Assembly (NCBI RefSeq): GCF_000246855.1 | Contig: NC_016609.1 | Location: 4,092,001 to 4,156,000 of the forward strand | Direction of reading: 5' to 3' | DNA from: Niastella koreensis GR20-10 | Lineage (GTDB): Bacteria > Bacteroidota > Bacteroidia > Chitinophagales > Chitinophagaceae | Length of the DNA: 64,000 nucleotides | In this document: positions 1 through 64,000 of the stretch, piece after piece | Numbering within the stretch: the stretch's first letter is position 1 | Layout of the letters: each line of letters opens with the position of its first letter | Translations under genes and position numbers: made by a program | The notes under the pieces: generated by a model | The model's database searches: none | Told to the model about the DNA's origin: nothing | What the model saw: only the letters and a program-made list of their open reading frames with translations

Positions 1-3000
1 ATTCTTTTACGGCGCCTGTGTCCCTAAGCATTGCATAGGAAGCGGCGGTGCCCTTGAGCTGCAGCGCCTGTCCTTTATAACCGGTATTATGAACAGCGGC
101 GGAAGCTAATAAGGCGTGATTGCCACCCCATACGTCTTCAGCCAATGAACTGGTTGTATCATCGAAATGCAGATACAGGTACTGGCCCTGCACGGGTTTA
201 CCTGCCAACAGCGTTCCAGGTCCCTGGCCTGCGTCGTTGTAAGCCATTACCTGGTAATAATAATCCTGCTCATTGGTAAGGCCCCTATCTACATACTTTA
301 ATGAATCAATACCCGATGCGATGGTATCATATGGACCGGATTGTGCAGTTGCACGCAACACCTTGTAGAATGCGTCGTATTGAAAATCCCAGGTGAGCGT
401 AATGCGGGCATCACCTGAGGCAATACGCGGGTGCAGCACGCTGTCAGGCGTTTGTAATACCGGCGTTGCAACCAGGATGGTATCTCTATACATGCTTTCA
501 CCGCCTGAATTCAACGACGCGATCGTATAGTAGTAGGTAGTATCGGGTGTTAATTTTTTGTCCTGGTAAGTAGTGTCCTTTACATAGTCTGCCACGATCG
601 TGTACGTACCGTTACGTGTCAAACTTCTTTTTAGCCGGTAAGCGCGGCTGTTGGTGGGCATTGTCCAACTGAGATTGATCTGCGTGGCAGCGACCGCCCT
701 GCCAGTCAGCAGGGGTGGTTGGGCCTGGGGATCAGTTGTCCATAACAGGCTGGCCGAATACCACGACCTGTTCCCTTCATAACTGATTGCGGATATCCGG
801 TAACGTGCCGTGTCGTAGGTAATACTATCCGAATAATTTACTGTTCCACCCTCCGCATAATTGGAATCAAGAAATAATTCTGCGACCCGGATGTAAGCAG
901 TATCCTTATTGGTTTTTCGTTCGATCACATATTTAGTGCCCAGGTCTCCATTGATATCGAGCCAAGACAATTGCACTTTTTTATAATCGGTAGACAGTGC
1001 GCCTTTCAAGATGGGCGCTGCAATCCGCCAGGTGTGGTTATAAATATCGGCCGGCTTGTAAACCGTTGTATCAGATGTATAAGCGAGGGCCGATTTATTA
1101 GCCGCATAATATTTTCCTGCGGGCGTTAGCGTATCGGCCAGCACCATCGCGCGCTGGTATTGCACCCAGTTGTAAATGGAATACCGTTCTATAAATGAAG
1201 TGGTATCAAATACCTGTAAGATCAGCTTCAGATCGCTTAATTGTTTTTGAAATGCCGATGCCGTGTCGGCAGGCCACGCCTCGCCCGTCCAGTTGGCGCC
1301 GTTGTTCCACTCTGTGATCCAGATGGGCCGTTTGTTGCCATATGTATTATAGGTACTCAGCAACCCGCTGTACCAACTGTCTGCACGGCCGCCGCTAACC
1401 CGGCTGTTCCAGTAACAATGCACCGCAGTAAAATCTACCCGGTAATTTAAACTGTCACATTTATCCATGAACTGTTTCAACCAGCTGTTGGGTGAGCTGG
1501 GCGCGGGTGAACCAAGGCGAAAGCCCGATTGTAACAGTTGCGGCCATTGGTCAATAGCCTGGTCAACGGTCATGTTGGCCTGATCGGTATGATCGGGTTC
1601 ATTAAAACCGAGCAAGTGGTTGCTGTTCTGTTTATTATAGATGGTATTGAAATCGGGCCAGCCGCCGTTCTGGCGAATGGGAACGTATTGGGTATTCACC
1701 GTGGTAGCGCCGCCTGCACTCCAGTCGTAGCTCCAGGTGGCATTTACCTGTTCCAGGGGCGTTCCGCCACCGGCCCAGCCTTTTTTACTTACATAATCCC
1801 ATTTAAAAGCACGTACAAATGAAACTTTGTCGTACAGGCCCTTAGGCATAACCGGTACAGCTATCTCCTGCATGTCGGCAATGTATACTTTGCTAAAACC
1901 AAGGCCCTGCGCATTGGAGCCCAGTGTAACAGAATACCCTCTTTTCAGCCTGAATGATCTGAACCGGTTATCGTACACGCCCAGGCTGTCGTGGATGGTA
2001 AAGATCTCGTAGCTGACGGAATCACCCGTAAAGTTTTCACCGGTGTACAGGGTAATTGCTTTTTGCTGCGAGGCAATGCCATTGGGTATTACCACCGCTC
2101 CGTTGCCATAAATAGCAACCCGGACATTACTTCCATTGGCAGCAGGCTGACCATTGAGGGTTACCGTTCCCAGCCAGTCGCTGATAACCCGCGATGGTTT
2201 TATGTTGTCGAAGAAAAGCCAGGCATTATCGCTGTTCAGGCTCACCGAAGCATTTACGTACGGCGTAACTTCCCCGGTTACATGCACATCGGTTTTACCA
2301 GGCACTACAAAGTTGGTGTTAAACGAGGTAGGGATATTTTGCCGGTTGCCGGTGAGCACTACTGTTTGCCGGGGACCAGGCTGCATTGCATCGGGCGCCC
2401 AGGCGCCTTCCGCGTAGTTCGCCGTTGTTATTTGCATGTCTACTGCACCGGCGGGATAGTTTTTACCAAAAACAAACCGGGGAACTATTCCGGCGTTGGC
2501 GATCAATTTATACAGACTTAATTCAGCTATTGAAAACAGCGCCCAATCGCCGGTAATAGTAATGTAGTACTTACCGGCAGCCTGTGCCGTAAAAGAAAAA
2601 TCTTCCTGTGTGAGCACGCGGGTACCGGTTGTATTGAATGTTTGGGTGGCTATGCGGCCGCCAATGGTGGGCGTTGTTCCAATACCAACCGTCATGGATT
2701 TAGGCCCGCTGCCGGCATTGTTGATGTACGCTTTCAGCCATGAGAATTTATATCGCTGATTGGCTTCCAGCGTTACCGGGAAACAATAAGCCATGGTGGA
2801 CGCACCATTGAAATCCCAGCGAATATACATTATACGTCCGGTATAGGTGGCGCCGTTATAGGTTTCTGTATTTGAGCCTGAACCTGCGTTGATGTCCAGG
2901 TAACGAACGCCACTGCCCGAATTGGCTGTATTGAATAAAGTGGTGTCACCATCGCTGCGCGACCATCCGTACCGGATCGGTTTGCCCAGCGTATCGGGTG

Positions 3001-3529
3001 GAATGCCTTTCCAGTTGACAATGAGGTTGGGACCCGTTATAGTATCGAGGGAAGGCGGAGCAGTTTCCACACCATTCACAATGTCTTTAATGGTAGCCAG
3101 TGGCTGCGATTGCAGGTAGGCGCCATTCTGATAATAAAACACCGTATCGTTTTTTACCGCAACTCTTATTACATATTCATCACCTGCCCTTGCAGATGAC
3201 AGAATTTGCGGTGTGGTTAACGAAGCGGTGCTGGCAAGCCTGGCCGTGTCGAGCGTTAGCCGGAAGCCTTTATACTGCTGGTTGCGGCCTTCCAGGTCAA
3301 GACCGCGGCCGGTAGCGCTGTTCACCCGGGCTTTTACTTCCAGCGTATAACTGGCGGTCAAAGAAATTGGGATCGTTACCGTATCGGGTTGACTGCTGTT
3401 TGTAAATGACCGGTTGGTAATTAATGTTTGGTCAAGTGTTCCTTTTACGGGCAGCGCGGGCGCCTGCGCAAAGACAGCGCCTTGCCACCCCAACACTAGT
3501 AAAGTGATGAGTAGTAGAATTCTGTTCAT
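1..3529 (-). CDS. Secreted GH128-like glycoside hydrolase with fibronectin type III domains (partial)
   Basis: The reading frame starts at ATG 3529 and is open to the left edge, so the C-terminus is missing (about 1176 codons seen). It begins with a signal peptide ending near VFAQA. A central region resembles the glycosyl hydrolase catalytic core of GH128 (Asl1-like): LLGFNEPDH with Glu644 and WITEWNN with Glu740 fit the acid/base and nucleophile of a clan-A TIM barrel, and FTAVHCYW lies between them. Before it is a long beta-rich, possibly carbohydrate-binding region; after it come two or more fibronectin type III-like domains (about 850-1090) and the start of a LamG-like domain. GH128 enzymes act on beta-1,3-glucan, so a secreted glucanase is the likely role; the substrate is inferred. 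It lies directly behind the hybrid sensor gene on the same strand, which may control it. Confidence 0.75.
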   Translation of the reverse strand, partial: MNRILLLITLLVLGWQGAVFAQAPALPVKGTLDQTLITNRSFTNSSQPDTVTIPISLTASYTLEVKARVNSATGRGLDLEGRNQQYKGFRLTLDTARLASTASLTTPQILSSARAGDEYVIRVAVKNDTVFYYQNGAYLQSQPLATIKDIVNGVETAPPSLDTITGPNLIVNWKGIPPDTLGKPIRYGWSRSDGDTTLFNTANSGSGVRYLDINAGSGSNTETYNGATYTGRIMYIRWDFNGASTMAYCFPVTLEANQRYKFSWLKAYINNAGSGPKSMTVGIGTTPTIGGRIATQTFNTTGTRVLTQEDFSFTAQAAGKYYITITGDWALFSIAELSLYKLIANAGIVPRFVFGKNYPAGAVDMQITTANYAEGAWAPDAMQPGPRQTVVLTGNRQNIPTSFNTNFVVPGKTDVHVTGEVTPYVNASVSLNSDNAWLFFDNIKPSRVISDWLGTVTLNGQPAANGSNVRVAIYGNGAVVIPNGIASQQKAITLYTGENFTGDSVSYEIFTIHDSLGVYDNRFRSFRLKRGYSVTLGSNAQGLGFSKVYIADMQEIAVPVMPKGLYDKVSFVRAFKWDYVSKKGWAGGGTPLEQVNATWSYDWSAGGATTVNTQYVPIRQNGGWPDFNTIYNKQNSNHLLGFNEPDHTDQANMTVDQAIDQWPQLLQSGFRLGSPAPSSPNSWLKQFMDKCDSLNYRVDFTAVHCYWNSRVSGGRADSWYSGLLSTYNTYGNKRPIWITEWNNGANWTGEAWPADTASAFQKQLSDLKLILQVFDTTSFIERYSIYNWVQYQRAMVLADTLTPAGKYYAANKSALAYTSDTTVYKPADIYNHTWRIAAPILKGALSTDYKKVQLSWLDINGDLGTKYVIERKTNKDTAYIRVAELFLDSNYAEGGTVNYSDSITYDTARYRISAISYEGNRSWYSASLLWTTDPQAQPPLLTGRAVAATQINLSWTMPTNSRAYRLKRSLTRNGTYTIVADYVKDTTYQDKKLTPDTTYYYTIASLNSGGESMYRDTILVATPVLQTPDSVLHPRIASGDARITLTWDFQYDAFYKVLRATAQSGPYDTIASGIDSLKYVDRGLTNEQDYYYQVMAYNDAGQGPGTLLAGKPVQGQYLYLHFDDTTSSLAEDVWGGNHALLASAAVHNTGYKGQALQLKGTAASYAMLRDTGAVKE

Positions 3530-3716
3530 ATGTAAGGTATCGTTAGTGATAAAATCATTCGCGGCTACCTGCAAAATACAGTTTACCCCTGCCGTTGAAC
3601 AGGGGGTAATCAGGAATAAACGGGGGGAAATCAGGATTAAAAGCGAAACAGGGAAAAAGCTGAAGGCTTAACGCTGAAGGCTTGACGCAAATCCCCGAAA
3701 TGGTAAGCTGTAGTTC

Positions 3717-6700
3717 CTAATTATCAGCAGGATCGTCAGCGGAGCTGTGTTTACCGCGTCCCTTGCGAAAGGTTTTTACGTACTCAGAAGGCCGTAGTCC
3801 GAACAGCTTGGTGAACTGCTCGCGGAAATATTTGATATCATTGAACCCGGCTTCAAATGCTGCCTGGGTAATATTATTATCAGTTTCCATAAGTAATTTG
3901 GCAGCTTTGCGAAGCCGGATAAACCGGATAAAAGCAATCGGTGGCTGGCCGCAGATGGATTTGATCTTCTTATATAGGTTCGACTGGCCCATATGCAGTT
4001 CGGCAGCCAGCATTTTAATCCCAAAATCTGGATTGTCGAGGTGGGCCTCCACGATCCGGATGCAGTTATCCAAAAACTGCTGGTATTCCGGCGCTACCTT
4101 ATAAGCAGTCTTCCCAAAAGTGATGGTATTATAGAAATATTTTTGCAGCGTGGTGCGGCTTTTGAGAATGTTCTGTACCCGTGCCAACAACAAGTCCTTA
4201 TCGAACGGCTTGGTGATGTAATCATCTGCGCCGCCTTCCAACCCTTCCAGTCTTGTTTGCTGGGCGCTGTTACCGGTAAGCAGAATAACAGGGATATGGC
4301 TTAAGTTGGGATCCTCCTTGATATTAATACAAAACCCGATGCCGCTCACGCCGTCCATATTAATATCGCTGATGATGATATCGGGTACATGTTTTCCTGC
4401 CAGTTTCAATCCATCTGTGGCATTGCCGGCAGTAAATACAATAAAACTTTCCCCAAAGAGCCGCGACAGATAAGCCACTGTTTCGCTGTCGTCGTCCACC
4501 ACCAGGATGGACTTTTTTTCGTTCACCAGTGCATCCAGCTCATTTACCTTATTTGTTTCGCTGGCTGGCGTTTCGGGTGGATAGTCCGTGTCAACCAGTT
4601 CCTGGAAAATACCGGTTGATGCAGTGGCTTCCGGCACGATCATTTCTTCATCGAAGTGCCGATTACCTTTCAGCAACTGCACATGAAATGCCGTTCCTTT
4701 CCCTTCTTCGCTTTCATACCAGATGTTACCTTTTAAACTGCTGACAAAATGTTTTACAAGATATAAACCGATGCCAAAGCCGGGTTTGGCAGGGGCGATA
4801 TGCCGCACCTGGTAAAACCGGTCGAACAATTGTTCGCCTATATGCGCCGGAATACCATACCCTGTATCTTTCACCAAAACAGTGGCCGTACCAGTATCTT
4901 CAGCCAATTCAAGGGTAATGCTGCCGCCTGCCGGCGTATATTTAAATGCGTTGGATAACAGGTTAAAAAAAACGATCTCCAGCTTTTCGCGGTCGGCATA
5001 GATCTCAACGGCGCCTGGGGGTGATTTATAGGTGTACCGGATATTGGCGGTTTGGGCCTGGTGCTCAAATGCCAGAAAAACTTCCCGGCATAAATTAGTA
5101 AGATCAAGTTGTGCGATGCGGAGCCGGTCTGCACCTGCTTCTGCCTTGCGGAATAAAAGCAACTGGTCAACAAGGTTCAGCAACCTGCGGGCATTGCGGT
5201 AAACCAACTTCAACACACCCTGGTCTTTTTTATTTACCTCGCTGTTTTGGAGCAGCTCCTTTACCGGGTTAATGATCAAACTGATGGGTGTTCTGAACTC
5301 ATGCGTGATGTTGGTGAAAAACGACAGCCGCTTGTCATTGATCTCCTGCTCCTTTTCCACTTGTATTTTTTCCATCTCGGTTTCGGCCAGGTGGATCTTA
5401 TATTCAGCCTCCGCCTTTTCGCGTTCTGCTTTTTCTTTGCTGGCGTTGGCTTTTGCCAGCGCCACATCATATTTCAATTTCGCCTGGTTTATTCTATACC
5501 GTTGATAAAATACAACTGCCCAAATGAAGAACAGTGCATACAGGCTATAAGCCCACCACGAGCGGTACCAGGGCGGCAGCACTTTTATTTGTAGTTTCAA
5601 TTCTTTCGCCGACCAGTTACCTTCGGTATTGGTAGCCCTTACATGTAATACATAGTTGCCTTCATGTAATTTGGTATAATTAGCCTGGCGGATATTGCCA
5701 GCATAGTTCCAGTCTTTATCCCACCCTTCCAGGAAAAACGCATACCTGATCTTGTTAGGCTTGCCATATTCCAATGCGGTAAAATTAACCGACAGGGAAG
5801 CATCGTTGTATGGCATTTGAATGGCCGTTATTTTTCCCTGCAACGTTTGTTTTATATAGGCATCAGCCTGCGACAGGGGCAGGTTGTTGATCTGCAGATC
5901 TGTTATCAGCACGGCAGGATCGTAATTAGCAACCGGTACCAATGCCGGGTTAAAAATGTTGAACCCACGGATGCCGCCAAAAAGCATTTCGCCGCTGCTC
6001 AATTTATGGGCGGCGCCATAGAGGAACTGGTTGCTTTGCAATCCATCATCCTGAAAATAGGTTCGGAAAGTATTGGTTTTAGTATTGTATTCAGATAACC
6101 CGTTGAACGTGCTCATCCAAAGGTTGTCATTGTTGTCTTCGAGGATGTTCAATACCCCATTGTTGGAGAGGCCATCTTTTACCGTAAAGCGTTTTAACAC
6201 TTTGCCGCTTTGCCGGTCAAAAAGAATAAGTCCCCCGCCTTCGGCTCCTATCCACAGATTACCAACTTTATCTTCAAGGATCCCACGCACCGGTTTGCCA
6301 ATTTCATAACGAATATGTTTTTTATCAGCCGGATCAATACGGATCAGCTCATGCGCCGTGCCGGCCCATAATACACCGCCTTTATCCTGGCAGATAGATA
6401 ACAGATCAACCAGGTGCTGACTAAACACTTCAAACCGGTTTGTCGACCGGTTCAAATAGTAAAGCATTCCACTGCCGAAGGTGGTTGCCCATAACACTTT
6501 GTTTGTGTCCTCGAACATGATCCACACATTGTCGTTCTCCATACCGGCCACTTCATTCCTGCACTTATAGGACGTAAATGTTTTTGTAAGCGGGTTCCAC
6601 TTATTAATACCACCGCCAAAGGTGGCTACCCATACCTCTCCTTTGTAATCCTGGATTATACTGCTTACGTGATTGTTGGTAAGTGTACCTGTTTTTCCGG

Positions 6701-7919
6701 GATCATTTTTATAACTGGAAAACCTGCCTGTTCTCCGGTCCCAGATGCTAAGTCCGCCCCCATCGGTTCCTACCCAGATTGTTCCATCGCTGTGTTCGAG
6801 GAAGCAGGAAGCGAAATTGCTTACCAGGTCGTTCTTCCCGAATTGAAGATGTGAAATGGTATGAAAGAATTGCTGTTCGGGATAGTAAATATCAATCCCG
6901 CCATTGAGTGTTCCAATCCATTTTCTTCCGTCCCGGTCTTCATAGATTGCCGACACTACTTCGCCCGACAATTCATACGGGCTATCGCCTGCCTGTAATT
7001 GTTTTATGGAGCCGTCTCCCTGGTCAAGCACAACGGCGCCGCCACCGTGGGTGCCCACCCATATTTTACTATCATTGCCTACCAGCAAACTGGCAATGCG
7101 GTTTGACTGCCGGTTACTGTTTTGCCGGGAGTATTTTAATAGCAGCGAATGCGTAACGGGCTGATATTGATAAAGACCGGCTGCTGAGCCTATCCACAGG
7201 TTGCCCTGGTTATCGAACTGCATCACTACGGCATCGGTGAGCTGTGCATTTACCGGAACGATCTGTTGTGTTTTTTCATTGAATTCACAAAGCCCCACGT
7301 GAGCAACAAACAGCCACACTTTACCCGCTTTGTCTATTTCGATAGACGTAACATTATAATCGGCGGTCCAGCTGCCATGTTCCAACAGCGGGATCTGTTT
7401 TGCAATGCGGCTGCCTTTTTTCGCCACCATCAAACCGGTTCCGTTAGTGCCTACATATACATTACCCGCTTTGTCAACCGCCATACTGCCTACATGGCTT
7501 GTGATGCGGTATATAGGGCCATTTTCTTTCTGCTGATAGGAAGCCAAATGAAATTTGCCGGTTACCAGGTCATAAATGGCAATCCCCTGCCCTGTGCCTA
7601 CCCACAGGTTATAGCTGCTGTCTTCAGTGACTACGTAAATAAAATTATGCGGGAGGGAGTTGGTGTCTTCCAGAACATTTCTAAACACTTTGAAGTCATA
7701 ACCATCATAGCGGTTCAAACCATCATAAGTACCAAACCACATAAACCCATTGTGGTCCTGGAAAATACACCGGACAGAATTATTGGATAGACCCCGGTCG
7801 ATATTAAGCCGGGTGATGGGTATGGAGTCGCTGGCTTTGGAAGGAAGGCTGGCTGCAAATATAGCAAGCACCAGTCCAAGCCGGACAAGCAATCGTTTGA
7901 TGTAATATTTTATAAGCAA
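3717..7919 (-). CDS. Hybrid two-component system (HTCS) propeller sensor kinase with receiver and AraC output
   Basis: A one-protein sensor and regulator typical of Bacteroidota glycan loci. In order: N-terminal hydrophobic segment, about 14 periplasmic regulator-propeller blades (LWIGT/VWVGT motifs), Y_Y_Y domain, one membrane helix (about 812-832), coiled coil rich in A/E/K, HisKA with ITHEFRTP (His894 counting from the longest frame), HATPase (NAFKYTP, DTGYGIP), receiver with phospho-acceptor Asp1206 in IISDINMDG, and a C-terminal AraC HTH. The open frame extends to a TTG at 7982, but two TAnnTTTG promoter motifs and a hairpin lie inside that extension and the signal-anchor helix starts right after TTG 7919, so 7919 is preferred; the exact start is uncertain. 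Probably regulates the adjacent GH128-like gene. Confidence 0.9.
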   Translation of the reverse strand: MLIKYYIKRLLVRLGLVLAIFAASLPSKASDSIPITRLNIDRGLSNNSVRCIFQDHNGFMWFGTYDGLNRYDGYDFKVFRNVLEDTNSLPHNFIYVVTEDSSYNLWVGTGQGIAIYDLVTGKFHLASYQQKENGPIYRITSHVGSMAVDKAGNVYVGTNGTGLMVAKKGSRIAKQIPLLEHGSWTADYNVTSIEIDKAGKVWLFVAHVGLCEFNEKTQQIVPVNAQLTDAVVMQFDNQGNLWIGSAAGLYQYQPVTHSLLLKYSRQNSNRQSNRIASLLVGNDSKIWVGTHGGGAVVLDQGDGSIKQLQAGDSPYELSGEVVSAIYEDRDGRKWIGTLNGGIDIYYPEQQFFHTISHLQFGKNDLVSNFASCFLEHSDGTIWVGTDGGGLSIWDRRTGRFSSYKNDPGKTGTLTNNHVSSIIQDYKGEVWVATFGGGINKWNPLTKTFTSYKCRNEVAGMENDNVWIMFEDTNKVLWATTFGSGMLYYLNRSTNRFEVFSQHLVDLLSICQDKGGVLWAGTAHELIRIDPADKKHIRYEIGKPVRGILEDKVGNLWIGAEGGGLILFDRQSGKVLKRFTVKDGLSNNGVLNILEDNNDNLWMSTFNGLSEYNTKTNTFRTYFQDDGLQSNQFLYGAAHKLSSGEMLFGGIRGFNIFNPALVPVANYDPAVLITDLQINNLPLSQADAYIKQTLQGKITAIQMPYNDASLSVNFTALEYGKPNKIRYAFFLEGWDKDWNYAGNIRQANYTKLHEGNYVLHVRATNTEGNWSAKELKLQIKVLPPWYRSWWAYSLYALFFIWAVVFYQRYRINQAKLKYDVALAKANASKEKAEREKAEAEYKIHLAETEMEKIQVEKEQEINDKRLSFFTNITHEFRTPISLIINPVKELLQNSEVNKKDQGVLKLVYRNARRLLNLVDQLLLFRKAEAGADRLRIAQLDLTNLCREVFLAFEHQAQTANIRYTYKSPPGAVEIYADREKLEIVFFNLLSNAFKYTPAGGSITLELAEDTGTATVLVKDTGYGIPAHIGEQLFDRFYQVRHIAPAKPGFGIGLYLVKHFVSSLKGNIWYESEEGKGTAFHVQLLKGNRHFDEEMIVPEATASTGIFQELVDTDYPPETPASETNKVNELDALVNEKKSILVVDDDSETVAYLSRLFGESFIVFTAGNATDGLKLAGKHVPDIIISDINMDGVSGIGFCINIKEDPNLSHIPVILLTGNSAQQTRLEGLEGGADDYITKPFDKDLLLARVQNILKSRTTLQKYFYNTITFGKTAYKVAPEYQQFLDNCIRIVEAHLDNPDFGIKMLAAELHMGQSNLYKKIKSICGQPPIAFIRFIRLRKAAKLLMETDNNITQAAFEAGFNDIKYFREQFTKLFGLRPSEYVKTFRKGRGKHSSADDPADN

Positions 7920-7924
7920 GTTTT

Positions 7925-7944
7925 GGGTAGCTGTAACGCTACCC
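7925..7944 (-). promoter_or_regulatory. Perfect hairpin in the leader of the HTCS gene
   Basis: Seven-base arms GGGTAGC and GCTACCC are separated by six bases, just upstream of the preferred start at 7919 and downstream of the candidate promoters. It may be a 5' leader hairpin or an operator; no T-run follows, so it is not a typical terminator. Confidence 0.35.
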
Positions 7945-7945
7945 G

Positions 7946-7974
7946 CAAATATAAAATTATTTACCTCAAATATA
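7946..7974 (-). promoter_or_regulatory. Two TAnnTTTG -7 motifs upstream of the HTCS gene
   Basis: On the minus strand TATATTTG occurs at 7953-7946 and again at 7974-7967, each an exact match to the Bacteroidota -7 consensus TAnnTTTG. No clean TTTG -33 box was found at the usual distance. Transcription from either would start downstream of the TTG at 7982 and so supports an internal translation start. Confidence 0.35.
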
Positions 7975-8023
7975 AACGTCAATTATACTATTATAACCGA
8001 CTGACTATAAAAAGCTTATTCCG

Positions 8024-9154
8024 CTAGCCTATCAAATGCGGGATAAACCTGCTTACATTGTCAGTGATCAGGGTGTTGGATTCCCTGATGCCAATACCGG
8101 CAGGTTGCTCCCCAATTATCCAGCTTCCGATAAGCGGATAGTTATGATCGAAATCAGGCAGGGAAAACAATTGCTGGTAAATATATCCTTCCCCGCCATA
8201 TTCGCCATCGGTATGGCATATTACATCACTGTCAACAACAAGATCTATATTGGCGCCTTCTCTTGAAAGAATGGGCTTTTTTACATAGCTGGTTAGCTGT
8301 TCACTGGTAAAATAGGCAGGCAACAGGTTGGGATGATTGGGAAATAGCTCCCATAACAAAGGCAGGATAGCCTTATTGGAAAGGATCATTTTCCAGGCGG
8401 GCTCAATAAACAACGCTTCATTCTCATCGAGCAGGATGTTTTTACCAAACTCATCCCCCATCAGCCATTCCCAGGGATAGAGTTTAAACAGGTTCTTTAT
8501 TGGTTTATTCTCTATATCTGCAAAGATCCGCTGCTGAGGATCCCAGCCAATGTCTTCCACAAAAATAAAACGGGTATCGATGCCGGCCTGCATGGCGCAG
8601 TCGCGCAGGTATTGAACATTGGTAAAATCTTCCAGGGTTTCTTTTAAACAGGCGAAGTGTAAGGGACCAGGATATAAATAACTGCGTACTTCAACCAGGT
8701 GCGCTATCAGTTTTTCATGAATACTGTTAAACTGGTCTTTGCTATTATCAAGGTCCTGCAACCAGAACCATTGAATAATACCCGCCTCGAACAGGCTGGT
8801 AGGCGTATCGGCATTGAACTCCAGCAGCTTCACCTGTCCATCGCGGTAACAAAAATCAAAGCGGCCGTAAATTGAAGGATACTCTTCTTCCCAGCTTTGC
8901 TCCAGGTAAGGAACAAATGCAGCCGGAATATGAAAGCGGTCGTATAATTTATTATCAATGGTATATTGCACAGCCTGCAGGCATAGTTGCCACAAGTCAA
9001 CAGTAGCCTGTTCTATTGTAAGTATTTCCTCCATGGAAAAGGAATAATAAGCGCTCTCATCCCAGTAAGGCACATTGCTGGTATGAAAACCAAAGCCTAA
9101 TTTTTCTACAGCCTGTTGCCAGTTATTACGGGGTTGTATAGCAATTCGTTTCAT
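8024..9154 (-). CDS. Glutathionylspermidine synthase family (YgiC/YjfC-like) ATP-grasp protein
   Basis: The 376 residues match the C-terminal ligase half of glutathionylspermidine synthase (GSP_synth, ATP-grasp fold) as found in stand-alone YgiC/YjfC proteins. Visible motifs are the N-terminal YWDE.AYY.F region, RFDFCYRDGQVKLLEFNADT (nucleotide/acid binding), LYPWEWL, and KPILSREGANI with GGEGYIYQQ near the C-terminus. The amidase half of the E. coli bifunctional enzyme is absent. Family members form an amide bond with ATP; the true substrates of these stand-alone versions are mostly unknown. It is the last gene of a three-gene operon (23-base gap) with a Tyr-rich lipoprotein and an outer-membrane barrel, recalling the pairing of YgiC with the secreted YgiB in Proteobacteria. 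Confidence 0.85.
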   Translation of the reverse strand: MKRIAIQPRNNWQQAVEKLGFGFHTSNVPYWDESAYYSFSMEEILTIEQATVDLWQLCLQAVQYTIDNKLYDRFHIPAAFVPYLEQSWEEEYPSIYGRFDFCYRDGQVKLLEFNADTPTSLFEAGIIQWFWLQDLDNSKDQFNSIHEKLIAHLVEVRSYLYPGPLHFACLKETLEDFTNVQYLRDCAMQAGIDTRFIFVEDIGWDPQQRIFADIENKPIKNLFKLYPWEWLMGDEFGKNILLDENEALFIEPAWKMILSNKAILPLLWELFPNHPNLLPAYFTSEQLTSYVKKPILSREGANIDLVVDSDVICHTDGEYGGEGYIYQQLFSLPDFDHNYPLIGSWIIGEQPAGIGIRESNTLITDNVSRFIPHLIG

Positions 9155-9177
9155 AAAGTAGTAATTAAGAAATATAA

Positions 9178-9504
9178 TCAGGTTGCAGCCGAAACGCCAA
9201 ATTTGCCAAACCCGCCACGGGCAATGAAATGGTTACTTCTCACCACTGTACCCCTGCGGGCATAGGACCCCGGATACCAGGAGTGATAATAATAACCGTA
9301 GGACAAATAAGGAGAGTAATATTGATCGTAATTATTATATACATCACAGCTACAGTTGGCGGAACTGTCTACATAAGCAGGCGCCATAGTGAGTGTAGCA
9401 TCCGGCACGTAAGGAGCGGAAGGGTCGGCAGGGATCATTACCCTGTTACAGGAGGCAAGCACTGCTGTAACCAGAACCAGGTGAATATGTTTAGATCGTT
9501 TCAT
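9178..9504 (-). CDS. Small Tyr/Ser-rich lipoprotein
   Basis: A 108-residue protein with basic N-terminus, hydrophobic stretch and lipobox VLASC (Cys near residue 19), so a predicted lipoprotein. The mature part has two close cysteines (CSC) and a Tyr-rich segment (YNNYDQYYSPYLSYGYYYH), then a short Gly/Arg-rich tail. No family is recognised. It is the middle gene of the operon, 12 bases after the barrel gene and 23 before the ATP-grasp ligase gene. By position it parallels YgiB, the small secreted partner of YgiC in enterobacteria, but sequence similarity is not evident. It could be a substrate or partner of the ligase; this is inference. Confidence 0.65.
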   Translation of the reverse strand: MKRSKHIHLVLVTAVLASCNRVMIPADPSAPYVPDATLTMAPAYVDSSANCSCDVYNNYDQYYSPYLSYGYYYHSWYPGSYARRGTVVRSNHFIARGGFGKFGVSAAT

Positions 9505-9516
9505 GCGTGTTAAGGT

Positions 9517-10704
9517 TTAGTTTATACCAATAGTAAAATCGATGCTAAAGGCATTTCCATCGAGGGTAGTACTTTCTGTATTTTTATAATAGAGCATATT
9601 ATATCTTGCCACCAAACCCAGGTTCAGTCTTTTCCTTACAAAGTATTTATAACGTACACCCACATTCCAGTTAAATGATTGTATAGAGCCAGGCGCCCGG
9701 TTATCATCCCCGGACTGATCTTCGGAATCGGCCGTCAGGTTAAAATAGTCCCAGCCCATTCCTGCAACAACACCTATGTCTGTACGGTTTGTATGCACCA
9801 GGTAACGGGTATAATCAATACCACAATATGCACCCTCGTAAAAGTTTTTGGAATACAGGGTATCCTGCTTCAGGCAGGTATACGGCTGTGGAGTAGTATG
9901 GATAAAACGATAGGTATAGGTAAAATCCACTTCATTCAACCGGTTGCGCCAGCCAAACGAAAAACCTATAGCAGGATGCGCGTCCACTACCTGGCGCAGG
10001 TCACGGGTTGGGAACCAGCCACCCACCATCATACCCAAAGTTCCTCTGCCCGCATCGTTTCTTTCATCAATGAAATGGCGCTTTTTACAAGCCTGTAATT
10101 GTTCCTGTACCTGCTCAATATCCGGGCATATTTCAGGATCGGATCTATACTCCACCAGCGGTTCTGTTATGTCGCCCGTAAGGGTGCGGCAAATAAACAA
10201 CTGCGATTTGGTGAGCTTGCGTGTTTTTATCAATTCCCTTGACCAGGATTTAATAAACAGGATGGTGCCCCGCACATTTTCTGTGGCATCATATCTATAA
10301 GGATATTCCAGGTCGATATAGTACCTGAATGACTTATCCTTTATCAGCATCGCAGTCTGTTGATTTGCATACACTGATAAATAATCCAGACAATCGAATG
10401 GCAATTGAAATGAACTGTATTTATCTGATTGTATAGCCAGCAACACCTGCATGGCAAAAATAAATTCCAGGTTGGGATAATCGGAGTTCTTCCAGTTTTG
10501 CAGGTAATACCCCATGGTATCGTACTGCTTGCGTTCCAGTAAAGCGGGTAAATCAACGGGGGCATGAACAAGAAAGGAGACCTGGCTGGCAACCTGCGAT
10601 TGTATTTCGGGCGAGGCTTTCTTTTGCGCCTCGCAGTTCAGTTGATACAAAAGCAATAACATGAGAATGAACCAGCTCCTGCTTAAGGAGTAGAACTTTT
10701 TCAT
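9517..10704 (-). CDS. Secreted protein with C-terminal outer-membrane beta-barrel
   Basis: A 395-residue protein with a signal peptide (MKKFYSLSRSWFILMLLLLYQ, cleavage near CEAQ). Residues 30-190 form an alpha-helical region with no recognised domain; from about 215 on there are alternating aromatic/hydrophobic beta strands (IGFSFGWRNRLNEVDFTYTYRF, VGVRYKYFVRKRLNLGLVARYN) ending in FSIDFTIGIN, as in outer-membrane barrel proteins of Bacteroidota. First gene of a probable operon with the lipoprotein and glutathionylspermidine-synthase-like genes. Function unknown. Confidence 0.65.
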   Translation of the reverse strand: MKKFYSLSRSWFILMLLLLYQLNCEAQKKASPEIQSQVASQVSFLVHAPVDLPALLERKQYDTMGYYLQNWKNSDYPNLEFIFAMQVLLAIQSDKYSSFQLPFDCLDYLSVYANQQTAMLIKDKSFRYYIDLEYPYRYDATENVRGTILFIKSWSRELIKTRKLTKSQLFICRTLTGDITEPLVEYRSDPEICPDIEQVQEQLQACKKRHFIDERNDAGRGTLGMMVGGWFPTRDLRQVVDAHPAIGFSFGWRNRLNEVDFTYTYRFIHTTPQPYTCLKQDTLYSKNFYEGAYCGIDYTRYLVHTNRTDIGVVAGMGWDYFNLTADSEDQSGDDNRAPGSIQSFNWNVGVRYKYFVRKRLNLGLVARYNMLYYKNTESTTLDGNAFSIDFTIGIN

Positions 10705-10915
10705 TGGAGGTGTTTTCGGTTAACGGGTGGTTTAGATACCTGGTTATAAAGTTCAGCAGAAGAAAATAAATACTGGTTAAGCGACTGTTAATCGACGGGG
10801 AGGGAATGGTAAACAAATGTTAAAGGGGTTGGGGCGGGAATAAAAAATAATTGACATCGGGCGTAATAAATTCTTCAGCTAGCTACTAACGATTAAAAAC
10901 AATCCGGTAGCTGCG

Positions 10916-10923
10916 TATATTTG
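10916..10923 (+). promoter_or_regulatory. TAnnTTTG -7 motif upstream of the SPFH gene
   Basis: TATATTTG matches the Bacteroidota -7 element exactly and lies 60 bases before the ATG at 10983, giving a leader of about 50 bases. No clear TTTG box is seen 19-20 bases upstream. The rest of the 10705-10982 spacer shows no other feature. Confidence 0.45.
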
Positions 10924-10982
10924 ACTTGTAATATCAGTGACCTGAAAGTAGCATGCATTTACCCCTAAAAAACAAATAGAAA

Positions 10983-12926
10983 ATGGCAAGTTCTCTCCTG
11001 GTTAAGTGGGCCCTGATCCTGGGTATTCCCCTATTGATCTTTTTATTCTACAAACTTATTCTCCGTGTATTTTTTGGATTGGTGATCGTTCCTGAAGACA
11101 GGATCGGCCTGGTCACCAAGAAGTTCGTTCTGGTGGGCAAGCAAAGCCTGCCCGAAGGACGCATTATTGCCACCAATGGCGAAGCCGGTTTTCAGGCCCA
11201 GACCCTGGCGCCCGGCGTTTACTTTGGCAAATGGTTCTGGCAATACGCCATTACCTTCCAGCCTTTTACAATCATTCCTACCGGAAAAATAGGCCTGGTG
11301 CTGGCGAAAGATGGCGCTGAACTGGAAACCGGCGCCATACTGGCCAGAAGAGTAGCCTGTGATTCCTTCCAGGATGCCGAAGCTTTTTTGACGAATGGCG
11401 GCCGCAAAGGCCGGCAAACGGCGATCATTACCCCGGGTTCTTACCGGATCAACACCCTGCTGTTTGAGCTGGAGATTACTGATATGATCAGCATTCCCGA
11501 TAATGCGGTTGGTATTGTGACTACGCTCGAAGGGAAACCCCTCGACGAAGGACAGATCGCCGGCAAGATCATCGGTGAACACAACAAATTCCAGGATGTG
11601 GACGGATTTCTCAATAATGGGGGTTACAAAGGCTTGCAGGAGCAGGTTATTCTTGCCGGTTCTTATTTCCTGAACCCTTGGTTTGTGAAAATGGAAATGG
11701 TAAAGATGACGGAGATCCCCATCGGACACGTAGGCGTAGTGATCAGCTACGTAGGCAATGATGGCGTTGACCTGAGCGGCGTGGAATTTAAACACGGGAA
11801 TATCGTTGCCAAAGGAAGTAAAGGCGTTTGGGCAGAACCTTTAGGCCCCGGCAAATACCCGATCAACCCTTTTATTCTGAAAGTGGAACTGGTGCCAACC
11901 ACCAACCTGGTATTGAACTGGGCGGCCGCCAGAAGTGAAGCGCACCAGCTGGACAAGAACCTTTCTACGATCACCGTACGCAGTAAGGACGGTTTCCCAT
12001 TCAACCTGGATGTGGCACAGATCATTCACATTCCAACAACGGAAGCCCCCAAAGTAATTGCCCGGTTCGGGAATATGGTAAACCTGGTAAGCCAGGTACT
12101 GGAACCTACTATCGGCAACTACTTCCGTAACTCCGCCCAGGACAGCGATGTAATCGCATTCCTCGGTTCCAGAAAGGAAAGACAGGAATCTGCCCGTTCA
12201 CACATCGGCCACGTACTGGAGCAATACAACGTCTTTGGGGTAGACACCCTGATCGGGGACATAGTTCCGCCCGAAAGCCTGATGAAAACATTGACAGACC
12301 GCAAACTGGCCGAAGAACAAAAAGTAACTTACGAAACACAGATGAAGGCGCAGGAAACCCGGCAAAGCCTGGAAAAAGAAACAGCCATCGCCGAGATCCA
12401 GAAAGATATCGTAAAAGCCGACCAGGGCGTAATAATAGCAGAACGCATCGCCGATGCATCGGTGAAAAAAGCAACTGGTGACGCCAATAGCGTCCGATTG
12501 CAGGCCAATGCGGAAGCAGACCGGCTGAGACTTCTGGCAAGTGGTGAGGCGGAGAAAACACGTTTACTGGCGAAAGCCGAGGCCGAAAAGATCGAATGGA
12601 TCGCCAAAGCCGATGCAGAAAAGATCTCATTGACCGGTAATGCCGAAGCGGAGAAGATCCTCGCCATTGGTAAGTCGTCCGCAGAATCTTACAAGCTGGC
12701 AGTAGAAGCCATGGGCGGTGGTAATTTTACCCAATTAAAAGTGATGGAAGCGATAGGCACGCAGCAGATCAAGATCATGCCCGATATCCTGATCGGTGGT
12801 GGCGGAGACGGCACCAATGGACCTATCAACGGCCTGTTGGGACTGCAATTACTGGAACAGCTTCGTCAACATGCAGCCAATGGCAATAGTGCCGACGGAA
12901 CAACCGGTAACATCGAGAATAAATAA
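10983..12926 (+). CDS. SPFH/flotillin-like membrane scaffold protein
   Basis: A 647-residue protein with an N-terminal membrane helix (about 8-30), several repeated PEDRIG/PDNAVGIV/PIGHVGVVIS beta segments, an SPFH (band 7) domain ending near residue 420, then a long charged coiled coil with AEAEK/AEKI repeats (about 440-575) and a Gly-rich tail. This is the layout of flotillin/YqiK-type proteins, which oligomerise at the inner membrane and organise membrane microdomains. Unlike many flotillins it has no NfeD-type partner next to it here. It starts at ATG 10983 after an A-rich leader with its own promoter motif and is followed by a stem-loop, so it is likely a single-gene unit. Confidence 0.85.
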   Translation: MASSLLVKWALILGIPLLIFLFYKLILRVFFGLVIVPEDRIGLVTKKFVLVGKQSLPEGRIIATNGEAGFQAQTLAPGVYFGKWFWQYAITFQPFTIIPTGKIGLVLAKDGAELETGAILARRVACDSFQDAEAFLTNGGRKGRQTAIITPGSYRINTLLFELEITDMISIPDNAVGIVTTLEGKPLDEGQIAGKIIGEHNKFQDVDGFLNNGGYKGLQEQVILAGSYFLNPWFVKMEMVKMTEIPIGHVGVVISYVGNDGVDLSGVEFKHGNIVAKGSKGVWAEPLGPGKYPINPFILKVELVPTTNLVLNWAAARSEAHQLDKNLSTITVRSKDGFPFNLDVAQIIHIPTTEAPKVIARFGNMVNLVSQVLEPTIGNYFRNSAQDSDVIAFLGSRKERQESARSHIGHVLEQYNVFGVDTLIGDIVPPESLMKTLTDRKLAEEQKVTYETQMKAQETRQSLEKETAIAEIQKDIVKADQGVIIAERIADASVKKATGDANSVRLQANAEADRLRLLASGEAEKTRLLAKAEAEKIEWIAKADAEKISLTGNAEAEKILAIGKSSAESYKLAVEAMGGGNFTQLKVMEAIGTQQIKIMPDILIGGGGDGTNGPINGLLGLQLLEQLRQHAANGNSADGTTGNIENK

Positions 12927-12956
12927 AGACCAGGAACAAACGAGATATATAAACAT

Positions 12957-12989
12957 AAAGGCTGTCCTGACCGAATCGGGGCGGCCTTT
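12957..12989 (+). terminator. Stem-loop terminator after the SPFH gene
   Basis: AAAGGC-TGTCC pairs with GGGGC-GGCCTTT around a ten-base loop, followed by TTTTACTTTT; imperfect but well placed 30 bases after the stop codon. Confidence 0.55.
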
Positions 12990-13209
12990 TACTTTTATAA
13001 ATGTGGCCGGGAAAGCACGAATTTTCCTGAAAGCAACGCGTTTATTAGTCAAAACGACACACTTATAGCATAGTTCCTGTTTTTAAAGAATGGTTATAGC
13101 CTGGATGAACCGGATGAAATGGTGAAAGGTAATTGGGAAATGAATATTTACATTGAGAAAAAACGTGTATGTAGTAAGGTATTTGTTTTATATTGAGCCT
13201 ACTACAAAT

Positions 13210-14508
13210 ATGAACGCCACCAATTTTGAAAAGCACGATACGGTAAAACGGCTGAAAGCGATCTTCACAGGTTCCATCGGTAACCTGGTTGAATGGTACG
13301 ACTGGTACGCCTATGCCGCCTTTGCTTTATATTTCGCACCTGTATTCTTCCCCAAAGGTAACCCTACGGCTCAGTTGCTGGATACTGCAGCCATCTTTGC
13401 AGTAGGCTTTTTGATGCGGCCTGTCGGTGGCTGGTTATTTGGCAGTATTGCAGACCGGACAGGACGAAAAACGGCTATGACGCTTTCTGTTCTGCTAATG
13501 TCGGCAGGCAGTCTTATGATTGCGCTGGCCCCTTCCTTTGCTGCTGCCGGGGTGCTCTCCCCCATCATCCTGCTTACGGCCCGGTTATTACAAGGACTTA
13601 GCGTGGGTGGTGAATATGGCACTTCCGCTACTTATTTAAGCGAAATTGCCACGGCCGGAAAACGTGGTTTCTATTCCAGCTTTCAGTATGTTACCCTTAT
13701 AGGCGGCCAGTTGATTGCGCTGGGTGTACAAATGTTGCTGCAAAAGGTATTTCTTACTTCTGAACAGCTTCACGACTGGGGCTGGCGGGTCCCTTTTGTA
13801 ATAGGTGCGGTACTTTCATTGTTTGCGCTTATCATCCGCCGGCATATGCAGGAGACAATTGCAGTGGAGAAAAAGGATGCAAAACGTGGATCGGTAATTA
13901 CGTTATTAAAAGAACATCCGCGTGCCGTGCTTACGGTGGTAGGTCTTACCATGGGTGGCACCCTGGCCTTTTACACCTATACCACCTACATGCAGAAGTT
14001 CCTGGTAAATACAGTACACCTCAGCAAGGAACGTTCTACCCAGCTAACCTTCTGGTTAATGCTAGTATATGCGTGTATGCAACCGTTGTTCGGGATGCTG
14101 AGCGATAAAACAGGCCGTAAACCCATCCTCCTGGGCTTTGGTATTCTGGGCAGTATATTCACAGTGCCTATTCTTACCGCCATCAGTCATTCAACCACTG
14201 AGTGGGCGGCATTTTTCCTGATCTTAGCTGCGCTGATCATTGTCAGCGGCTATACTTCCATCAACGCAGTTGTTAAGGCAGAATTATTTCCGGCTGAAGT
14301 AAGGGCGCTGGGAGTAGGATTGCCTTACGCGCTTACCGTGGCTATCTTTGGGGGTACGGCTGAATATATCGCTTTATACTTCAAGAAAACCGGCCATGAG
14401 CCCCTGTTTTACTGGTATGTTACCGGATGTATCTTCATCTCCCTGATAGTATATGCTGTTGTAAGAGATACAAAACACACTTCTCATATTGATAAAGAAT
14501 TGTCTTAA
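13210..14508 (+). CDS. MFS transporter, metabolite:H+ symporter (MHS) type
   Basis: A 432-residue 12-helix transporter of the major facilitator superfamily. GNLVEWYDWYAYAAFALYFAP at the first helix, RPVGGWLFGSIADRTGRKTA (loop 2-3 signature) and LLQGLSVGGEYGTSATYLSE are hallmarks of the MHS subfamily (alpha-ketoglutarate permease KgtP, ProP and citrate transporters). The likely role is proton-coupled uptake of a small organic acid or related solute at the inner membrane; the substrate cannot be read. The open frame begins at a TTG at 13153, but homologues begin near MNATNFEKHD, so ATG 13210 is chosen. No functional neighbour in an operon. Confidence 0.88.
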   Translation: MNATNFEKHDTVKRLKAIFTGSIGNLVEWYDWYAYAAFALYFAPVFFPKGNPTAQLLDTAAIFAVGFLMRPVGGWLFGSIADRTGRKTAMTLSVLLMSAGSLMIALAPSFAAAGVLSPIILLTARLLQGLSVGGEYGTSATYLSEIATAGKRGFYSSFQYVTLIGGQLIALGVQMLLQKVFLTSEQLHDWGWRVPFVIGAVLSLFALIIRRHMQETIAVEKKDAKRGSVITLLKEHPRAVLTVVGLTMGGTLAFYTYTTYMQKFLVNTVHLSKERSTQLTFWLMLVYACMQPLFGMLSDKTGRKPILLGFGILGSIFTVPILTAISHSTTEWAAFFLILAALIIVSGYTSINAVVKAELFPAEVRALGVGLPYALTVAIFGGTAEYIALYFKKTGHEPLFYWYVTGCIFISLIVYAVVRDTKHTSHIDKELS

Positions 14509-14583
14509 TCATTTGACCGGCAGTGAAAAAACTATATATTAGCGCGGCTTTCTAAAAAAATTGCCGTAAATCTAATTTTCCTT

Positions 14584-15042
14584 ATGAGCACGATCACTTA
14601 TTTTACCCTTTTGTTATCTTTTTTTTCTTCAGTAGGGTCCGGTCCGTCAACCAAAACAGCGCATGATCCCCAACCAGCTTACGGATGCACTACCTATTAT
14701 GATGCTGCGCTTAAATTAACTGTATATACCGGTGTGGAAAAAGACCCGGAATATCCAGGCGGCGCAGATGCATGGGGCCGGTTCGTAAACAAAAATCTCA
14801 ACGAAGCGAACCTCGATGCTAATGTAGATTGCAATGTCAAAATTAAAATGATTGTTGACTCTGCAGGAGCGATCAGGAAAGCGGTGGCCATACATGGCAC
14901 TACGGAAGTAAAAGACCTGAACGCCAATGAAAAGGAAGTAATACGCGTTTATCTTAAATCAGGCACCTGGGTTCCGGGTAAATGCGGTGGAAATAACGTA
15001 AACACAGAATTTGTGCAATCATTTACCCCCTGTATCAAGTAA
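14584..15042 (+). CDS. Secreted TonB C-terminal-like domain protein
   Basis: A 152-residue protein with an N-terminal signal segment (TYFTLLLSFFSSVGSG). The mature part contains PEYPGGADAWGRFVNKNL, NVDCNVKIKMIVDSAGAIR and a final GTWVPGKCGGNNV segment: the pattern of TonB C-terminal (energy transducer) domains in Bacteroidota, where PxFPGG..A...F...NL opens the domain and W.PG....N.... closes it. It lacks the N-terminal membrane anchor plus proline-rich linker of a working TonB, so it is a stand-alone periplasmic domain of unknown role. A strong terminator follows. Confidence 0.65.
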   Translation: MSTITYFTLLLSFFSSVGSGPSTKTAHDPQPAYGCTTYYDAALKLTVYTGVEKDPEYPGGADAWGRFVNKNLNEANLDANVDCNVKIKMIVDSAGAIRKAVAIHGTTEVKDLNANEKEVIRVYLKSGTWVPGKCGGNNVNTEFVQSFTPCIK

Positions 15043-15059
15043 AATAATTGTTGTTGGTA

Positions 15060-15094
15060 AAGGGCTGTTTCAAGGTAACTTGAGACAGCCCTTT
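15060..15094 (+). terminator. Rho-independent terminator
   Basis: AAGGGCTGTTTCAAG pairs with CTTGAGACAGCCCTT (one mismatch) around a four-base loop and runs into TTTTTATTT, 18 bases after the stop of the TonB-C-like gene. Confidence 0.85.
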
Positions 15095-15211
15095 TTATTT
15101 GCATACTACTCAAAAACTTAATAAAAAATAGATAGCAATTCAAAATATGTGAGTTTACCAGGTATAAACGAAAAAGTTTCGCCACATTTACCTGAATTAA
15201 ACCCAATAATT

Positions 15212-15661
15212 ATGGCCACCAAACTAAGATTCGTTTTGCTGATCCTCGCCTTTACAGGTCTTACTAATTGCGTAACCGCTCAACAGAAACACTCCCCTGC
15301 ACCGGAAGCCGGCATGTTTAAAGTGACAATACTTTATCCTAATGGGGATGACAAAACCTTTGACATGGACTATTATGAAAAGAAACACATGCCGATGGTA
15401 GCTGGTTTTATAGGTAAAAATTTGAAATTTTATGAAATCGACAAAGGCATATCAGGCAGAACACCCAATGACAAAGCTCCTTATGTGGCTGTAGGCTATT
15501 TTTACATCACTGATGTTACCGAATATAATAAAGCCATAGCACAAAACAGGGATGCCATTATCAGTGATTTTAAAAATTACACAAATATTCAGCCCATTAT
15601 ACAAATCAGCGAAATAAAACACATCCGGGTGCTCTCCGGCGGCACTGATGATCTAAGATGA
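15212..15661 (+). CDS. Secreted EthD-family protein
   Basis: A 149-residue protein beginning at ATG 15212 with a signal peptide (FVLLILAFTGLTNCVTAQ; the Cys could make it a lipoprotein, though the motif LTNC is weak). The mature part has KVTILYPNGDDKTFDMDYY followed by HMPMV, and later VGYFYITDVTEYNKAI, the pattern of EthD domains (dimeric ferredoxin-like fold, from the ethyl tert-butyl ether degradation cluster). Function of most EthD proteins is not known. A longer frame to 15149 lacks signal-peptide logic and was not used. The 3' end overlaps by nine bases the convergent GNAT-ankyrin gene. Confidence 0.7.
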   Translation: MATKLRFVLLILAFTGLTNCVTAQQKHSPAPEAGMFKVTILYPNGDDKTFDMDYYEKKHMPMVAGFIGKNLKFYEIDKGISGRTPNDKAPYVAVGYFYITDVTEYNKAIAQNRDAIISDFKNYTNIQPIIQISEIKHIRVLSGGTDDLR

Positions 15662-16942
15662 TTGGTAACCTTTAATAAGCGCTACGATTTCCAGCCTTTC
15701 CATGTGATACGCCCAGCCCAGGGCTGGTGCATTCCAGGTACTGTCTTTTATGGAGAGGTCAGGATGTGCTGTTAACGCCAGTTGCGCCAGCGCCACATCA
15801 TTCCTTTCTGCTGCTATGTGTAACAAGGTTGCGTTGTGTTCACCATAGCGTGCGTTTACCTGGTCCGGTTCTGCAGCTAACAAGGCAGCAGCGCGTTCTT
15901 TCCAGCCCAGGTCCCAGGCATCCAGTACGCCCAATGGAATGCCCAACGTTGCCAGGTGCTCTGCAGCTGCAGCCTGTTTACAGTGTGTGGCCAGTTGCAT
16001 CAGCGTCATCCGGTTGGCTAATGGAGTATTCAGTTGCTCTGCTGTGACCTGCCGGCTCAGGGTATTGATACTATTTATGTCGCCACGGCCTACGGCTTCT
16101 GCCAAGGATATCAATTCCGGTGACGGCGGATGTGTTATATAATTATCGGCCATCAGCCACCACGTTAATCCATCCCCCACCCATTCAAATCCAACCTGAT
16201 TATACATACGCCGCCCGGTACCATTCAAAATTGCATATTTGTAGCCCTGCTGTTTGGCAAATAAACAAGCGGCAGTAACCACGGCCTTGCCTACACCTTT
16301 ATTCCTCGCTTTAGGTATTACCCCAACATTGTATAAGCCGGCAACCCCATAAGGGCCTGTAGTAAGCAATACACAACTGTGGCCAACAATTTCACCATCC
16401 ATTCTGGCAATAAACCGTTGCGCGCGGTCGGGATAGCGTTTCATCAAAGCGTCAGATACGGCGCCATTGTCGCCGGCATAAGGCAGGTCTTTTACCTGGC
16501 TGGTATTGGTGTTATTGTCAGCCTGCACCTGCAGGTTTCCCGGTTTAGGGTAACCGGTAATGATAGTATCCAGGTCCAGCGCCATCCAGCAGGGCTGCCA
16601 GCCGGGTTGAAAGCCACGGGCCAGCAGTCGAACGCCCAGGTCTGCCGGTTGTGAGGGCGAGAGTGACCAGCAACCAACCCCAACAGCCGCATGCGCGCGA
16701 TACCAGTGCATCATTTCATCCAATTGCGCACCGGCATCCTCGCTATTCAATTCAGGAAATCCTACATTGCCATTCTTTTGCCCGGGATTGAAGGTCCAGG
16801 TTAATCCATTGTTTGTTATTACCTCGCCGTTTTGGGCCCTGGCATTTAATGCAAACAACTCAATGTGGTTATAAGCTGCAGCCTGTTGTAGTTGTGATGG
16901 TGTAGCTTGTTGTAATGAATCTGCTAAATATGCATTGTCCAC
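15653..16942 (-). CDS. GNAT acetyltransferase fused to ankyrin repeats
   Basis: A 429-residue cytosolic protein. Residues about 130-260 form a GNAT N-acetyltransferase domain with VGVIPKARNKGVGKAVVTAA (acetyl-CoA-binding motif A) and MYNQVGFEWVGDGLTWW (motif B). Residues about 275-425 are ankyrin-like: LISLAEAVGRGDINSINTL, MTLMQLATHCKQAAAAEHL, ATLLHIAAERNDVALAQLAL and a final APALGWAYHMERLEIVALI. The N-terminal 120 residues resemble a second, degenerate GNAT half. Ankyrin repeats usually bind a protein partner, so the acetylation target may be docked by the C-terminus. Convergent nine-base overlap with the EthD-like gene. Confidence 0.8.
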   Translation of the reverse strand: MDNAYLADSLQQATPSQLQQAAAYNHIELFALNARAQNGEVITNNGLTWTFNPGQKNGNVGFPELNSEDAGAQLDEMMHWYRAHAAVGVGCWSLSPSQPADLGVRLLARGFQPGWQPCWMALDLDTIITGYPKPGNLQVQADNNTNTSQVKDLPYAGDNGAVSDALMKRYPDRAQRFIARMDGEIVGHSCVLLTTGPYGVAGLYNVGVIPKARNKGVGKAVVTAACLFAKQQGYKYAILNGTGRRMYNQVGFEWVGDGLTWWLMADNYITHPPSPELISLAEAVGRGDINSINTLSRQVTAEQLNTPLANRMTLMQLATHCKQAAAAEHLATLGIPLGVLDAWDLGWKERAAALLAAEPDQVNARYGEHNATLLHIAAERNDVALAQLALTAHPDLSIKDSTWNAPALGWAYHMERLEIVALIKGYQSS

Positions 16943-17011
16943 TTTCAGGTATTTTATAGGCCTTATAAAGATAGAGAAATGACAGGTTACCTAAATTAAA
17001 TCTGTCGCTTC

Positions 17012-17238
17012 ATGACAATTAAGGCAAACATTTCAGTAAACAGAGGGTGGCAAGCATTTTCATCCATGCAAGATACAATTAAGACAACCATCAAAGCGCC
17101 GGGGCAACATCTAAAAGAGAAACAGAAATAGACACCCTGAACTTTGCCATTGCCCGGGCTGCAGGCGATCTCCCGGTGCCTGCTACCGCATTGTTGGGAA
17201 AACTGGTTAAACTCAAATCCGATTTAACCAGGATGTAA
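17012..17238 (+). pseudogene. Frameshifted remnant of a ketopantoate-reductase-like (ApbA/PanE) C-terminus
   Basis: Within the 327-base gap 16943-17269, one frame gives WQAFSSMQDTIKTTI and then the +1 frame gives KRETEIDTLNFAIARAAGD and LPVPATALLGKLVKLK before a stop at 17238. Together they match the C-terminal region of ketopantoate reductases (SM.QD...GR.TEID.LNG...R......P.P.....L..L.K). The join needs one frameshift near 17100 and no N-terminal NADP-binding domain is present. I read it as the decayed tail of a lost gene; the rest of the gap shows nothing else. Confidence 0.55.
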
Positions 17239-17269
17239 TATCCTGAATATTACAAAATGTTACCAGCAG

Positions 17270-19300
17270 TTATCCCTTCGTTATATTGATCAACGCCCTT
17301 CTGTTACGACTGCGGCCATCAGGATTATCGCGGCCATCGATTAATTCCAGTTCAAGCGGACAACAGGCTCCGAATGATTCAAAAGTAATGCGACTGGCTT
17401 TTATTCCTTTGTGAATGAAATACCGGGCACATGACCTTGCACGCCGGTCAGAAAGCTTCTTATTGTATTCCTCGGTGCCTTTGCCATCTGTATAGGCCGA
17501 GATCTGGATGGTTGCGGAAGGGAACTGCGCCAGTACAAGGCAAACCGAATCGAGCTTGTTCTCAGCCTCTGATTTCAGCTTGCTCTTGTCAAAATCGAAA
17601 TATACAATAACTACATTCTCTACACTTAAAATGATTCTTTTATCAATGTACATATCTGTGTTGGCCAACTGGTCGGTGAACAGACTCACTTCAGCAGTAT
17701 CATTAATTTTCACGACATCAGCGGTATCTTTATAATATTGTTTGGTAACAGAGATCCGGTATTTGGAATAATCATTATGGATGGTATCAAACAAATAGCT
17801 GCCTTTGTCATCCGTTTTGGTTGTCCAGGTTTTGCCAGATGGGTCTGTTAACACAATAGTAGCATCAGCAACGGGGGCATTGTCCTTATGATCACGTACC
17901 AGCCCGGTTAACCGTTTGTTCGCGGATGATCTTTTAATAAGATAATTTTCAAGGCAACAGCCGGTGCCCCTGTCCGAACCAACAATGGCCCTTGCCAATA
18001 GTGCTGAATCTTCAGGAGCAAAAAAGTAAATATCATCTCTTGATGAATTAATTGGATAACCCATATTGCGCGGTTCTCCCCATGCCTTATCACTACCCCT
18101 CACCCAAAAAAGGTCGTACCCGCCCATGCCCGGGCGTCCGTTGGTAGCAAACACCATCGCACCGCTGCTGGTATGGTAAAACGGCGCCTGCTCATCACCG
18201 GCTGTATTTATTCCCGGGCCCGCATTAACAGAGCTGCCGGCACTTCCATCTTCATATATCTGCGCATACCAGATATCGAATCCACCTGATCCGCCGGGAC
18301 GGTCTGAAGCATAATATAAATATATTCCATCCGCTGAGCAAAATGGCTGCTTGCTGCTATACCCGTCGATATTAACCCCGGGCAATAAAACCGGCCTGGT
18401 CCATCCACTATCGCCATGTTTAACGATGTAATAAATATTAGAAACTATGCGGCCCTTATCCTTTTTCCATTGAGTAAAATAAATCCGATTACCGTCGGCA
18501 GTAAAGCTGGCCACCCCCTGGTTATCTGCGATTCCGGCAACCGGTAAAACAACGGGAGTCAGCTGGTCGAGACTATCGTTTTTCAACGTACCAAAAAACA
18601 TCCGGCTTGTATGCGGATTTCCCCCTCTCACTTTGGCCGTGTCGGTTTTTGTACTGCTTACCAGGTACCTGTTGCTGCTTACCGCCCTTACTGCAAAAGC
18701 ACCTTTTTCAAAGCTGCCGGGTGTCTTTATTTTTGAGCTGGTTACCTGGCCGGCCCCGGACGCCGCCAATTGACTGCGTATGTATTGCAACGTTTGCAAT
18801 TCTTTTTCAGCCGCGTCTTTAAACTGGCCGTTTGTTCCGGCAGTGCTTAAATATTTGCGTAAATTTTCTTCCGCCGCATCATAATTTTCCAGGCTGCGTT
18901 CACATACAGCACTCCAATATAAGGCATCATTATTATCAGTACACTTTTTGTACGCCGAGTCGGCTTTTATCCAATAATGGGCAAGCCGGTAGCTTTCTGC
19001 CTCTTTATAAAGAATGCCCGCCCGGGGTCTGTTTTGAACACCTTCTGCAGCGGTGCCTTTTTTAGCATAGGTTGTAAATGTACGTGCGTTTATATTCCGC
19101 TCTGATGTTTTCAGATATTGCTCATACAAATAGGCAGCCGTATAATATTCACCGGCCTCGAAATACTGATCGGCTAATTGTAACGGGCTTTTATGCACAA
19201 CCTGTTGACTTCGTAACGGCAGCCAACATATGCCGGCAACCAGTAAACCAACAAATCTGCCGGCTAAAGGTCTAAACTTAAATTGTAAAAATGTACTCAT
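17270..19300 (-). CDS. PorE-like OmpA-family protein (TPR, PD40 propeller, CRD, OmpA)
   Basis: A 676-residue protein with an N-terminal signal segment, TPR-like helices (about 35-170, ADQYFEAGEYYTAAYLYEQYL), a PD40/WD40-like propeller (about 200-450, with YFTQWKKDKG, YYASDRPGGSGGFDIW, VFATNGRPGMGGYDLFWV), a carboxypeptidase-regulatory-like beta domain (about 465-545) and a C-terminal OmpA peptidoglycan-binding domain (about 560-676, IVYFDFDKSKLKSEAENKL, YTDGKGTEEYN, LSDRRARSCARYF). This domain order is that of PorE, the T9SS component that ties the outer-membrane complex to peptidoglycan. It is third in an operon with a CHU_C adhesin and PorP/SprF, so it is probably a cargo-dedicated PorE paralogue. 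Confidence 0.85.
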   Translation of the reverse strand: MSTFLQFKFRPLAGRFVGLLVAGICWLPLRSQQVVHKSPLQLADQYFEAGEYYTAAYLYEQYLKTSERNINARTFTTYAKKGTAAEGVQNRPRAGILYKEAESYRLAHYWIKADSAYKKCTDNNDALYWSAVCERSLENYDAAEENLRKYLSTAGTNGQFKDAAEKELQTLQYIRSQLAASGAGQVTSSKIKTPGSFEKGAFAVRAVSSNRYLVSSTKTDTAKVRGGNPHTSRMFFGTLKNDSLDQLTPVVLPVAGIADNQGVASFTADGNRIYFTQWKKDKGRIVSNIYYIVKHGDSGWTRPVLLPGVNIDGYSSKQPFCSADGIYLYYASDRPGGSGGFDIWYAQIYEDGSAGSSVNAGPGINTAGDEQAPFYHTSSGAMVFATNGRPGMGGYDLFWVRGSDKAWGEPRNMGYPINSSRDDIYFFAPEDSALLARAIVGSDRGTGCCLENYLIKRSSANKRLTGLVRDHKDNAPVADATIVLTDPSGKTWTTKTDDKGSYLFDTIHNDYSKYRISVTKQYYKDTADVVKINDTAEVSLFTDQLANTDMYIDKRIILSVENVVIVYFDFDKSKLKSEAENKLDSVCLVLAQFPSATIQISAYTDGKGTEEYNKKLSDRRARSCARYFIHKGIKASRITFESFGACCPLELELIDGRDNPDGRSRNRRALINITKG

Positions 19301-19348
19301 GATTAAATACTCAAATGTTTAATTTCTAAAACCGCTTCAACCCGGATT

Positions 19349-20374
19349 TTAAAGCCTTGCACAACGAACAAAATCTACAATACTCTTTGTGCCCGACCGT
19401 TTTATATAAGAAAGGGAGAGCTCAAAACTGTTTACGTTCTTCGTCAAAGGCCTTAATCCCGAAGCATTCGCGTCGTAGCTTAACCCGACAACAAAATTCT
19501 TATAATCAATACCTACATAAGGGGCTATGGCATCATGAACGCGGTAATATCCGCCCAGCATAAAATCAGTCTCTTCATCTACATTTATCTGCCCGTAAAA
19601 ACCAGCCATTGCTTCGTATGCAGTACCCTGGCGCATATACAGCACATGCGGAATTATTCTGACATTTGATGATAAATTAAAACTTACCCCGGCATGCATG
19701 GAATAGCGGACAGGGATCCTGTTGAGGTCTGTATTATGGTCAGTGACGATTGGATCTTTGGGCCTGTTTAAATGATAGGCCGAAAAGCCACCGAATAAAT
19801 TACATTTCTTTTCAGGAGAAGCATCAAAATAAAGTATACCAGCTCCTATATCGGGAACAAGGGAAGACGTTCTGGAAAACGTTTGAGTAGTGGGGTTACT
19901 TTCCTGGTAACCGGTGATAGGATTCCATTGGTCGCCCCATTTGAATTTTGAGGGATTGACCCGTCGGCTTATAATACCGCCCTGGAGGGCCATAACAACA
20001 CGCTGGTTAAAATCTTTTCCGAATTTAACCCCGGTGTAGGCATAAGAACCGGATAAAGTAAGGTAGTTAAACCCTCCATCACCGGCAGACTGGTTAAAAA
20101 CGTTTATACCCAGTCCGGCATTTTTATTGGTACGTGTATCAAATGAAACCCCAATAGTGCGATACGGACTACTAAGGCTGCCCCACTGACTGCGAAAAAT
20201 GGCAGATGCCCTGTAATCGCCATCGGCGCTGCCTGCAAGCGCAGGATTGATATACAGGGGATATGTATAATTCTGCGTAAAATGCGGATCTGTTTGGGCA
20301 ACTGCTTTAACAGCAGTTATCATTAACAAACAGGCCGCCAACCGGCCATATCGGTTGATGTGTTTGTTCTTCAT
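19349..20374 (-). CDS. PorP/SprF family outer-membrane protein
   Basis: A 341-residue protein with signal peptide and the start DPHFTQNYTYPLYINPALAGS followed by FRSQWGSLSSPYRTIGVSFDT, the family hallmark, then beta-barrel strands to the end. PorP/SprF proteins are needed for secretion or surface attachment of T9SS cargo with type B C-terminal domains, as shown for SprB by SprF in Flavobacterium johnsoniae. It sits 17 bases after a gene encoding exactly such a cargo and 48 before the PorE-like gene. Confidence 0.92.
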   Translation of the reverse strand: MKNKHINRYGRLAACLLMITAVKAVAQTDPHFTQNYTYPLYINPALAGSADGDYRASAIFRSQWGSLSSPYRTIGVSFDTRTNKNAGLGINVFNQSAGDGGFNYLTLSGSYAYTGVKFGKDFNQRVVMALQGGIISRRVNPSKFKWGDQWNPITGYQESNPTTQTFSRTSSLVPDIGAGILYFDASPEKKCNLFGGFSAYHLNRPKDPIVTDHNTDLNRIPVRYSMHAGVSFNLSSNVRIIPHVLYMRQGTAYEAMAGFYGQINVDEETDFMLGGYYRVHDAIAPYVGIDYKNFVVGLSYDANASGLRPLTKNVNSFELSLSYIKRSGTKSIVDFVRCARL

Positions 20375-20391
20375 ATTCAGGATATTGTTTT

Positions 20392-23300
20392 TTATCGAAT
20401 AAGTGTAATAGAACCTTTCATTCTAACATTCCTCCCATCCTTCAATACAGCCCTGAGCACATACAAATAAACGCCCACAGGCTGAGCGTTGCCCTTGTAT
20501 TTACCATCCCATCCCTGATTCGTACTACTAAGTGTTATAAGGTGTTGACCCCACTGATTGTAAATTTGCATCTCAACAGAAGCGATATAATTTCCATAAA
20601 TAAAAAGCTGATCATTCCTTCCATCGCCATCCGGAGAAAATACATTGGGTACAAAAACATCTTTGGCCAAAGGAAGCACCGTTATCTTAAATGATTGAAC
20701 TACGCCGGCACAACCGTTTGTGAAGGGGACCGTAGTAATGATTGCTTTAAAAGCCGTATCGGTCATATTGGTTGCCCTAAAAGATGGGATTGAGCCGCTG
20801 CCCGAAGCAGCCAGGCCAATTGCAGGGTTTGAATTATTCCATTTTATGGTGCCCGCCGGATCGTTCACTGAAAAATTATAGGACGCCACAACAGTACCGT
20901 CATATACAGTGGTATCTCTCATTATACTAATAACAGCTGGCTTGGGATAAACCTGGATGGTTAAGGCCGATGCATTGGCACACTGCCCTGTATCAGGAGT
21001 AAATGTATAAGTGGTAGTTGTTGTATTGTTCAATGCAGGCGACCAGATGCCTGTAATAGTTTTAGCATTGGTAGATGATAAGGGCAATGCCTGCATGGCC
21101 GCTCCTGTACAAATTGGCGCCACCGCAGGGAACGAAGGCGTTACTTTCTGGTTTACTGTAATAGTTAATGTTGTGGAGGTGGCGCACTGGCCGGCGGTTG
21201 GCGTAAACGTATACGTAGTAGTAACTGTATTATTCAAGGCCGGAGACCACGTGCCGGAGATGCCATTGTCGGATGTTGTGGGCAGGGGCGCCAGCTTGTC
21301 GCCTGAACATATTGGCGCTACAGCCGTGAACGTGGGCGTTATATTTGGGTTAACCGTTATAGTCATTGTGGAGGTGGTGGCACACTGACCCGCCGATGGC
21401 GTAAACGTATACGTGGTAGTGGCTGTATTATTCAGGGCTGGTGACCAGGTACCCGTGATACTATTATTGAATGTGGTGGGCAAAGCGGCCAGCGATGTGC
21501 CGGAACAGATGGGCGCCACAGGAGTAAACGTAGGCGTTACATTTGGATTGACGGTGATCGTTAAAGTTGTTGTATTCGCGCACTGACCTGGTGCCGGAGT
21601 GAATGTATAGGTGGTAGTTGCTGTATTATTCAGGGCCGGTGACCAGGTGCCTGTGATGCTCTCATTGGAGGTGGTGGGCAGGGGATTCAGCGTTCCGCCG
21701 GAACAGATGGGCGCCACTGCCGGGAACGTTGGCGTTACTTTCTGGTTTACGGTAATAGTCAATGTGGTGGTGTTTGCGCACTGACCGGCAGTTGGCGTAA
21801 ACGTATACGTGGTAGTGGCGGTGTTACTCAGGGCCGGTGACCACGTGCCTGTGATGCCCTCATTGGAGGTCGTGGGCAGGGCTGCCAGCGTAGCGCCGGT
21901 ACAGATGGGCGCCACTGCCGGGAACGTAGGCGTTACCTTCTGGTTTACGGTTATAGTCAATGTGGTGGTGTTCGCGCACTGACCCGCAGTTGGCGTAAAC
22001 GTATACGTGGTAGTGGCGGTATTATTCAAGGCCGGTGACCACGTGCCGGTGATGCCCTCATTGGAGGTGGTGGACAGGGGGTTCAGCGTTCCGCCGGAAC
22101 AGATGGGCGCCACTGCCGGGAACGTTGGCGTTACTTTCTGATTTACGGTTATGGTCAATGTGGTGGTGGTAGCACACACGCCTGCTGATGGCGTAAACGT
22201 ATACGTGGTAGTGGCGGTATTATTCAATGCCGGAGACCAGGTACCCGTGATACTATTGAATGTAGTGGGCAAAGCAGCCAGCGATGTGCCGGAACAGATG
22301 GGCGCCACAGGGGTGAACGTAGGCGTTACATTTGGATTTACCGTGATCGTTAAAGTTGCTGTGTTCGCGCACTGACCTGGTGCCGGTGTGAATGTATAGG
22401 TGGTAGTTGCTGTATTATTCAGGGCCGGAGACCAGGTGCCTGTGATGCTCTCATTGGAGGTGGTGGGCAGGGGATTCAGCGTAGCGCCGGTACAGATGGG
22501 CGCCACTGCCGGGAACGTTGGCGTTACTTTCTGGTTTACGGTTATAGTCAATGTGGTGGTGTTTGCGCACTGACCGGCAGTTGGCGTAAACGTATACGTG
22601 GTAGTGGCTGTATTATTCAATGCCGGTGACCACGTGCCGGTGATACTCTCATTGGAGGTCGTGGGCAGGGCTGCCAGCGTAGCGCCGGTACAGATGGGCG
22701 CCACTGCCGGGAACGTTGGCGTTACTTTCTGGTTTACGGTTATAGTCAATGTGGTGGTGTTCGCGCACTGACCGGCAGTTGGCGTAAACGTATACGTAGT
22801 AGTGGCTGTATTATTCAATGCCGGTGACCACGTGCCTGTGATTCCCTCATTGGAAGCGGTGGGCAGGGGGTTCAGCGTTCCGCCGGAACAGATGGGCGCC
22901 ACTGCCGGGAACGTTGGCGTTACTTTCTGGTTTACGGTAATAGTCAATGTGGTGGTGGTGGCACACACGCCTGCTGATGGCGTAAACGTATACGTGGTAG
23001 TGGCGGTATTATTCAATGCAGGTGACCACGAACCGGTAATGCCGTTGTTGGAAACAGTTGGCAGCGCTGATAAACTGGTTCCCGCACAGATCGGCGCTAC
23101 GGCATTGAATGTCGGTGTGCTATTTGGATTAACGGTGACTGTGTATGTGGTTGTTGTAGCACATTGACCGTTATCGGGTGTAAACATATAGGTTCCGCTG
23201 GTGGTGTTACTCACCACCGCAGGGCTCCAGGTACCTGTTATTCCATTGGATGAACTGGCAGGCAAAGTTACAACCGTAGCGCCTTCACAGATAGAAGCGC

Positions 23301-24084
23301 TTGTGCCGAAAGGAAAAGTGGGTACGATATTCGGGTTCACAGTAACGTTAAAGGTTGTGCCTTCTACGCATCCGGGTCCGGTTGCGGTAAAAACATAGGT
23401 GCCGGATTGAGTAGGATCAACCACAGCCGGCGTCCATGTGCCCGTAATGCCATTGGCAGATGTACCGGGTAGCGCCGGCACGGTACCGTTTCGGCAGATC
23501 GTAAGGGATTTTCCAAACGAAAAGGCGGCTGTCACTTTTGGTATTACAGTAACGCTTAGGGAAACTGGTATACCACAGGTACCGGCTGCGGGGGTAAAGG
23601 TATAGGTGCCCGAAGCCTGGTTATTAATAACCGTTGAACTCCAGGTGCCATTTATACCATTATTGGATGTTGCCGGCAAGGCAAGTGGTGTAGTGCCCTG
23701 ACAAATGGAAGCAAAAGAAGTGAAAAGAGGAACAGCTATCGGATTCGACAAGACGACACCTGTTAATACCTCTTTTATACTGCCGTTAAAATCAAAAATA
23801 AAGTTATTATAAATACCGGCATTCAATCCCGTGATGGTTAACTGCCCTGTACCAGTTGATGTAATAGTTACAGGACCTGTTGCTACGCCATCATCATTAT
23901 AGGTTACCTGGTACGTTGTGTTGGGCTGCAGTCCGCTGAATGAAATTGATCCTTCGGAACCATTACAGCTCGATGGGTTATTGCTAATCAGCAATACAGG
24001 ATCGAAGCTGGTTTCTGCCCATACATAATTACACCAATGTGCAATAATCAATAAAATAATTAAGGGTAAGGGTTTACGTTTCAT
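20392..24084 (-). CDS. Giant repeat surface adhesin with T9SS type B (CHU_C) sorting domain
   Basis: A 1230-residue SprB-like surface protein. Signal peptide (residues 1-23), an N-terminal beta domain resembling a SprB repeat (SNNPSSCNGSEGSISFSGL), then 14 tandem Ig-like units of 65-69 residues (116-1049), then a PKD-like linker and the gliding-motility-associated C-terminal domain (about 1143-1230: VFVPNVFSPDGDGRNDQL, IYNQWGQ, GWDGKYKG, GVYLYVLRA) that directs export by T9SS. Each unit carries two cysteines, one in PICSG and one in GQCA, likely to form a disulfide. The units are Thr/Pro-rich and many are nearly identical. First gene of the operon with PorP/SprF and a PorE-like protein; probably an adhesin for surfaces or gliding. 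Confidence 0.9.
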   Translation of the reverse strand: MKRKPLPLIILLIIAHWCNYVWAETSFDPVLLISNNPSSCNGSEGSISFSGLQPNTTYQVTYNDDGVATGPVTITSTGTGQLTITGLNAGIYNNFIFDFNGSIKEVLTGVVLSNPIAVPLFTSFASICQGTTPLALPATSNNGINGTWSSTVINNQASGTYTFTPAAGTCGIPVSLSVTVIPKVTAAFSFGKSLTICRNGTVPALPGTSANGITGTWTPAVVDPTQSGTYVFTATGPGCVEGTTFNVTVNPNIVPTFPFGTSASICEGATVVTLPASSSNGITGTWSPAVVSNTTSGTYMFTPDNGQCATTTTYTVTVNPNSTPTFNAVAPICAGTSLSALPTVSNNGITGSWSPALNNTATTTYTFTPSAGVCATTTTLTITVNQKVTPTFPAVAPICSGGTLNPLPTASNEGITGTWSPALNNTATTTYTFTPTAGQCANTTTLTITVNQKVTPTFPAVAPICTGATLAALPTTSNESITGTWSPALNNTATTTYTFTPTAGQCANTTTLTITVNQKVTPTFPAVAPICTGATLNPLPTTSNESITGTWSPALNNTATTTYTFTPAPGQCANTATLTITVNPNVTPTFTPVAPICSGTSLAALPTTFNSITGTWSPALNNTATTTYTFTPSAGVCATTTTLTITVNQKVTPTFPAVAPICSGGTLNPLSTTSNEGITGTWSPALNNTATTTYTFTPTAGQCANTTTLTITVNQKVTPTFPAVAPICTGATLAALPTTSNEGITGTWSPALSNTATTTYTFTPTAGQCANTTTLTITVNQKVTPTFPAVAPICSGGTLNPLPTTSNESITGTWSPALNNTATTTYTFTPAPGQCANTTTLTITVNPNVTPTFTPVAPICSGTSLAALPTTFNNSITGTWSPALNNTATTTYTFTPSAGQCATTSTMTITVNPNITPTFTAVAPICSGDKLAPLPTTSDNGISGTWSPALNNTVTTTYTFTPTAGQCATSTTLTITVNQKVTPSFPAVAPICTGAAMQALPLSSTNAKTITGIWSPALNNTTTTTYTFTPDTGQCANASALTIQVYPKPAVISIMRDTTVYDGTVVASYNFSVNDPAGTIKWNNSNPAIGLAASGSGSIPSFRATNMTDTAFKAIITTVPFTNGCAGVVQSFKITVLPLAKDVFVPNVFSPDGDGRNDQLFIYGNYIASVEMQIYNQWGQHLITLSSTNQGWDGKYKGNAQPVGVYLYVLRAVLKDGRNVRMKGSITLIR
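20938..23739 (-). repeat. Fourteen tandem about 200-base repeats with a four-unit higher-order duplication
   Basis: The adhesin repeat array. Units 1-3 (69 residues) are diverged; units 4-14 are 65-68 residues and close to each other. Units 5-8 (22920-22132) and 9-12 (22131-21340) match in order by their variable segments (GGTLNPL, GATLAAL, then TLNPL with PAPGQ, then GTSLAAL with TTFN), showing block duplication of four units. Unit 8 has lost one codon relative to unit 12. Unit 4 also shares its C-terminal half with unit 8. Confidence 0.9.
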
Positions 24085-24286
24085 TTTTTCAGGATATTAG
24101 ATTATCAGGTAACGGATTTTTGTTATGGGTTACAGATCATAGACGTGTAAAAATGAACAGTTCCCGGAAACTGTTTCATAGTATTACTTGGATATAGATA
24201 AATTATTAATTGTAAGTTGTACACCACCTCTATAACATTACTTCAATTTTATATCCATGTAGTGGTTGTAATGCCGCCGGAAATAG

Positions 24287-24325
24287 AAAAGGCAGTCTTA
24301 AAAAATTAATTTAAGACTGCCTTTT
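24287..24325 (-). terminator. Terminator after the LuxR-type response regulator gene
   Basis: A 16-base perfect stem (AAAAGGCAGTCTTAAA and its complement) with a seven-base loop, flanked by A and T runs, 27 bases past the regulator stop codon; it separates the two-component genes from the adhesin operon. No TAnnTTTG motif was seen for the adhesin gene in 24085-24286. Confidence 0.85.
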
Positions 24326-24352
24326 ATCATTATAAAAAATTTGTCCTGCTAC

Positions 24353-24979
24353 TTATTGATTGAACAGCTGTACCGTTTTGATGAGTTCAACAACATTCGA
24401 AACATCTAATTTCTGCATAACATTAGCCTTATGCGTACTAATGGTTGAAATATGCAGGGAGAGGAGTTCGGCAATTTCCGAAACATTTTTTCCATCCACC
24501 AGGTGATTCATGACCTCAAGCTCCCTGCCGGTAAGTTGATCAAATGGAGAGCTTGCCTGGTTATCTATATCCTCCAGGGTTAGTATATGCTTCATATCAG
24601 ACCCCAAATACCTTCTATTGCTCAGGATGGCCGCAATACCAAGCCTGATCTCTGATGGCTCAGCTTCCTTATTGATAAATCCTTTTACGCCCAGGGCCAG
24701 GTATTTTTTGGCATAAACACCCACCTGGCTCACTGTAAAAATCATCACTTTCTGGTTGGGCCTAAGGGTAAATATGTTTTTCAACAGGCGAATTGAATCA
24801 GTCGCAGGCATCGTTATATCCAAAACAACCAGGTCGTATTCTGTACCCTGAACTTTATTCCATACACAATCGCCATTGCTGCATTCATCTATTTCCGCAT
24901 CTGAGAACTCCTCTTTTATTATAAGGCCAAGTCCGGATCTTACTACATGGTGATCATCTGCCAGTAAAAATTTTTTCAT
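24353..24979 (-). CDS. NarL/FixJ-type response regulator
   Basis: A 208-residue regulator: receiver domain (1-120) with acidic pair ADDHH, phospho-acceptor Asp54 in VVLDITMP, and Lys in GFINKEA; C-terminal LuxR HTH (about 145-205) with LTGRELEVMNHLVDGKNVSEIAELLSLH. Phosphorylation by a partner kinase should control DNA binding. It starts three bases after the stop of the propeller histidine kinase gene, so the two are co-transcribed partners. Its targets are not visible; the adjacent adhesin operon is a natural candidate. Confidence 0.93.
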   Translation of the reverse strand: MKKFLLADDHHVVRSGLGLIIKEEFSDAEIDECSNGDCVWNKVQGTEYDLVVLDITMPATDSIRLLKNIFTLRPNQKVMIFTVSQVGVYAKKYLALGVKGFINKEAEPSEIRLGIAAILSNRRYLGSDMKHILTLEDIDNQASSPFDQLTGRELEVMNHLVDGKNVSEIAELLSLHISTISTHKANVMQKLDVSNVVELIKTVQLFNQ

Positions 24980-24982
24980 ACG

Positions 24983-27900
24983 CTAGCTGTTATTTTCAAA
25001 AGTTATGGTTATTATATTTCCACGGTCATCGCCCGGAACTATGTTGAGTGTGCCCTGTAACCTGGCCAGGATTTCAATAATGATCTTGTACCCCCACCCC
25101 ATGCCGTGTTGAGAAGGATTATAACTTTTATCAAGAATACGTGTTACCAGTTCCCTGTCCATGGTATCGCCGGCATCGGTAATAATGATCCTGGTAGTGA
25201 ATTCATCCGTGACGGCTTCAATTGTTATAAATCCTCCACAGGTGTATTTATTGGCATTGTCGGCCAGGTTTCTCAGCACCAGGTTTAACAGGCTGGCATC
25301 TGTATTAAGTGTAATAGATGACGGTACCAGGTTGTTAAAAGTATTTTTTTGAATATGAGCGCCCACTTCACATAAAGAGATAATTTCACTGACAATTTCC
25401 CGCAGCACTACGTCTTGCCGGTGAATGACAAACCCCTCTTTTTGCATATTGGTAAACACAAAAAAGCCCTGGGTAAAATCATATATTTCATTGGTTGCAT
25501 TATCGAATTGAGACAAGAGATTCGATAGTTCCTTATCTTCTGATGTTTTATGCTTATTGTACATTCGCCGGGCTAAAATATGCAGGAACCGAAGCGGCGA
25601 CCTTAGATCATGCAGGATGGCAGAGATCATTAACTCTTTTACCTTATTGCTCTCGGATAATTGCCCGGTTCTTTCATCTACCATTTGCTGCAGCAATTGC
25701 GCCCTTTTTACCTGGTAATTATACCGCAACCTGAAAAACAATAAAAATGCGCCTATTGCCAGCCCGCCCAACAGGCATTTGAACCACACCTGTTCATACC
25801 AGTAAGGAAGTATGGTTAAATGGAATGTACTATAGGTATAGCGCGCATCCGGATTCTGGCTTCTCACTGAAAGCGCGTAATTGCCGCTGTTCAGGTTTGT
25901 AAGAATGAGTTTCCCGTCATCAGGCACAGGATACCAATTATCGTTCAATCCCTTTATAGTATATTCAAGGTGTAAGTTGAACCTGTTGCCGAAATAAGGA
26001 GTTGAAATTTCAAAGACCAGCTGATTGGAATCCCTTGTTAACTCCAGTTTATTTTTCACTGGCAGTCTTTTATCGTTTGCCTGTAAAAGATCCACAAAAA
26101 TTGGGTTATCGGGCAAAATGATGTGTACGCTATCGGGATTAAAACGAACCAGCCCATCCAGCGATGGCAACGAAAAAAAATTATCCCTTGTTACAATACC
26201 ACAGGGCGTACACCTGCCATTAAATTCATTGGTACTAAATCCATACGATTTATCTACATAGTAATAATACACCTGCTGCTGCCGGCCGGCAGCATAATTA
26301 TCCAATTCCTTTTTTGCCACCCTGAACAATCCCCTGTTGGTGGGTATCCAGAAATAACCCTGCCGGTCTTCCATGAAACAATGAGCGGTAACAAGGCTCT
26401 TCCTGGAGTCCATGGGCATCTTGATGAAACGATCCTTATAAAATTTATAAATGCCCTGCCCGTAGGTGCCTATCCAGATACTGCTGTCCTTTGCTACGTA
26501 GATAGTCTGTATAGCCGCTTTTTCAAGGCCACCAACCGGGCGCAATCCCGCGCCTTCGCGGGAGCCCGATAAATCATAAGTAAATAAACCTGCTGAAGTC
26601 CCAATCCATAAATTATTTGGACTCACTTCCTTCAACGTTTGAACCTCTGTTTGCATAAGGTCGCTCTCATTCAGTAAAATAGTATCTGCTGTTCCGTGCC
26701 GCCTGAATACCTGGTGCTTATTGCTGTAGATGATATCTTTATTATCCCGTTCAATAATTCCGGTAAGATAATGTCCCAGTGGTTTCAGGGTTTCAAAAGA
26801 GGTAAGATGAATGTCGGTTCTTTTTAAGGAATCAAATTCTGATAGCCAGATGGACCCGTCAGCCGCCTGCAGCCATGCCTGTTTGCCGAAACTGTGTGTA
26901 TCTGGGAAAAGAACATGACCGGTATTGGAATAGTTGAGGATGCCGGTTGGAGTGAGGATGCGGGAGCCTGGCAATTCAATCTGCAAAGATTGGCTATTGG
27001 CAATAAACCTGGTATCGTTAAAAAAAAGACGTTCAAATTCATGCAGCTTCAACACATACAACCCGTTTGTAATGGTACCTATGTAAAGCGCCTGGTAACC
27101 TTCGTCATAGATCATGCATTTAATATCTTTTACAGGAATATCAGCTGCCAGTATTTTATAGTCTAAAACATTATAGACCATTCGAAGCTGCAGGATGGTA
27201 TCATTGCATAGCATGAGCGTGTGGCGGCCATCTCTCCTTGTTTTTAAAGAAGCCTGAACCGGATCGGGGTTTACAGCGGCAGCCCTTCTGAAAAACAAAC
27301 CCAGGTTGGCAGCATATGTGATATTGCTTTGTAATATCCCGTTTTTGTATGCATATGCGCGATATTGATCATCTATAAAAAAATAAAACCCGTCTGTTAT
27401 AAATTGAAGCTTCAGCTTATGGCCGGTAATTTCGCGCAGCTCCTTCATGCTGCCCGTGGTTTCATCGAGAAAGTAACAAACACCGGCGTCATAAAAGTAA
27501 GCCTGCTGTTCATTCACCGTAATGGGTGCATAGCTGGTAACCAGTTTATCAAACAGTTGTTTATAGGCAATGCCATATTTCCTGTAAATATTATTATAAA
27601 AAAACAGGTGGTTATTGGATGTAACGAACTGGCGATGGGGCATAACGGAACGAACAGGATCCGTCACGATTTGATAATCATCTGTAAGCGTCAAAATATG
27701 GGCGGTGTCAAAAACCGGTTTAAAAAATAGCCGGTCTGTACCAGGCTCTGTTTGTGGCAGGGAATATTCATTCCACAGTAAAGCCGCACTGTTCTCCGGG
27801 TTATATTCCCTGAAGTTTTTACCATCAAACCGCAGGATACCCCATTTGGTGGCAAGCCAAAGAAATCCATTTTTATCAAAGGCCATGCTATTGATACTGT

Positions 27901-28033
27901 TCTGCGGGAGGGCATTATCGCTGTTGTAATTGGTGATACTATAGCCCTTTGTGAGAGGCTGCCCTTTTGAGGTCAGTCCCAGCAACAAGCAACATAAAAT
28001 GAATAACAGTGGCCTTAAGCGGTGGCGAATCAT
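24983..28033 (-). CDS. Propeller sensor histidine kinase
   Basis: A 1016-residue membrane sensor: signal peptide, periplasmic two-component regulator propeller (INSMAFDKNGFLWLATKWG, NNLWIGTSAGLF, SIWIGTYGQGIYKF, GYFWIPTNRGLF), Y_Y_Y domain (about 655-740), one membrane helix (about 750-770), then a HisKA-like segment with AILHDLRSPLRFLH (His808) and HATPase with NLADNANKYT. The G1 box (TDAGDTMD) and G2 box (GMGWGYKI) depart from DxGxG and GTGLGL consensus but stay recognisable. It lacks a receiver and AraC domain, unlike the HTCS at 3717, and instead hands the signal to the LuxR-type regulator encoded three bases downstream. Confidence 0.9.
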   Translation of the reverse strand: MIRHRLRPLLFILCCLLLGLTSKGQPLTKGYSITNYNSDNALPQNSINSMAFDKNGFLWLATKWGILRFDGKNFREYNPENSAALLWNEYSLPQTEPGTDRLFFKPVFDTAHILTLTDDYQIVTDPVRSVMPHRQFVTSNNHLFFYNNIYRKYGIAYKQLFDKLVTSYAPITVNEQQAYFYDAGVCYFLDETTGSMKELREITGHKLKLQFITDGFYFFIDDQYRAYAYKNGILQSNITYAANLGLFFRRAAAVNPDPVQASLKTRRDGRHTLMLCNDTILQLRMVYNVLDYKILAADIPVKDIKCMIYDEGYQALYIGTITNGLYVLKLHEFERLFFNDTRFIANSQSLQIELPGSRILTPTGILNYSNTGHVLFPDTHSFGKQAWLQAADGSIWLSEFDSLKRTDIHLTSFETLKPLGHYLTGIIERDNKDIIYSNKHQVFRRHGTADTILLNESDLMQTEVQTLKEVSPNNLWIGTSAGLFTYDLSGSREGAGLRPVGGLEKAAIQTIYVAKDSSIWIGTYGQGIYKFYKDRFIKMPMDSRKSLVTAHCFMEDRQGYFWIPTNRGLFRVAKKELDNYAAGRQQQVYYYYVDKSYGFSTNEFNGRCTPCGIVTRDNFFSLPSLDGLVRFNPDSVHIILPDNPIFVDLLQANDKRLPVKNKLELTRDSNQLVFEISTPYFGNRFNLHLEYTIKGLNDNWYPVPDDGKLILTNLNSGNYALSVRSQNPDARYTYSTFHLTILPYWYEQVWFKCLLGGLAIGAFLLFFRLRYNYQVKRAQLLQQMVDERTGQLSESNKVKELMISAILHDLRSPLRFLHILARRMYNKHKTSEDKELSNLLSQFDNATNEIYDFTQGFFVFTNMQKEGFVIHRQDVVLREIVSEIISLCEVGAHIQKNTFNNLVPSSITLNTDASLLNLVLRNLADNANKYTCGGFITIEAVTDEFTTRIIITDAGDTMDRELVTRILDKSYNPSQHGMGWGYKIIIEILARLQGTLNIVPGDDRGNIITITFENNS

Positions 28034-28158
28034 GGGCGTTAATCGGGTCAGTTAAGTGTTCTAACGACGGTTAAATATTATAATAATTCATCTTACAGAA
28101 AAGATTTCGGACATATTTTTCAAAAAACCATATAAAACATAGACAGTAATCAAAACAG

Positions 28159-28192
28159 AAACGCCCTGTAAATCAATGTTTACAGGGCGTTT
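28159..28192 (-). terminator. Terminator at the end of the mannan utilisation operon
   Basis: A 14-base perfect stem (AAACGCCCTGTAAA and its complement) with a six-base loop, 20 bases after the stop of the GH76 gene. Confidence 0.85.
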
Positions 28193-28211
28193 ATACAAAT
28201 ACAAACAATAG

Positions 28212-29363
28212 CTATTTTTCCGGTGGTATTACCTGCATCAGGGCAGGAATGCTGCAGGCATCGTAACAGGAAACAGGCGCCCCTGCAGTTGGTGTGGATT
28301 TATAATCTTTTCCCATTAAGCCAGAAGTACTACTCCTGTTGCCATATGCGGTATTGATATTTTTCCGCAGCCAGGCCAGGTAACCAGGTTTATTGCCGTC
28401 TTCAATGAGCCGGATCATATACTGCGCCAGGATCGCATTGTACACGCCCTGTTCTTCGCCGGTTTCAAAAGATAAGATGCCATTTGCATCGCACATATAT
28501 TTTTGGGTATAACCGGCTGCCAGCACCGCATCGTTTAAATAGGCAACATCTTTGGTTTGATTATACAGCATCACCGCGGCGCCGATAAAACTGGCCTGGT
28601 TATAAGTGTGCAGCGTCCAGTTGGTGGGGTTGTTGTCGACCTTATGATCGGCCACGCGCCCATTAGTTGCATCAAACAAATTGGCTCTTGCCCAACCATA
28701 TACTTCCTTTGCTTTGGCAACATAATCCGGGTCCTTTGTAATATTATACAAAGTCATGGCGCCGATAATGGTGGGGAAATTAATGCAGGCGGTTTTCCCG
28801 CGCTGGTGCCAGTCCCACTCCATACCGCCGGTTGAATCATGCGAACCTTTTCTGCCCATCGCCGCATCGCCATTCCACACGAAGTTGAATCCTTCTTTCG
28901 CATGGTCCAGGAATTTTTGCTCGCCTGTTGTTTCATACCCTCTTCCCAATGCAATGATCCACCACATCATATCGTCCCAGATAAACCATTTAGAGTCGTC
29001 CCGCCAGTTATAATTGTTGTATTGCCCGGCATTTCCGTCATAAATATCTTCTATCAGTTGCCTGTATCTGGCATCCTGCGTACGCTTCCAGGCATTCATC
29101 GCCATATCGAAATAAATGGCCTGGGTCCAGATAGCGCCTATGCCACTTTTATCCGAAGCCCGGTAGTAGATCTTTCTGTTGGGATCGAATAAATACTTAT
29201 TGAAATCATTGTACGCAGAAGTGGCGTCGTTCGCCGTATACGATACCTGCTGCGGTGCAACCGGGCCGCCCGCAGGTGGATTGTCATTACTTTTACCGCA
29301 CGATAACAACGTGATGCCCAATAATACAAAAACCGCTTTAAGGCAATATACCATGTGTTTCAT
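28212..29363 (-). CDS. GH76 family lipoprotein, probable endo-alpha-1,6-mannanase
   Basis: A 383-residue lipoprotein (lipobox TLLSC, Cys22). The (alpha/alpha)6 domain shows WTQAIYFDMAMNAWKRT, the GH76 catalytic pair in KWFIWDDMMWW (adjacent Asp residues as nucleophile and acid/base), GGMEWDWH, and LHTYNQASFIGAAVMLY. GH76 enzymes cut the alpha-1,6-mannan backbone of yeast and fungal cell walls. Being a lipoprotein in a Sus-like locus, it would act at the cell surface or in the periplasm to produce oligosaccharides for the SusCD pair. Last gene of the operon. Confidence 0.9.
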   Translation of the reverse strand: MKHMVYCLKAVFVLLGITLLSCGKSNDNPPAGGPVAPQQVSYTANDATSAYNDFNKYLFDPNRKIYYRASDKSGIGAIWTQAIYFDMAMNAWKRTQDARYRQLIEDIYDGNAGQYNNYNWRDDSKWFIWDDMMWWIIALGRGYETTGEQKFLDHAKEGFNFVWNGDAAMGRKGSHDSTGGMEWDWHQRGKTACINFPTIIGAMTLYNITKDPDYVAKAKEVYGWARANLFDATNGRVADHKVDNNPTNWTLHTYNQASFIGAAVMLYNQTKDVAYLNDAVLAAGYTQKYMCDANGILSFETGEEQGVYNAILAQYMIRLIEDGNKPGYLAWLRKNINTAYGNRSSTSGLMGKDYKSTPTAGAPVSCYDACSIPALMQVIPPEK

Positions 29364-29392
29364 TATTTGTGGTTATAAGAAGTATGCTATCG

Positions 29393-30697
29393 TTATTCTA
29401 CCGTAATTTTTCTCACCCTGTTGTTGGCCATATCCAGGATATACATATTGCCATTTTTATCAACCGCTATCCCGGTAGGACCGTTAAATCGAACGCTGCT
29501 TCCTGTTCCTTCGGCATAACCGCTATCGCCTGCACCCGCAATAGTGGTCACATTCCAAACATCGGGAGTGATCATGCGAACGCAGTTACTGTTCCGGCCT
29601 TCGCCCAAACCGGTTACGTACAAATTGCTTTTGTTGTCCATGGCTATACCCCAGGGATTATTGAACCGGGCAACCGTGCCGATACCGTCAACCCAACCAG
29701 ATTGATGATCCATCCCGGCAATATCGGCGCCGTTATCAAAAGCATCGCTGCTGGCGTTATAGACGTATTTACGCACTGTTTGCGCGTCGTAATGGGTAGC
29801 ATAAATATTGCCTGCACCATCGATGGTGATGGTACAGGGCAATGAATAGTTGATGACTTTTGTTACCGTACCATTTTTCAGGGTATAAATACCGTCGCCA
29901 TAAAAATCTGACCAGTAAACGGCGCCGGTGGTTTTATTGATGGCTATGGAGGTGAGTTCGTTACCGCCATTACCGCTGCTGTAGGCATGGGTTGACACAT
30001 TACCATCTGGTGTGATCTTCCTGATACGCCGGCCGTTCCTTTCAGCTACGTACATGTTGCCATTTGCATCCATGGCTGTAGCGCAGGGATTATTGAATTT
30101 CGCACCCGATGCAGGTCCTTCGTTATAGCCGTTCTCGCCCGTACCTGCAATGGTGGTTACCGTTCCGTCGGGCGCTATTTTCCTGATGCGCTGATTACCG
30201 CCATCCGGAACATATACATTCCCGATATTATCTACCGATAACTGGCAACGTACACCGGCAAAGTTGAACGAGGCGTTTGCGCCTTTTCCATCGGCAAAGC
30301 CTGCATTGCCTGAACCTGCCAGGGTGGTTACCACATAAGAAAACAGGTATTTAAAATCAGTAGTGCTGGCGCCGGTATTTTTACCAATGGTAACCACTAC
30401 CGGTCCGGTACCCGTTTTCTGGGTGAGGTAAGCCATGATCTGGTTTTCCTTCGCGCCTGCTACTTTCAAAGGCACTCCATTAATGGTAACCTGGATCTGT
30501 GCCGTATCGGAAGAAAAATTACTGCCATTGATGAGCACTTCGGTACCTGTGGCGCCTTCTGTAGGCGTAAAGGAATTGATCACGATGGGTGCGGATGCAT
30601 TATTGGTATAACCACCGTTATCCTTTTTGCAGGCGCTTACACCCAGCGCCATGGTAAGGGCGGCGAATAGTATATTCAAATTGATTTTTCGGAACAT
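29393..30697 (-). CDS. IPT/TIG plus NHL-repeat surface lipoprotein
   Basis: A 434-residue lipoprotein (lipobox GVSAC). Residues about 40-115 form an IPT/TIG immunoglobulin-like domain (PIVINSFTPTEGATGTEVLINGSNF); the rest is an NHL propeller with repeated VTTIAGTGENGYNEG, GNMYVAERNGRRIRKITPDG and GIAVDKNGNMYILDMANNRVRKI. In Sus-like loci proteins of this layout are encoded next to SusD and are thought to be surface glycan-binding or accessory proteins; this is inferred from position. It lies between SusD and the GH76 gene. Confidence 0.85.
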   Translation of the reverse strand: MFRKINLNILFAALTMALGVSACKKDNGGYTNNASAPIVINSFTPTEGATGTEVLINGSNFSSDTAQIQVTINGVPLKVAGAKENQIMAYLTQKTGTGPVVVTIGKNTGASTTDFKYLFSYVVTTLAGSGNAGFADGKGANASFNFAGVRCQLSVDNIGNVYVPDGGNQRIRKIAPDGTVTTIAGTGENGYNEGPASGAKFNNPCATAMDANGNMYVAERNGRRIRKITPDGNVSTHAYSSGNGGNELTSIAINKTTGAVYWSDFYGDGIYTLKNGTVTKVINYSLPCTITIDGAGNIYATHYDAQTVRKYVYNASSDAFDNGADIAGMDHQSGWVDGIGTVARFNNPWGIAMDNKSNLYVTGLGEGRNSNCVRMITPDVWNVTTIAGAGDSGYAEGTGSSVRFNGPTGIAVDKNGNMYILDMANNRVRKITVE

Positions 30698-30748
30698 AGT
30701 TAAAAAAATTAGCCGTTCATAATTTATTGCAAGCCATTGGTGCCGGTT

Positions 30749-32614
30749 TTACCACCCGGTATTCTGTACCAGTTCCACATCGTTGCTTATCTCGGTTTGC
30801 GGAATCGGGAACAGGTAATGCTTTTTCCTGTTAAACACCCTTGTTTCAAACGATTTCAGGTTATAAAAACCCGCTTCGGTGGTGGCATCGATATCGAGGC
30901 CCCACACCGGACCGTTCTCTGTTTGTTCAGCTATCTTCCACCGGCGTACATCGAAGAAACGGCTGTTCTCGAATGCCAGCTCTACCCTGCGCTCTCTGCG
31001 AATGGCATCGCGCATGGCCGTTTGGCTGGCAGGTACAGGCAATGCATTGGCGCCCGTACCGTATTGAGGAATGCCAGCCCTTTCCCGGATGAGGTTGAGA
31101 TATTTAAGTATCTCGCCCAGGTTGGCGGCATAGTCGGCTTCATTTAAACACTCCGCATATCCCAGGTATATTTCAGCCAATCGCAAAAGGATCAACTTAT
31201 GATCGTTGCCGTTACCCCATGCACCGGTACTCATGGATTTGCGTGCCACATAACCGGTTACGGAATAGTCGCCACCGCTGCCATCGGCCTTTTTACCTGA
31301 GTTGCCTCCTCTGAACATTGTGGTTTCAACGGGATAAGTTGGATTGAGCCAGTTACTGCGGTTATAGGTGATATTGACATAAAAGCGGGGTTCACGGTTC
31401 ACCCATTGGTTGAACGTGCTTTTTGAGCCGAGAGAAGTGTTGCTGGAAGGAGCTTTGAAATCGGTGAATCCGGTAAGCTGATAACCCGAAGCGGCATTTA
31501 CTACCGGCGTGCCATCGCCATTATATCCTAATACCGGGCTCATCCCGTTCGCCATAAAAAAGGCGTCCACCATTCCTTGTGTAGCCGACAAACCAGTGCC
31601 TCCTTTTACGTCACCGCTGGCTGCGCCATCGTGGCGCGGTGTCAACTCATATTGTCTTGAATCGACAGAGCCTTTACGTGAAAAGATCACTTCCACATTC
31701 CAGTCTTTCAACAGTACGTCCCTGCAACTCTTATACGGATCGCCGTCATCAGATTTATACAGGTTGTAGGTAGCAGGCACAAACGCAGTGATAAAGTCTT
31801 TATAGGCGCCGGCCGCTGTTTTCCATTTATTCACATCTGCCGATTGAGCAATCAACTGTTTACCATCTTTATTTTTTAGTGCCGCGTAATCAGTATTGCC
31901 ATTGAACAGCGGACTGGCGGCATACAGCAGGGTCTGCGCCTTATACGCAAGGGCAATGCCTTTTGTAATATGTCCGTAATGGGCATCGTCGTCGGGTGTT
32001 ACGGGCAGGTTGCCGGCTGCTGCCGTTAGTTCGGATGTTATAAAATCAACACATTCATCCACGGAGCTGCGGGGTATCTGTAAATTCATATTGGGATCAA
32101 CAGGATTCTGCCCCATCAACACCACCGGACCATAAATCCGGATCAACTGGTAATAATAAATGGCCCGCAATGCCCTTGCTTCTGCCTTGTAACGGCTTTT
32201 CAGTTCATCGCTCAGGTCACTGATCTTATCTGCGTTGGCAATAAAGGTGCTGGCCCCCTGAATGCCCTGGTAGTAATTGGTCCAGTAAGTTTTCACAAAA
32301 TCGGAAGTAGCGTCCCAGGCGCCGATGTTCAGGTTGTTGGAGCGTACAAACCCCCACAGGAACTCGGCCTCATCGCAACCTCCCGTCCAGATGCCGCCAT
32401 TATTATAACTGTCGCTGGCATCGTATTGCCCGCCACCTCTTTGACCAAATTCATCTGGCACATGTGAATAAACATTGTCGAGGAATTTATTCGCAGTTTG
32501 CCAGCTTTTGAAAATATCTGCTCCCGACAACTTATCATCCGGTACTTTATCAAGATATTTTTTGCAGGAGGACATCGCCGCTACTGCAAAAAACAGGTAT
32601 ATGAATTTGCGCAT
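30749..32614 (-). CDS. susD: SusD/RagB-family glycan-binding lipoprotein
   Basis: A 621-residue lipoprotein (lipobox MSSC, KKYLDKVPDDK) with the SusD-type TPR-like helical fold (YWTNYYQGIQGASTFIANAD, KAEARALRAIYYYQLIRIYGPV) and the C-terminal RRERRVELAFENSRFFDVRRW typical of RagB/SusD. It caps the SusC pore and captures oligosaccharide. The open frame extends nine codons further to 32641, but MRKFIYLFFAVAAMSSC is the signal sequence, so ATG 32614 is used. It follows susC by 26 bases. Confidence 0.95.
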   Translation of the reverse strand: MRKFIYLFFAVAAMSSCKKYLDKVPDDKLSGADIFKSWQTANKFLDNVYSHVPDEFGQRGGGQYDASDSYNNGGIWTGGCDEAEFLWGFVRSNNLNIGAWDATSDFVKTYWTNYYQGIQGASTFIANADKISDLSDELKSRYKAEARALRAIYYYQLIRIYGPVVLMGQNPVDPNMNLQIPRSSVDECVDFITSELTAAAGNLPVTPDDDAHYGHITKGIALAYKAQTLLYAASPLFNGNTDYAALKNKDGKQLIAQSADVNKWKTAAGAYKDFITAFVPATYNLYKSDDGDPYKSCRDVLLKDWNVEVIFSRKGSVDSRQYELTPRHDGAASGDVKGGTGLSATQGMVDAFFMANGMSPVLGYNGDGTPVVNAASGYQLTGFTDFKAPSSNTSLGSKSTFNQWVNREPRFYVNITYNRSNWLNPTYPVETTMFRGGNSGKKADGSGGDYSVTGYVARKSMSTGAWGNGNDHKLILLRLAEIYLGYAECLNEADYAANLGEILKYLNLIRERAGIPQYGTGANALPVPASQTAMRDAIRRERRVELAFENSRFFDVRRWKIAEQTENGPVWGLDIDATTEAGFYNLKSFETRVFNRKKHYLFPIPQTEISNDVELVQNTGW

Positions 32615-32640
32615 ATCGTTATACATTTTAAAAGTCAACA

Positions 32641-35600
32641 CTAGAATTTCAGGTTAACGCCTAAAGAAATGGTCCTTACATTGGGATAACTGATCCCGTT
32701 ATCTGTATTCAGCTCAGGATCCCATAATTTAAATTTGCTGAATGTAAGCAGGTTGATGCCCTGCATGTAAATGGCCGAATTCTTGATTCCCCAGCCACGC
32801 AATATCGCTGCAGGCAGGTTGTAAGAGAGCATGGCTGTTTTCAGGCGCAGGAAGCTCACGTCTTTTACCCACCATGAGCTGGCCCTTGTGTTGTTAAAAT
32901 TGCGGTCTTCGCCATAAGCGAGGCGCGGATAAAAAACATCCTGGTTCGGTTTGTCAACCGTCCATCTGTTGAGCGCTATAGCATAGGCATTGGAAGCATC
33001 GGAGGCATTAAACGGCATAATGGCCCTTCCCTGCAGCATTCTGTCGGCATTGTCGATACCCTGGAACAAAACACCCGCCTGGAAATTTTTCCAGGTAACA
33101 TTGAAGCCAAAACCAAACACCATCGAAGGCACGTCGCCATGACCGATCTTTGCCACGTCATTGGCATCTATCACGCCGTCGCCATTCAGGTCCTTATATT
33201 TAATATCACCGGGTAATACCTTCGATTTGTCGCCGGGAACCGCACTTTTGTCTATCTCACCCTGATCAGCAAACAATCCTTCGGCAATATATCCGTAGCG
33301 GGCCAGTGCGTTGTCGCCCCTGTGCTCCAGCCAGGGATAAGCCTGTGGCGGCATATCGTTTTCCACCACTTTATTCTTACTATAAGTAAAGTTGCCGCGG
33401 ATGTTCAGGCCTACTTCTCCTATGCGGGTATTGTATTCCAGTGTTGCATCTATGCCCCTGTTGTCTACAGCACCCAGGTTACCCCAGAGTTGCTTCTGCA
33501 ATCCGTTGAATGCAACGGCCGATTGTCTTTGCATAAAGATGCCGGTACGCTTTTCACTGAAAAGGTCAACGATCAAAGACAATTTATTACGCATGAATTT
33601 CGCTTCAAATCCCAGGTCTTGTTTCAGCGAGGTAGACCAAGTCATAACAGGCACTGCGTAATCGGTTACCACAATACCGCCTGCATTGTTCGTGGTGCTT
33701 CTGCCAAAATCATAGCCAGTGGCGCCATCACTCACTTCGGTGATATAAGCAAAGCGGCGTGAACCAGATGTAATAAGACCCAGGCCCGATTTACCATAAG
33801 AATACCTGAATTTCAGGAATGATATGGCATTTAACAGCGGGTTGAAAAACTTCTCATTCGATACCAGCCAACCCGCGCCAATAGCCGGAAAGAATCCGAA
33901 GCGGTTATTGGGTGCAAATAATTCCGATCCATTGTAACCGCCGTTGAATTCCACAAAATAGCGGTCATCATAGGAATAAGTCACCCTGCCTGCCAATCCC
34001 ATTAAACGCGAGGGAATGGAACTGGTGATGTCGCCGGCAAAAGCATCCGTTTTACTGCTGGCATAGCCCAGGATCATACTGCTCACCCGGTGCAGGTTAA
34101 AGTCCCGCTGGTAATTAATAGCGCCTTCCACATACGTCTGCCTGTTCCCGCCGTTCGATTTATCAAAACCAAGGTAAGGCTGGGTACTCGTCCAGGTTCT
34201 TTGCAGGTTCAGACTGCCATCGGCTTTATGCGGATCATTTTTATCTACGGTGTAAGTATCGTCTCTTTTGAGCCTTTTGATCGTGAGCGAGCTGTTTGCA
34301 TCGAATGCCACCATAGCCGTAGCCGACAAACCTTTTGTGATCACCCCCAGGTCCTGCGTAAGGCGCAGGTTGGAATACAGCTGGTTCTGGTTTTCGGTCC
34401 GGTACCCGTTCCGGGTCAATTGCGCATAGGGGTTAATGGAAGCGCCGTTGGAGGTAATACCGGGAACAATACCGCCGGGATACATAATCGGGTACATCAC
34501 AGGCGTTGCAGCCATGGCGCTCGCAAAGATGGTGGAAGGGTCTTCATAGGGGGCGTTCCTTGTTGAAAAATACCCCATCACCCCTACTTCGGCTTTGGTG
34601 GTATTGGTCAATTTCATATTCAACTTGGTGGTTACATTATACCGGTCGTAATGCAGCTTGCTGTTGTACTGGGCCATATCATCGGTCTTCAAAAAGCTGC
34701 TCTCGCCAAAATAGGCGAGCGATACATAATATTGAGCATTGTCAACACCACCGCTTACATTGAGGTTTGCTTTGCGGGTATGACCTGTTTGATTGAAAAC
34801 CGCATCCATCCAGTTAACATCCGGATATACCAGCGGGTCCAGTCCGGATGCTGTTTTATCGATGTATTCCTTTGTATACATAGGCGCCTGGTTGCGGGTA
34901 GTCAATGCTTCGTTCACCAGGTTCATATAATTGATGCCATCCAGCATCTGCGGTTTCTTCGTGAAGGTGTTCAACCCTTCGCTGTAGTCAAAATAGATCT
35001 GCGGTTTGCCTACTTTACCTACTTTGGTTTTTATGAAAATGACGCCATTAGCGCCACGAACGCCATATACGGCGGTACTGGAAGCGTCTTTCAAAATGGT
35101 GAACGATTCAATATCCTCAGGATCGATGGTATTGATATCGCGCTCTACCCCATCAACCAATATCAATGGAGAAGAAGAGTTACCGAAGCTCGTAGCAATG
35201 CCTCTGATCCAGATATCGGCGCTGCTTTTACCAGGCTCGCCCGAGCGTTGTACCCCAACGATGCCCGATACGCGGCCTGCCAGCATCGTGCTTACATTGG
35301 CCACCGGCTGGTGCAATTCCTCTACGTTTACCGTAGACTGCGCGCCCACAAGGCTGATCTTTTTCTGTTTTGAACCAAAACCCACCACCGCTATTTCGGC
35401 CAGGTCTTTACCTACACCTGGTTTCATTTGCAGATCGAGGGTGGTACTGTTACCTGCTGCCACTTCGGCGGTAACATACCCCACATAACTGAATACCAGC
35501 ACCGCCTGTGGTGATTCTACCAGTATTTTGTACCGGCCTTTCGCATCGGTCGACGTCATGGTAAGCGTGCCTTTAACGGTTACATTCACGCCTGAAAAAG

Positions 35601-36042
35601 GCTGCTTGTTTTCGTCTGTTATTGCACCCGTTATCATGATCTCATTATTATTTGTAACAGCAGCGGTGTGGTAAATAAGATCATCCCGCTTTTTCGAGAT
35701 TACGATCACCTTGTTCACCTCAGCATAACTCAGGGGTTTATGCTGCAACAGTTTTTGTACTACCTTTTCCAGGTTTTCTTTTCGAACCACAAAGCCTTCC
35801 ACCTGGTACAGGCTCAGCAATTGCCGGTCATAGGCAAATGCCACCCGGCTGGCTTTTTGTAATTCACTAATGGCGGCATCGAGCGACCCACCTTTGAATT
35901 GCACCGTTACGGTCGTATTTTTCAGGATCTGGCTTTCTGCTACATGTGCATACAGGTTCAGCGAAGCCAACGGAACTAAAAAAAGAAACAGCCACACAGC
36001 AATATGCCTTTTTCTCTTTTTAATGGCAAGCAGTCGTTTCAT
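32641..36042 (-). CDS. susC: SusC/RagA TonB-dependent receptor with STN signalling domain
   Basis: An 1133-residue outer-membrane transporter. Signal peptide (1-32), an STN (secretin/TonB N-terminal) domain (about 45-115: GGSLDAAISELQKASRVAFAYD), a carboxypeptidase-D-like beta domain (about 133-210), plug (GVQRSGEPGKSSADIWIRGI, PLILVDGVERDINTIDPEDIES, FTILKDASSTAVYGVRGANGV) and a 22-strand barrel ending KFKLWDPELNT and ISLGVNLKF. It imports oligosaccharides with energy from TonB. The STN domain is the feature of receptors that signal through FecR to an ECF sigma factor, and both are encoded directly upstream. Confidence 0.96.
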   Translation of the reverse strand: MKRLLAIKKRKRHIAVWLFLFLVPLASLNLYAHVAESQILKNTTVTVQFKGGSLDAAISELQKASRVAFAYDRQLLSLYQVEGFVVRKENLEKVVQKLLQHKPLSYAEVNKVIVISKKRDDLIYHTAAVTNNNEIMITGAITDENKQPFSGVNVTVKGTLTMTSTDAKGRYKILVESPQAVLVFSYVGYVTAEVAAGNSTTLDLQMKPGVGKDLAEIAVVGFGSKQKKISLVGAQSTVNVEELHQPVANVSTMLAGRVSGIVGVQRSGEPGKSSADIWIRGIATSFGNSSSPLILVDGVERDINTIDPEDIESFTILKDASSTAVYGVRGANGVIFIKTKVGKVGKPQIYFDYSEGLNTFTKKPQMLDGINYMNLVNEALTTRNQAPMYTKEYIDKTASGLDPLVYPDVNWMDAVFNQTGHTRKANLNVSGGVDNAQYYVSLAYFGESSFLKTDDMAQYNSKLHYDRYNVTTKLNMKLTNTTKAEVGVMGYFSTRNAPYEDPSTIFASAMAATPVMYPIMYPGGIVPGITSNGASINPYAQLTRNGYRTENQNQLYSNLRLTQDLGVITKGLSATAMVAFDANSSLTIKRLKRDDTYTVDKNDPHKADGSLNLQRTWTSTQPYLGFDKSNGGNRQTYVEGAINYQRDFNLHRVSSMILGYASSKTDAFAGDITSSIPSRLMGLAGRVTYSYDDRYFVEFNGGYNGSELFAPNNRFGFFPAIGAGWLVSNEKFFNPLLNAISFLKFRYSYGKSGLGLITSGSRRFAYITEVSDGATGYDFGRSTTNNAGGIVVTDYAVPVMTWSTSLKQDLGFEAKFMRNKLSLIVDLFSEKRTGIFMQRQSAVAFNGLQKQLWGNLGAVDNRGIDATLEYNTRIGEVGLNIRGNFTYSKNKVVENDMPPQAYPWLEHRGDNALARYGYIAEGLFADQGEIDKSAVPGDKSKVLPGDIKYKDLNGDGVIDANDVAKIGHGDVPSMVFGFGFNVTWKNFQAGVLFQGIDNADRMLQGRAIMPFNASDASNAYAIALNRWTVDKPNQDVFYPRLAYGEDRNFNNTRASSWWVKDVSFLRLKTAMLSYNLPAAILRGWGIKNSAIYMQGINLLTFSKFKLWDPELNTDNGISYPNVRTISLGVNLKF

Positions 36043-36081
36043 ACAGTTTTAAATTTGGTTAATTGAAAATCAAAGCAATCT

Positions 36082-37032
36082 TTATTTGAGTATATAAGTA
36101 TGGGCATCTATTTTTTCAATTGTCAATTGGTGAATGGCCGCCAGTACTTCCATTGCTTCACCTGCCGTCATGGAAGCCGATAGTTCGGTGGTATATTTTG
36201 TTTGTTCAATACGGCTGTCATGTGTAAGCACATCGATACCAAAATTCTTTTTCATCATTACAGCCATCTCCCCAAACGACAGATCGTTCAGCTCCACCCT
36301 GCCCTGTTGCCAGGCCAGCAACGAGGCGTTGGCTGTACCGGTAGTATAGGCATGCGTTTCGGTGTTGTAGTTCAACTGCCGGGTTTTTGTAAGTACATCC
36401 AGCGTAGTGGTATCCCTTTTTACACTGACCTTTCCAGTTACAACTCCCACACTGATCTTTTTCAGCCCGGTATATGCCGATACATCGAAGGAGGTACCCA
36501 ATACAGAAATGATTAAATCGTTGCTGTGGATCCTGAACGGTTTGGTTGTATCTCTATGTACTTCAAAGAATACTTCCCCATCTATCAGGTCAACTCTGCG
36601 TTCGGTTGAAAAATCTTCATACACGTGCAAGGTGGTGCCGGCATTCAGGGTAAGGCGGGTGCCATCCCGGATGGTAACCACGGTTTTTTGCCCGTTTTTT
36701 GTAGTCACTGTAGTATAGGCAAGCTCCCCATGCTTTGCCGGTTTTATCAACAGAAACAGGCCGATCATAATGCCCGCCACTACAGCAGCCCAGGAGGCCG
36801 CCTTCAACCATATTGGTATTACCCGCGCTTTTTGTTGCGGCACAATAGCAGGCGCAATCTTTTCCCAGATCTCCTGTTTAGCCGCTTCCCGGTCCTGTTC
36901 GGTAAGACTTACAGGCGCCTGGTTCTCGAAGGATTGATACCAGCGATCGATCGCGTTCGTTTCTTCATCACTGGCAACACCAATCAGGTATTTCCTGAGG
37001 ATCTGTTTTATATTTTCTCCGTTAAAAGCCAT
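36082..37032 (-). CDS. FecR-family anti-sigma factor
   Basis: A 316-residue inner-membrane protein: cytosolic N-terminus with INRW-like AIDRWYQSFEN, a membrane helix (about 82-104), the periplasmic FecR domain (DGTRLTLNAGTTLHVYEDFS, GEVFFEVHRDTTKPFRI, VLGTSFDVSAYTG) and the C-terminal DUF4974-like domain that contacts the receptor STN domain. It should hold the ECF sigma factor inactive until the SusC receptor binds its glycan. Encoded between the sigma factor and susC. Confidence 0.93.
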   Translation of the reverse strand: MAFNGENIKQILRKYLIGVASDEETNAIDRWYQSFENQAPVSLTEQDREAAKQEIWEKIAPAIVPQQKARVIPIWLKAASWAAVVAGIMIGLFLLIKPAKHGELAYTTVTTKNGQKTVVTIRDGTRLTLNAGTTLHVYEDFSTERRVDLIDGEVFFEVHRDTTKPFRIHSNDLIISVLGTSFDVSAYTGLKKISVGVVTGKVSVKRDTTTLDVLTKTRQLNYNTETHAYTTGTANASLLAWQQGRVELNDLSFGEMAVMMKKNFGIDVLTHDSRIEQTKYTTELSASMTAGEAMEVLAAIHQLTIEKIDAHTYILK

Positions 37033-37169
37033 CGGTTTTATTATGTATCTGAAAAAAAGAGTTCTGGTACTAGCCGGAATGAAAAAAAATTTTCACTCCC
37101 GGGTATAAATAATACCGAGACGCTTCCGCTAATGACATTTAGCAGCGTTCAACCGGGGATAGGTGGTGG

Positions 37170-37763
37170 TTAATGAGAAGAATAGTACAACAGGATGAGC
37201 AGGAACACCCAGTCGCCATAGTCCTTTTGCTTAATGGACTCCCTGATGCGCCTGAGCGCTTCGGTCAATTGGTTCTTTATGGTTTGTTCGGAGAGATTGA
37301 GTTGCCGGGCAATATCGGCAATGGAGAAATCGTCTTCCCTGCTCATTCTGAAGATCTGTTGCATGCGCGCCGGCAGCCGGTTGATCTCCTGTTCGAGCAA
37401 TTCACTTAATTCCTTTGCTTCAAGATTATTGGCAACTTCCTGGCTGTTCAATGCAGTGAACAGATCGGTGTTTGGGATTTCATTGGACAAATAAGCATAA
37501 TGACTGATCACGCGGTATTTTATAGCAGTATGCAGGTAACGGCCTATTTGTCCGTCCTCATGCACAACGATGTCGTTGCGGCGACGCCATAAAGTAGTCA
37601 TTACTTCCTGTACCATGTCTTTCGCTTCGTCTTTATCAACTCTTTTACAGGCTTTTAGGTACAGGCTTTCCCAATACCTGTCGTACAGGACCTTAAATGC
37701 AGTTGCATCATCCCCCCTGATTGACTGGAGTAATGCGGCATCACTTAACTGTTGAAAATCCAT
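37170..37763 (-). CDS. ECF-type RNA polymerase sigma factor
   Basis: A 197-residue sigma-70-family factor with region 2 (ATAFKVLYDRYWESLYLKACKRV, DEAKDMVQEVMTTLWRRR) and region 4 (LPARMQQIFRMSREDDFSIADIARQLNLSEQTIKNQLTEAL, interrupted by the usual linker). The C-terminus ends with a hydrophobic stretch (WVFLLILLYYSS), common in Bacteroidota FecI-like factors. It should direct transcription of the downstream susCD genes upon release by FecR. The 137-base gap to fecR may carry a promoter. Confidence 0.93.
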   Translation of the reverse strand: MDFQQLSDAALLQSIRGDDATAFKVLYDRYWESLYLKACKRVDKDEAKDMVQEVMTTLWRRRNDIVVHEDGQIGRYLHTAIKYRVISHYAYLSNEIPNTDLFTALNSQEVANNLEAKELSELLEQEINRLPARMQQIFRMSREDDFSIADIARQLNLSEQTIKNQLTEALRRIRESIKQKDYGDWVFLLILLYYSSH

Positions 37764-37806
37764 GTGGTACTATGCAAAATGAGGCTGGGAAGTTCTGGTT
37801 ATCCTG

Positions 37807-37814
37807 CAAAAATA
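37807..37814 (-). promoter_or_regulatory. TAnnTTTG -7 motif upstream of the sigma factor gene
   Basis: TATTTTTG on the minus strand matches TAnnTTTG and would give a leader of about 40 bases before the ATG at 37763. No clear -33 TTTG. Confidence 0.4.
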
Positions 37815-37925
37815 AGGTTATAGCAATAAAGATTTAGTAACGGCAAGGGATGTATATAAATTTATTTAAAGGATGCGCTAAATAGTATAGCAACACCGCT
37901 ATTGGGGTATAGAAGAAAATAAACA

Positions 37926-37946
37926 AAGCCGCTTTATCAGCGGCTT
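37926..37946 (-). terminator. Stem-loop after the Crp/Fnr gene
   Basis: AAGCCGCT and AGCGGCTT pair around a five-base loop, followed on the minus strand by a T-rich run (TTGTTTATTTT). It lies 73 bases past the stop of the Crp/Fnr gene. Confidence 0.6.
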
Positions 37947-38018
37947 CCCGGAAAATGCATGTCGGGGTTTCTCAGTATCCTCTGCAACAGGGAAAAACGG
38001 TGGTCGCCCCCAGGTTAA

Positions 38019-38594
38019 TTAATTCCTTCCAGACATTCTTTTTCTTATGCGACTTAACGATTGAGGTTTTATTCCTATATAGGAGGCGATATAATATTGT
38101 GGGATGCGCTGTCCGGTATCCGGAAATTTAGAAAGGAAGAATTGATAGCGAAGTTCAGGCGTATCGTTGTACAGTGGTCTTACCTGGTTAATTAAGTTTA
38201 CATATACATCTTCAAGGGCCAGCCGTCCAAACCTTTCACCATACTTCACCCGCTCATAAAACAGGTGCATATTGCTATGGCTGATGAAATAAACAGTACA
38301 TGCTTCCAATGCCTGAATATTAATTGTGGATGGCGTTTGAGGCAGGAAACTGGCATAATCACAAACGAATTCACCTTCCTTATTAAAATAGCTCGTCTTT
38401 TCCTCGCCATCAATAATGGCATAATAACGAACCAGGCCCTGCTCAATAAAAAAGATGTTTTTGCAAATAGCACCAGCCTGAAGCAGGTGTTGGCCCTTTT
38501 GCAGTTTTTGTACGCGAAACAGAGACCAGATGATAGTTTCATCATCTGAAGAAAGCGGAATGTAATGTCGAATGGCTTTGAGTAGCATATCCAT
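38019..38594 (-). CDS. Crp/Fnr-family transcriptional regulator
   Basis: About 191 residues with a cyclic-nucleotide-binding-type beta-roll (KLQKGQHLLQAGAICKNIFF, IEQGLVRYYAIIDGEEKTSYFNKEGEFV) and a C-terminal helix-turn-helix (RIPQYYIASYIGIKPQSLSRIRK). This short Bacteroidota type often lacks cAMP-binding residues, so the signal is unknown. The frame opens with a TTG at 38600, but ATGs at 38594 and 38588 are better; a -7 motif at 38598-38605 overlaps the TTG. The gene is divergent from the protease-nuclease gene and a 15-base palindrome lies between them, so it may regulate itself and that gene. Confidence 0.85.
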   Translation of the reverse strand: MDMLLKAIRHYIPLSSDDETIIWSLFRVQKLQKGQHLLQAGAICKNIFFIEQGLVRYYAIIDGEEKTSYFNKEGEFVCDYASFLPQTPSTINIQALEACTVYFISHSNMHLFYERVKYGERFGRLALEDVYVNLINQVRPLYNDTPELRYQFFLSKFPDTGQRIPQYYIASYIGIKPQSLSRIRKRMSGRN

Positions 38595-38601
38595 ATCCAA
38601 A

Positions 38602-38616
38602 TGTACATGATGTACA
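38602..38616. promoter_or_regulatory. Palindrome between Crp/Fnr and the protease-nuclease gene
   Basis: TGTACAT-G-ATGTACA is a perfect 15-base inverted repeat just upstream of the Crp/Fnr start and overlapping its candidate -7 element (TACATTTG, 38605-38598). It could be an operator. It is 107 bases before the start of the divergent fusion gene. Confidence 0.4.
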
Positions 38617-38722
38617 CTAAAAACACTTTTTTGGGGATGTTATGTTAATGGGTGTTTTTCACGGTGTGCAGCGAAGGCAATCCGGGTAACTTCGAAGAGC
38701 CCGGTAAAAAAAGGGTTAACTC

Positions 38723-40990
38723 ATGGAAAATGCTTTTCAATTCCTGTCGCTTCGCGATCTGCTGGATGCCAGAGACGCCTTTCACATCCACCTCATGAAG
38801 AAAGAGAATGTTGTTGCCACCGCCCTCGGAAAATACCGGCAACGGATCCATCCTGGCACGGAGGCTAAAACTTTATTGAATACCGAAATCAGAAAAGACA
38901 GCTGGCCCTGCATTCTGGTGTTTGTGAAGCAATGGGTAACATACGACGAATTCCGGAATCATCCGGCTACAGATACTTTTGATAATTATATCCCCTCTGC
39001 TGTATACCTGCCGGATGGCCGTAAGGTACCCATCTGCGTGATAGAGGTGGCCAATGAGGCATCCGACGTAATGATGGTTACAGAAGAAGAACTCATCTTT
39101 CCATCCGACTATATCGGCGGAGGATTTCCCCTGCTTATTGAGTCACAGGGTATTGAACGGGTAGCTTCGATTGGCTGTGTTGTCTCCGACGGGAATAAAT
39201 ATTATGCATTGACGAACCGGCATGTGGCAGGAGTTCCGGGAACGATTGTTTACACGAAGGTGAAAGGCACGGTGGTGCCTATCGGGGTTAGTAGTGGTAA
39301 ATACCTTGGCAATATGCCGTTTGACAAGGTATATCCCGGCTGGACCGCTGCGAATATGATTACCAATGCAGATGTAGGGTTAATAGAGATCAATGATATC
39401 ACGTACTGGAAAACCGACATCATTGGGTTGGACAGGCTGGGAAGCCTTTACGATTTGAATATCAACAACCTTACCCTGAACCTGATTGGAACGCCGGTAA
39501 AAGCATCTGGTGCGGTGTCGGGAAAATTAGCAGGTGAAATTGCAGGTTTCTTCTATCGTTACAGGTCTGTGGGAGGAATGGATTATGTAGCCGACCTCAT
39601 GATTGGGCCCAGAGATGCGGCGCATCCGCTTAACACCCGGCATGGCGATTCGGGTACGCTTTGGGTGACGGAAGAAAATGATACAAACGGAGAAGCATTC
39701 GTAAGACCTATAGCAACCCAATGGGGAGCTCATTGCTTTGTAGAGAACGGACAGGAGCGAAAGTACACATTTGCCCTGGCTACGGGCCTGTCGATCGCGC
39801 TCAGAGAACTCGATATTGATATTGTATCCGGTTGGAACAGCGGTTCAGATTATACCTGGGGGGAAGTGGGACACTACACCATCGCCAATATTGCCGCATT
39901 GCTGGTAACAGATACGAAGCTAAAAAAGCTTATGTCCAACAACCTTGACCTCATCACTTTTGACCAGGAGATCTTAAAAAAGGACTCAACGATAAAAAAA
40001 GCACGGAAGGGCCTGAAATATACACCACTCGCCGATGTTCCCGACCTGGTATGGAAGATAAGAGGAGGAAAATTTCAGCGATCGCTGGAAAACCCCAATC
40101 ACTTTGCCGACATGGACAAAACAGACTCCAACGGACAACGGCTGTTGGACCTATGCACAGGTAAAGGTGAAGCCATGAAATTCCTCACGCCCAATGAATG
40201 GCTAAGCTACTATACAGATCCTGCAGTGCGTGATTCAAGTAAAGGAATACTCCCCTTCCGGGTTTGGCAGATCTTCCTTCAAATGGTAGAGTATGCTGCC
40301 AACGGTGATGCTACCGGATTTGTTAGCGCAGCAGGCGTTCTTGCCCATTATGTAGGTGACGCCTGTCAACCGCTACATATATCCTATATGTTTAACGGCA
40401 TCCCCACTTCCAATGGTTCCAAAAAGGGAGACGGTGTTCATGAGGCGTTTGAAGCAAAATTGGTCAATAAGTACAACAGTGAAATTATCTCTTTGGTCAA
40501 TACCCTTATTAAGCAGCCGGAATTTCAAACGCTGCTGACGTTGAAGACGGGAAAACAAGCTGCGGCAGCCACAGTTGAGCTTATGAAAGAAACGTTTGCG
40601 GCGATTCAACCTAAAACAATTGTAGATGCATTTGTGGCCAATGGCAGTAATTTCGTGGATACGTTCTGGAAAGCGAAGGGTAAAACTGCGTTGCCAAAAC
40701 TATTTGCTTCCTGCGCCTATATACTGGCTTCCATCTGGAACAGCGCCTGGGTGCTTGGGAAAGGCGGTACCAACGTTGGGAGCCTGGAGACCATTGAGCC
40801 GTCGGAAATATCCAAACTGTATGAAAGCGAGGACTTTCTGACGTCTACGAACATTAAGGGCATCGGTCAGTTCCTCAATATTAAGGGAGCACAGCCGGTA
40901 TCTATACCTACGGTGAGAAAATCAAGTGCGAAAAAGTCTGCAACCAGGAAAGGCCCAGGCAAAAAGCGAACTGCCAGTAAAACGAAGTAG
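38723..40990 (+). CDS. Fusion of trypsin-like serine protease and S1/P1-nuclease-like zinc phosphoesterase
   Basis: A 755-residue protein with no signal peptide. Residues about 140-345 carry a trypsin-like protease with the full triad: His167 in ALTNRHVAG, Asp217 in TNADVGLIEI and Ser310 in RHGDSGTLWV. From Trp379 a zinc-dependent S1/P1 nuclease or phospholipase C-like domain starts: WGEVGHYTIANIA (Trp379, His384), an Asp in PLADVPDLV, HFADMD (His460, Asp463), LAHYVGDACQPLH (His542, Asp546, His552) and GVHEAFE (His573, Glu577; HxxxE as in bacterial phospholipase C rather than HxxxD). Residues 732-755 form a Lys/Arg/Ser-rich tail like histone-type DNA-binding tails. The N-terminal 130 residues are unrecognised. 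Monocistronic, with a strong terminator behind it and a divergent Crp/Fnr gene. Role unknown; a protease-activated nuclease or lipase is the main hypothesis. Confidence 0.8.
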   Translation: MENAFQFLSLRDLLDARDAFHIHLMKKENVVATALGKYRQRIHPGTEAKTLLNTEIRKDSWPCILVFVKQWVTYDEFRNHPATDTFDNYIPSAVYLPDGRKVPICVIEVANEASDVMMVTEEELIFPSDYIGGGFPLLIESQGIERVASIGCVVSDGNKYYALTNRHVAGVPGTIVYTKVKGTVVPIGVSSGKYLGNMPFDKVYPGWTAANMITNADVGLIEINDITYWKTDIIGLDRLGSLYDLNINNLTLNLIGTPVKASGAVSGKLAGEIAGFFYRYRSVGGMDYVADLMIGPRDAAHPLNTRHGDSGTLWVTEENDTNGEAFVRPIATQWGAHCFVENGQERKYTFALATGLSIALRELDIDIVSGWNSGSDYTWGEVGHYTIANIAALLVTDTKLKKLMSNNLDLITFDQEILKKDSTIKKARKGLKYTPLADVPDLVWKIRGGKFQRSLENPNHFADMDKTDSNGQRLLDLCTGKGEAMKFLTPNEWLSYYTDPAVRDSSKGILPFRVWQIFLQMVEYAANGDATGFVSAAGVLAHYVGDACQPLHISYMFNGIPTSNGSKKGDGVHEAFEAKLVNKYNSEIISLVNTLIKQPEFQTLLTLKTGKQAAAATVELMKETFAAIQPKTIVDAFVANGSNFVDTFWKAKGKTALPKLFASCAYILASIWNSAWVLGKGGTNVGSLETIEPSEISKLYESEDFLTSTNIKGIGQFLNIKGAQPVSIPTVRKSSAKKSATRKGPGKKRTASKTK

Positions 40991-41021
40991 TTCAATTATA
41001 TACCTATTCCAATTAAAACTA

Positions 41022-41057
41022 AAGAAGGCTTTAAGTTGTTAAACTTAAAGCCTTCTT
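41022..41057. terminator. Bidirectional terminator between fusion gene and GH18-like gene
   Basis: A 16-base perfect stem (AAGAAGGCTTTAAGTT and complement) with a GTTA loop, between two convergent genes (stops at 40990 and 41065). Confidence 0.9.
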
Positions 41058-41064
41058 ATACCTG

Positions 41065-41898
41065 CTATTCCAGAACAGCAGCTACCGGAATATTATAAAC
41101 CGTATCATAGATCATCTTGGCGCCGGTAAAAGTTGGCTGATCGTCTTCTTCACCATTTGTATGATCATTGTCCAGTCGCCAGCTGAACATTCCCCCCAGT
41201 CCTGCATTCATGGCATATTGGGTCCATGCCTGCACATCAGGAAGCGAGGTTGTATACTGCCCAATTTCAGTAGATACCCCCCCTTGCAAAAGCCGGGGAT
41301 TAATGCCTGCATTCAGCCAGATCTGCGCATCGGCAGGTGTGCCTTGAGCAGAATAATCCTGCAGTTCAATTTTATCTACATATTCATTAAATACGGCTAC
41401 CGCATTGTTTCCATACAGACCGCTGGGGCCCTGGTCGGGCCATGGCACCGAAACGGCAATTCCCAAACCGGCGGGTTTAAACACAGGGCTTAACTGTTGT
41501 ACAAAATCACAAACAGCACTCATCCCAGAACTCTCTGCATCTATGGATATCCCACGGTATTTATTAGCAACCAACCAGGACGCAATGTACTTGCTAGAAC
41601 GGTTATTATATTGATTATTGTCCTGAACGGCTTCAGGAATAAGGGGATCTGTAAGGCTGGAAAAAATTATTGCACCAGGGGCCTGCATGGCTATTTGTCC
41701 TTTAACAGCATCTGTATAAGGGCCGGGCATCTCTACCGTGTACCCACCAGATGTATTAGCCGTCAGGTTCCCAAAAGCCAGGTTATACCGGGTGGCATAC
41801 TTCAAAGGCACTATTCCGTTTATTAAATTATTCAATCCAAGTTCATTCCAGGTATCATACCAGGTGGTAATCTCAAATGGCGCGTTATTATCATTCAT
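41065..41898 (-). CDS. GH18-like (chitinase-fold) protein without signal peptide
   Basis: A 277-residue TIM-barrel protein resembling short GH18 chitinases or endoglycosidases. RGISIDAESSG aligns with the GH18 DGIDIDWE motif: the final Asp-x-Glu is kept (SIDAE) while the first two Asp are Arg and Ser. Other barrel strands are GIAVSVPWP, DKIELQDYS and GLGGMFSWRLDNDH, the latter matching the GH18 strand 8 MxW. No signal peptide or T9SS tail is visible, odd for a chitinase. It follows the gene for a small beta-rich protein by 65 bases on the same strand. Substrate unknown. Confidence 0.65.
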   Translation of the reverse strand: MNDNNAPFEITTWYDTWNELGLNNLINGIVPLKYATRYNLAFGNLTANTSGGYTVEMPGPYTDAVKGQIAMQAPGAIIFSSLTDPLIPEAVQDNNQYNNRSSKYIASWLVANKYRGISIDAESSGMSAVCDFVQQLSPVFKPAGLGIAVSVPWPDQGPSGLYGNNAVAVFNEYVDKIELQDYSAQGTPADAQIWLNAGINPRLLQGGVSTEIGQYTTSLPDVQAWTQYAMNAGLGGMFSWRLDNDHTNGEEDDQPTFTGAKMIYDTVYNIPVAAVLE

Positions 41899-41963
41899 AT
41901 TTTTTTAAGATTTATACTTTTTAAAATTCAATTACTCGTTATCATTCATATTTGCGCAATTGC

Positions 41964-42308
41964 TCAGGTTAACTGATACGCTATCTTAATGGTATCCTGT
42001 GCAGGATTGGCCAGTTGATACAAAAGCACATCACCCTGGTTTACAGGAATATTATTTTCACCCAGGGCGATGGGTGTAACGGCCCCTCCCTGGTGCCATA
42101 CCTCAATCAATTCTGCCTGGGCAGATCCATATTCATAAAATACCCAAAGGTTGCCGGCCGTTGGAACAACCACAGCCACAGACCCAACGGTAAACTCATT
42201 GGTTACCATAATCCAATAAGAGGCAGGAAATGCATTGCTGCCCGCTGCTTTTAATTGGATTGTATCTTTCAGTTCTTTTAATTTTCCGGCGATCTCAATT
42301 GTACTCAT
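41964..42308 (-). CDS. Small unrecognised beta-rich protein
   Basis: A 114-residue protein with no signal peptide or Cys. It starts with a helical segment (EIAGKLKELKDTIQLKA) and continues with beta-strand-like stretches (GSVAVVVPTAGNLWVFYEYG, AELIEVWHQGG, NNIPVNQGDVLLYQLANP). The compact beta sandwich look and pairing with a leaderless GH18-like protein suggest a shared role. No family recognised. Confidence 0.55.
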   Translation of the reverse strand: MSTIEIAGKLKELKDTIQLKAAGSNAFPASYWIMVTNEFTVGSVAVVVPTAGNLWVFYEYGSAQAELIEVWHQGGAVTPIALGENNIPVNQGDVLLYQLANPAQDTIKIAYQLT

Positions 42309-42447
42309 ATCATTTAATTTTAAAGTTGAATTACAAAATCTACACTTTGAAATTACAATAACGAATAAGCGAATTGCAACCTGAAAACAGGGTTTTTAAA
42401 AGTGGTTTCGAGGTAGGTAATTCCTTCTGGAGGATTTATGTTTGGAG

Positions 42448-42720
42448 TTATCTTATTGGTGCCTTTAGATACCGGCCCCAGGCTGCTATTACAGCCAGGA
42501 GTGCAAATATGATGTTTACAGATATCACAGCTCCTTCGCCCCTGGCGATGTGAAAAATGCCGGCACATACCATCAATATTACAGCTCCAATAGCCGCAAC
42601 TATTGTAAGCCTGGGGCGTATTCGAAATGCTGTTGGAAGTATCAGGATCGGGCAAGTTTTGGAGAAAGAACAAGCTATGGCTATACCCCGCTCAATTTTT
42701 TTTCTGGCGCTTGTGCTCAT
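42448..42720 (-). pseudogene. Remnant of a DoxX-like membrane protein
   Basis: In the 598-base gap 42309-42906 the minus strand encodes FRIRPRLTIVAAIGAVILMVCAG, then IFHIARGE and NIIFALLAVIAAWGRYLKAP, the C-terminal half of DoxX-like proteins (LxxxP.L...AA.GL..IM.GA...H..RGE.......L..LA..VA.GR). The N-terminal half is missing or out of frame (MSTSARKKIERG does not fit). No other feature is seen in the gap apart from the terminator. Confidence 0.6.
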
Positions 42721-42845
42721 ACTGGCAACTACGACAAACGATGGGGATGCTGGTGTGTATTCACCAGGGAATTTAACAAAATGTTATTGCTGTATGGCGA
42801 CCGCGCTAACCCGGGCTCGCTGTGGGGAGCGGCGCTCGCTGCAAA

Positions 42846-42886
42846 AAAAGCCGATACGGGACTATAAAAGCCCCGTATCGGCTTTT
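42846..42886 (-). terminator. Terminator after the Kelch/T9SS gene
   Basis: A 15-base perfect stem (AAAAGCCGATACGGG and complement) with an 11-base loop, 21 bases beyond the stop codon at 42907. Confidence 0.85.
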
Positions 42887-42906
42887 GGCAGATCTGCTGC
42901 AATTAC

Positions 42907-45900
42907 CTAGCCTGGCTGTTTCACCAGGTGCAATGTCACCATATTTCTACCCTGAACAACCTGTATAAAATAGGTACCTGGCATATAGTTGCCGCCAATT
43001 TGTAATGATCCGTTGGCCCCTGCTGTATGCGTTTCTATTACCCGGCCCGTGCTATTTATGATGCGCAAAGTAACAGGTTGTTTGTCGTTGCTACGGATAG
43101 TTATAGTGAAGTACTGGCTGGAAGGATTTGGCAACGCATGCACGTGTAAACCATTTGCGCTTTTGTCTGTCTCGCAGGATTCATTTTCATCCTTCCCATT
43201 ATGGTTGCCCACCTCTGGCCAATAGAAATGCTTTCCTTCACCCGGCACAACCACCTTAACCACTTTAGTACCTGTGTTGCCGGAGTTGTCTTTTGTCTTG
43301 ATCGATATAAAATATATTCTTTCCTTACCGCGTTCATTAAGCTCGCTCCTCAATAACAAATGGTGATCATCGAGGACAGTCCAGTCCGGACGATTCCCGG
43401 TTAGCTGCCCGTTACTTGTTACGGATAAAGAGTTATCGGCCACCCCGCAATTATCTGTTACTTTATAAAAGACCCTTACTTTTTTCATCATATGATCGGG
43501 AGGCCATAAAAAAGGCGGAATGGCAAAAGCGTCGCTGATCACCGGGCTTAAAGTATCCACCACCGTTACCACGGCCGAATCCGCTGCGCTGTTCCCATTT
43601 CTGTCGGTCACAGTTAAAGTAACTTTATTAGGCCCGGTATTTTCGCAGGTAAAGCTGCTGTGATCGAGCGCAAATTGTACCGGCCCGCAATTGACAAAGG
43701 AGCCGTTGTTCACCTCCCTCGGCATTACTTCAGCTATACCACTTTCATTCAGATACGCCGTTGTATTTTTCGCTTTTGCTACAGGCAATGGATTAATTTC
43801 CAGATTGACAATATTGTTACTGGTAACGGCCGGGTTGCTGGAAACCATTTTTATATCATACTGGTTACCGAACCTTAGGCTATCCGGCAGGGTAACGTTT
43901 ATTACTCTACCCGTGGTGGCGGTATCTGATCCAATGACTTTATTTATAAAGGAATTGTCTATATTATGATAACCCAACAGAACTGTAAAAACATTTCCCG
44001 GTTCAAATATTCCTGTTGTGGTATAGGTCACCGCTAATTTTGACCCTGAACAAACGGTTGTGGAAGCGGCGCTTATGGTAATAGCGTTATCTGCTGCCGG
44101 CGTGTATTCCCAAAAATCGTTCAGGAATTCATTGTTTATATCCCCAAACCCAAAATAGCCATTGTCTCCAATACTGAAAGCAGTGCCGTTCTGCCTGGCA
44201 CGCCCCGGGAAAGCTGCCCTTGGCGCCCATGTGTCAGAAACAGCATTATAAAGCCACAGTACATTGCTGTCGGTAAGCACGTATCCTTTATCCTTAATGT
44301 TGAAAGCATAATTAATTCCTCCGATATGTGGGGTTTGCTTTTGGGTCCAGGTATTGGTACCGGCGTTATATTCCCAAAATCCATTTCCAAAAACATATAC
44401 TTTATCGCCGGCGCCGAAACCGCGTGTCGCTCCTGCAGCGGCTGGTAAACCTGCTTGTTGCGTCCAGCTATCCTGCCCCGGATTATATTGCCAGAGATCG
44501 GAAAAGAAAGCAGGAAAATCTCCGAATCCTACATATCGATAATTAGCGTTGAAACTAATCGCACTGCCTCTTCCCATGGTAAAAGAAGACATTCTGGCCC
44601 AGCTATTGCTCATTGGATCATATTGCCAGAAATCATTGACAAGATCACTTCTCCCTGTCACATATCCCTGCCCAAGACAACCTTTACCCAAAAAATTGTA
44701 TGTATTAAATCCTGTCGTTTTCCTTCTTATGCCCCCGGGGAAATCTGCCTTCCGGGTCCAGTTACCGGTGGCCGGATCATATTCCCAGAAATCTTTTTTT
44801 GCAGCCCCGTCATACCCGGTGCCAACATACCCTTTATCATTAACACTAAATCCTGTTGCATTGGCGCGAGGCCCCCCGCCCAGGTCGGCCTTTTGCGTCC
44901 AGGCATCCATTGTTGTGTCATATTCCCAGAAATCGTTCTTAGGGCCGGATAAAGAAGAGGGCGTACCTCTATATCCTGTACCAATATATCCCTTGTTGCC
45001 TATACTAAATCCTACAGCCTGTTCCCTTAAATTGCCAGTTCCACCAACACTGGCCTTTTTAGTCCATGCATTCGTCACCGGATCATATGCCCATACATCA
45101 TTAGTACTAAAAGAAAACATATTAGACTGACCAGTGCCTACAAAGCCTGTATTTCCGATACTAAAGCCAACAGCAGCCGCTCTTGCGCCACCACCAAAAT
45201 CTGCTTTTTGGGCCCATGTATCAGTTACCGGTTCGTATTCCCAGAAATCATTGAAACTGGCTCCAATTTCATCTATGAATGCGTTGCCGAGCCCTATATA
45301 TCCTTTATTGCCTATACAGAGGCCAGTGGCAAAGCTGCGAGCCCGCCCGGAAAAAGATGCTTTTTGTGCCCAGCTATTCGTTGCCGGATCGTATTCCCAG
45401 AAATCATTGGTACTAAAACCAGTAGATATGCCACCGGAAGGATTGGCTATACCTGTGCCGATATAACCCTTAGATCCGATACTGAAACCTGCGGCGCCCG
45501 ACCTGGCGCCTCCGGGGAAATCCGCTTTGCGTGTCCAGATATTGGTGCCCGGGTCGTATTCCCAAAAATCACTGTAGCGAGCTTCAAAACCAATGATTGG
45601 TTTGAGACTATCACCCAAACCAATATAGCCTTTATTGTCTATGCTGAAGCCGGTTGCCGAGAAGCGGGCCCCTCCGGCAAAATTTGCTTTTTGCGTCCAT
45701 ACGTTGGTGACAGGATCGTATTCCCAGAAATCGCTCTGGGCTTTCCCTCCCCTGCCCGTTCCCACATATCCCTTTCCTTTGATACTGAAACTAACCGCAT
45801 TCATGCGGGTGGTGGCCGGAACACCTAATGATTGCTTTTGCTGCCAGGTATTCTCCTGGGAAAAGGTTTTTTGAGATAGACATAACAAAAAAACGGTTAC

Positions 45901-45951
45901 TGCCAGCGAGGCTATCATTTCACCAGGCTGGTACGAAATGCGTTTATTCAT
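42907..45951 (-). CDS. Secreted Kelch-repeat protein with T9SS type A sorting domain
   Basis: About 1014 residues: signal peptide (AVTVFLLCLSQKTFSQ), 12 Kelch-like units of 45-60 residues built on DFWEYDP..N.WTQKADF and FSIGNKGYIGTG (two propellers or one large one), then beta domains with an HYR-like segment (GPNKVTLTVTDRNGNSAADSAVV), and a C-terminal type A sorting domain (ALPNPSSQYFTITI ... GTYFIQVVQG) for export by T9SS. ATG 45951 (MNKRIS) and 45960 are both possible. Twelve bases separate it from the upstream DUF4907 gene. Surface-exposed; the ligand is unknown. Confidence 0.88.
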   Translation of the reverse strand: MNKRISYQPGEMIASLAVTVFLLCLSQKTFSQENTWQQKQSLGVPATTRMNAVSFSIKGKGYVGTGRGGKAQSDFWEYDPVTNVWTQKANFAGGARFSATGFSIDNKGYIGLGDSLKPIIGFEARYSDFWEYDPGTNIWTRKADFPGGARSGAAGFSIGSKGYIGTGIANPSGGISTGFSTNDFWEYDPATNSWAQKASFSGRARSFATGLCIGNKGYIGLGNAFIDEIGASFNDFWEYEPVTDTWAQKADFGGGARAAAVGFSIGNTGFVGTGQSNMFSFSTNDVWAYDPVTNAWTKKASVGGTGNLREQAVGFSIGNKGYIGTGYRGTPSSLSGPKNDFWEYDTTMDAWTQKADLGGGPRANATGFSVNDKGYVGTGYDGAAKKDFWEYDPATGNWTRKADFPGGIRRKTTGFNTYNFLGKGCLGQGYVTGRSDLVNDFWQYDPMSNSWARMSSFTMGRGSAISFNANYRYVGFGDFPAFFSDLWQYNPGQDSWTQQAGLPAAAGATRGFGAGDKVYVFGNGFWEYNAGTNTWTQKQTPHIGGINYAFNIKDKGYVLTDSNVLWLYNAVSDTWAPRAAFPGRARQNGTAFSIGDNGYFGFGDINNEFLNDFWEYTPAADNAITISAASTTVCSGSKLAVTYTTTGIFEPGNVFTVLLGYHNIDNSFINKVIGSDTATTGRVINVTLPDSLRFGNQYDIKMVSSNPAVTSNNIVNLEINPLPVAKAKNTTAYLNESGIAEVMPREVNNGSFVNCGPVQFALDHSSFTCENTGPNKVTLTVTDRNGNSAADSAVVTVVDTLSPVISDAFAIPPFLWPPDHMMKKVRVFYKVTDNCGVADNSLSVTSNGQLTGNRPDWTVLDDHHLLLRSELNERGKERIYFISIKTKDNSGNTGTKVVKVVVPGEGKHFYWPEVGNHNGKDENESCETDKSANGLHVHALPNPSSQYFTITIRSNDKQPVTLRIINSTGRVIETHTAGANGSLQIGGNYMPGTYFIQVVQGRNMVTLHLVKQPG

Positions 45952-45972
45952 ATGGCGCATAACATAAGGTTT

Positions 45973-46338
45973 TTAGTATTTGATCTTTAAACTATCCAGT
46001 TCTTCGCGTTTAATGGTAGGCGGCATTATGCCCAGGTTTATTTTTTTAACGACCAGTATAGCAACCTTCCGGGCATCCGATTTTCGCGAAAATCCTTTCA
46101 CCCCCGATAAACCGGGCACAAAGGGCTGATGAACGAACAATTTTCCATTTACATAGATATCATACCCATAGCCGTTACCGGGATCTTTGGTTATCTTATA
46201 TTGGCAAGGTATTCCCGGAGGGGTATGTATGAACGCGGTTTGTATTTCCGGGAGATGTAACAACCCGCTTTGTTCGGCCAAAGCCGGATTAAGCATAGTG
46301 ACGCAGGTAAAATAAAAGCAGTGTAAAAAAACTTTCAT
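45973..46338 (-). CDS. DUF4907 family secreted protein
   Basis: A 121-residue protein with signal peptide (FYFTCVTMLNPALA). The mature part has GYGYDIYVNGKLFVHQPFVPGL, GFSRKSDARKVAILVVKKI and PPTIKREELDSLKI, the full pattern of DUF4907. Such genes are often found next to Kelch-repeat T9SS proteins in Bacteroidota, as here, so the two products probably work together. Function is unknown. Confidence 0.85.
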   Translation of the reverse strand: MKVFLHCFYFTCVTMLNPALAEQSGLLHLPEIQTAFIHTPPGIPCQYKITKDPGNGYGYDIYVNGKLFVHQPFVPGLSGVKGFSRKSDARKVAILVVKKINLGIMPPTIKREELDSLKIKY

Positions 46339-46876
46339 TTTATTCTATTTAAGATCAACAATGATTTTGCTTACTTTATATCGGGAGCGGGATTAAAAGG
46401 AGTTATGCCATAAGATCTGACACCGGCGTTTACCGATAACTAAATATAAAAAATCCTGCAGCGGGAACCTGCCTACCAGGATCATGACACCCACTGATTT
46501 TCATCAGGCCCAGCTGAAAAAATAACCAGCCGCGATCTTTTTGAATGGACTGCTTTTGGTAATTTAGGCAGATATTCAAAAACACCAACATGGAATTAGT
46601 TAAACCAAACACTTTCCCGCAATGGTAACTGCCATTGTTCATTTGCTTGTTTATTAACGGGCAGATAAAGGGACAGACTGAATCGCATGAGCCTGATTTT
46701 TTAGGCCCATTTTGCCTGAAAAACATCGATACCTGGTCTATCCACTCTAATACTATATTTCCTGAAGATCTGTTATTCTGAAAGTTTCTTTATCGCCACG
46801 GCGAATATCGCCAAAACGTACATAATCCGTTGCAGGCGTGAACGAGCGTGTATAATTTCATATTTATAGTGTATTT
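46339..46876. other. Intergenic region with no recognised gene
   Basis: No convincing coding region, tRNA or mobile element is seen; a 98-codon frame on the minus strand (46430-46726) lacks protein-like composition. Further on, at 46917-46936, a CGGTCAT/ATGACCG inverted repeat lies before the GNAT gene. Confidence 0.4.
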
Positions 46877-46908
46877 TTTGATCAAAATCGGTTAACGGCG
46901 TATATTTA
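46877..46908 (+). promoter_or_regulatory. Candidate promoter of the GNAT gene
   Basis: TTTG at 46877-46880 and TATATTTA at 46901-46908 are spaced by 20 bases, matching the Bacteroidota TTTG-N19/20-TAnnTTTG promoter except for the last base. It is 57 bases before the ATG, with a CGGTCAT inverted repeat in the leader. Confidence 0.45.
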
Positions 46909-46964
46909 AGTTTTAGCGGTCATGCGATGATGACCGTAGATTCTAACCAACCAAATGCGACAAC

Positions 46965-47504
46965 ATGTTAAATAAAACCTTCACGCCTTTTCCAATTTTG
47001 ACAACGGAAAGACTTACACTCAGACAACCGGTAATTAATGACGAACAGGAAATTTTCACTCTACGTTCTGACAGCGAGATAAATAAATATCTTGACAGAC
47101 AGATAAGCAATACTATAGAAGATGCAAGAAATTTCATAAATAAGGTTAATGAGAACACTAATAAAAATAACTCTATTTACTGGGCAATAACTTTAGGCAA
47201 CACGAACAAATTAGTTGGAACAGTTTGTTTATTTGGTTTTTCTGCAGAAAATGATAAATGTGAAATAGGTTATGAACTTCTGACAAACTTTCAAGGAAAA
47301 GGAATAATGAAGGAAGCTGTAGAAAAAGTTATTGACTATGCCTTCAATACAATTAAGCTTGAAAAAATAGAAGCGCTCTCTCACCGAGATAATATGCATT
47401 CCATAAAGTTGTTGGAGAAATGCTCGTTTAAGACTTCTGATGAACCTGCCGAGCCAGATACTGATTTAATAGGCTACTATTTGACAAATTCAATCAGAAA
47501 TTAA
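46965..47504 (+). CDS. RimJ/RimL-type GNAT acetyltransferase
   Basis: A 179-residue GNAT enzyme: LTTERLTLRQPVINDEQEIF opening, WAITLGNTNKLVGTVCLFGF, and IGYELLTNFQGKGIMKEAVEKVI (acetyl-CoA motif A), then LEKIEALSHRDNMHSIKLLEKCSF. It resembles ribosomal-protein or antibiotic acetyltransferases; the target is not known. The gene is clearly AT-richer than its neighbours (A-rich codons for Lys, Asn, Ile), which suggests recent transfer. Its 3' end overlaps the convergent S51 peptidase gene by 11 bases. Confidence 0.9.
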   Translation: MLNKTFTPFPILTTERLTLRQPVINDEQEIFTLRSDSEINKYLDRQISNTIEDARNFINKVNENTNKNNSIYWAITLGNTNKLVGTVCLFGFSAENDKCEIGYELLTNFQGKGIMKEAVEKVIDYAFNTIKLEKIEALSHRDNMHSIKLLEKCSFKTSDEPAEPDTDLIGYYLTNSIRN

Positions 47505-48228
47505 ACAGTTTCCAGCGGCCCTCTGAGATGACTTCAATAGTGTTGTCGACCACTTTGATCGCGGTTTGATCGTCAATGGCGTACACTGGTATTGGTAACT
47601 TTGCCGCCCATTTTTCCGCATTAGCCCTGGAGGTGTCCGGGAAATTCTCATTCTCAAAGTGTGGAATCAATGCAAAGTCAACCAGTCCCGCTCCCTGAGC
47701 CGTAAAGAAGAACTTGCTTATTTCTCCCTGGGGTGTGGAGAATACGATATTCTCCGATGTTAGCGCATTCATACTTCCGCCGGGGTATGTACTATAAGTC
47801 TCACCGATAGTGGTGCTTACAACCATGCTTCCAGCGCTCATTCCCATATAGACTATTTTGTGTAATAGTGATGGTAATAGATCCGCCAGTCCGGATTGCT
47901 GCATCCAGTACGATAGATACAAGACATTACCACCCCAAACCAGCAGTGCATCAGCAGCCTGGATGTCCTGGATCCAAATTTCTTTTTTAATAGAGGGAAG
48001 CGCCGTAAGCTCCAGCACTCCTAAAGATTTCCACCCCAACTGGCAGAACCGGGATTTAGTTTTTCCACAGATGGCCTGCCATGCCATATTAGCACCATTA
48101 GGATGAGGATAGATCGCTGTTGGAATGAACAGCGCATTACATTCGGCGATAGGTTTTCCCAAAAGGTCAAGCAACGCATTGTTTATGCTATTGTTGCTGA
48201 CGCCGTTGGAAGTGAGAAGAAGCTTCAT
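47494..48228 (-). CDS. pepE: Peptidase E-like serine peptidase (family S51)
   Basis: A 244-residue cytosolic protein with CNALFIPTAIYPH, ADALLVWGGNVLYLSYWM (oxyanion region GGN) and the nucleophile elbow YMGMSAGSMVV with the Ser of GMSAGS, then DFALIPHFEN. These are features of dipeptidase E (Asp-X dipeptidase) and relatives; the physiological substrate may differ. Single gene, convergent to the AT-rich GNAT gene. Confidence 0.85.
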   Translation of the reverse strand: MKLLLTSNGVSNNSINNALLDLLGKPIAECNALFIPTAIYPHPNGANMAWQAICGKTKSRFCQLGWKSLGVLELTALPSIKKEIWIQDIQAADALLVWGGNVLYLSYWMQQSGLADLLPSLLHKIVYMGMSAGSMVVSTTIGETYSTYPGGSMNALTSENIVFSTPQGEISKFFFTAQGAGLVDFALIPHFENENFPDTSRANAEKWAAKLPIPVYAIDDQTAIKVVDNTIEVISEGRWKLFNF

Positions 48229-48394
48229 GATGTTTAAATTAGTTCTAAATGATCATTTCTGTGGTCTTAAGTTGTGGGCTGAGAGTTTAACAGATTGCGC
48301 ATGCCAACTATACGAGGTAAGTTTGCAACTTTGGGTCCAACTGTGCAATAGGGGAAAAATATCCCTATACGATTCGGTGCACCATACCTACTAT

Positions 48395-49357
48395 TTAATT
48401 TATCCTGCTGAAAACACTGGTGCCAAGCACCGTGATCTCATTTACTACTGCATCTTTATTTTTATGAATAACAACAGGGTAAAATTCCCCTTCACTGATA
48501 AAATAACAATCAGTCTTTGGCTGCAAAACTCTTTCTGTTTTATCCCACAATTGTTTTATGACCAAATGATCTTTTACGACAGTTAACTGTACAATATTGT
48601 CCGGGTCGTCGTTACTTCTGAACTTACCTTCATAAGACTTTAATTCATTTACAGAAAGAGAATGTTTTTTCGATTTAACCCAGACGTCTTTTTTAAAAGC
48701 GATCACCTGGTTGATATTGCCATCTTTATCTTTTGAGAAGTTGAGGGTGAACAATGGAAAATCCTTTACAAAAAAATCCATAGCAGATTCCGGCACAAAG
48801 AAGCGTTGCTCTCCGTCCCAACTCTGCTTCAGTACCAGTTGTCCTCCCTGTAAAGAGAATTCAATAAACCTTGTTGCATCGCCCTGAAACTGATACAATC
48901 CTTCAAACTGTTTCAGTTGATCCGGCGAAAGTTCGATCTCCTTCTTTGTTAAAGGAGTATAATTATTATTTCGTTTCCAAACGCCATTATCGGCGACCTT
49001 AACTTCATTGACAGCACCACTTGAATCTTTGATAAAAGTGATATGAACGGATTCCTGGTTACCTTCCTGGTTGCTTGAAAACTCCAATGGCGATTCGGGC
49101 AATAAATGTAGTTCGTTACCATTCCAAAGCAGTTTGGCAATGAGCATATTATCCCTTGCGGTAAACCGCACATTCATATCATTGTTCTGCGGTGACTGAA
49201 ATATCCCAGTTACGGCTTTCCATTCCTGTTCGCTCAGGCTCGCGCGTGCTTTTTGATTTTCCTGGGCTTTCACCCTGTCGGCAAAGAAAAAACAGGAACC
49301 AAGTAGAAATAAGGTTATCAGCAACCTGTTTTTGAATAAATTATTTATACAAGCCAT
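48395..49357 (-). CDS. Secreted protein with three DUF3471-like repeats
   Basis: A 320-residue protein with a signal peptide ending near VKAQE. It has three repeats of about 90 residues (about 45-135, 143-232, 235-320), each of the pattern L..YEG.(Y/F)....., VxLxVxxxxLxIKQLWDG....L.PES...F......F.F.KDxxGxVNEVxVxxxxVWxR, like the DUF3471 module often attached to beta-lactamase-like proteins. Here the modules stand alone. Last gene of a probable operon with the PepSY membrane protein and the ApbE fusion. Function unknown. Confidence 0.65.
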   Translation of the reverse strand: MACINNLFKNRLLITLFLLGSCFFFADRVKAQENQKARASLSEQEWKAVTGIFQSPQNNDMNVRFTARDNMLIAKLLWNGNELHLLPESPLEFSSNQEGNQESVHITFIKDSSGAVNEVKVADNGVWKRNNNYTPLTKKEIELSPDQLKQFEGLYQFQGDATRFIEFSLQGGQLVLKQSWDGEQRFFVPESAMDFFVKDFPLFTLNFSKDKDGNINQVIAFKKDVWVKSKKHSLSVNELKSYEGKFRSNDDPDNIVQLTVVKDHLVIKQLWDKTERVLQPKTDCYFISEGEFYPVVIHKNKDAVVNEITVLGTSVFSRIN

Positions 49358-49389
49358 AAAGCGGGATTTTATTTTTTAAAATCACAGTT

Positions 49390-50022
49390 CTATTTGATCC
49401 AGATCATGTACACGAAGTAGCCAAGCAGCAACCCGAACACTGCTACCATTAAGCCACTCGCACGTCGCTTCTTCAGGAATAACAGCAGCAACATTCCGGT
49501 AAAAGAAACAAGTGTAAGCAGGATGGCGCAAATATCTATAAATGTCGACCAGGCTGCGCCTGTGTCCCGCCCTTTGTGCAGGTCATTGATGACGCCCACA
49601 AAACCGGCACTGGTTTTTGTAAGATCGTAATTACCTGTTTCCCGGTCAATAAAAGCATCGGCCGCATAACCGGGTCCCTTAAATGAAACCCCAATCTGCG
49701 TTTCATCGATCCTGAAATCGCTCACTGGCGCGCTGATGCTATTATTCTTTCTGAGGTATTCAACTATTTCCAGCCTGGCTATTTTCAGGGTATCCGGATT
49801 GTTGACCCATAGCTTGTTCATCTTTCCTTTCTCTTCAATGGTACGGACCTTATTCACGAACTTATCCGCATGGTTTAATGTTAAGCCGGTTATAGCAAAG
49901 AAAAAAACAACAGCAAAGCTTATCATCGACAGGTAGATGTGAAGCCAGCGCATTAACATAGCCGTTTTACGGTACCAGGTGAGCCAATTCATTCTTTGTG
50001 GGGCCGTTTTTTCCTGCAACAT
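49390..50022 (-). CDS. PepSY-associated transmembrane protein
   Basis: A 210-residue inner-membrane protein: first helix LHIYLSMISFAVVFFFAITGLTLNH, a periplasmic PepSY-like domain (about 60-145, LEIVEYLRKNNSI, FIDRETGNYDLTKT), then LHKGRDTGAAWSTFIDICAILLTLVSFTGMLLLL and a final helix. The His residues in the helices (LHIY, LNHAD, DLHKG) fit haem ligands of PepSY_TM ferric-reductase-like proteins. Encoded 20 bases after the ApbE-DUF2271 gene. Translation may start at Met11 instead of Met1. Likely part of a flavin/haem membrane redox unit. Confidence 0.8.
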   Translation of the reverse strand: MLQEKTAPQRMNWLTWYRKTAMLMRWLHIYLSMISFAVVFFFAITGLTLNHADKFVNKVRTIEEKGKMNKLWVNNPDTLKIARLEIVEYLRKNNSISAPVSDFRIDETQIGVSFKGPGYAADAFIDRETGNYDLTKTSAGFVGVINDLHKGRDTGAAWSTFIDICAILLTLVSFTGMLLLLFLKKRRASGLMVAVFGLLLGYFVYMIWIK

Positions 50023-50042
50023 CAGTTTATTGATTGCGCATT

Positions 50043-51587
50043 TTAATTTTTATGATAATCCAGGGAGACTGAAGAAATTTCAATATTTCCTGGCAGATTG
50101 ATCTGCTTTGGTGTGTTATCGCAGTCAATCTCCTGACGCATCAGTTGGTGCGTGCCATGTTCACGGGCGGCTTCAATTTTCACAATGTATTTTCCGGGTT
50201 TTACATAATTTCCTTTGTCATCTTTGCCATCCCATTTAAGCGTATATTTCCCGGCAGAACGTGTGGCGCTTGATGTCGAACTCTTAAAATTCATGTCTGA
50301 ATTATAGATGGTTCTATATTTAAGATACCACGATTTGAGCTCCGGCATATAACGGTCGCTGCCGTGCCATATAGATACTGTTCTTACAGGTGAATGCATG
50401 GTGTCTTCTATCCATACTGCCAGGTACGGTCTTTTGGCGAAACCTTCTTTTTGCGTATTGATCTCAAGATTGATGATCATCTCAAAACTATTCCCTCCCG
50501 CCTCCCGGTTTCCGGTTTTAGTGTTCAAATTCCCAACTATGCCATTTTCTTTATATGCTGCCTTCAGGCTGCCCCAACCTTTGCTTGTTTGCTGTTTACC
50601 ATCCCTGGTTACGATGAGGTACTCCACTCCCGGCATCGTAGAGGCCAGCTGAACGCTCTCAGGTAACGACATTACATTAAAAGCAGTGGCCAGCGCGCCG
50701 GCATCTGCAGCATCAGGCGCCACCACAGTGGCACTGATAATATCATCGGCGGGAAGACCGGTGCGGGGGTCCACAATGTGTGAATACCAATGACCACCGA
50801 TCAATTCTCCCCTGCGGTAGTTGCCGCTCGTAGCCACCGCCTTATCAGAGATCCGTAACGAAGCTATAGGGGCTTCATTTTCTGCATCTGCTTTGGGGTC
50901 CTTTACAAGAACGTTTTCAGTTACGTCGCCAGACACTACTATATCTCCCCCGATATTCAGCACTACTGCCTTTACATCGCCAGGTTTCATTGCCTCATTT
51001 ACTGCGTGTTTGATAATATAGCTCTTCACAAATGAATTTAGCATTAGTGGGGCATTATCAAGGTGCGTAGCAGTTCGTGTTTTTGGATTCAATACCCAAT
51101 GGGTTTGTTTTATCTCGGCCACGGCGTTATTCAATTCCTGTTGCGTGGGCACACGATTTGTTGAAGCTGCTTTCTTCCACAGCCGTGTCACAATTTCGGC
51201 AGATGCATCCAATGCCCCACCCGTGCGGTTACGCCAAACATCGAATAACTGCATTACTTCAAATAGCTCATTGGAAACAGGTACCGGCTGCCCGCATGTT
51301 TTTTGCCATTTGCTAAACTCACTTTCCTTATCGTAGGCACTCAGGATTTCAGATAACTTTTTGATCTCGGCAAGTGCAGTTTTTTCAGCTTCAGTAGCAC
51401 GCACTTGTGTGTAGGTCGAAACTTTGAGCTCCATGGAGGTACCAAGCACATTTTCATACTGCGACAAATAGGTATGCAGGGCTTTTCCCTTTTTAGGGGG
51501 CGCAGCTGCGTAAGCGATTGTACATGTTAATAGCAATATCCCAGCTAAACAATAGCTGCATACGCTTCCGGAGAACATTTTTTTCAT
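50043..51587 (-). CDS. apbE: FAD:protein FMN transferase (ApbE) fused to DUF2271
   Basis: A 514-residue exported protein (signal peptide ending near TIAYAA). Residues about 45-335 are ApbE: LGTSMELKVST, VVLNIGGDIVVSG, HIVDPRTGLP and the Mg-binding DAADAGALATAFNVMS. ApbE moves FMN from FAD onto Thr of target proteins in the periplasm. Residues about 370-510 are a DUF2271 domain (NSFEMIINLEINTQ, KRPYLAVWIEDTM, KYTLKWDGKDDKGNYVKPGKYIVKIEAAREHGTHQL broken by short gaps). The two are usually separate genes, so this is a fusion. Followed by the PepSY protein gene in a probable operon. Confidence 0.88.
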   Translation of the reverse strand: MKKMFSGSVCSYCLAGILLLTCTIAYAAAPPKKGKALHTYLSQYENVLGTSMELKVSTYTQVRATEAEKTALAEIKKLSEILSAYDKESEFSKWQKTCGQPVPVSNELFEVMQLFDVWRNRTGGALDASAEIVTRLWKKAASTNRVPTQQELNNAVAEIKQTHWVLNPKTRTATHLDNAPLMLNSFVKSYIIKHAVNEAMKPGDVKAVVLNIGGDIVVSGDVTENVLVKDPKADAENEAPIASLRISDKAVATSGNYRRGELIGGHWYSHIVDPRTGLPADDIISATVVAPDAADAGALATAFNVMSLPESVQLASTMPGVEYLIVTRDGKQQTSKGWGSLKAAYKENGIVGNLNTKTGNREAGGNSFEMIINLEINTQKEGFAKRPYLAVWIEDTMHSPVRTVSIWHGSDRYMPELKSWYLKYRTIYNSDMNFKSSTSSATRSAGKYTLKWDGKDDKGNYVKPGKYIVKIEAAREHGTHQLMRQEIDCDNTPKQINLPGNIEISSVSLDYHKN

Positions 51588-51602
51588 TGGATGATATTAA
51601 GT

Positions 51603-51630
51603 TAACATTATCCTGAAAACGATAATGTTA
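51603..51630. promoter_or_regulatory. Inverted repeat upstream of the apbE operon
   Basis: TAACATTATC and GATAATGTTA form ten-base perfect arms with an eight-base spacer, 16 bases upstream of the apbE start. No T-run follows in either direction that fits a terminator, so an operator (TetR-like palindrome) or leader hairpin is likelier. Confidence 0.45.
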
Positions 51631-51846
51631 GTTTAAATGTAACCCATTTTTATAGTTTAAAAAAGTTGCATGAAAATATTGTCATTACATGGAAAGAATA
51701 TGCGTAACAGGCTGGATTTGCATTACACCTGGAACACCGGTGCTAATCTGGATAATTTGCTTACCCTTCAGCGCGTCAAAAGAGACCAATGAGCACAGTC
51801 ACCACTCCGCCTGACACCCCTCATTCAGGTACAACGTTGTTAAACC

Positions 51847-51854
51847 TAGATTTG
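51847..51854 (+). promoter_or_regulatory. TAnnTTTG -7 motif before the hibernation factor gene
   Basis: TAGATTTG matches the -7 consensus, only 13 bases before the ATG at 51868, which would give a very short leader. Confidence 0.3.
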
Positions 51855-51867
51855 GAAAAAAGATTGT

Positions 51868-52170
51868 ATGAATTTACATATAGAATCGCCGCATAAAAAT
51901 GGCGAACCAATTCCAGAAACACTTGTTCAAAAGAGATTTGAACATTTTGATAAACTGTACGACCGTATTGAATACTGCAACGTTGTACTTTACAAAGAAA
52001 AAAACGATGTCAATACATCTTTCTTTATAGAAGCAGCTATGAAAGTACCAAGAAACACCTTGTTTTCCAGCAACAGGGCCGGGTCTTTTGAGCAGGCTCT
52101 CGACAAAGTTGTCAATGATCTTGAAAGCCAGTTACGCAGACATAAAGATAAACTCAGGGAAAACCGGTGA
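51868..52170 (+). CDS. hpf: Ribosome hibernation promoting factor family (HPF/RaiA)
   Basis: A 100-residue short HPF-type protein (VQKRFEHFDKLYDRIEYCNVVLY, FIEAAMKVPRNTLFSSNRAGSFEQALDKVVNDLESQLRRHKDK split over its length) with the beta-alpha-beta-beta-beta-alpha fold of S30AE proteins. Such proteins bind the ribosomal decoding region and cause inactive 70S/100S ribosomes in slow growth. The C-terminal dimerisation extension of long HPF is absent. Starts a group of stress-type genes on the plus strand. Confidence 0.85.
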   Translation: MNLHIESPHKNGEPIPETLVQKRFEHFDKLYDRIEYCNVVLYKEKNDVNTSFFIEAAMKVPRNTLFSSNRAGSFEQALDKVVNDLESQLRRHKDKLRENR

Positions 52171-52286
52171 ACATAAATAACATGCCTGATGTCTGTATTC
52201 CTTTTTATTCAAATGATGCATATCAATTTACGTCCTGATCGCCCTCATTGAAACCGGACGTACTTGGGTTTAGCTTTGGATCCGAT

Positions 52287-53405
52287 ATGGAAAACAATCT
52301 CAACAACACCTGGTCTGTCTTAAAGCCTCTGCAGATGGTCCTGTTGGGGGCTATTCTGCTGTATTTTGGCAGCACCCTTTTTATACCCCTCTGCTACGGG
52401 TTCCTGATAGCGATGGTGCTTTATCCGGTTTGTAAATGGCTCGAACAGCACCGGTGGCCACGTAGCCTGGCCATTTCGGCAGGACTGCTGATCGTATTTA
52501 TAATATTTGGCATAATCATCAGTTTACTGGTCATCGAGATCAACGTATTAAGGAAAGAATTGCCTGAATTATTAAATAAAGCAAAACCGTCTCTTTTACA
52601 ATTGCAACACTGGATAACCTCTGCCATGGGTGTGTCTGTGGTTGCTCAAAATGAATGGTGGCAACAGTTGTTACATAATTTATCCGGCAACACAAGCACT
52701 ATTTTGCAATCAATTTTCACTGCAACAGCCGGCGGACTGTTTACCTTATTCCTGGTGCCCGTGTATGCTGCCCTGTTTTTATACAACCGCGAAACATTTG
52801 TAAGGTTCCTTACCAAACTCACCGGCGCCAACCACCGGCAACAATTGCAAATTATTTTAGGCGAAACTATTAATACGTATTTTCATTTTATAAAAGGGAT
52901 GATCCTGGTTTACCTGATCGTAGGCATCCTGAACAGCATTGGCCTGCTGGCGTTGGGCATTCCCCATGCCATTCTCTTTGGCATGCTTACAGCCATCATG
53001 ACCATCATCCCCTATGTAGGCATTTTCATCAGTGCATTATTGCCCATTTCTATTGCCTGGATAACAAAGGACTCAATCTGGTACCCACTGGGTGTGGTAG
53101 CCGTATTTTCATTTGTACAATACCTGGAGGCTAATATCATATTTCCCAAAGTAGTGGCCACCCAGTTAAAAATAAGTACCTGGGCTACCCTGGTGGCCAT
53201 TGTGGCAGGTGGCATTTTATGGGGGGTATCGGGTATGATCCTGTTCATTCCCTTTATAGGCATTCTTAAAATAGTAACGGAACACATCCCGCAATGGGCA
53301 GCGCTCGATATTTTACTGGGGCGTACAGAAAACGCAAAAAAAGCTATCAACGGCGAAAAAAATCCGGCCCTGTTAAATAAGAAAATACAGCAGGCAGTCA
53401 AATAA
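52287..53405 (+). CDS. AI-2E family (PerM/YdiK-like) membrane transporter
   Basis: A 372-residue membrane protein with about eight helices: paired N-terminal helices, a soluble segment (LRKELPELLNKAKPSLLQLQ), then GLFTLFLVPVYAALFLYNR, YFHFIKGMILVYLIVGILNSIGLLALGIPH (split) and the FVQYLEANIIFPKVVATQLK ... WGVSGMILFIPFIGILKIV signature of the AI-2E family. Members export varied small solutes or Na+/H+; the AI-2 link holds only for TqsA. A longer frame to TTG 52248 exists; ATG 52287 (MENNLNN) fits the family better. Confidence 0.88.
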   Translation: MENNLNNTWSVLKPLQMVLLGAILLYFGSTLFIPLCYGFLIAMVLYPVCKWLEQHRWPRSLAISAGLLIVFIIFGIIISLLVIEINVLRKELPELLNKAKPSLLQLQHWITSAMGVSVVAQNEWWQQLLHNLSGNTSTILQSIFTATAGGLFTLFLVPVYAALFLYNRETFVRFLTKLTGANHRQQLQIILGETINTYFHFIKGMILVYLIVGILNSIGLLALGIPHAILFGMLTAIMTIIPYVGIFISALLPISIAWITKDSIWYPLGVVAVFSFVQYLEANIIFPKVVATQLKISTWATLVAIVAGGILWGVSGMILFIPFIGILKIVTEHIPQWAALDILLGRTENAKKAINGEKNPALLNKKIQQAVK

Positions 53406-53456
53406 AAAGCTGGGACCTTGCTGTTGAAAATATTTTGAGAAGAAAGGGAAAAATAC

Positions 53457-54536
53457 ATGAATAAGGCAAAAACAGCCGGGACGGCCAACAGCGGCCAATA
53501 TAAAAAAGCAAAGACCTGGTCGTTGCTGCTTTTCGCCATGTTTCTGATTATAGCTACTATTCTTGTAATTATATATTTCCCTGAAATAAAGAAAGAACTG
53601 GCTCTGCTTAAAAAAGTAAAACCATTCTGGCTGTTTACAGCCTTGCTGGGCCAGCTATTGACCTATGTATTTACGGCGATTGTATACCTGGCCTTACTTA
53701 AGGTTTATAAGCTGCCGCAATTACCGCATATTACAGCCTTGTTCAAAGCCGCTATTATTTCCCTGTTCTTTAATCAAACCCTGCCAAGTGCAGGCATCAG
53801 CGGCAATACTTATTTCTTTCAGTTCCTGGCAAGGTATCGCATCTCAAAAAACAAGATCATTTCATTGATCCTCGGAGAATTGTTGATCTTTTACGCGGCC
53901 ATGGAAACGATCATAGTTACCCTGCTAATCATCTGCCTGTTTACTTACAGGGTGCAGCACGCCTTTACAAGCACATTAACGGCAGGCATGATCGTTTACC
54001 TGGTTTTCGCCTGCATGGTTGTACTGGCGGGGAAAAATAACATGCTGCATCGCCTGTATGCAAAAGCTATGAAATTAAGGTTGATCAGAAAAATAAGTAA
54101 CTGCCTTGCCGGTAAGATGCCAGTGGAATTGTTGCCGGCAAAAGAAATTCAGCTGCGTGAAATTGTGAAACACCATAAACCAGACCTGGCAAAAGCTTTC
54201 TTTTTTCAATTCCTGGTGGTTGCGGCAGACGGGTTTACCTTATATGTCATATTCCTGGGATTAGGCCTGCAGGTTTCGCCGTTTATTATCCTGATTGCTT
54301 TTATCTGTACAAAGATCATTTCCATTCTGCCTTTTTTGCCGGGAGCGCTTGTATTGTATGAAAGCAGCTTGAGCTTCTTTTTGAGCAGTACAGGCATTCC
54401 GGTAGGAGCCGCCATTATCGCCACACTCGTGTACCGGCTTCTCTCGTTTTGGCTGCCTATGCCGGTTGGCGCTTTTCTTTACAGGAAATGGATCATAAGC
54501 CATCCACCGGCTGACCATGATTATACCGGCTACTGA
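53457..54536 (+). CDS. Flippase-like integral membrane protein (UPF0104/YbhN family)
   Basis: A 359-residue protein with about eight helices. FWLFTALLGQLLTYVFTAIVYLALLK, SLFFNQTLPSAGISGNTYFFQFL and a later LPGALVLYESSLSFFLSSTGIP are typical of the lysylphosphatidylglycerol synthetase membrane-domain (flippase-like) family. It lacks the cytosolic aminoacyl-transferase domain, so it is a stand-alone membrane module that may move lipids. 51 bases after the AI-2E permease gene on the same strand. Confidence 0.85.
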   Translation: MNKAKTAGTANSGQYKKAKTWSLLLFAMFLIIATILVIIYFPEIKKELALLKKVKPFWLFTALLGQLLTYVFTAIVYLALLKVYKLPQLPHITALFKAAIISLFFNQTLPSAGISGNTYFFQFLARYRISKNKIISLILGELLIFYAAMETIIVTLLIICLFTYRVQHAFTSTLTAGMIVYLVFACMVVLAGKNNMLHRLYAKAMKLRLIRKISNCLAGKMPVELLPAKEIQLREIVKHHKPDLAKAFFFQFLVVAADGFTLYVIFLGLGLQVSPFIILIAFICTKIISILPFLPGALVLYESSLSFFLSSTGIPVGAAIIATLVYRLLSFWLPMPVGAFLYRKWIISHPPADHDYTGY

Positions 54537-54596
54537 CTGCCGTCATTACCACAAACCTGTAACAAAATTAAATTGCCTGTAATAAAAACGCAAGTT

Positions 54597-55271
54597 ATGA
54601 ATTACATGAAATTGTACCCGGTTATCGGGTACCTGTTACTGACAGCCTGCACCTCAACAAGGATTACGCATTCCTGGAAATCAGACATCCCCACAAAAAA
54701 CTATAACAAGATCCTGGTGCTGGCCATAAGCGGCGAAACAGATCTTGCCACCCGGCAAAAAATGGAGGACCACCTGGTAGGCGATCTTACAACGCAGGGC
54801 TATCACGCAACATCATCGCTTAAAGAATACGGGCCCAGGGCGTTCAGGCAATTGAATGAAGAAGCGGTAGTGAACAAACTGCAAAACAGCGGGTTTGATG
54901 CAGTAATCACCATCGTTCTTTTAAGTAAGGAAAAGGAAAGGTACTACGTGCCCGGACAGCCCTATTATTCACCGTATGTTGGCTATTACCGTAATTTCTA
55001 CGGGTATTATACCACTATCTACAGCCGCATTTATACACCGGGTTATTATGTTACCGACACAAAATATTTCTGGGAAAGCAACTTGTTTGATGTTACCAGT
55101 AAAGAGCTGATCTATTCAGTACAAACAGAATCCTTTGACTACACTTCTTCCGACATGCTGGCGCATGAATACGGCAAAATGATCGTAAATGACATGGTTA
55201 AAAAACAGGTCCTGATCAAAAAAGAACTGGTAGCCAAAGATTCGCATCCCGGCAATCCGGCATTCAGGTAA
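54597..55271 (+). CDS. Tyr-rich lipoprotein
   Basis: About 224 residues with lipobox LLTAC, then TRITHSWKSD, KILVLAISGETDLATRQKMEDHL, LNEEAVVNKLQNSGFDAVITIVLL, a Tyr-rich loop (YVPGQPYYSPYVGYYRNFYG) and SKELIYSVQTESFDYTSS. The pattern resembles DUF4136-type lipoproteins of Bacteroidota but a firm family call is not possible. The frame extends to TTG 54573, but ATG 54597 or 54606 gives the lipoprotein signal. Function unknown. Confidence 0.7.
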   Translation: MNYMKLYPVIGYLLLTACTSTRITHSWKSDIPTKNYNKILVLAISGETDLATRQKMEDHLVGDLTTQGYHATSSLKEYGPRAFRQLNEEAVVNKLQNSGFDAVITIVLLSKEKERYYVPGQPYYSPYVGYYRNFYGYYTTIYSRIYTPGYYVTDTKYFWESNLFDVTSKELIYSVQTESFDYTSSDMLAHEYGKMIVNDMVKKQVLIKKELVAKDSHPGNPAFR

Positions 55272-55290
55272 TTATCAGTAATTTTAATTA

Positions 55291-56151
55291 ATGAAAGCTA
55301 TTCCGGTAAGGCAAATAACAACTTCATGCGGCCATAAACATACCGGCAGATTTAGTATACGTAATTTGCAACAGGTGCTTGACGGCAAAGCCCTGGTTCA
55401 CGACCTTCATAAACACGACTTCTACTTTGTACTTGCTGTTCTGGAGGGGAAAGGAAAACATGAAATTGACTTTATTCATTACCCCATTCAGAATCATACC
55501 ATTTTTTTACTTCGCCCCGGACAGGTACACAGGCTGGAGCTGACAGGAGACAGTACCGGGTTTTTAATGGAATTTGATCTGTCGTTTTACCGGCCGAAAC
55601 ATACCATAACCGAACGCAGGTGGATGAAGGCCTCCGGCAAGAACTACTGTAAATTGGAAGTTGCCAGATTCAAAAAACTCCATAAACTGCTGGCTACAGT
55701 AGCCGAGGAATACGCCTTACAGCAGGAAGGGTATTCAGAAGCCATCAGGGCCAATCTCGATCTGTTCTTCATCGAATTTATCCGGCAAAGCCATACGCCA
55801 AACAGCCTCCCTAAACCTGAAAGCGGATATATACAGGAACGTTTTGATGAACTGACCCGGCTGCTGGAAGCCAATATTGTAAACATGAAAAATGTTTCCC
55901 AATATGCCGGTTTATTAAACCTTTCGGCTTACCAGTTAAATGCAATTACCAAGGCTTCCGTAGGCAAAACGGTATCTGAGCTTATAAATGAGCAAATCGT
56001 GCTCGAAGCAAAACGTCATTTACTGGTAACACCTAATCAAATAAAAGAAATTGCAGACCTTTTAGGTTTTGAAGACCCATCCTATTTTATCCGCTTTTTT
56101 AAAAAGCATACCGGGCTTTCACCAGATGCTTTCCGTAAGGCTTTTAAATAA
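55291..56151 (+). CDS. AraC-family transcriptional regulator
   Basis: A 286-residue regulator: N-terminal cupin-like sensor (HDLHKHDFYFVLAVLEGKGKHEIDF, LRPGQVHRLELTGDSTGF) and a C-terminal AraC HTH (NVSQYAGLLNLSAYQLNAITKASVGKTVSELI, IKEIADLLGFEDPSYFIRFFKKHTGLSPDAFRK, in parts). It lies just before a small membrane protein gene and an SDR gene on the same strand and probably controls them; the inducer is unknown. Confidence 0.92.
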   Translation: MKAIPVRQITTSCGHKHTGRFSIRNLQQVLDGKALVHDLHKHDFYFVLAVLEGKGKHEIDFIHYPIQNHTIFLLRPGQVHRLELTGDSTGFLMEFDLSFYRPKHTITERRWMKASGKNYCKLEVARFKKLHKLLATVAEEYALQQEGYSEAIRANLDLFFIEFIRQSHTPNSLPKPESGYIQERFDELTRLLEANIVNMKNVSQYAGLLNLSAYQLNAITKASVGKTVSELINEQIVLEAKRHLLVTPNQIKEIADLLGFEDPSYFIRFFKKHTGLSPDAFRKAFK

Positions 56152-56243
56152 GTCCTGTTCAACTTCATTTCTGTCCTACCAGCCCCTTTTTGCCAATACT
56201 ACCTTTGTGCTCAATCAGATCATTTAACTCAAAACTTACAAAG

Positions 56244-56465
56244 ATGAAAGCAAAAGCAAGGCTTGTTATGTCACTAAAAATCTGGATGGTCATTTATCCT
56301 TCCATTACACTTTTCTTATTCCTTTTTGGACAACAGCTATCAGTACTGCCATTATACCAAAGAACTTTCATTCTGACCATTTCATTAGTACCCTGGATGA
56401 TGTTTATAGGCATGCCATTTATAGACTACACGCTAGGTAAGATCACAGGAAAAAATAACAGGTAA
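56244..56465 (+). CDS. Small two-helix membrane protein
   Basis: A 73-residue protein starting at ATG 56244 after an AAAGATG context. It has two hydrophobic helices (WMVIYPSITLFLFLFGQQL and FILTISLVPWMMFIGMPFI) and a basic C-terminus. No family is recognised with confidence. It lies between the AraC regulator and the SDR gene, 92 bases after the first and 61 before the second. Confidence 0.6.
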   Translation: MKAKARLVMSLKIWMVIYPSITLFLFLFGQQLSVLPLYQRTFILTISLVPWMMFIGMPFIDYTLGKITGKNNR

Positions 56466-56526
56466 AGGATAACGGTAGTCGTATGTAACACTTTACAAAA
56501 TATTTGATAATCTAAAAATTTCAAAA

Positions 56527-57123
56527 ATGAAGATCATAATTGTTGGCGCCTCCGGCACCATGGGAAGCTATTTGGCAAATGCGCTGGAAAAAGAACATTC
56601 AATTATCAGAGCAGATCGGAAAAGCAAAGATGTGCAGGTAGACATCACCTCGCCTGCTTCTATTGAAAACATGTACAAAACAGTTGGCGCTTTTGATGCA
56701 CTGATCTGTACGGCAGGCCCCACCTACGTAGGCCCCTGGAAAAATCTTAATGATACCACATTCCGCAATGGTGTAGAGGGTAAGATGATGGGACAGATAA
56801 ACCTCGTACTCATTGGTCAGCATTATATCAACCCTAATGGATCATTTACGCTGATCACAGGCGCCCTTACCCATGATCCGCAAAAGAATTTTGCCAATGC
56901 CTCAGCTGCAAATGCGGCTGTGGACGGATTCGTAAGGGCTGCAGCTATTGAGTTGGGAAATGGTATCCGCATTAATGCTGTTAGTCCAACGGTAATTGAA
57001 AACTCGCCCCAATACTTTCCCTTCTTTCCCGGAGAGATACCGGTAACCATGCAAAAACTCGAATTCGGTTTCAGAAAGAGTGTATTCGGCGCCAACACCG
57101 GACAAATTATAAAACCTTATTAA
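56527..57123 (+). CDS. Short-chain dehydrogenase/reductase lacking the YxxxK pair
   Basis: A 198-residue Rossmann protein: cofactor motif IVGASGTMGSYLA (GxxGxxG) at the N-terminus, DVQVDITSPASIENMY, DALICTAGPTYVGPW, and IELGNGIRINAVSPTVIE. The usual catalytic Tyr-x-x-x-Lys is replaced by NASAANAAVDGFVRAAA, so no Tyr or Lys stands at the normal places. A subfamily of short SDRs shares this; activity may be altered or lost. Downstream of an AraC regulator. Confidence 0.88.
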   Translation: MKIIIVGASGTMGSYLANALEKEHSIIRADRKSKDVQVDITSPASIENMYKTVGAFDALICTAGPTYVGPWKNLNDTTFRNGVEGKMMGQINLVLIGQHYINPNGSFTLITGALTHDPQKNFANASAANAAVDGFVRAAAIELGNGIRINAVSPTVIENSPQYFPFFPGEIPVTMQKLEFGFRKSVFGANTGQIIKPY

Positions 57124-57189
57124 GGTTATTGAAAAACCCAACAAACAGGTCGTCATCCGAAAGGATTGCGACCCTACCTGCCTTACAGA

Positions 57190-57858
57190 CTACCAGGCGT
57201 ATACTGGATCTTCCAGTTCCATATTATTCTCCACTACACTTATGCCCGGCGCCGACCAGGCGGCGTTTATGGCATCTTCCTGCTCCGCGAATGAACGCAC
57301 TTTTCCGGAAAGCATTACTTTGCCGCCCTCTACTTCCACTATAATTTTTTCGGCATCAATAGTAGCGATCCGTTCAAATGCAGCTCTGATCTTTTGTTTG
57401 ATGTCGGCTAAAGTAATAGCAGGTTTCAGGGTTATAAAATTATGGACCGCTTTTATCCCCGCCAGGTTGTCAATTGATTTGCAGGCAGCAATACGTTGAT
57501 AATCCCAATCCAGTTCACCTTCCAGTGATACAATGCCGTCTTCTACCTTAACCATTATCTTATCGTCCGGCGCCAATGTATTCCATTTCAATGCATGTAA
57601 AACCGCTTCGGCCAGCTCGGAGTCCGTTTTTCTGAACAGCGGTGAATTACCAACCTGTATTTCTTCGGCAACAGCTTTTACCCCTGCTACTTTTTTTACA
57701 GCATGTTCTGCCGCCATTTTCTGGGAATAGAATTTTACCATGCCCGATAACGTAACAACACCATTTTTTACCGATACACCAAGATCTGTTGCCCGTAAGA
57801 TGGGCTCCCACATCAGTTGATCCATCACATCTTTTTGGATCTCCATATCACTTTTCAT
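57190..57858 (-). CDS. Triple BON-domain protein
   Basis: A 222-residue protein of three BON domains (about 3-66, 78-143, 150-217), each with VxVxVxxGxVxLxGxV and a following helix (KNGVVTLSGMVKFYSQKMAAE, EDGIVSLEGELDWDYQRIAA, EGGKVMLSGKVRSFAEQEDA broken by context). No signal peptide is evident, although OsmY-type BON proteins are usually periplasmic. BON proteins bind phospholipid or act in osmotic stress. Convergent to the SDR gene. Confidence 0.9.
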   Translation of the reverse strand: MKSDMEIQKDVMDQLMWEPILRATDLGVSVKNGVVTLSGMVKFYSQKMAAEHAVKKVAGVKAVAEEIQVGNSPLFRKTDSELAEAVLHALKWNTLAPDDKIMVKVEDGIVSLEGELDWDYQRIAACKSIDNLAGIKAVHNFITLKPAITLADIKQKIRAAFERIATIDAEKIIVEVEGGKVMLSGKVRSFAEQEDAINAAWSAPGISVVENNMELEDPVYAW

Positions 57859-57909
57859 AAAATCAATTTTAAAGTTGTGAAATAAAAGGCCGTCATAGGG
57901 TATACCGGT

Positions 57910-58473
57910 CTATTGCAACCGCTGATACACATCTGTACGAAGCTGCGCCGGGTCTTTTACCGTGCCCGGGTCATCCAGGTAAACCTCAAATGGTTGCTGC
58001 AAGGCCTTTTTATTATTTTCCTGCAACCATTTGCTGATGGCTGCATACGCAACACCTACCTGGTTATAGGGTCCCTGGTAATGAACAACCAGGGCGTCAC
58101 CACCACCGATCTTTTTACCTTTTATTTTACCGGTGAACCCGTTTGGCAATTTGTCAACTTCAACCGCTGCATCAAATATAAAAGGCTGGTGCGACGTATA
58201 ATAAAACGCCATTATTCTCCCGGTCTTTAATGCATGCTGATTGGAGTATAGAAACAGTTCGCCATAATCTTTATTAAATAACCGCCCGAAATCTTCAGTT
58301 GTATTTGCGGTATCGGTAATAGCTATTATCAGAAAAGAAGCGAGACCGGTCTTTTCGGGAATAAAAACCTTTTTCTGAGTAGTATCCTGGTTAGTCTGCG
58401 CTGCTATATTTATTGTTGTTCCCAGCAATAAATACAATAAGCCTATGCATAGTTTCATTCTATTCATTTTCAT
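57910..58473 (-). CDS. Secreted GyrI-like/AraC effector-binding domain protein
   Basis: A 187-residue protein with signal peptide (MKLCIGLLYLLLGTTINIAAQ). The mature part has the GyrI-like (SOUL/AraC_E_bind) pattern ALVVHYQGPYNQVGVAYAAI, KWLQENNKKA, FEVYLDDPGTVKDP. Cytosolic relatives bind small molecules in regulators; here the domain is exported. Met6 is a possible alternative start. Role unknown. Confidence 0.75.
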   Translation of the reverse strand: MKMNRMKLCIGLLYLLLGTTINIAAQTNQDTTQKKVFIPEKTGLASFLIIAITDTANTTEDFGRLFNKDYGELFLYSNQHALKTGRIMAFYYTSHQPFIFDAAVEVDKLPNGFTGKIKGKKIGGGDALVVHYQGPYNQVGVAYAAISKWLQENNKKALQQPFEVYLDDPGTVKDPAQLRTDVYQRLQ

Positions 58474-58535
58474 TAAAGCTATTTATAATCTATAGCCTTA
58501 ACCATGACGCCGGTTAAAATATGCCCTGATTAAGA

Positions 58536-58990
58536 TCACTTTTCAGCAATTCTGTGGTCTATAACCAGTACTGCTGCCCCCTGGAATGCGCCGTTGCGAA
58601 GATCGTTCAATGCATTATTGGCTTCAGCCATTGGGTACAGCTTCGTTTGCGTATGAATAGTAGTTTTGGAGATTTCCGTAAAAAAGGCTTCGCCATCCTT
58701 ACGGGTAAGATTGGCAACGGACTGCAGCTTTCTTTCGTTCCATAACCATTTAAATGGGAAGGAAGGGATATCGCTCATATGAATGCCGCCGCAAACGACC
58801 ACCCCGCCTTTATCTGTATCCTGCAAGGCCTTAGGTACCAGCGACCCTACGGGTGCAAAAATAATAGCTGCATCGAGCGGTTCGGGCGATGGTTGTAATG
58901 AATCGCCTACCCAAATAGCACCTAATTGCAAAGCCAGCTGTTGCGCTTCTTTATCGCCCGGTCTGGTAAATGCATAGACCTTTGTTGCAC
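58536..58990 (-). pseudogene. C-terminal remnant of a zinc-type alcohol dehydrogenase
   Basis: The frame reads TKVYAFTRPGDKEAQQLALQ, LGAIWVGDS, DAAIIFAPVGSLVPKALQ, GGVVVCGGIHMSDIPSF and ends LRNGAFQGAAVLVIDH, matching the cofactor-binding and C-terminal parts of zinc-dependent alcohol dehydrogenases (AdhA-like). The zinc-binding N-terminal half is gone; upstream of about 58995 the frame meets a stop (59010-59000 region). A Met at 58931 gives an apparent 131-residue ORF, but it cannot be a full enzyme. Confidence 0.75.
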
Positions 58991-59039
58991 TACTTAAATG
59001 TAACCATTATTTGCGTTTTACCTGGTGTACTGGAAAACA

Positions 59040-59138
59040 ATGGAAGCTTTTTTGGCACTGAAATATATACAAAACGGGAAAACCTATCATTGCTGTTCAG
59101 ATCAATGCCCGGAATTATTTATAAAAAAACCGGTGTAA
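59040..59138 (+). pseudogene. Possible remnant of a YHS/TRASH-type metal domain
   Basis: A 32-codon frame ends with YIQNGKTYHCCSDQCPELFIKKPV, reminiscent of the YHS pattern (Y.GKTY.FCS..C...F...P). The N-terminal DPVCGM part is missing. Weak evidence; it lies between two clearer gene remnants. Confidence 0.35.
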
Positions 59139-59301
59139 TGATACAGACAGCAATCATAAGACCAGTTGATTATTATCAGATTTAAACTGGAGAATGCCTT
59201 CTAACTTCAAATAGGTTTTTCACAGAATATTGGATTATTACGAAGCCGGATGTCTATCCGGCTTCTCTTATATACAGTCTCTTTGGACCTTATGCATACA
59301 C

Positions 59302-59442
59302 CTAACTGCAATACAAATAAAAGACAATGGTATCGGGTTTGCCCCCAAATATGCAGAAGACATCTTCAATGTTTTTTACCGTTTGCACAGCCAGCAGGGC
59401 TCAACTTTTAAATTGTATTTACCGCGGTTTATGGATGTTTGA
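59302..59442 (+). pseudogene. Remnant of a sensor histidine kinase with internal deletion
   Basis: The frame gives IQIKDNGIGFAPKYAEDIFN and VFYRLHSQQ directly joined to GSTFKLYLP and a stop after FMDV. In intact kinases the G1 box (DNGIGF), F box and the terminal GSTFxLYLP are separated by about 30 residues with GTGIGLAICKKIVE; here that piece is missing, so the gene has lost its G2 box and everything upstream. No other feature is seen in 58991-59618. Confidence 0.7.
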
Positions 59443-59618
59443 AAACATTAGAGACAATGTTTTAATAATTGCGCAAAATTGTCAAAATATTTCACGAATG
59501 ATCAAAAATTTACGCCCGAAGTTGTCAATAAAGTAACATATTGCAAAATAGACAGGGATGAATTAAAGTTGAGTAAAAATATCGCGTATTTAGTCCGCTT
59601 TTAATCATAATTGTGTAA

Positions 59619-60857
59619 CTATTGTAATGCCCTGGCGGGGTCCGGTTGCTTTCCGTAAGTAAATCTTCGCCATATTGCTTCCAGCGGCCCAATATTGTAA
59701 TATTTGAGCCAGATATTGCTATAAATGACCTGGACAATAAAAATCAGTACAGCCAATAACAACGATTGTAACAAGGTAAGCTTCCCTGTGAGTTTTAACC
59801 CGAAAGGATAAAACAGCAGCATGCATATAATGGTCTGGGTAAGGTAGTTTGTTAACCCAAGCCGTCCGCAGTTACCCAGCCAGATCGCTACATGCGAGTT
59901 GCTTTTGTGCAGCAACAGGGTAATGATACCTATATAGGCGAATGCCATGAGCAGGATACCAGTAAAACGTATCATCTTTATAAATAGCTGCTCGTAAACT
60001 GCCTGTTGGGGTGAAAGGAAATGCACATTCAGGGTAGGCAAACAGGCAATTACCTTTAGAACGAGTGCAAAAGGAAGTATGATAAAAATGGCTCGTTTGA
60101 TGGCTGGCTGCAATTCTGTTATACGGTAAAAAAAGCGTGTTTTGCCGGCTATCAACCCAAGCAGGAACAGGATTATTATATGCTCATATCCGGTCATTGT
60201 ACTACGCGTTATTGCAATGAAGCTACTTAATGTTTTGTCATATTGTATCTTTAGAATTTCTGAGAAAGGTCCATATTGATAGGCATTGATCAAATGCACT
60301 GTATCTTTGCTGAATAACTCCTGTGAATGAGGAGGCGCTGGTGAAAAAAAGACAGTTCTCAATACATCCAGTAATATGCCAAACAAAAAGATACCCGCTG
60401 CCCATCTGAAAATAACAGCTGTTTTCCTTTTATAAAAATAGATCAAAGGAATACCGAATATTGCGTAAACGTGCAATACATCGCCCATCCAAACGGCGGT
60501 ATGAATAACACCAAAAAGAAACATAACTGCCAGGCGCCGTATGTACAGTTTGTTGCCATTGAGTTCAAGACGGGTATTTTTTTCCAGCATGAGATAAAAG
60601 CCAAGCCCGAAAAGAAAACTGTAGATAGTATAAAACTGCCCTCTAACGAAGATGTCCAACAAAAACTTTGTGGGAAGAAACGTAGACAGATTATCCCAGT
60701 GCAGTACCGCTACCTCTTTTGTATTTAAAAATTCAAACGGCGTATAAGTCTGGATATTGGCGAGTAATATTCCCAAAAGACAAATTCCCCGCATCCTATC
60801 AAGCAGGACAATACGTTGAGAAGGAGCATAATAACCCATAAGCGTTGGTGTTAGCAA
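59619..60857 (-). CDS. DUF418 family membrane protein
   Basis: A 412-residue protein with about ten helices. RIVLLDRMRGICLLGILLANI (N-terminal family signature), FYTIYSFLFGLGFYLMLEKN, LYIRRLAVMFLFGVIH and the C-terminal DUF418 segment IWLGNCGRLGLTNYLTQTII, YYNIGPLEAIWRRFTYGKQ are all visible. Related to acyltransferase-like membrane proteins (YeiB family); function unknown. Starts at ATG 60857 and stands alone. Confidence 0.88.
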   Translation of the reverse strand: MLTPTLMGYYAPSQRIVLLDRMRGICLLGILLANIQTYTPFEFLNTKEVAVLHWDNLSTFLPTKFLLDIFVRGQFYTIYSFLFGLGFYLMLEKNTRLELNGNKLYIRRLAVMFLFGVIHTAVWMGDVLHVYAIFGIPLIYFYKRKTAVIFRWAAGIFLFGILLDVLRTVFFSPAPPHSQELFSKDTVHLINAYQYGPFSEILKIQYDKTLSSFIAITRSTMTGYEHIIILFLLGLIAGKTRFFYRITELQPAIKRAIFIILPFALVLKVIACLPTLNVHFLSPQQAVYEQLFIKMIRFTGILLMAFAYIGIITLLLHKSNSHVAIWLGNCGRLGLTNYLTQTIICMLLFYPFGLKLTGKLTLLQSLLLAVLIFIVQVIYSNIWLKYYNIGPLEAIWRRFTYGKQPDPARALQ

Positions 60858-61281
60858 TTGCTGTACATGGAAAATAATTTATAAGTAACCAATATATCTC
60901 AACGACAAAATAAGCAAACTTTAACTGGCTACAAAGCCACCGGTCATTTGACCATGTCACTAACACTAAAAAATAATTATATTAAAATCAGGTATAATAA
61001 AAACAATGACCAGATAATTTTAGCAGAGGCAATCAGCGCATTTGTCAATCCCCACAAGTACTTGCGTTCCCCGGAAAGTGGATTTCGACTATAAAACATA
61101 CCATTTTACAATTTATTTACAAACGATACATTTTTATTTACAATCCAAGTTCCTGAGGCTGAGATACATCAGAGTAATTTTGTTGCACCAACTCAAAAGG
61201 ATACGAAAAATAAAAAGCAATGCCTTAAATGGATCTGATCTATCAGGAGATAGATTTATGTTAATTAAACCTACAAAAAAT
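60858..61281. other. Intergenic region between DUF418 and small secreted protein genes
   Basis: AT-rich, without a convincing gene. TAATTTTG at 61175-61182 fits TAnnTTTG on the plus strand and could be the promoter of the gene at 61282, with a leader of about 95 bases; no clear -33 box. Confidence 0.3.
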
Positions 61282-61707
61282 ATGAAAAACGTTATTTATG
61301 CGCTGATCCTACCGCTGGTTGTGGTAAGCGGACTAGTATTTGCCAATCGCGAAAATGGTCAAAAAGTGCTTGCCGGTGCGGTTAAAATAAGGAACCATAT
61401 AAATACTTCTACCAACATGGAAGCTGTTGTAACCTCTCTTTCTCTTCCGCCAGACTCACGATCAGGTTTCGGAGTGATGGTCAAAATTAATGGTTACGAT
61501 TATATTCTTAGTTTTGGGCGGGAAAACTCCAATGAATTTCAGCAATTACATAGCCTGAAAGTGAACGACAAAATAATTATAAGTAGCCATAGTGTATTTA
61601 GTGTATCGTACACGCCCAATTATTCATATCCAATTGTATCGGGCGACTATGTAGAACGAGATGGTACAATAATATATAAACGTGCCCCTCGCAAAGGCGG
61701 TTGCTGA
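61282..61707 (+). CDS. Small secreted hypothetical protein
   Basis: A 141-residue protein from ATG 61282 with an N-terminal signal segment (VIYALILPLVVVSGLVFA). The mature part is beta-rich (MEAVVTSLSLPPDSRSGFGV, KINGYDYILSFGRENSNEF, LKVNDKIIISSHSV, VSGDYVERDGTIIYKR) and ends with RKGGC. Could be an OB-like or small sandwich fold; no family is recognised. A longer frame to 61042 has no signal-peptide logic and was not used. A terminator follows. Confidence 0.6.
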   Translation: MKNVIYALILPLVVVSGLVFANRENGQKVLAGAVKIRNHINTSTNMEAVVTSLSLPPDSRSGFGVMVKINGYDYILSFGRENSNEFQQLHSLKVNDKIIISSHSVFSVSYTPNYSYPIVSGDYVERDGTIIYKRAPRKGGC

Positions 61708-61768
61708 GTTCACATCGCCAATGCTTTTACGTTGGCTATTTTTGCGAATTGAAAATTGATTTAAACTA

Positions 61769-61802
61769 AAAAAGCCTCAAGTTCAACAATTTGAGGCTTT
61801 TT
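61769..61802 (+). terminator. Rho-independent terminator
   Basis: AAAAAGCCTCAA pairs with TTGAGGCTTTTT around a ten-base loop, 61 bases after the stop of the secreted hypothetical gene. Confidence 0.85.
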
Positions 61803-61922
61803 ATTCCTGGATACCCAGAACAGGGGAATTATCCAACCCTTGCTTTGATAGTATGATATTTGCTGTAAATAGTTATAGCTTAAACTATAGTAGTTGTATC
61901 AAAACGTATGTAATATTCATTT

Positions 61923-64000
61923 ATGAAGGAAGGGCAGTCTAAAAAAGCATCGGCTGGCGATTTTGTTCGCGTGCGGGGTGCAAGAGAACACAATCTTAAA
62001 AATATCAATGTTGACATACCGCGTAATTCGCTGGTTGTTTTCACAGGCGTATCGGGCTCAGGTAAATCTTCGCTGGCATTTGGAACTTTATATGCTGAAG
62101 CCCAGCGCCGTTACCTGGAATCAGTCTCACCTTATGCAAGACGGCTTTTCAACCAAATGTCCGTCCCTGAAGTGGATGAAATCGAAGGCCTGCCTCCTGC
62201 TGTTGCTTTACAACAACAACGCGGAGCTGTAACCACACGTTCTTCTGTTGGCAGTGTAACAACGCTATCCAACCTGCTCCGTATGTTGTTTTCAAGGGCA
62301 GGTAACTACCCCAAAGGACAATCGATTATCTACGCCGAAGGCTTTTCACCGAATACACCCGAAGGGGCCTGTCCCAACTGTCACGGACTCGGCCGTATCT
62401 ACGATGTGACCGAAAAATCGATGGTACCGGATGATAGCCTCACGATCCGTGAACGCGCTATTGCTGCCTGGCCTACTGCCTGGCAGGGACAAAACCTGCG
62501 CGAGATCCTGATGACACTTGGCTATGATGTAGATAAGCCCTGGCGCGACCTGCCGAAGAAAGACCGTGAGTGGATATTATTTACAGATGAACAGCCAACC
62601 GTTCCTGTGTACTCAGGCCTTTCTGCAGCAGATATGAAAAAGGCCCTAAAGCAGAAATTGGAGCCGAGCTACATGGGCACGTTTACAAGTGCTAAGCGGT
62701 ATCTGATGCAGACCTTCGCTAATACGCAAAGCCAGCTAATGAAAAAGCGGGTAATGCAGTTCATGCTAAGCGCAGACTGTCCGGTATGCAATGGCAAAAG
62801 GCTAAAAAAAGAATCTCTGTCAGTAAAATTTGCCGGTTATGATATTGCAGAAATATCGCGCCTTCAATTGTCTGAGCTTAATAAAATTTTTACACCTTAC
62901 GCCAAACATGCATCGTTTGATTCAATAAATGAAGGGCACCCTGAAAAAGAGATGGTGGCGCAACGTATTGCTGAAGATCTCGTGGCAAGGCTGTCTATAA
63001 TGCTTGACCTCGGTCTTGGCTACCTTACGCCGGAACGCAGCACACCTACGCTGTCGCCGGGTGAGTTGCAAAGACTACGGCTCGCAACGCAGGTACGCTC
63101 CAATTTATTCGGCGTTGTGTATGTACTCGATGAACCTTCTGCGGGCCTTCATCCGGCAGATACAGAAGCATTGCTGCGCGCGCTCGATAAACTGAAAGAT
63201 GCCGGCAATTCGCTTTTTGTAGTTGAGCATGAAGTGGATATCATTCGCCACGCAGACTGGGTGGTAGATGTCGGCCCTGCCGCCGGTGTTAATGGTGGTG
63301 AAATTCTATACAGCGGGCCTTTAAGCGGGTTGCAGGAAGTGAACGGCTCTGTTACCCGGCGATATATAGCACAAGCCATCACGCCCAAACGAACTGTACG
63401 TACTCCGTCAGACTGGCTGCGGCTGGAAGGAGTCACCCGAAACAATCTCAGCCACCTGGATGCTTCTTTTCCTTTAGGTGTTTTAACGAGTGTAACGGGT
63501 ATTTCCGGCTCAGGTAAAAGCAGCCTTGTAAGCCAAACGCTTGTAGAACTTGTTTCGGCGCAGCTTGGCCAGGAAATAGATCCGCCATCAGAAGATCAAC
63601 AGGATTTGCTTCAGGAAGAAACGGTTCTTTCTTCAGGGCGGATAACGGAAGGGATGGAACGGGTTAAACGCATGGTGCGGGTGGATCAAAAACCGATCGG
63701 CCGTACACCCCGGTCTAATCTCGCGACGTACACAGGCCTGTTTGATCATGTGCGTAAACTATTTGCAGGAACGAAAATGGCGAAATCACGTCATTACGAT
63801 GCAGGCCGTTTTTCGTTTAACGTAGCCAAGGGCCGTTGTCCACATTGCGCTGGTGAAGGCTTTGTAATGGTAGAATTGTTGTTCCTGCCAAGTGTGTATT
63901 CCCCTTGTCCTACCTGCCACGGCACACGGTACAACGACAAGACGCTCGAAATAAAATACAAGGATAAGAATATTGCTGAAGTACTCTCGATGACGGTAAA
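61923..64000 (+). CDS. uvrA: UvrA-like ABC ATPase of the UvrA2 type (partial)
   Basis: The frame opens at ATG 61923 and runs off the right edge (692 codons). It shows GAREHNLKNINVDIPRNSLV, Walker A GVSGSGKSSLAF, Zn-module CPNCHGLG and CPVCNGKRL, ABC signature LSPGELQRLRLA, Walker B VVYVLDEPSAGLHPAD, the second Walker A GISGSGKSSLVS and the second CPHCAGEGF...CPTCHGTR zinc module. Between RSSVGSVTTLSNLLRMLFSR and CPNC there is no room for the UvrB-binding domain, so it is of the UvrA2 class, tied to DNA damage or drug tolerance rather than standard excision repair. Start chosen by the Met just before the conserved VRVRGAREHN segment. Confidence 0.9.
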   Translation, partial: MKEGQSKKASAGDFVRVRGAREHNLKNINVDIPRNSLVVFTGVSGSGKSSLAFGTLYAEAQRRYLESVSPYARRLFNQMSVPEVDEIEGLPPAVALQQQRGAVTTRSSVGSVTTLSNLLRMLFSRAGNYPKGQSIIYAEGFSPNTPEGACPNCHGLGRIYDVTEKSMVPDDSLTIRERAIAAWPTAWQGQNLREILMTLGYDVDKPWRDLPKKDREWILFTDEQPTVPVYSGLSAADMKKALKQKLEPSYMGTFTSAKRYLMQTFANTQSQLMKKRVMQFMLSADCPVCNGKRLKKESLSVKFAGYDIAEISRLQLSELNKIFTPYAKHASFDSINEGHPEKEMVAQRIAEDLVARLSIMLDLGLGYLTPERSTPTLSPGELQRLRLATQVRSNLFGVVYVLDEPSAGLHPADTEALLRALDKLKDAGNSLFVVEHEVDIIRHADWVVDVGPAAGVNGGEILYSGPLSGLQEVNGSVTRRYIAQAITPKRTVRTPSDWLRLEGVTRNNLSHLDASFPLGVLTSVTGISGSGKSSLVSQTLVELVSAQLGQEIDPPSEDQQDLLQEETVLSSGRITEGMERVKRMVRVDQKPIGRTPRSNLATYTGLFDHVRKLFAGTKMAKSRHYDAGRFSFNVAKGRCPHCAGEGFVMVELLFLPSVYSPCPTCHGTRYNDKTLEIKYKDKNIAEVLSMTV

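Follow-up and report, generated by a model that had tools for sequence, protein, structure and literature searches.

The S1/P1 nucleases and the zinc-dependent phospholipases C (S1, P1, AtBFN2, SmNuc1 and PC-PLC) share with the protein studied here their fold, all nine metal ligands and the equivalent of Trp1. In S1 nuclease, this tryptophan occupies the free N-terminus and coordinates zinc through its main chain (PMC5201275). Listeria PC-PLC is produced as an inactive pro-form that is matured by a separate protease, Mpl, and one residue added ahead of W1 abolishes its activity (PMC10576769). Activation of a gated nuclease by a trypsin-like protease has been described for HamM/HamA and for the Avs nuclease-protease pairs, the HamA protease, as an analogous case, being activated by oligomerisation (PMC12799240). 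An N-terminal trypsin-like part and a C-terminal nuclease are found in one chain in LypC and in the "System 3" trypsin-NucA proteins, for which a proteolytic cascade was proposed (PMC13236601, PMC7159879); LypC works with an NLR-like partner and did not need its nuclease residues for lysis (PMC13236601). Finally, PADLOC-DB holds a model named "trypsin-like" (PDLC03017), which comes without description or mechanism and whose adjoining model numbers are TIR-NLR and TIR-TM.

The gene studied here lies in a 64-kb stretch of the chromosome of the soil bacterium Niastella koreensis GR20-10 (hereafter the window), at positions 38723 to 40990 of the + strand, and encodes a protein of 755 amino acids in which a NAL1-type serine protease precedes a zinc phosphoesterase of the S1/P1-PLC fold. 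All parts of this gene given below are on the same strand. PDLC03017 has the same two-part architecture: it matched all 50 diverse members of the family that we aligned (best E value 3.8e-67, one member end to end) and, in the N. koreensis protein, it covered positions 57-358 and 435-592 of its 611. The initial annotation knew of no described system with this fusion, a statement that has to be withdrawn given this model and the described trypsin-NucA proteins (PMC7159879, PMC13236601). LypC was considered as a member of the same family and rejected, as its nuclease is of the NucA type; LypC and "System 3" carry a NucA/HNH nuclease, whereas the fusion has the S1/P1 fold. In HamM/HamA, the nuclease is a separate protein of the MBL fold that is cleaved within inserted loops, and the protease carries a fused sensor; in the fusion, by contrast, the protease and the S1/P1-fold half form one chain, and the proposed cut would expose a metal ligand. 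A search of open-licence papers turned up neither an S1/P1-fold partner nor activation within one chain by exposure of a metal-binding N-terminus. The theme is known; the pair of folds and the proposed gating chemistry are new.

The open reading frame consists of 755 codons uninterrupted by stops, and the N. koreensis genome (a single contig of 9.03 Mb) contains one intact copy. A missed stop, a frameshift or an assembly artefact was ruled out by the intact frame, the copy in its own genome and the recurrence in other genomes. Since both halves match Pfam families and the full-length protein recurs in dozens of genomes, the fusion is not due to chance: a protease half and a zinc phosphoesterase half are genuinely joined in one chain. 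The description of a single-gene protein lacking a signal peptide was thus accurate, and the survey across genomes found it at full length elsewhere. The chain begins with an N-terminal domain that is also found in rice NAL1 (residues 1-130, positions 38723 to 39112; VIA alignment, with invariant SWPC-type motifs), followed by the trypsin-fold protease domain (residues 131-368, positions 39113 to 39826; matches to NAL1 and alpha-lytic protease), a linker (residues 364-378, positions 39812 to 39856), the zinc phosphoesterase domain (residues 379-718, positions 39857 to 40876) and a tail (residues 719-755, positions 40877 to 40987). Conservation was counted over 79 aligned relatives, one of which has masked bases around W379 and H384, and in a second alignment of 50 diverse members that are 31-61% identical to the N. 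koreensis protein. The AlphaFold2 model of the full-length protein, computed from the 50-row alignment, had a mean pLDDT of 88.4 and a pTM of 0.67, so that the orientation of the domains is uncertain. Structure prediction and profile searches of each half recovered a predicted NAL1-type trypsin fold and a predicted S1/P1-PLC fold.

Looking at the protease half, the Pfam family Nal1_C matched residues 216-337 (E 6.7e-7; 29.2 bits against a cut-off of 26.1) and was found at E<0.001 in 38 of the 50 members. The triad proposed from the sequence was right: His167 (positions 39221 to 39223) is kept in 78 of the 79 relatives, and Asp217 (39371 to 39373) and Ser310, within a GDSG motif (39650 to 39652), in all of them. 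A sequence search of solved structures with the N. koreensis protein returned rice NARROW LEAF 1 (NAL1), and the family profile retrieved NAL1 (E 1e-15) as well as the Arabidopsis S1/P1 endonuclease 2 (E 4e-4). NAL1 is the closest solved relative of residues 1-375, with an identical triad; the AlphaFold2 model of this part superposed on residues 86-451 of rice NAL1 (VIA) with a Z score of 34.9 and 3.3 Å over 328 residues, at 24% identity. The fused protease is thus, as modelled, specifically of the NAL1 type with an intact triad, whereas NAL1, which has a role in plant development, carries no zinc phosphoesterase domain.

We then considered the second half. Pfam S1-P1_nuclease matched residues 379-644 of the full protein (E 4.9e-6), and the isolated C-terminal domain cleared the cut-off of this family (30.1 against 29.5 bits); the full protein stayed below the cut-off of the zinc-dependent phospholipases C (PF00882, 11.8 against 26.8 bits). 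Among the 50 isolated C-terminal domains, S1-P1 matches were obtained in 44 and weak phospholipase C matches in 39. In the full-length model, residues 379-679 resembled S1 nuclease (Z 18.4) and PC-PLC (Z 17.6). Modelled alone from W379, the domain reached a pLDDT of 96.4 and nowhere fell below 70; it superposed on S1 nuclease with a Z score of 18.9 and 3.6 Å over 234 residues, and 29 S1/P1-PLC structures were listed at Z scores of 15.8-18.9, the first unrelated fold appearing at 3.8.

The zinc site had been called near-complete from the sequence. It is indeed present, and nothing is missing from it: once Asp438, which had not been listed, is counted, the three-zinc site has all nine of its ligands (W379, H384, D438, H460, H542, D546, H552, H573 and E577), and these are invariant in the 79 relatives except for the masked row. 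His384 (positions 39872 to 39874) is found in 78 of them, the remaining row being the masked one, and is also invariant in the 50-member alignment. The zinc ligand and catalytic residue Asp438 in LADVPD (40034 to 40036), His460 with Asp463 and Asp465 in HFADMD (40100 to 40117), His542, Asp546 and His552 in HYVGDACQPLH (40346 to 40378) and His573 and Glu577 in HEAFE (40439 to 40453) are each present in 79 of 79.

The nature of the substrate was approached from the same residues. Phe or Tyr at 461 and Asp463, both in 79 of 79, form the pattern of nucleobase site 1 of the S1/P1 enzymes, a motif that phospholipases C have too. The HFxDxD motif together with the last ligand Glu (D463, D465 and E577, 79/79) is PLC-like and characterises the stand-alone bacterial relatives as well, and by motif spacing the position of Lys68 in S1 nuclease is occupied by Asp441. 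Our estimate is a judgement, in which S1-P1 is the better profile, HFxDxD and the Glu ligand are PLC-like and the fold scores tie: it makes nucleic acid a somewhat probable substrate, phospholipid a rather unlikely one and other phosphoesters an improbable one. The Lys/Arg-rich tail noted at the C-terminus does exist in the N. koreensis protein, where it is disordered (pLDDT about 40) and contains 12 Lys or Arg and no Asp or Glu. It is not a family trait, being present in 26 of the 79 relatives and missing from the two nearest, and for this reason was rejected as a hallmark of nucleic-acid binding; where present, such tails would be compatible with either nucleic acid or acidic membranes as a target.

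The junction between the two halves is more important than the halves themselves, as the protease stops directly ahead of the Trp that, with its free N-terminus, completes the zinc site. Trp379 (positions 39857 to 39859) corresponds to the mature N-terminal Trp1 of the S1/P1 nucleases and PC-PLC. It is present in 78 of the 79 relatives, the 79th row being masked there, and in 50 of the 50 diverse members while the linker ahead of it varies. In the structure comparison, the residue aligned with W379 was the one that opens the mature chain in each of the 29 solved S1/P1-PLC relatives (for S1, TBN1 and SmNuc1, this numbering rests on chain ranges from 21, 26 and 27, respectively). The known members of the superfamily are secreted and have Trp1 at the mature N-terminus, whereas in the fusion the Trp is internal, behind a protease, and the signal peptide is absent. 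In nearly all of 51 stand-alone Bacteroidota relatives, the Trp directly follows a hydrophobic N-terminus resembling a signal peptide, which suggests that these enzymes are matured by signal peptidase; in the fusion, the protease ends at the place of this signal peptide. Trp379 is internal, and the uncut protein should therefore be inactive. The fusion protein is probably a cytosolic pro-enzyme that is activated when its own protease domain, or that of a sister molecule, cuts between residues 378 and 379, a cleavage that we infer. In favour of this reading, residues 377-379 were the sole internal stretch of the full-length model with a pLDDT below 50, in contrast to the domain modelled alone from W379, although this would indicate flexibility or uncertainty rather than a demonstrated distortion. 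In the same model, W379 still superposed roughly on Trp1, the aligner starting at 379; no distortion of the site is thus visible in the model, in which AlphaFold2 places no zinc, and this counts against the pro-enzyme.

At residue 378, just ahead of the Trp, 52 of the 79 relatives have Tyr and 5 have Phe, Thr is found in 19 and Ser in 2, and a single one has Arg; the residue is therefore aromatic or Thr/Ser in 78, and its class changes twice on the tree. Alone among 678 positions besides 378 itself, position 336 (39728 to 39730) switches with it in both clades: it is Gly in 95% of the aromatic group, and this Gly is lost in both Thr/Ser clades. Residue 336 is located just behind W334-G335, which we take to be the usual W215-G216 motif of the trypsin fold, and thus in the strand against which the substrate binds with its residues ahead of the cut. 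Such a joint switch is the pattern expected from co-evolution of a protease and its cut site, and this reading of the alignment is exploratory, with two events and a threshold picked after inspection; a statistical test was set aside, since two independent switches are too few for a sign test to become significant. The linker keeps its length of 15 residues in 78 of the 79 relatives, but 59% of comparable spacers are equally constant, and linker length was thus rejected as evidence of geometry.

A cytosolic pro-enzyme with a built-in activator, acting as a suicide or growth-arrest hydrolase, is to us the best explanation of this architecture, and we favour it with caution. In the uncut protein, Trp379 is internal, and the zinc site would be incomplete and the hydrolase dormant. 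A trigger, perhaps oligomerisation, would set off the protease, which would cut the flexible linker after residue 378, either within its own chain or in an adjacent copy. Trp379 would thereby be freed, and the new N-terminus would complete the zinc site; the released hydrolase would then turn on the cell itself, attacking its nucleic acid or phospholipid, the outcome being a defence-like suicide or growth arrest. The explanation builds on the folds as modelled, both active sites, the position of the Trp and the conservation of the fusion, whereas the cut, its maker, the trigger, the substrate and the role are proposed. We count HamM/HamA as a precedent, which supports the reading as a protease-gated pro-nuclease (PMC12799240). 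Put more specifically, and with less assurance, the protein may be a single-chain zymogen in which the protease makes the active site of its partner, the new N-terminus serving as catalytic metal ligand; it would be a one-gene suicide or defence effector with a wide spread among bacteria. The fused protease would then take over, within the cytosol, the task that falls to signal peptidase or a maturation protease in the secreted relatives.

The pro-enzyme could also require the cut before W379 and receive it from another protease, of a phage or of the housekeeping set, the fused protease having other substrates and causing the release indirectly. The relatives are matured by separate proteases, as presumed for signal peptidase and known for Mpl (PMC10576769), and it is only by inference that the fusion cleaves itself. 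We nevertheless consider a foreign cutter unlikely, since residue 378 switches together with the substrate strand of the fused protease and the gene is solitary. Its neighbours in the window are a divergently oriented Crp-type regulator and a convergently oriented GH18-like gene, with no close co-directional gene, in agreement with its having been described as alone in its operon. Likewise, at 58 loci a co-directional gene was found within 100 bp upstream in 3 cases and downstream in 6. No conserved partner protease emerged among the neighbours, nor any conserved operon partner, sensor or immunity gene, the neighbour clusters being mostly syntenic blocks of Bradyrhizobium. In favour of other substrates for the fused protease, and thus of a foreign cutter, NAL1 degrades other proteins in plants. 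The Crp/Fnr-type regulator (38019 to 38600, - strand) shares an intergenic region of 122 bp with the fusion gene and could control it. Elsewhere in the window, positions 42907 to 45960 (- strand) encode a Kelch-repeat protein of 1016 amino acids with a type IX secretion C-terminal sorting domain; in the same genome, G000:C1:5924568-5925404 gave a strong match to the PADLOC TIR-TM model (E 9.8e-61).

At least 11 phyla contain relatives that align over both halves at full length (31-61% identity); these phyla include Bacteroidota, Pseudomonadota, Acidobacteriota, Chloroflexota, Myxococcota, Actinomycetota, Planctomycetota, Ignavibacteriota and candidate phyla, with about 80 loci in the species-level genome collection. 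Within the same bacterial family, 4 other genomes out of 294 contain such a relative, which in G226 is divided between two frames, and another family of Bacteroidota also carries the fusion. The phyla are intermixed in places on the tree, which fits horizontal transfer without proving it. Four plasmids bear the gene, annotated as "hypothetical protein". On the conjugative plasmid p1 of Sphingobium fuliginis (L142:5783-10933), a copy is flanked on one side by a ParDE pair together with a gene annotated as anti-phage dGTPase, and on the other by a same-strand CYTH-domain gene. Several copies are broken into several frames (L144 on Neorhizobium pNgVX, L145 on Sinorhizobium B11 p1, L131, L135, L127 and L136), as expected for an accessory gene, and their number suggests frequent decay. 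The G226 relative (L005, G226:C1:5956824-5959066) lies in two overlapping frames that meet at residues 334-335 (QWGQH), either a frameshift or a real split. At L025 (G242:C13:95037-95138), 34 residues inside a 44-codon frame are 56% identical to N-terminal residues 4-37, and represent either a remnant of the fusion gene or an N-terminal motif in use elsewhere.

Some findings would favour a role outside conflict, as a housekeeping or nutrient-scavenging enzyme, perhaps exported without a signal. In Bradyrhizobium, the fusion locus looks stably inherited, and the gene was not found in the phage and viral contig collections. According to the family lists, matches to PADLOC models were no more frequent among immediate neighbours than among genes 5-7 positions off, a comparison made with our own gene calls, which are rough in GC-rich genomes. 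An enrichment of defence genes next to the fusion relative to these control genes farther out was therefore not visible; a link to retrons, suspected from the PADLOC numbering, was discarded, a crude motif scan showing no reverse-transcriptase-like frame near 80 loci. The stable Bradyrhizobium locus and the missing enrichment are unlike a typical defence gene and count against a defence-type pro-enzyme. A housekeeping role is still quite improbable: the signal peptide of the stand-alone relatives is absent, the distribution is patchy (none of the 9 other Niastella genomes has the gene), several copies are broken and the family figures in PADLOC among the defence candidates. A solitary, non-enriched context neither favours nor rules against a one-gene defence role. 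Of the roles first suggested, defence or suicide is plausible, although defence genes are not enriched nearby, and that of an exported toxin is supported neither by an export signal nor by a neighbour.

That the zinc enzyme is active uncut, as a plain bifunctional hydrolase retaining W379 for packing and its backbone carbonyl, is an improbable reading. In its favour is the full-length model, in which the domain including W379 aligns with S1 nuclease from the first residue; against it are the free N-terminal Trp main chain that binds zinc in S1 nuclease (PMC5201275) and the single residue before W1 that kills Listeria PC-PLC (PMC10576769).

If the reading as a pro-enzyme with a built-in activator is true, a family from at least 11 phyla now annotated as "hypothetical protein" would be a class with a chemically clear gate: without a free Trp N-terminus, there would be no complete zinc site. 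The fusion family also gives a bacterial setting to the NAL1 protease family, until now known from plant yield genetics.

Follow-up and report, generated by a model that had tools for sequence, protein, structure and literature searches.

PepSY-like flavinylation systems were defined by Meheust et al. (2021, eLife; PMC8238504) as those in which a PF16357 or PF03929 protein is encoded no more than five genes from an ApbE or DUF2271 gene. The same paper mentions an ApbE-DUF2271 fusion, RUL87804.1, and reports a [S/T]GA[S/T] site in DUF2271 as a property outside the definition of the system. The combination of ApbE, DUF2271 and PepSY, described in our preliminary description of the present locus as a possible envelope redox unit, is indeed already known as an arrangement for electron transfer at the envelope and, in the accounts given in PMC8238504 and PMC11870441, is linked to iron reduction in other systems. 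In Caulobacter, control of the CCNA_03155-03159 genes by Fur has been demonstrated, as described in PMC11870441 and PMC3751524. In FmnB, Asp301 ligates both Mg2+ ions, and the replacements described in PMC8906456, in which ligands were changed to Ala, greatly reduced or abolished activity. ApbE genes are used in genome-based predictions of extracytosolic flavin electron transfer.

The window, a 64,000-nt stretch of the Niastella koreensis GR20-10 genome, contains a related locus of three minus-strand ORFs (Table 1), which were recovered at the same coordinates as before. Pfam searches placed ApbE and DUF2271 in a single protein, as previously proposed, and provided the profile support for the DUF2271 half on which that proposal had been made to depend. 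The fusion protein starts with a hydrophobic segment which, read by eye, is a probable signal peptide. The ORFs are separated by gaps of 20 nt (fusion/PepSY) and 32 nt (PepSY/third gene), and this spacing suggests that the three genes may be co-transcribed. The PF16357 gene directly adjoins the ApbE/DUF2271 gene, well within the distance used by Meheust et al. When the gene order was searched for in other genomes, the adjacency of fusion and PepSY recurred, with a PepSY gene detected beside the fusion at 42 of 45 fusion loci in a scan of named genomes; at locus L055, no PepSY was detected between the fusion and the third gene.

Table 1. Features of the fusion locus, in window coordinates.
Feature	Position	Strand	Basis
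Protein of three DUF3471-like repeats, 320 aa	48395..49357	-	Pfam, repeat comparison
PepSY_TM-like membrane protein, 210 aa	49390..50022	-	Pfam; three hydrophobic helices by hydropathy
ApbE-DUF2271 fusion protein, 514 aa	50043..51587	-	ORF and Pfam; AlphaFold model, mean pLDDT 79.1, pTM 0.78
DUF2271 domain, residues 372-505	50073..50474	-	PF10029, 8.6e-31
Ser-Ser-Ala-Thr (439-442), altered flavinylation site	50262..50273	-	Alignment; canonical DUF2271 has [ST]GA[ST]
ApbE domain, residues 48-324	50616..51446	-	PF02424, 4.5e-54; fold matches
Gly297 codon, at the Mg2+-ligand Asp place of ApbE enzymes	50697..50699	-	Alignment
Inverted repeat, 10-base arms, 8-base gap	51603..51630	.	15 nt upstream of the fusion ATG

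The PepSY protein matched PF16357 (PepSY_TM_like_2) at 6.1e-49 and has histidines at positions 28, 51 and 149. His28 and His149 were retained in all 42 PepSY proteins beside fusions and in all 35 beside non-fused DUF2271 (77/77), while His51 was retained in 40/42 and 28/35, respectively. The conserved histidines expected of a PepSY haem reductase are thus present as His28 and His149, and the protein is predicted to be a membrane protein of the haem-b type.

The ApbE half belongs to the ApbE transferase family by both sequence and fold: in the model, it matched T. pallidum Ftp (4xdt) with a Z score of 32.5 over 310 residues at 2.6 Å, and Foldseek matched it to FmnB with E = 2e-20. The Mg2+-ligand Asp (FmnB Asp301) is absent from the window protein, which has Gly297 instead; the equivalence to FmnB was drawn indirectly, from an alignment with Ftp and TM1553 and from the spacing of the D-x-x-S-T motif. 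This position is Asp in 4xdt and Ala in 4xdr. It is Gly in all 34 distinct proteins of the fusion clade that includes the window protein, and in none of 19 other fusions (Asp 12, Asn 7) or 68 non-fused ApbEs (Asp 64, Asn 3, Glu 1). The change had one origin on the tree, the Gly proteins lying on one side of a branch with an SH-aLRT of 99; because it represents a single evolutionary event, the 34 Gly rows are not 34 independent observations. Fusions of this kind were already known. What our literature searches did not turn up is the Asp-to-Gly clade: in the open-licence literature consulted, we found no account of the loss of the Mg2+-ligand Asp in ApbE-DUF2271 fusions.

The pocket residues Thr253, Ser254, Gly255, His270, Lys188 and Thr301 are conserved in the Gly clade; by motif position, Ser254 and His270 correspond to FmnB Ser257 and His273, which belong to the proposed triad. 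The mean column identity over 12 rows was about equal for the whole fusion (60%) and the DUF2271 part (62%). Such conservation, in spite of the lost metal ligand, would suit a non-covalent flavoprotein in which the ApbE half holds FAD or FMN as an electron carrier and DUF2271 acts as the domain at which PepSY docks, and FAD binding is known for some ApbE/Ftp proteins described in PMC4767422. However, the place of the adenosine contact (FmnB Asp184) is also altered in the window protein, and the invariant acceptor Thr (see below) would be left without an explanation, so that we consider this arrangement improbable. Loss of Asp184 was rejected as a marker of inactivity, because DUF3570-type ApbEs also lack it. 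A still more remote prospect is that flavin chemistry was abandoned altogether, the exported fusion serving as a scaffold or binding a ligand, and the PepSY protein working alone, as in VciB. Both the Asp and the canonical motif are indeed lost, and neither DUF4198 nor FMN_bind has a match in the window genome; against this stands the invariance of Ser254, His270, Lys188, Thr301 and Thr442 throughout the clade.

The DUF2271 half was modeled as a C2/Ig-like sandwich (Z about 8; 7.5 for the FlgD Ig domain). The place of the flavinylation motif, for which a check had been proposed, was found in this domain, but the canonical [S/T]GA[S/T] sequence was not, the site reading SSAT with the final Thr retained. 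This last residue is Thr or Ser in 58/58 fusions and Thr in 34/34 Gly-clade proteins. Loss of the motif Gly was rejected as proof of lost flavinylation, because Asp-type fusions that are the sole ApbE match of their genome, in Acinetobacter, are also without it and read AKPS. Departures from the canonical motif likewise occur in clusters of Deinococcota and Gemmatimonadota, in which the sole ApbE match is Asp-intact (SGPT/SSPT and SSAT), and in the DUF3570 protein of the window genome, which has candidate flavinylation sites (TSAS and SSAS) just before the Pfam-matched stretch.

We considered the possibility that the fused ApbE is a working cis-flavinylase with a rebuilt metal site, flavinylating its own DUF2271 once per molecule, the substrate motif being relaxed because the substrate is tethered. 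The acceptor is retained in every fusion while the other motif positions drift, and the AKPS of the sole-ApbE Acinetobacter fusions makes it seem that tethering relaxes the motif. Furthermore, an acid was gained at position 224 (Glu224 in 33/34 Gly-clade proteins, with Trp there in 55/68 non-fused ApbEs), which might compensate for the missing Asp. A further point against a loss of activity is that Asp is not strictly required, since in Bacteroidota the ApbEs of stand-alone DUF2271 clusters carry Asn at this place (8/8) with intact TGA[ST] motifs, and one of them is the sole ApbE match of its genome (G119). On the other hand, the side chain of Gly is unable to ligate a metal, the Ftp residues described in PMC4767422 as critical for FMN transfer are the Mg2+ ligands only, and nearly all Gly-type genomes encode a second ApbE. 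A working cis-flavinylase thus appears rather unlikely. The general statement that ApbE attaches FMN to exported proteins fits the window protein as far as family and fold are concerned; FMN transfer by this particular copy cannot be assumed, because the flavinylation motif is altered and the Mg2+-binding Asp is missing.

Another ApbE was found in 32/33 Gly-type genomes (11/12 plus 21/21, the 21 being of unstated completeness), and the lone exception, G112, is a genome that is 69% complete. Among near-complete genomes of the window's family, 10/10 with the fusion had another ApbE, and 67/120 without it had any ApbE (Fisher p 0.004); these counts, like the preceding ones, are uncorrected for kinship. 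No single type of second ApbE was common to all Gly-type genomes. The three Acinetobacter genomes with an Asp-type fusion had no other ApbE match; among planctomycetes, most genomes encoding a fusion of the Asp or Asn type also had other ApbEs. We tentatively suggest, at somewhat less than even confidence, that an ApbE fused to its own substrate lost its metal site and became the structural, flavin-holding half of an electron carrier, any covalent flavin coming from another ApbE in the same cell.

As previously described, the third gene encodes stand-alone DUF3471-like repeats, three in number. The protein passed the gathering score of PF11954 (8.7e-8; 32.9 vs 29.3 bits), with the best stretch covering one repeat only, and the repeats match one another in pairwise blastp (E 4e-10 to 2e-13, 24-33% identity). 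Three relatives score below the cut-off. The product, read by eye, is probably exported. The gene was found only at the window and six other loci, a seven-member subclade; it was therefore rejected as a core part of the unit, and its earlier inclusion there is withdrawn.

The ten-base inverted repeat reported upstream of the fusion exists as two perfect arms (51603-51612 and 51621-51630) inside 16-nt arms of 88%; when the 280-nt intergenic stretch was resampled 1000 times under a Markov model, a 10-base arm was reached 6 times. There is no other copy in the 9.03 Mb genome, even at 3 mismatches. Among 22 relatives whose upstream regions were inspected, the sequence was not found in any of the 20 with a placeable start (L021 with only 5 upstream bases), eight of which carry some inverted repeat of different sequence with 7-12-base arms. 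The suggested role as an operator for iron or redox control is unsupported, because neither a second genomic copy nor a counterpart in the relatives examined was found.

The flanking genes mostly differ between fusion loci. Seventeen hand-picked flanking genes (20 proteins minus three third-gene homologues) were scanned with Pfam, and iron genes were rejected as regular neighbours, since only three of these point to iron: a TonB-type receptor in Aquirufa, and DUF4198 and a flavodoxin/NAD reductase in Acinetobacter. Nine belong to unrelated families or DUFs, and five had no match or a DUF-like one only; some of these five ORFs are probably false. Of the proposed reduction of iron or other acceptors, the envelope electron-transfer set was borne out; iron as the acceptor is borrowed from proteobacterial relatives and finds few iron-pointing genes nearby.

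The explanation that we favor, at about even confidence, is an electron-transfer unit made up of a PepSY cytochrome and a flavoprotein, in which the built-in ApbE half has ceased to transfer FMN. In such a unit, the PepSY protein would draw electrons from either the membrane or the cytosol and pass them to the exported ApbE-DUF2271 protein, the flavin of which would reduce an acceptor in the periplasm, with ferric iron or some other metal as the likeliest candidate. Without the Asp for the catalytic Mg2+, the ApbE half is probably inactive in FMN transfer and may persist in the role of a flavin pocket or a docking domain; if the conserved Thr442 of DUF2271 bears FMN, that flavin would be attached by another ApbE encoded in the genome. 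Predictions based on ApbE genes can mislead, because the ApbE domain of one clade has lost its metal ligand. The clade is also a natural test of non-transfer roles of the ApbE domain, of tethering versus the recognition motif and of ApbE action in trans.

The PepSY metal reductases FoxB, VciB and CrpH resemble the PepSY protein of the window in the general pattern of conserved histidines in and beside membrane helices; unlike it, they are described, in PMC11334425 and PMC13038864, without an ApbE-DUF2271 partner. Alteromonas MASE_18630, likened here by its published description (PMC7190382), is also an ApbE-type (COG1477) protein fused to DUF2271, but according to that description adjoins iron-responsive TonB receptors. 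Caulobacter CCNA_03155-03159 likewise brings PepSY, DUF2271 and ApbE together; there, as described in PMC11870441 and PMC3751524, ApbE and DUF2271 are separate, and DUF4198 and a flavoprotein are present. Compared to the PepSY-like flavinylation systems as presented in PMC8238504, the window locus has an altered motif, no Mg2+ Asp in its ApbE half and an extra DUF3471-repeat gene, in a genome with no DUF4198 match, but shares with them a membrane protein (PF16357; there PF16357/PF03929) beside exported ApbE and DUF2271.

The three genes lie on the minus strand with gaps of 20 and 32 nt. The Pfam matches bore out the preliminary description of ApbE and DUF2271 in one protein, its DUF2271 part included, followed by a PepSY and a DUF3471-type gene; the inverted repeat upstream of the fusion did not hold up as an operator. 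The host genome (9.03 Mb, single contig) contains one DUF2271, three ApbE and one PF16357 match, and profile searches of it at E 0.001 gave no match for DUF4198 or FMN_bind.

Features in the window and in loci of relatives or of the same genome
Feature	Location	Strand	Codons	Pfam match
ApbE-DUF2271 fusion	window, 50043-51587	-	514	ApbE 4.5e-54; DUF2271 8.6e-31
PepSY gene	window, 49390-50022	-	210	PepSY_TM_like_2 6.1e-49
Third gene	window, 48395-49357	-	320	DUF3471 8.7e-8
Two fusions, second followed by PepSY	L086:2270-7396
ApbE and Gfo/Idh/MocA oxidoreductase	L140:4211-5416 and 5589-6647
DUF3570 protein	L141:4462-5652

An AlphaFold model of the fusion, based on a 12-row alignment, had a mean pLDDT of 79.1 and a pTM of 0.78, with pLDDT <50 in the loop preceding the acceptor site. 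Among solved ApbE/Ftp structures, the best match to the first half reached Z 32.5 (310 residues, 2.6 Å, 25% identity), and Foldseek likewise matched this half to such structures; the second half was modeled as a C2/Ig-like sandwich with middling scores (FlgD Ig, Z 7.5).

In the ApbE half, the metal place was assigned to Gly297 from the D-x-x-S-T spacing and the alignment to T. pallidum Ftp, which has Asp there in 4xdt and Ala in 4xdr, presumably the mutant D284A. By transfer of numbering through motif position, Gly297 corresponds to Asp301 of FmnB, described as holding both Mg2+ (PMC8906456). Among the matches listed, with five near-duplicates (>97% identity) removed, the fusions have Gly (34), Asp (12) or Asn (7) at this place. 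The 68 non-fused ApbEs (21 from scanned loci, 44 from genomes with Gly-type fusions, two from the window's genome, and TM1553) have Asp (64), Asn (3) or Glu (1). In a quick ApbE tree of 120 rows, a branch with SH-aLRT 99 separates the 34 Gly proteins from all other rows, within a fusion-rich group of 57 (SH-aLRT 100). Going by record labels or group codes, all are from Bacteroidota except one from a MAG labelled Acidobacteriia (L061); the protein of L064, a record with the label Williamsia, is a duplicate of one in the window's family (L026). Throughout the clade, the pocket motif Lys-Gly is changed to Lys-Ser or Lys-Thr, Ser254, His270, Lys188 and Thr301 are unchanged, and an acid, Glu224, is gained in 33/34, at a position that is Trp in 55 of the 68 non-fused ApbEs.

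Asn occupies the metal place in the ApbE of 8/8 stand-alone Bacteroidota DUF2271 clusters read, one of which has the sole ApbE match of its genome (G119), and their DUF2271s keep TGA[ST]. Asp is thus not indispensable, and the one strong argument left is that Gly offers no side-chain ligand at all. In these clusters (L198-L205, window's family), the pocket Lys is Glu in six of eight, which with the Asn makes an apparent change of charges. L198, the sole one with neighbours scanned, has a PepSY protein of 731 aa that includes flavodoxin and NAD-binding domains, and its DUF2271 adjoins a protein of ankyrin repeats.

A Gly-type fusion might lean on another ApbE, and the co-occurrence agrees with this. 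Another ApbE was found in 32 of the 33 searched genomes with such a fusion (11/12 and 21/21 by set, the latter counted irrespective of completeness), the exception being G112, which is 69% complete; six further Gly-type loci were left out (five duplicates, and L055, with a separate ApbE in its locus). At least one other ApbE was inspected in each of the 32 genomes, and the metal place was occupied by Asp in 31 of them and by Glu in G434. Among near-complete family genomes, another ApbE accompanied the fusion in 10/10, whereas any ApbE was present in 67/120 lacking it (Fisher p 0.004, genomes counted regardless of relatedness). Of the genomes with an Asp-type fusion, three from Acinetobacter show no ApbE match besides it, and most from planctomycetes show more. 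Supply in trans is not proven by these data, since the other ApbEs are of several types and, of the two in the window's genome, the placed one sits in its own DUF3570-thioredoxin cluster.

Elsewhere in that genome (L140), an ApbE adjoins a Gfo/Idh/MocA oxidoreductase that has a twin-arginine-like start and matches DGVTGAT exactly at residue 320; this motif is absent from the homologues at related ApbE loci L184, L191 and L192.

The check for a flavinylation motif on the window's DUF2271 gave a divided answer: the acceptor Thr is kept, and the Gly of [ST]GA[ST] is absent, the site reading SSAT. All 28 stand-alone Bacteroidota DUF2271s aligned with it have [ST]GA[ST]. Among the matches listed, the motif Gly is found in 17/20 DUF2271s whose locus also holds a separate ApbE, in 8/15 from loci where no ApbE was detected, and in 8/58 fusions (five near-duplicates included); the FMN acceptor place, the last motif residue, is Thr or Ser in 121/121 rows. 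Motif drift by itself is no evidence of lost flavinylation, because the Acinetobacter fusions that are the sole ApbE match of their genomes read AKPS, and a Gly to Ala change in another target's motif left flavinylation at about half, according to a review (PMC12052999).

PepSY-DUF2271 pairs of Vibrio, Aliivibrio and Neptuniibacter (L097-L100, L111) read SSAT or TSAT rather than [ST]GA[ST], with no ApbE found within the retrieved loci. The DUF3570 protein in the ApbE-thioredoxin cluster of the window's genome (L141) has candidate sites TSAS and SSAS, where published DUF3570 proteins have [ST]GA[ST].

In the window's family, 22/147 genomes had a DUF2271 match, 20 of them above cut-off; for the phylum the figures were 35/296 and 22. 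Of the 41 distinct proteins that passed the cut-off, 12 are fusions and 29 stand alone, and 28 of the stand-alone ones were retrieved. Fusion and gene order recur elsewhere, as the preliminary description had proposed to check: among the best 80 of 239 confirmed relatives in the named-genome scan, the fusion was present in 45 loci and adjoined by a PepSY gene in 42, with none detected in L055, L083 and L089. One locus (L086) carries two fusions. The window's PepSY protein has three hydrophobic helices by hydropathy. Among the matches listed, PepSY His28 and His149 are invariant (42/42 beside fusions, 35/35 beside non-fused DUF2271) and His51 nearly so (40/42 and 28/35); published studies of PepSY proteins place haem on their conserved histidines (PMC11334425, PMC13038864). 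The third gene cannot be counted as a core part: in the loci searched it was found, besides the window, in L054, L055, L056, L134, L135 and L136, and together with the window's these are the proteins of one subclade of the ApbE tree (SH-aLRT 95); L054 and L056 duplicate L021 and L020, and L134-L136 come from the same genomes as L014, L018 and L019. Close relatives and Acinetobacter aside, fusion loci mostly do not have their other flanking genes in common.

The proposed envelope redox unit is a sound interpretation, and systems of this type are already known. Meheust et al. 2021 defined the PepSY-like flavinylation systems, in which ApbE and DUF2271 are often joined by DUF4198; they demonstrated flavinylation of a DUF2271 protein at a [S/T]GA[S/T] site, mentioned a single-gene ApbE-DUF2271 fusion, and made a case for a role in iron reduction (PMC8238504). 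The Caulobacter locus CCNA_03155-03159 is such a system and a Fur target, and its mutants have lower fitness under EDTA (PMC11870441, PMC3751524); an Alteromonas COG1477-DUF2271 gene is up under iron limitation (PMC7190382). What the sequences appear to add to these systems is that, across a whole clade of fusions, the ApbE metal ligand has been lost and the flavin acceptor kept.
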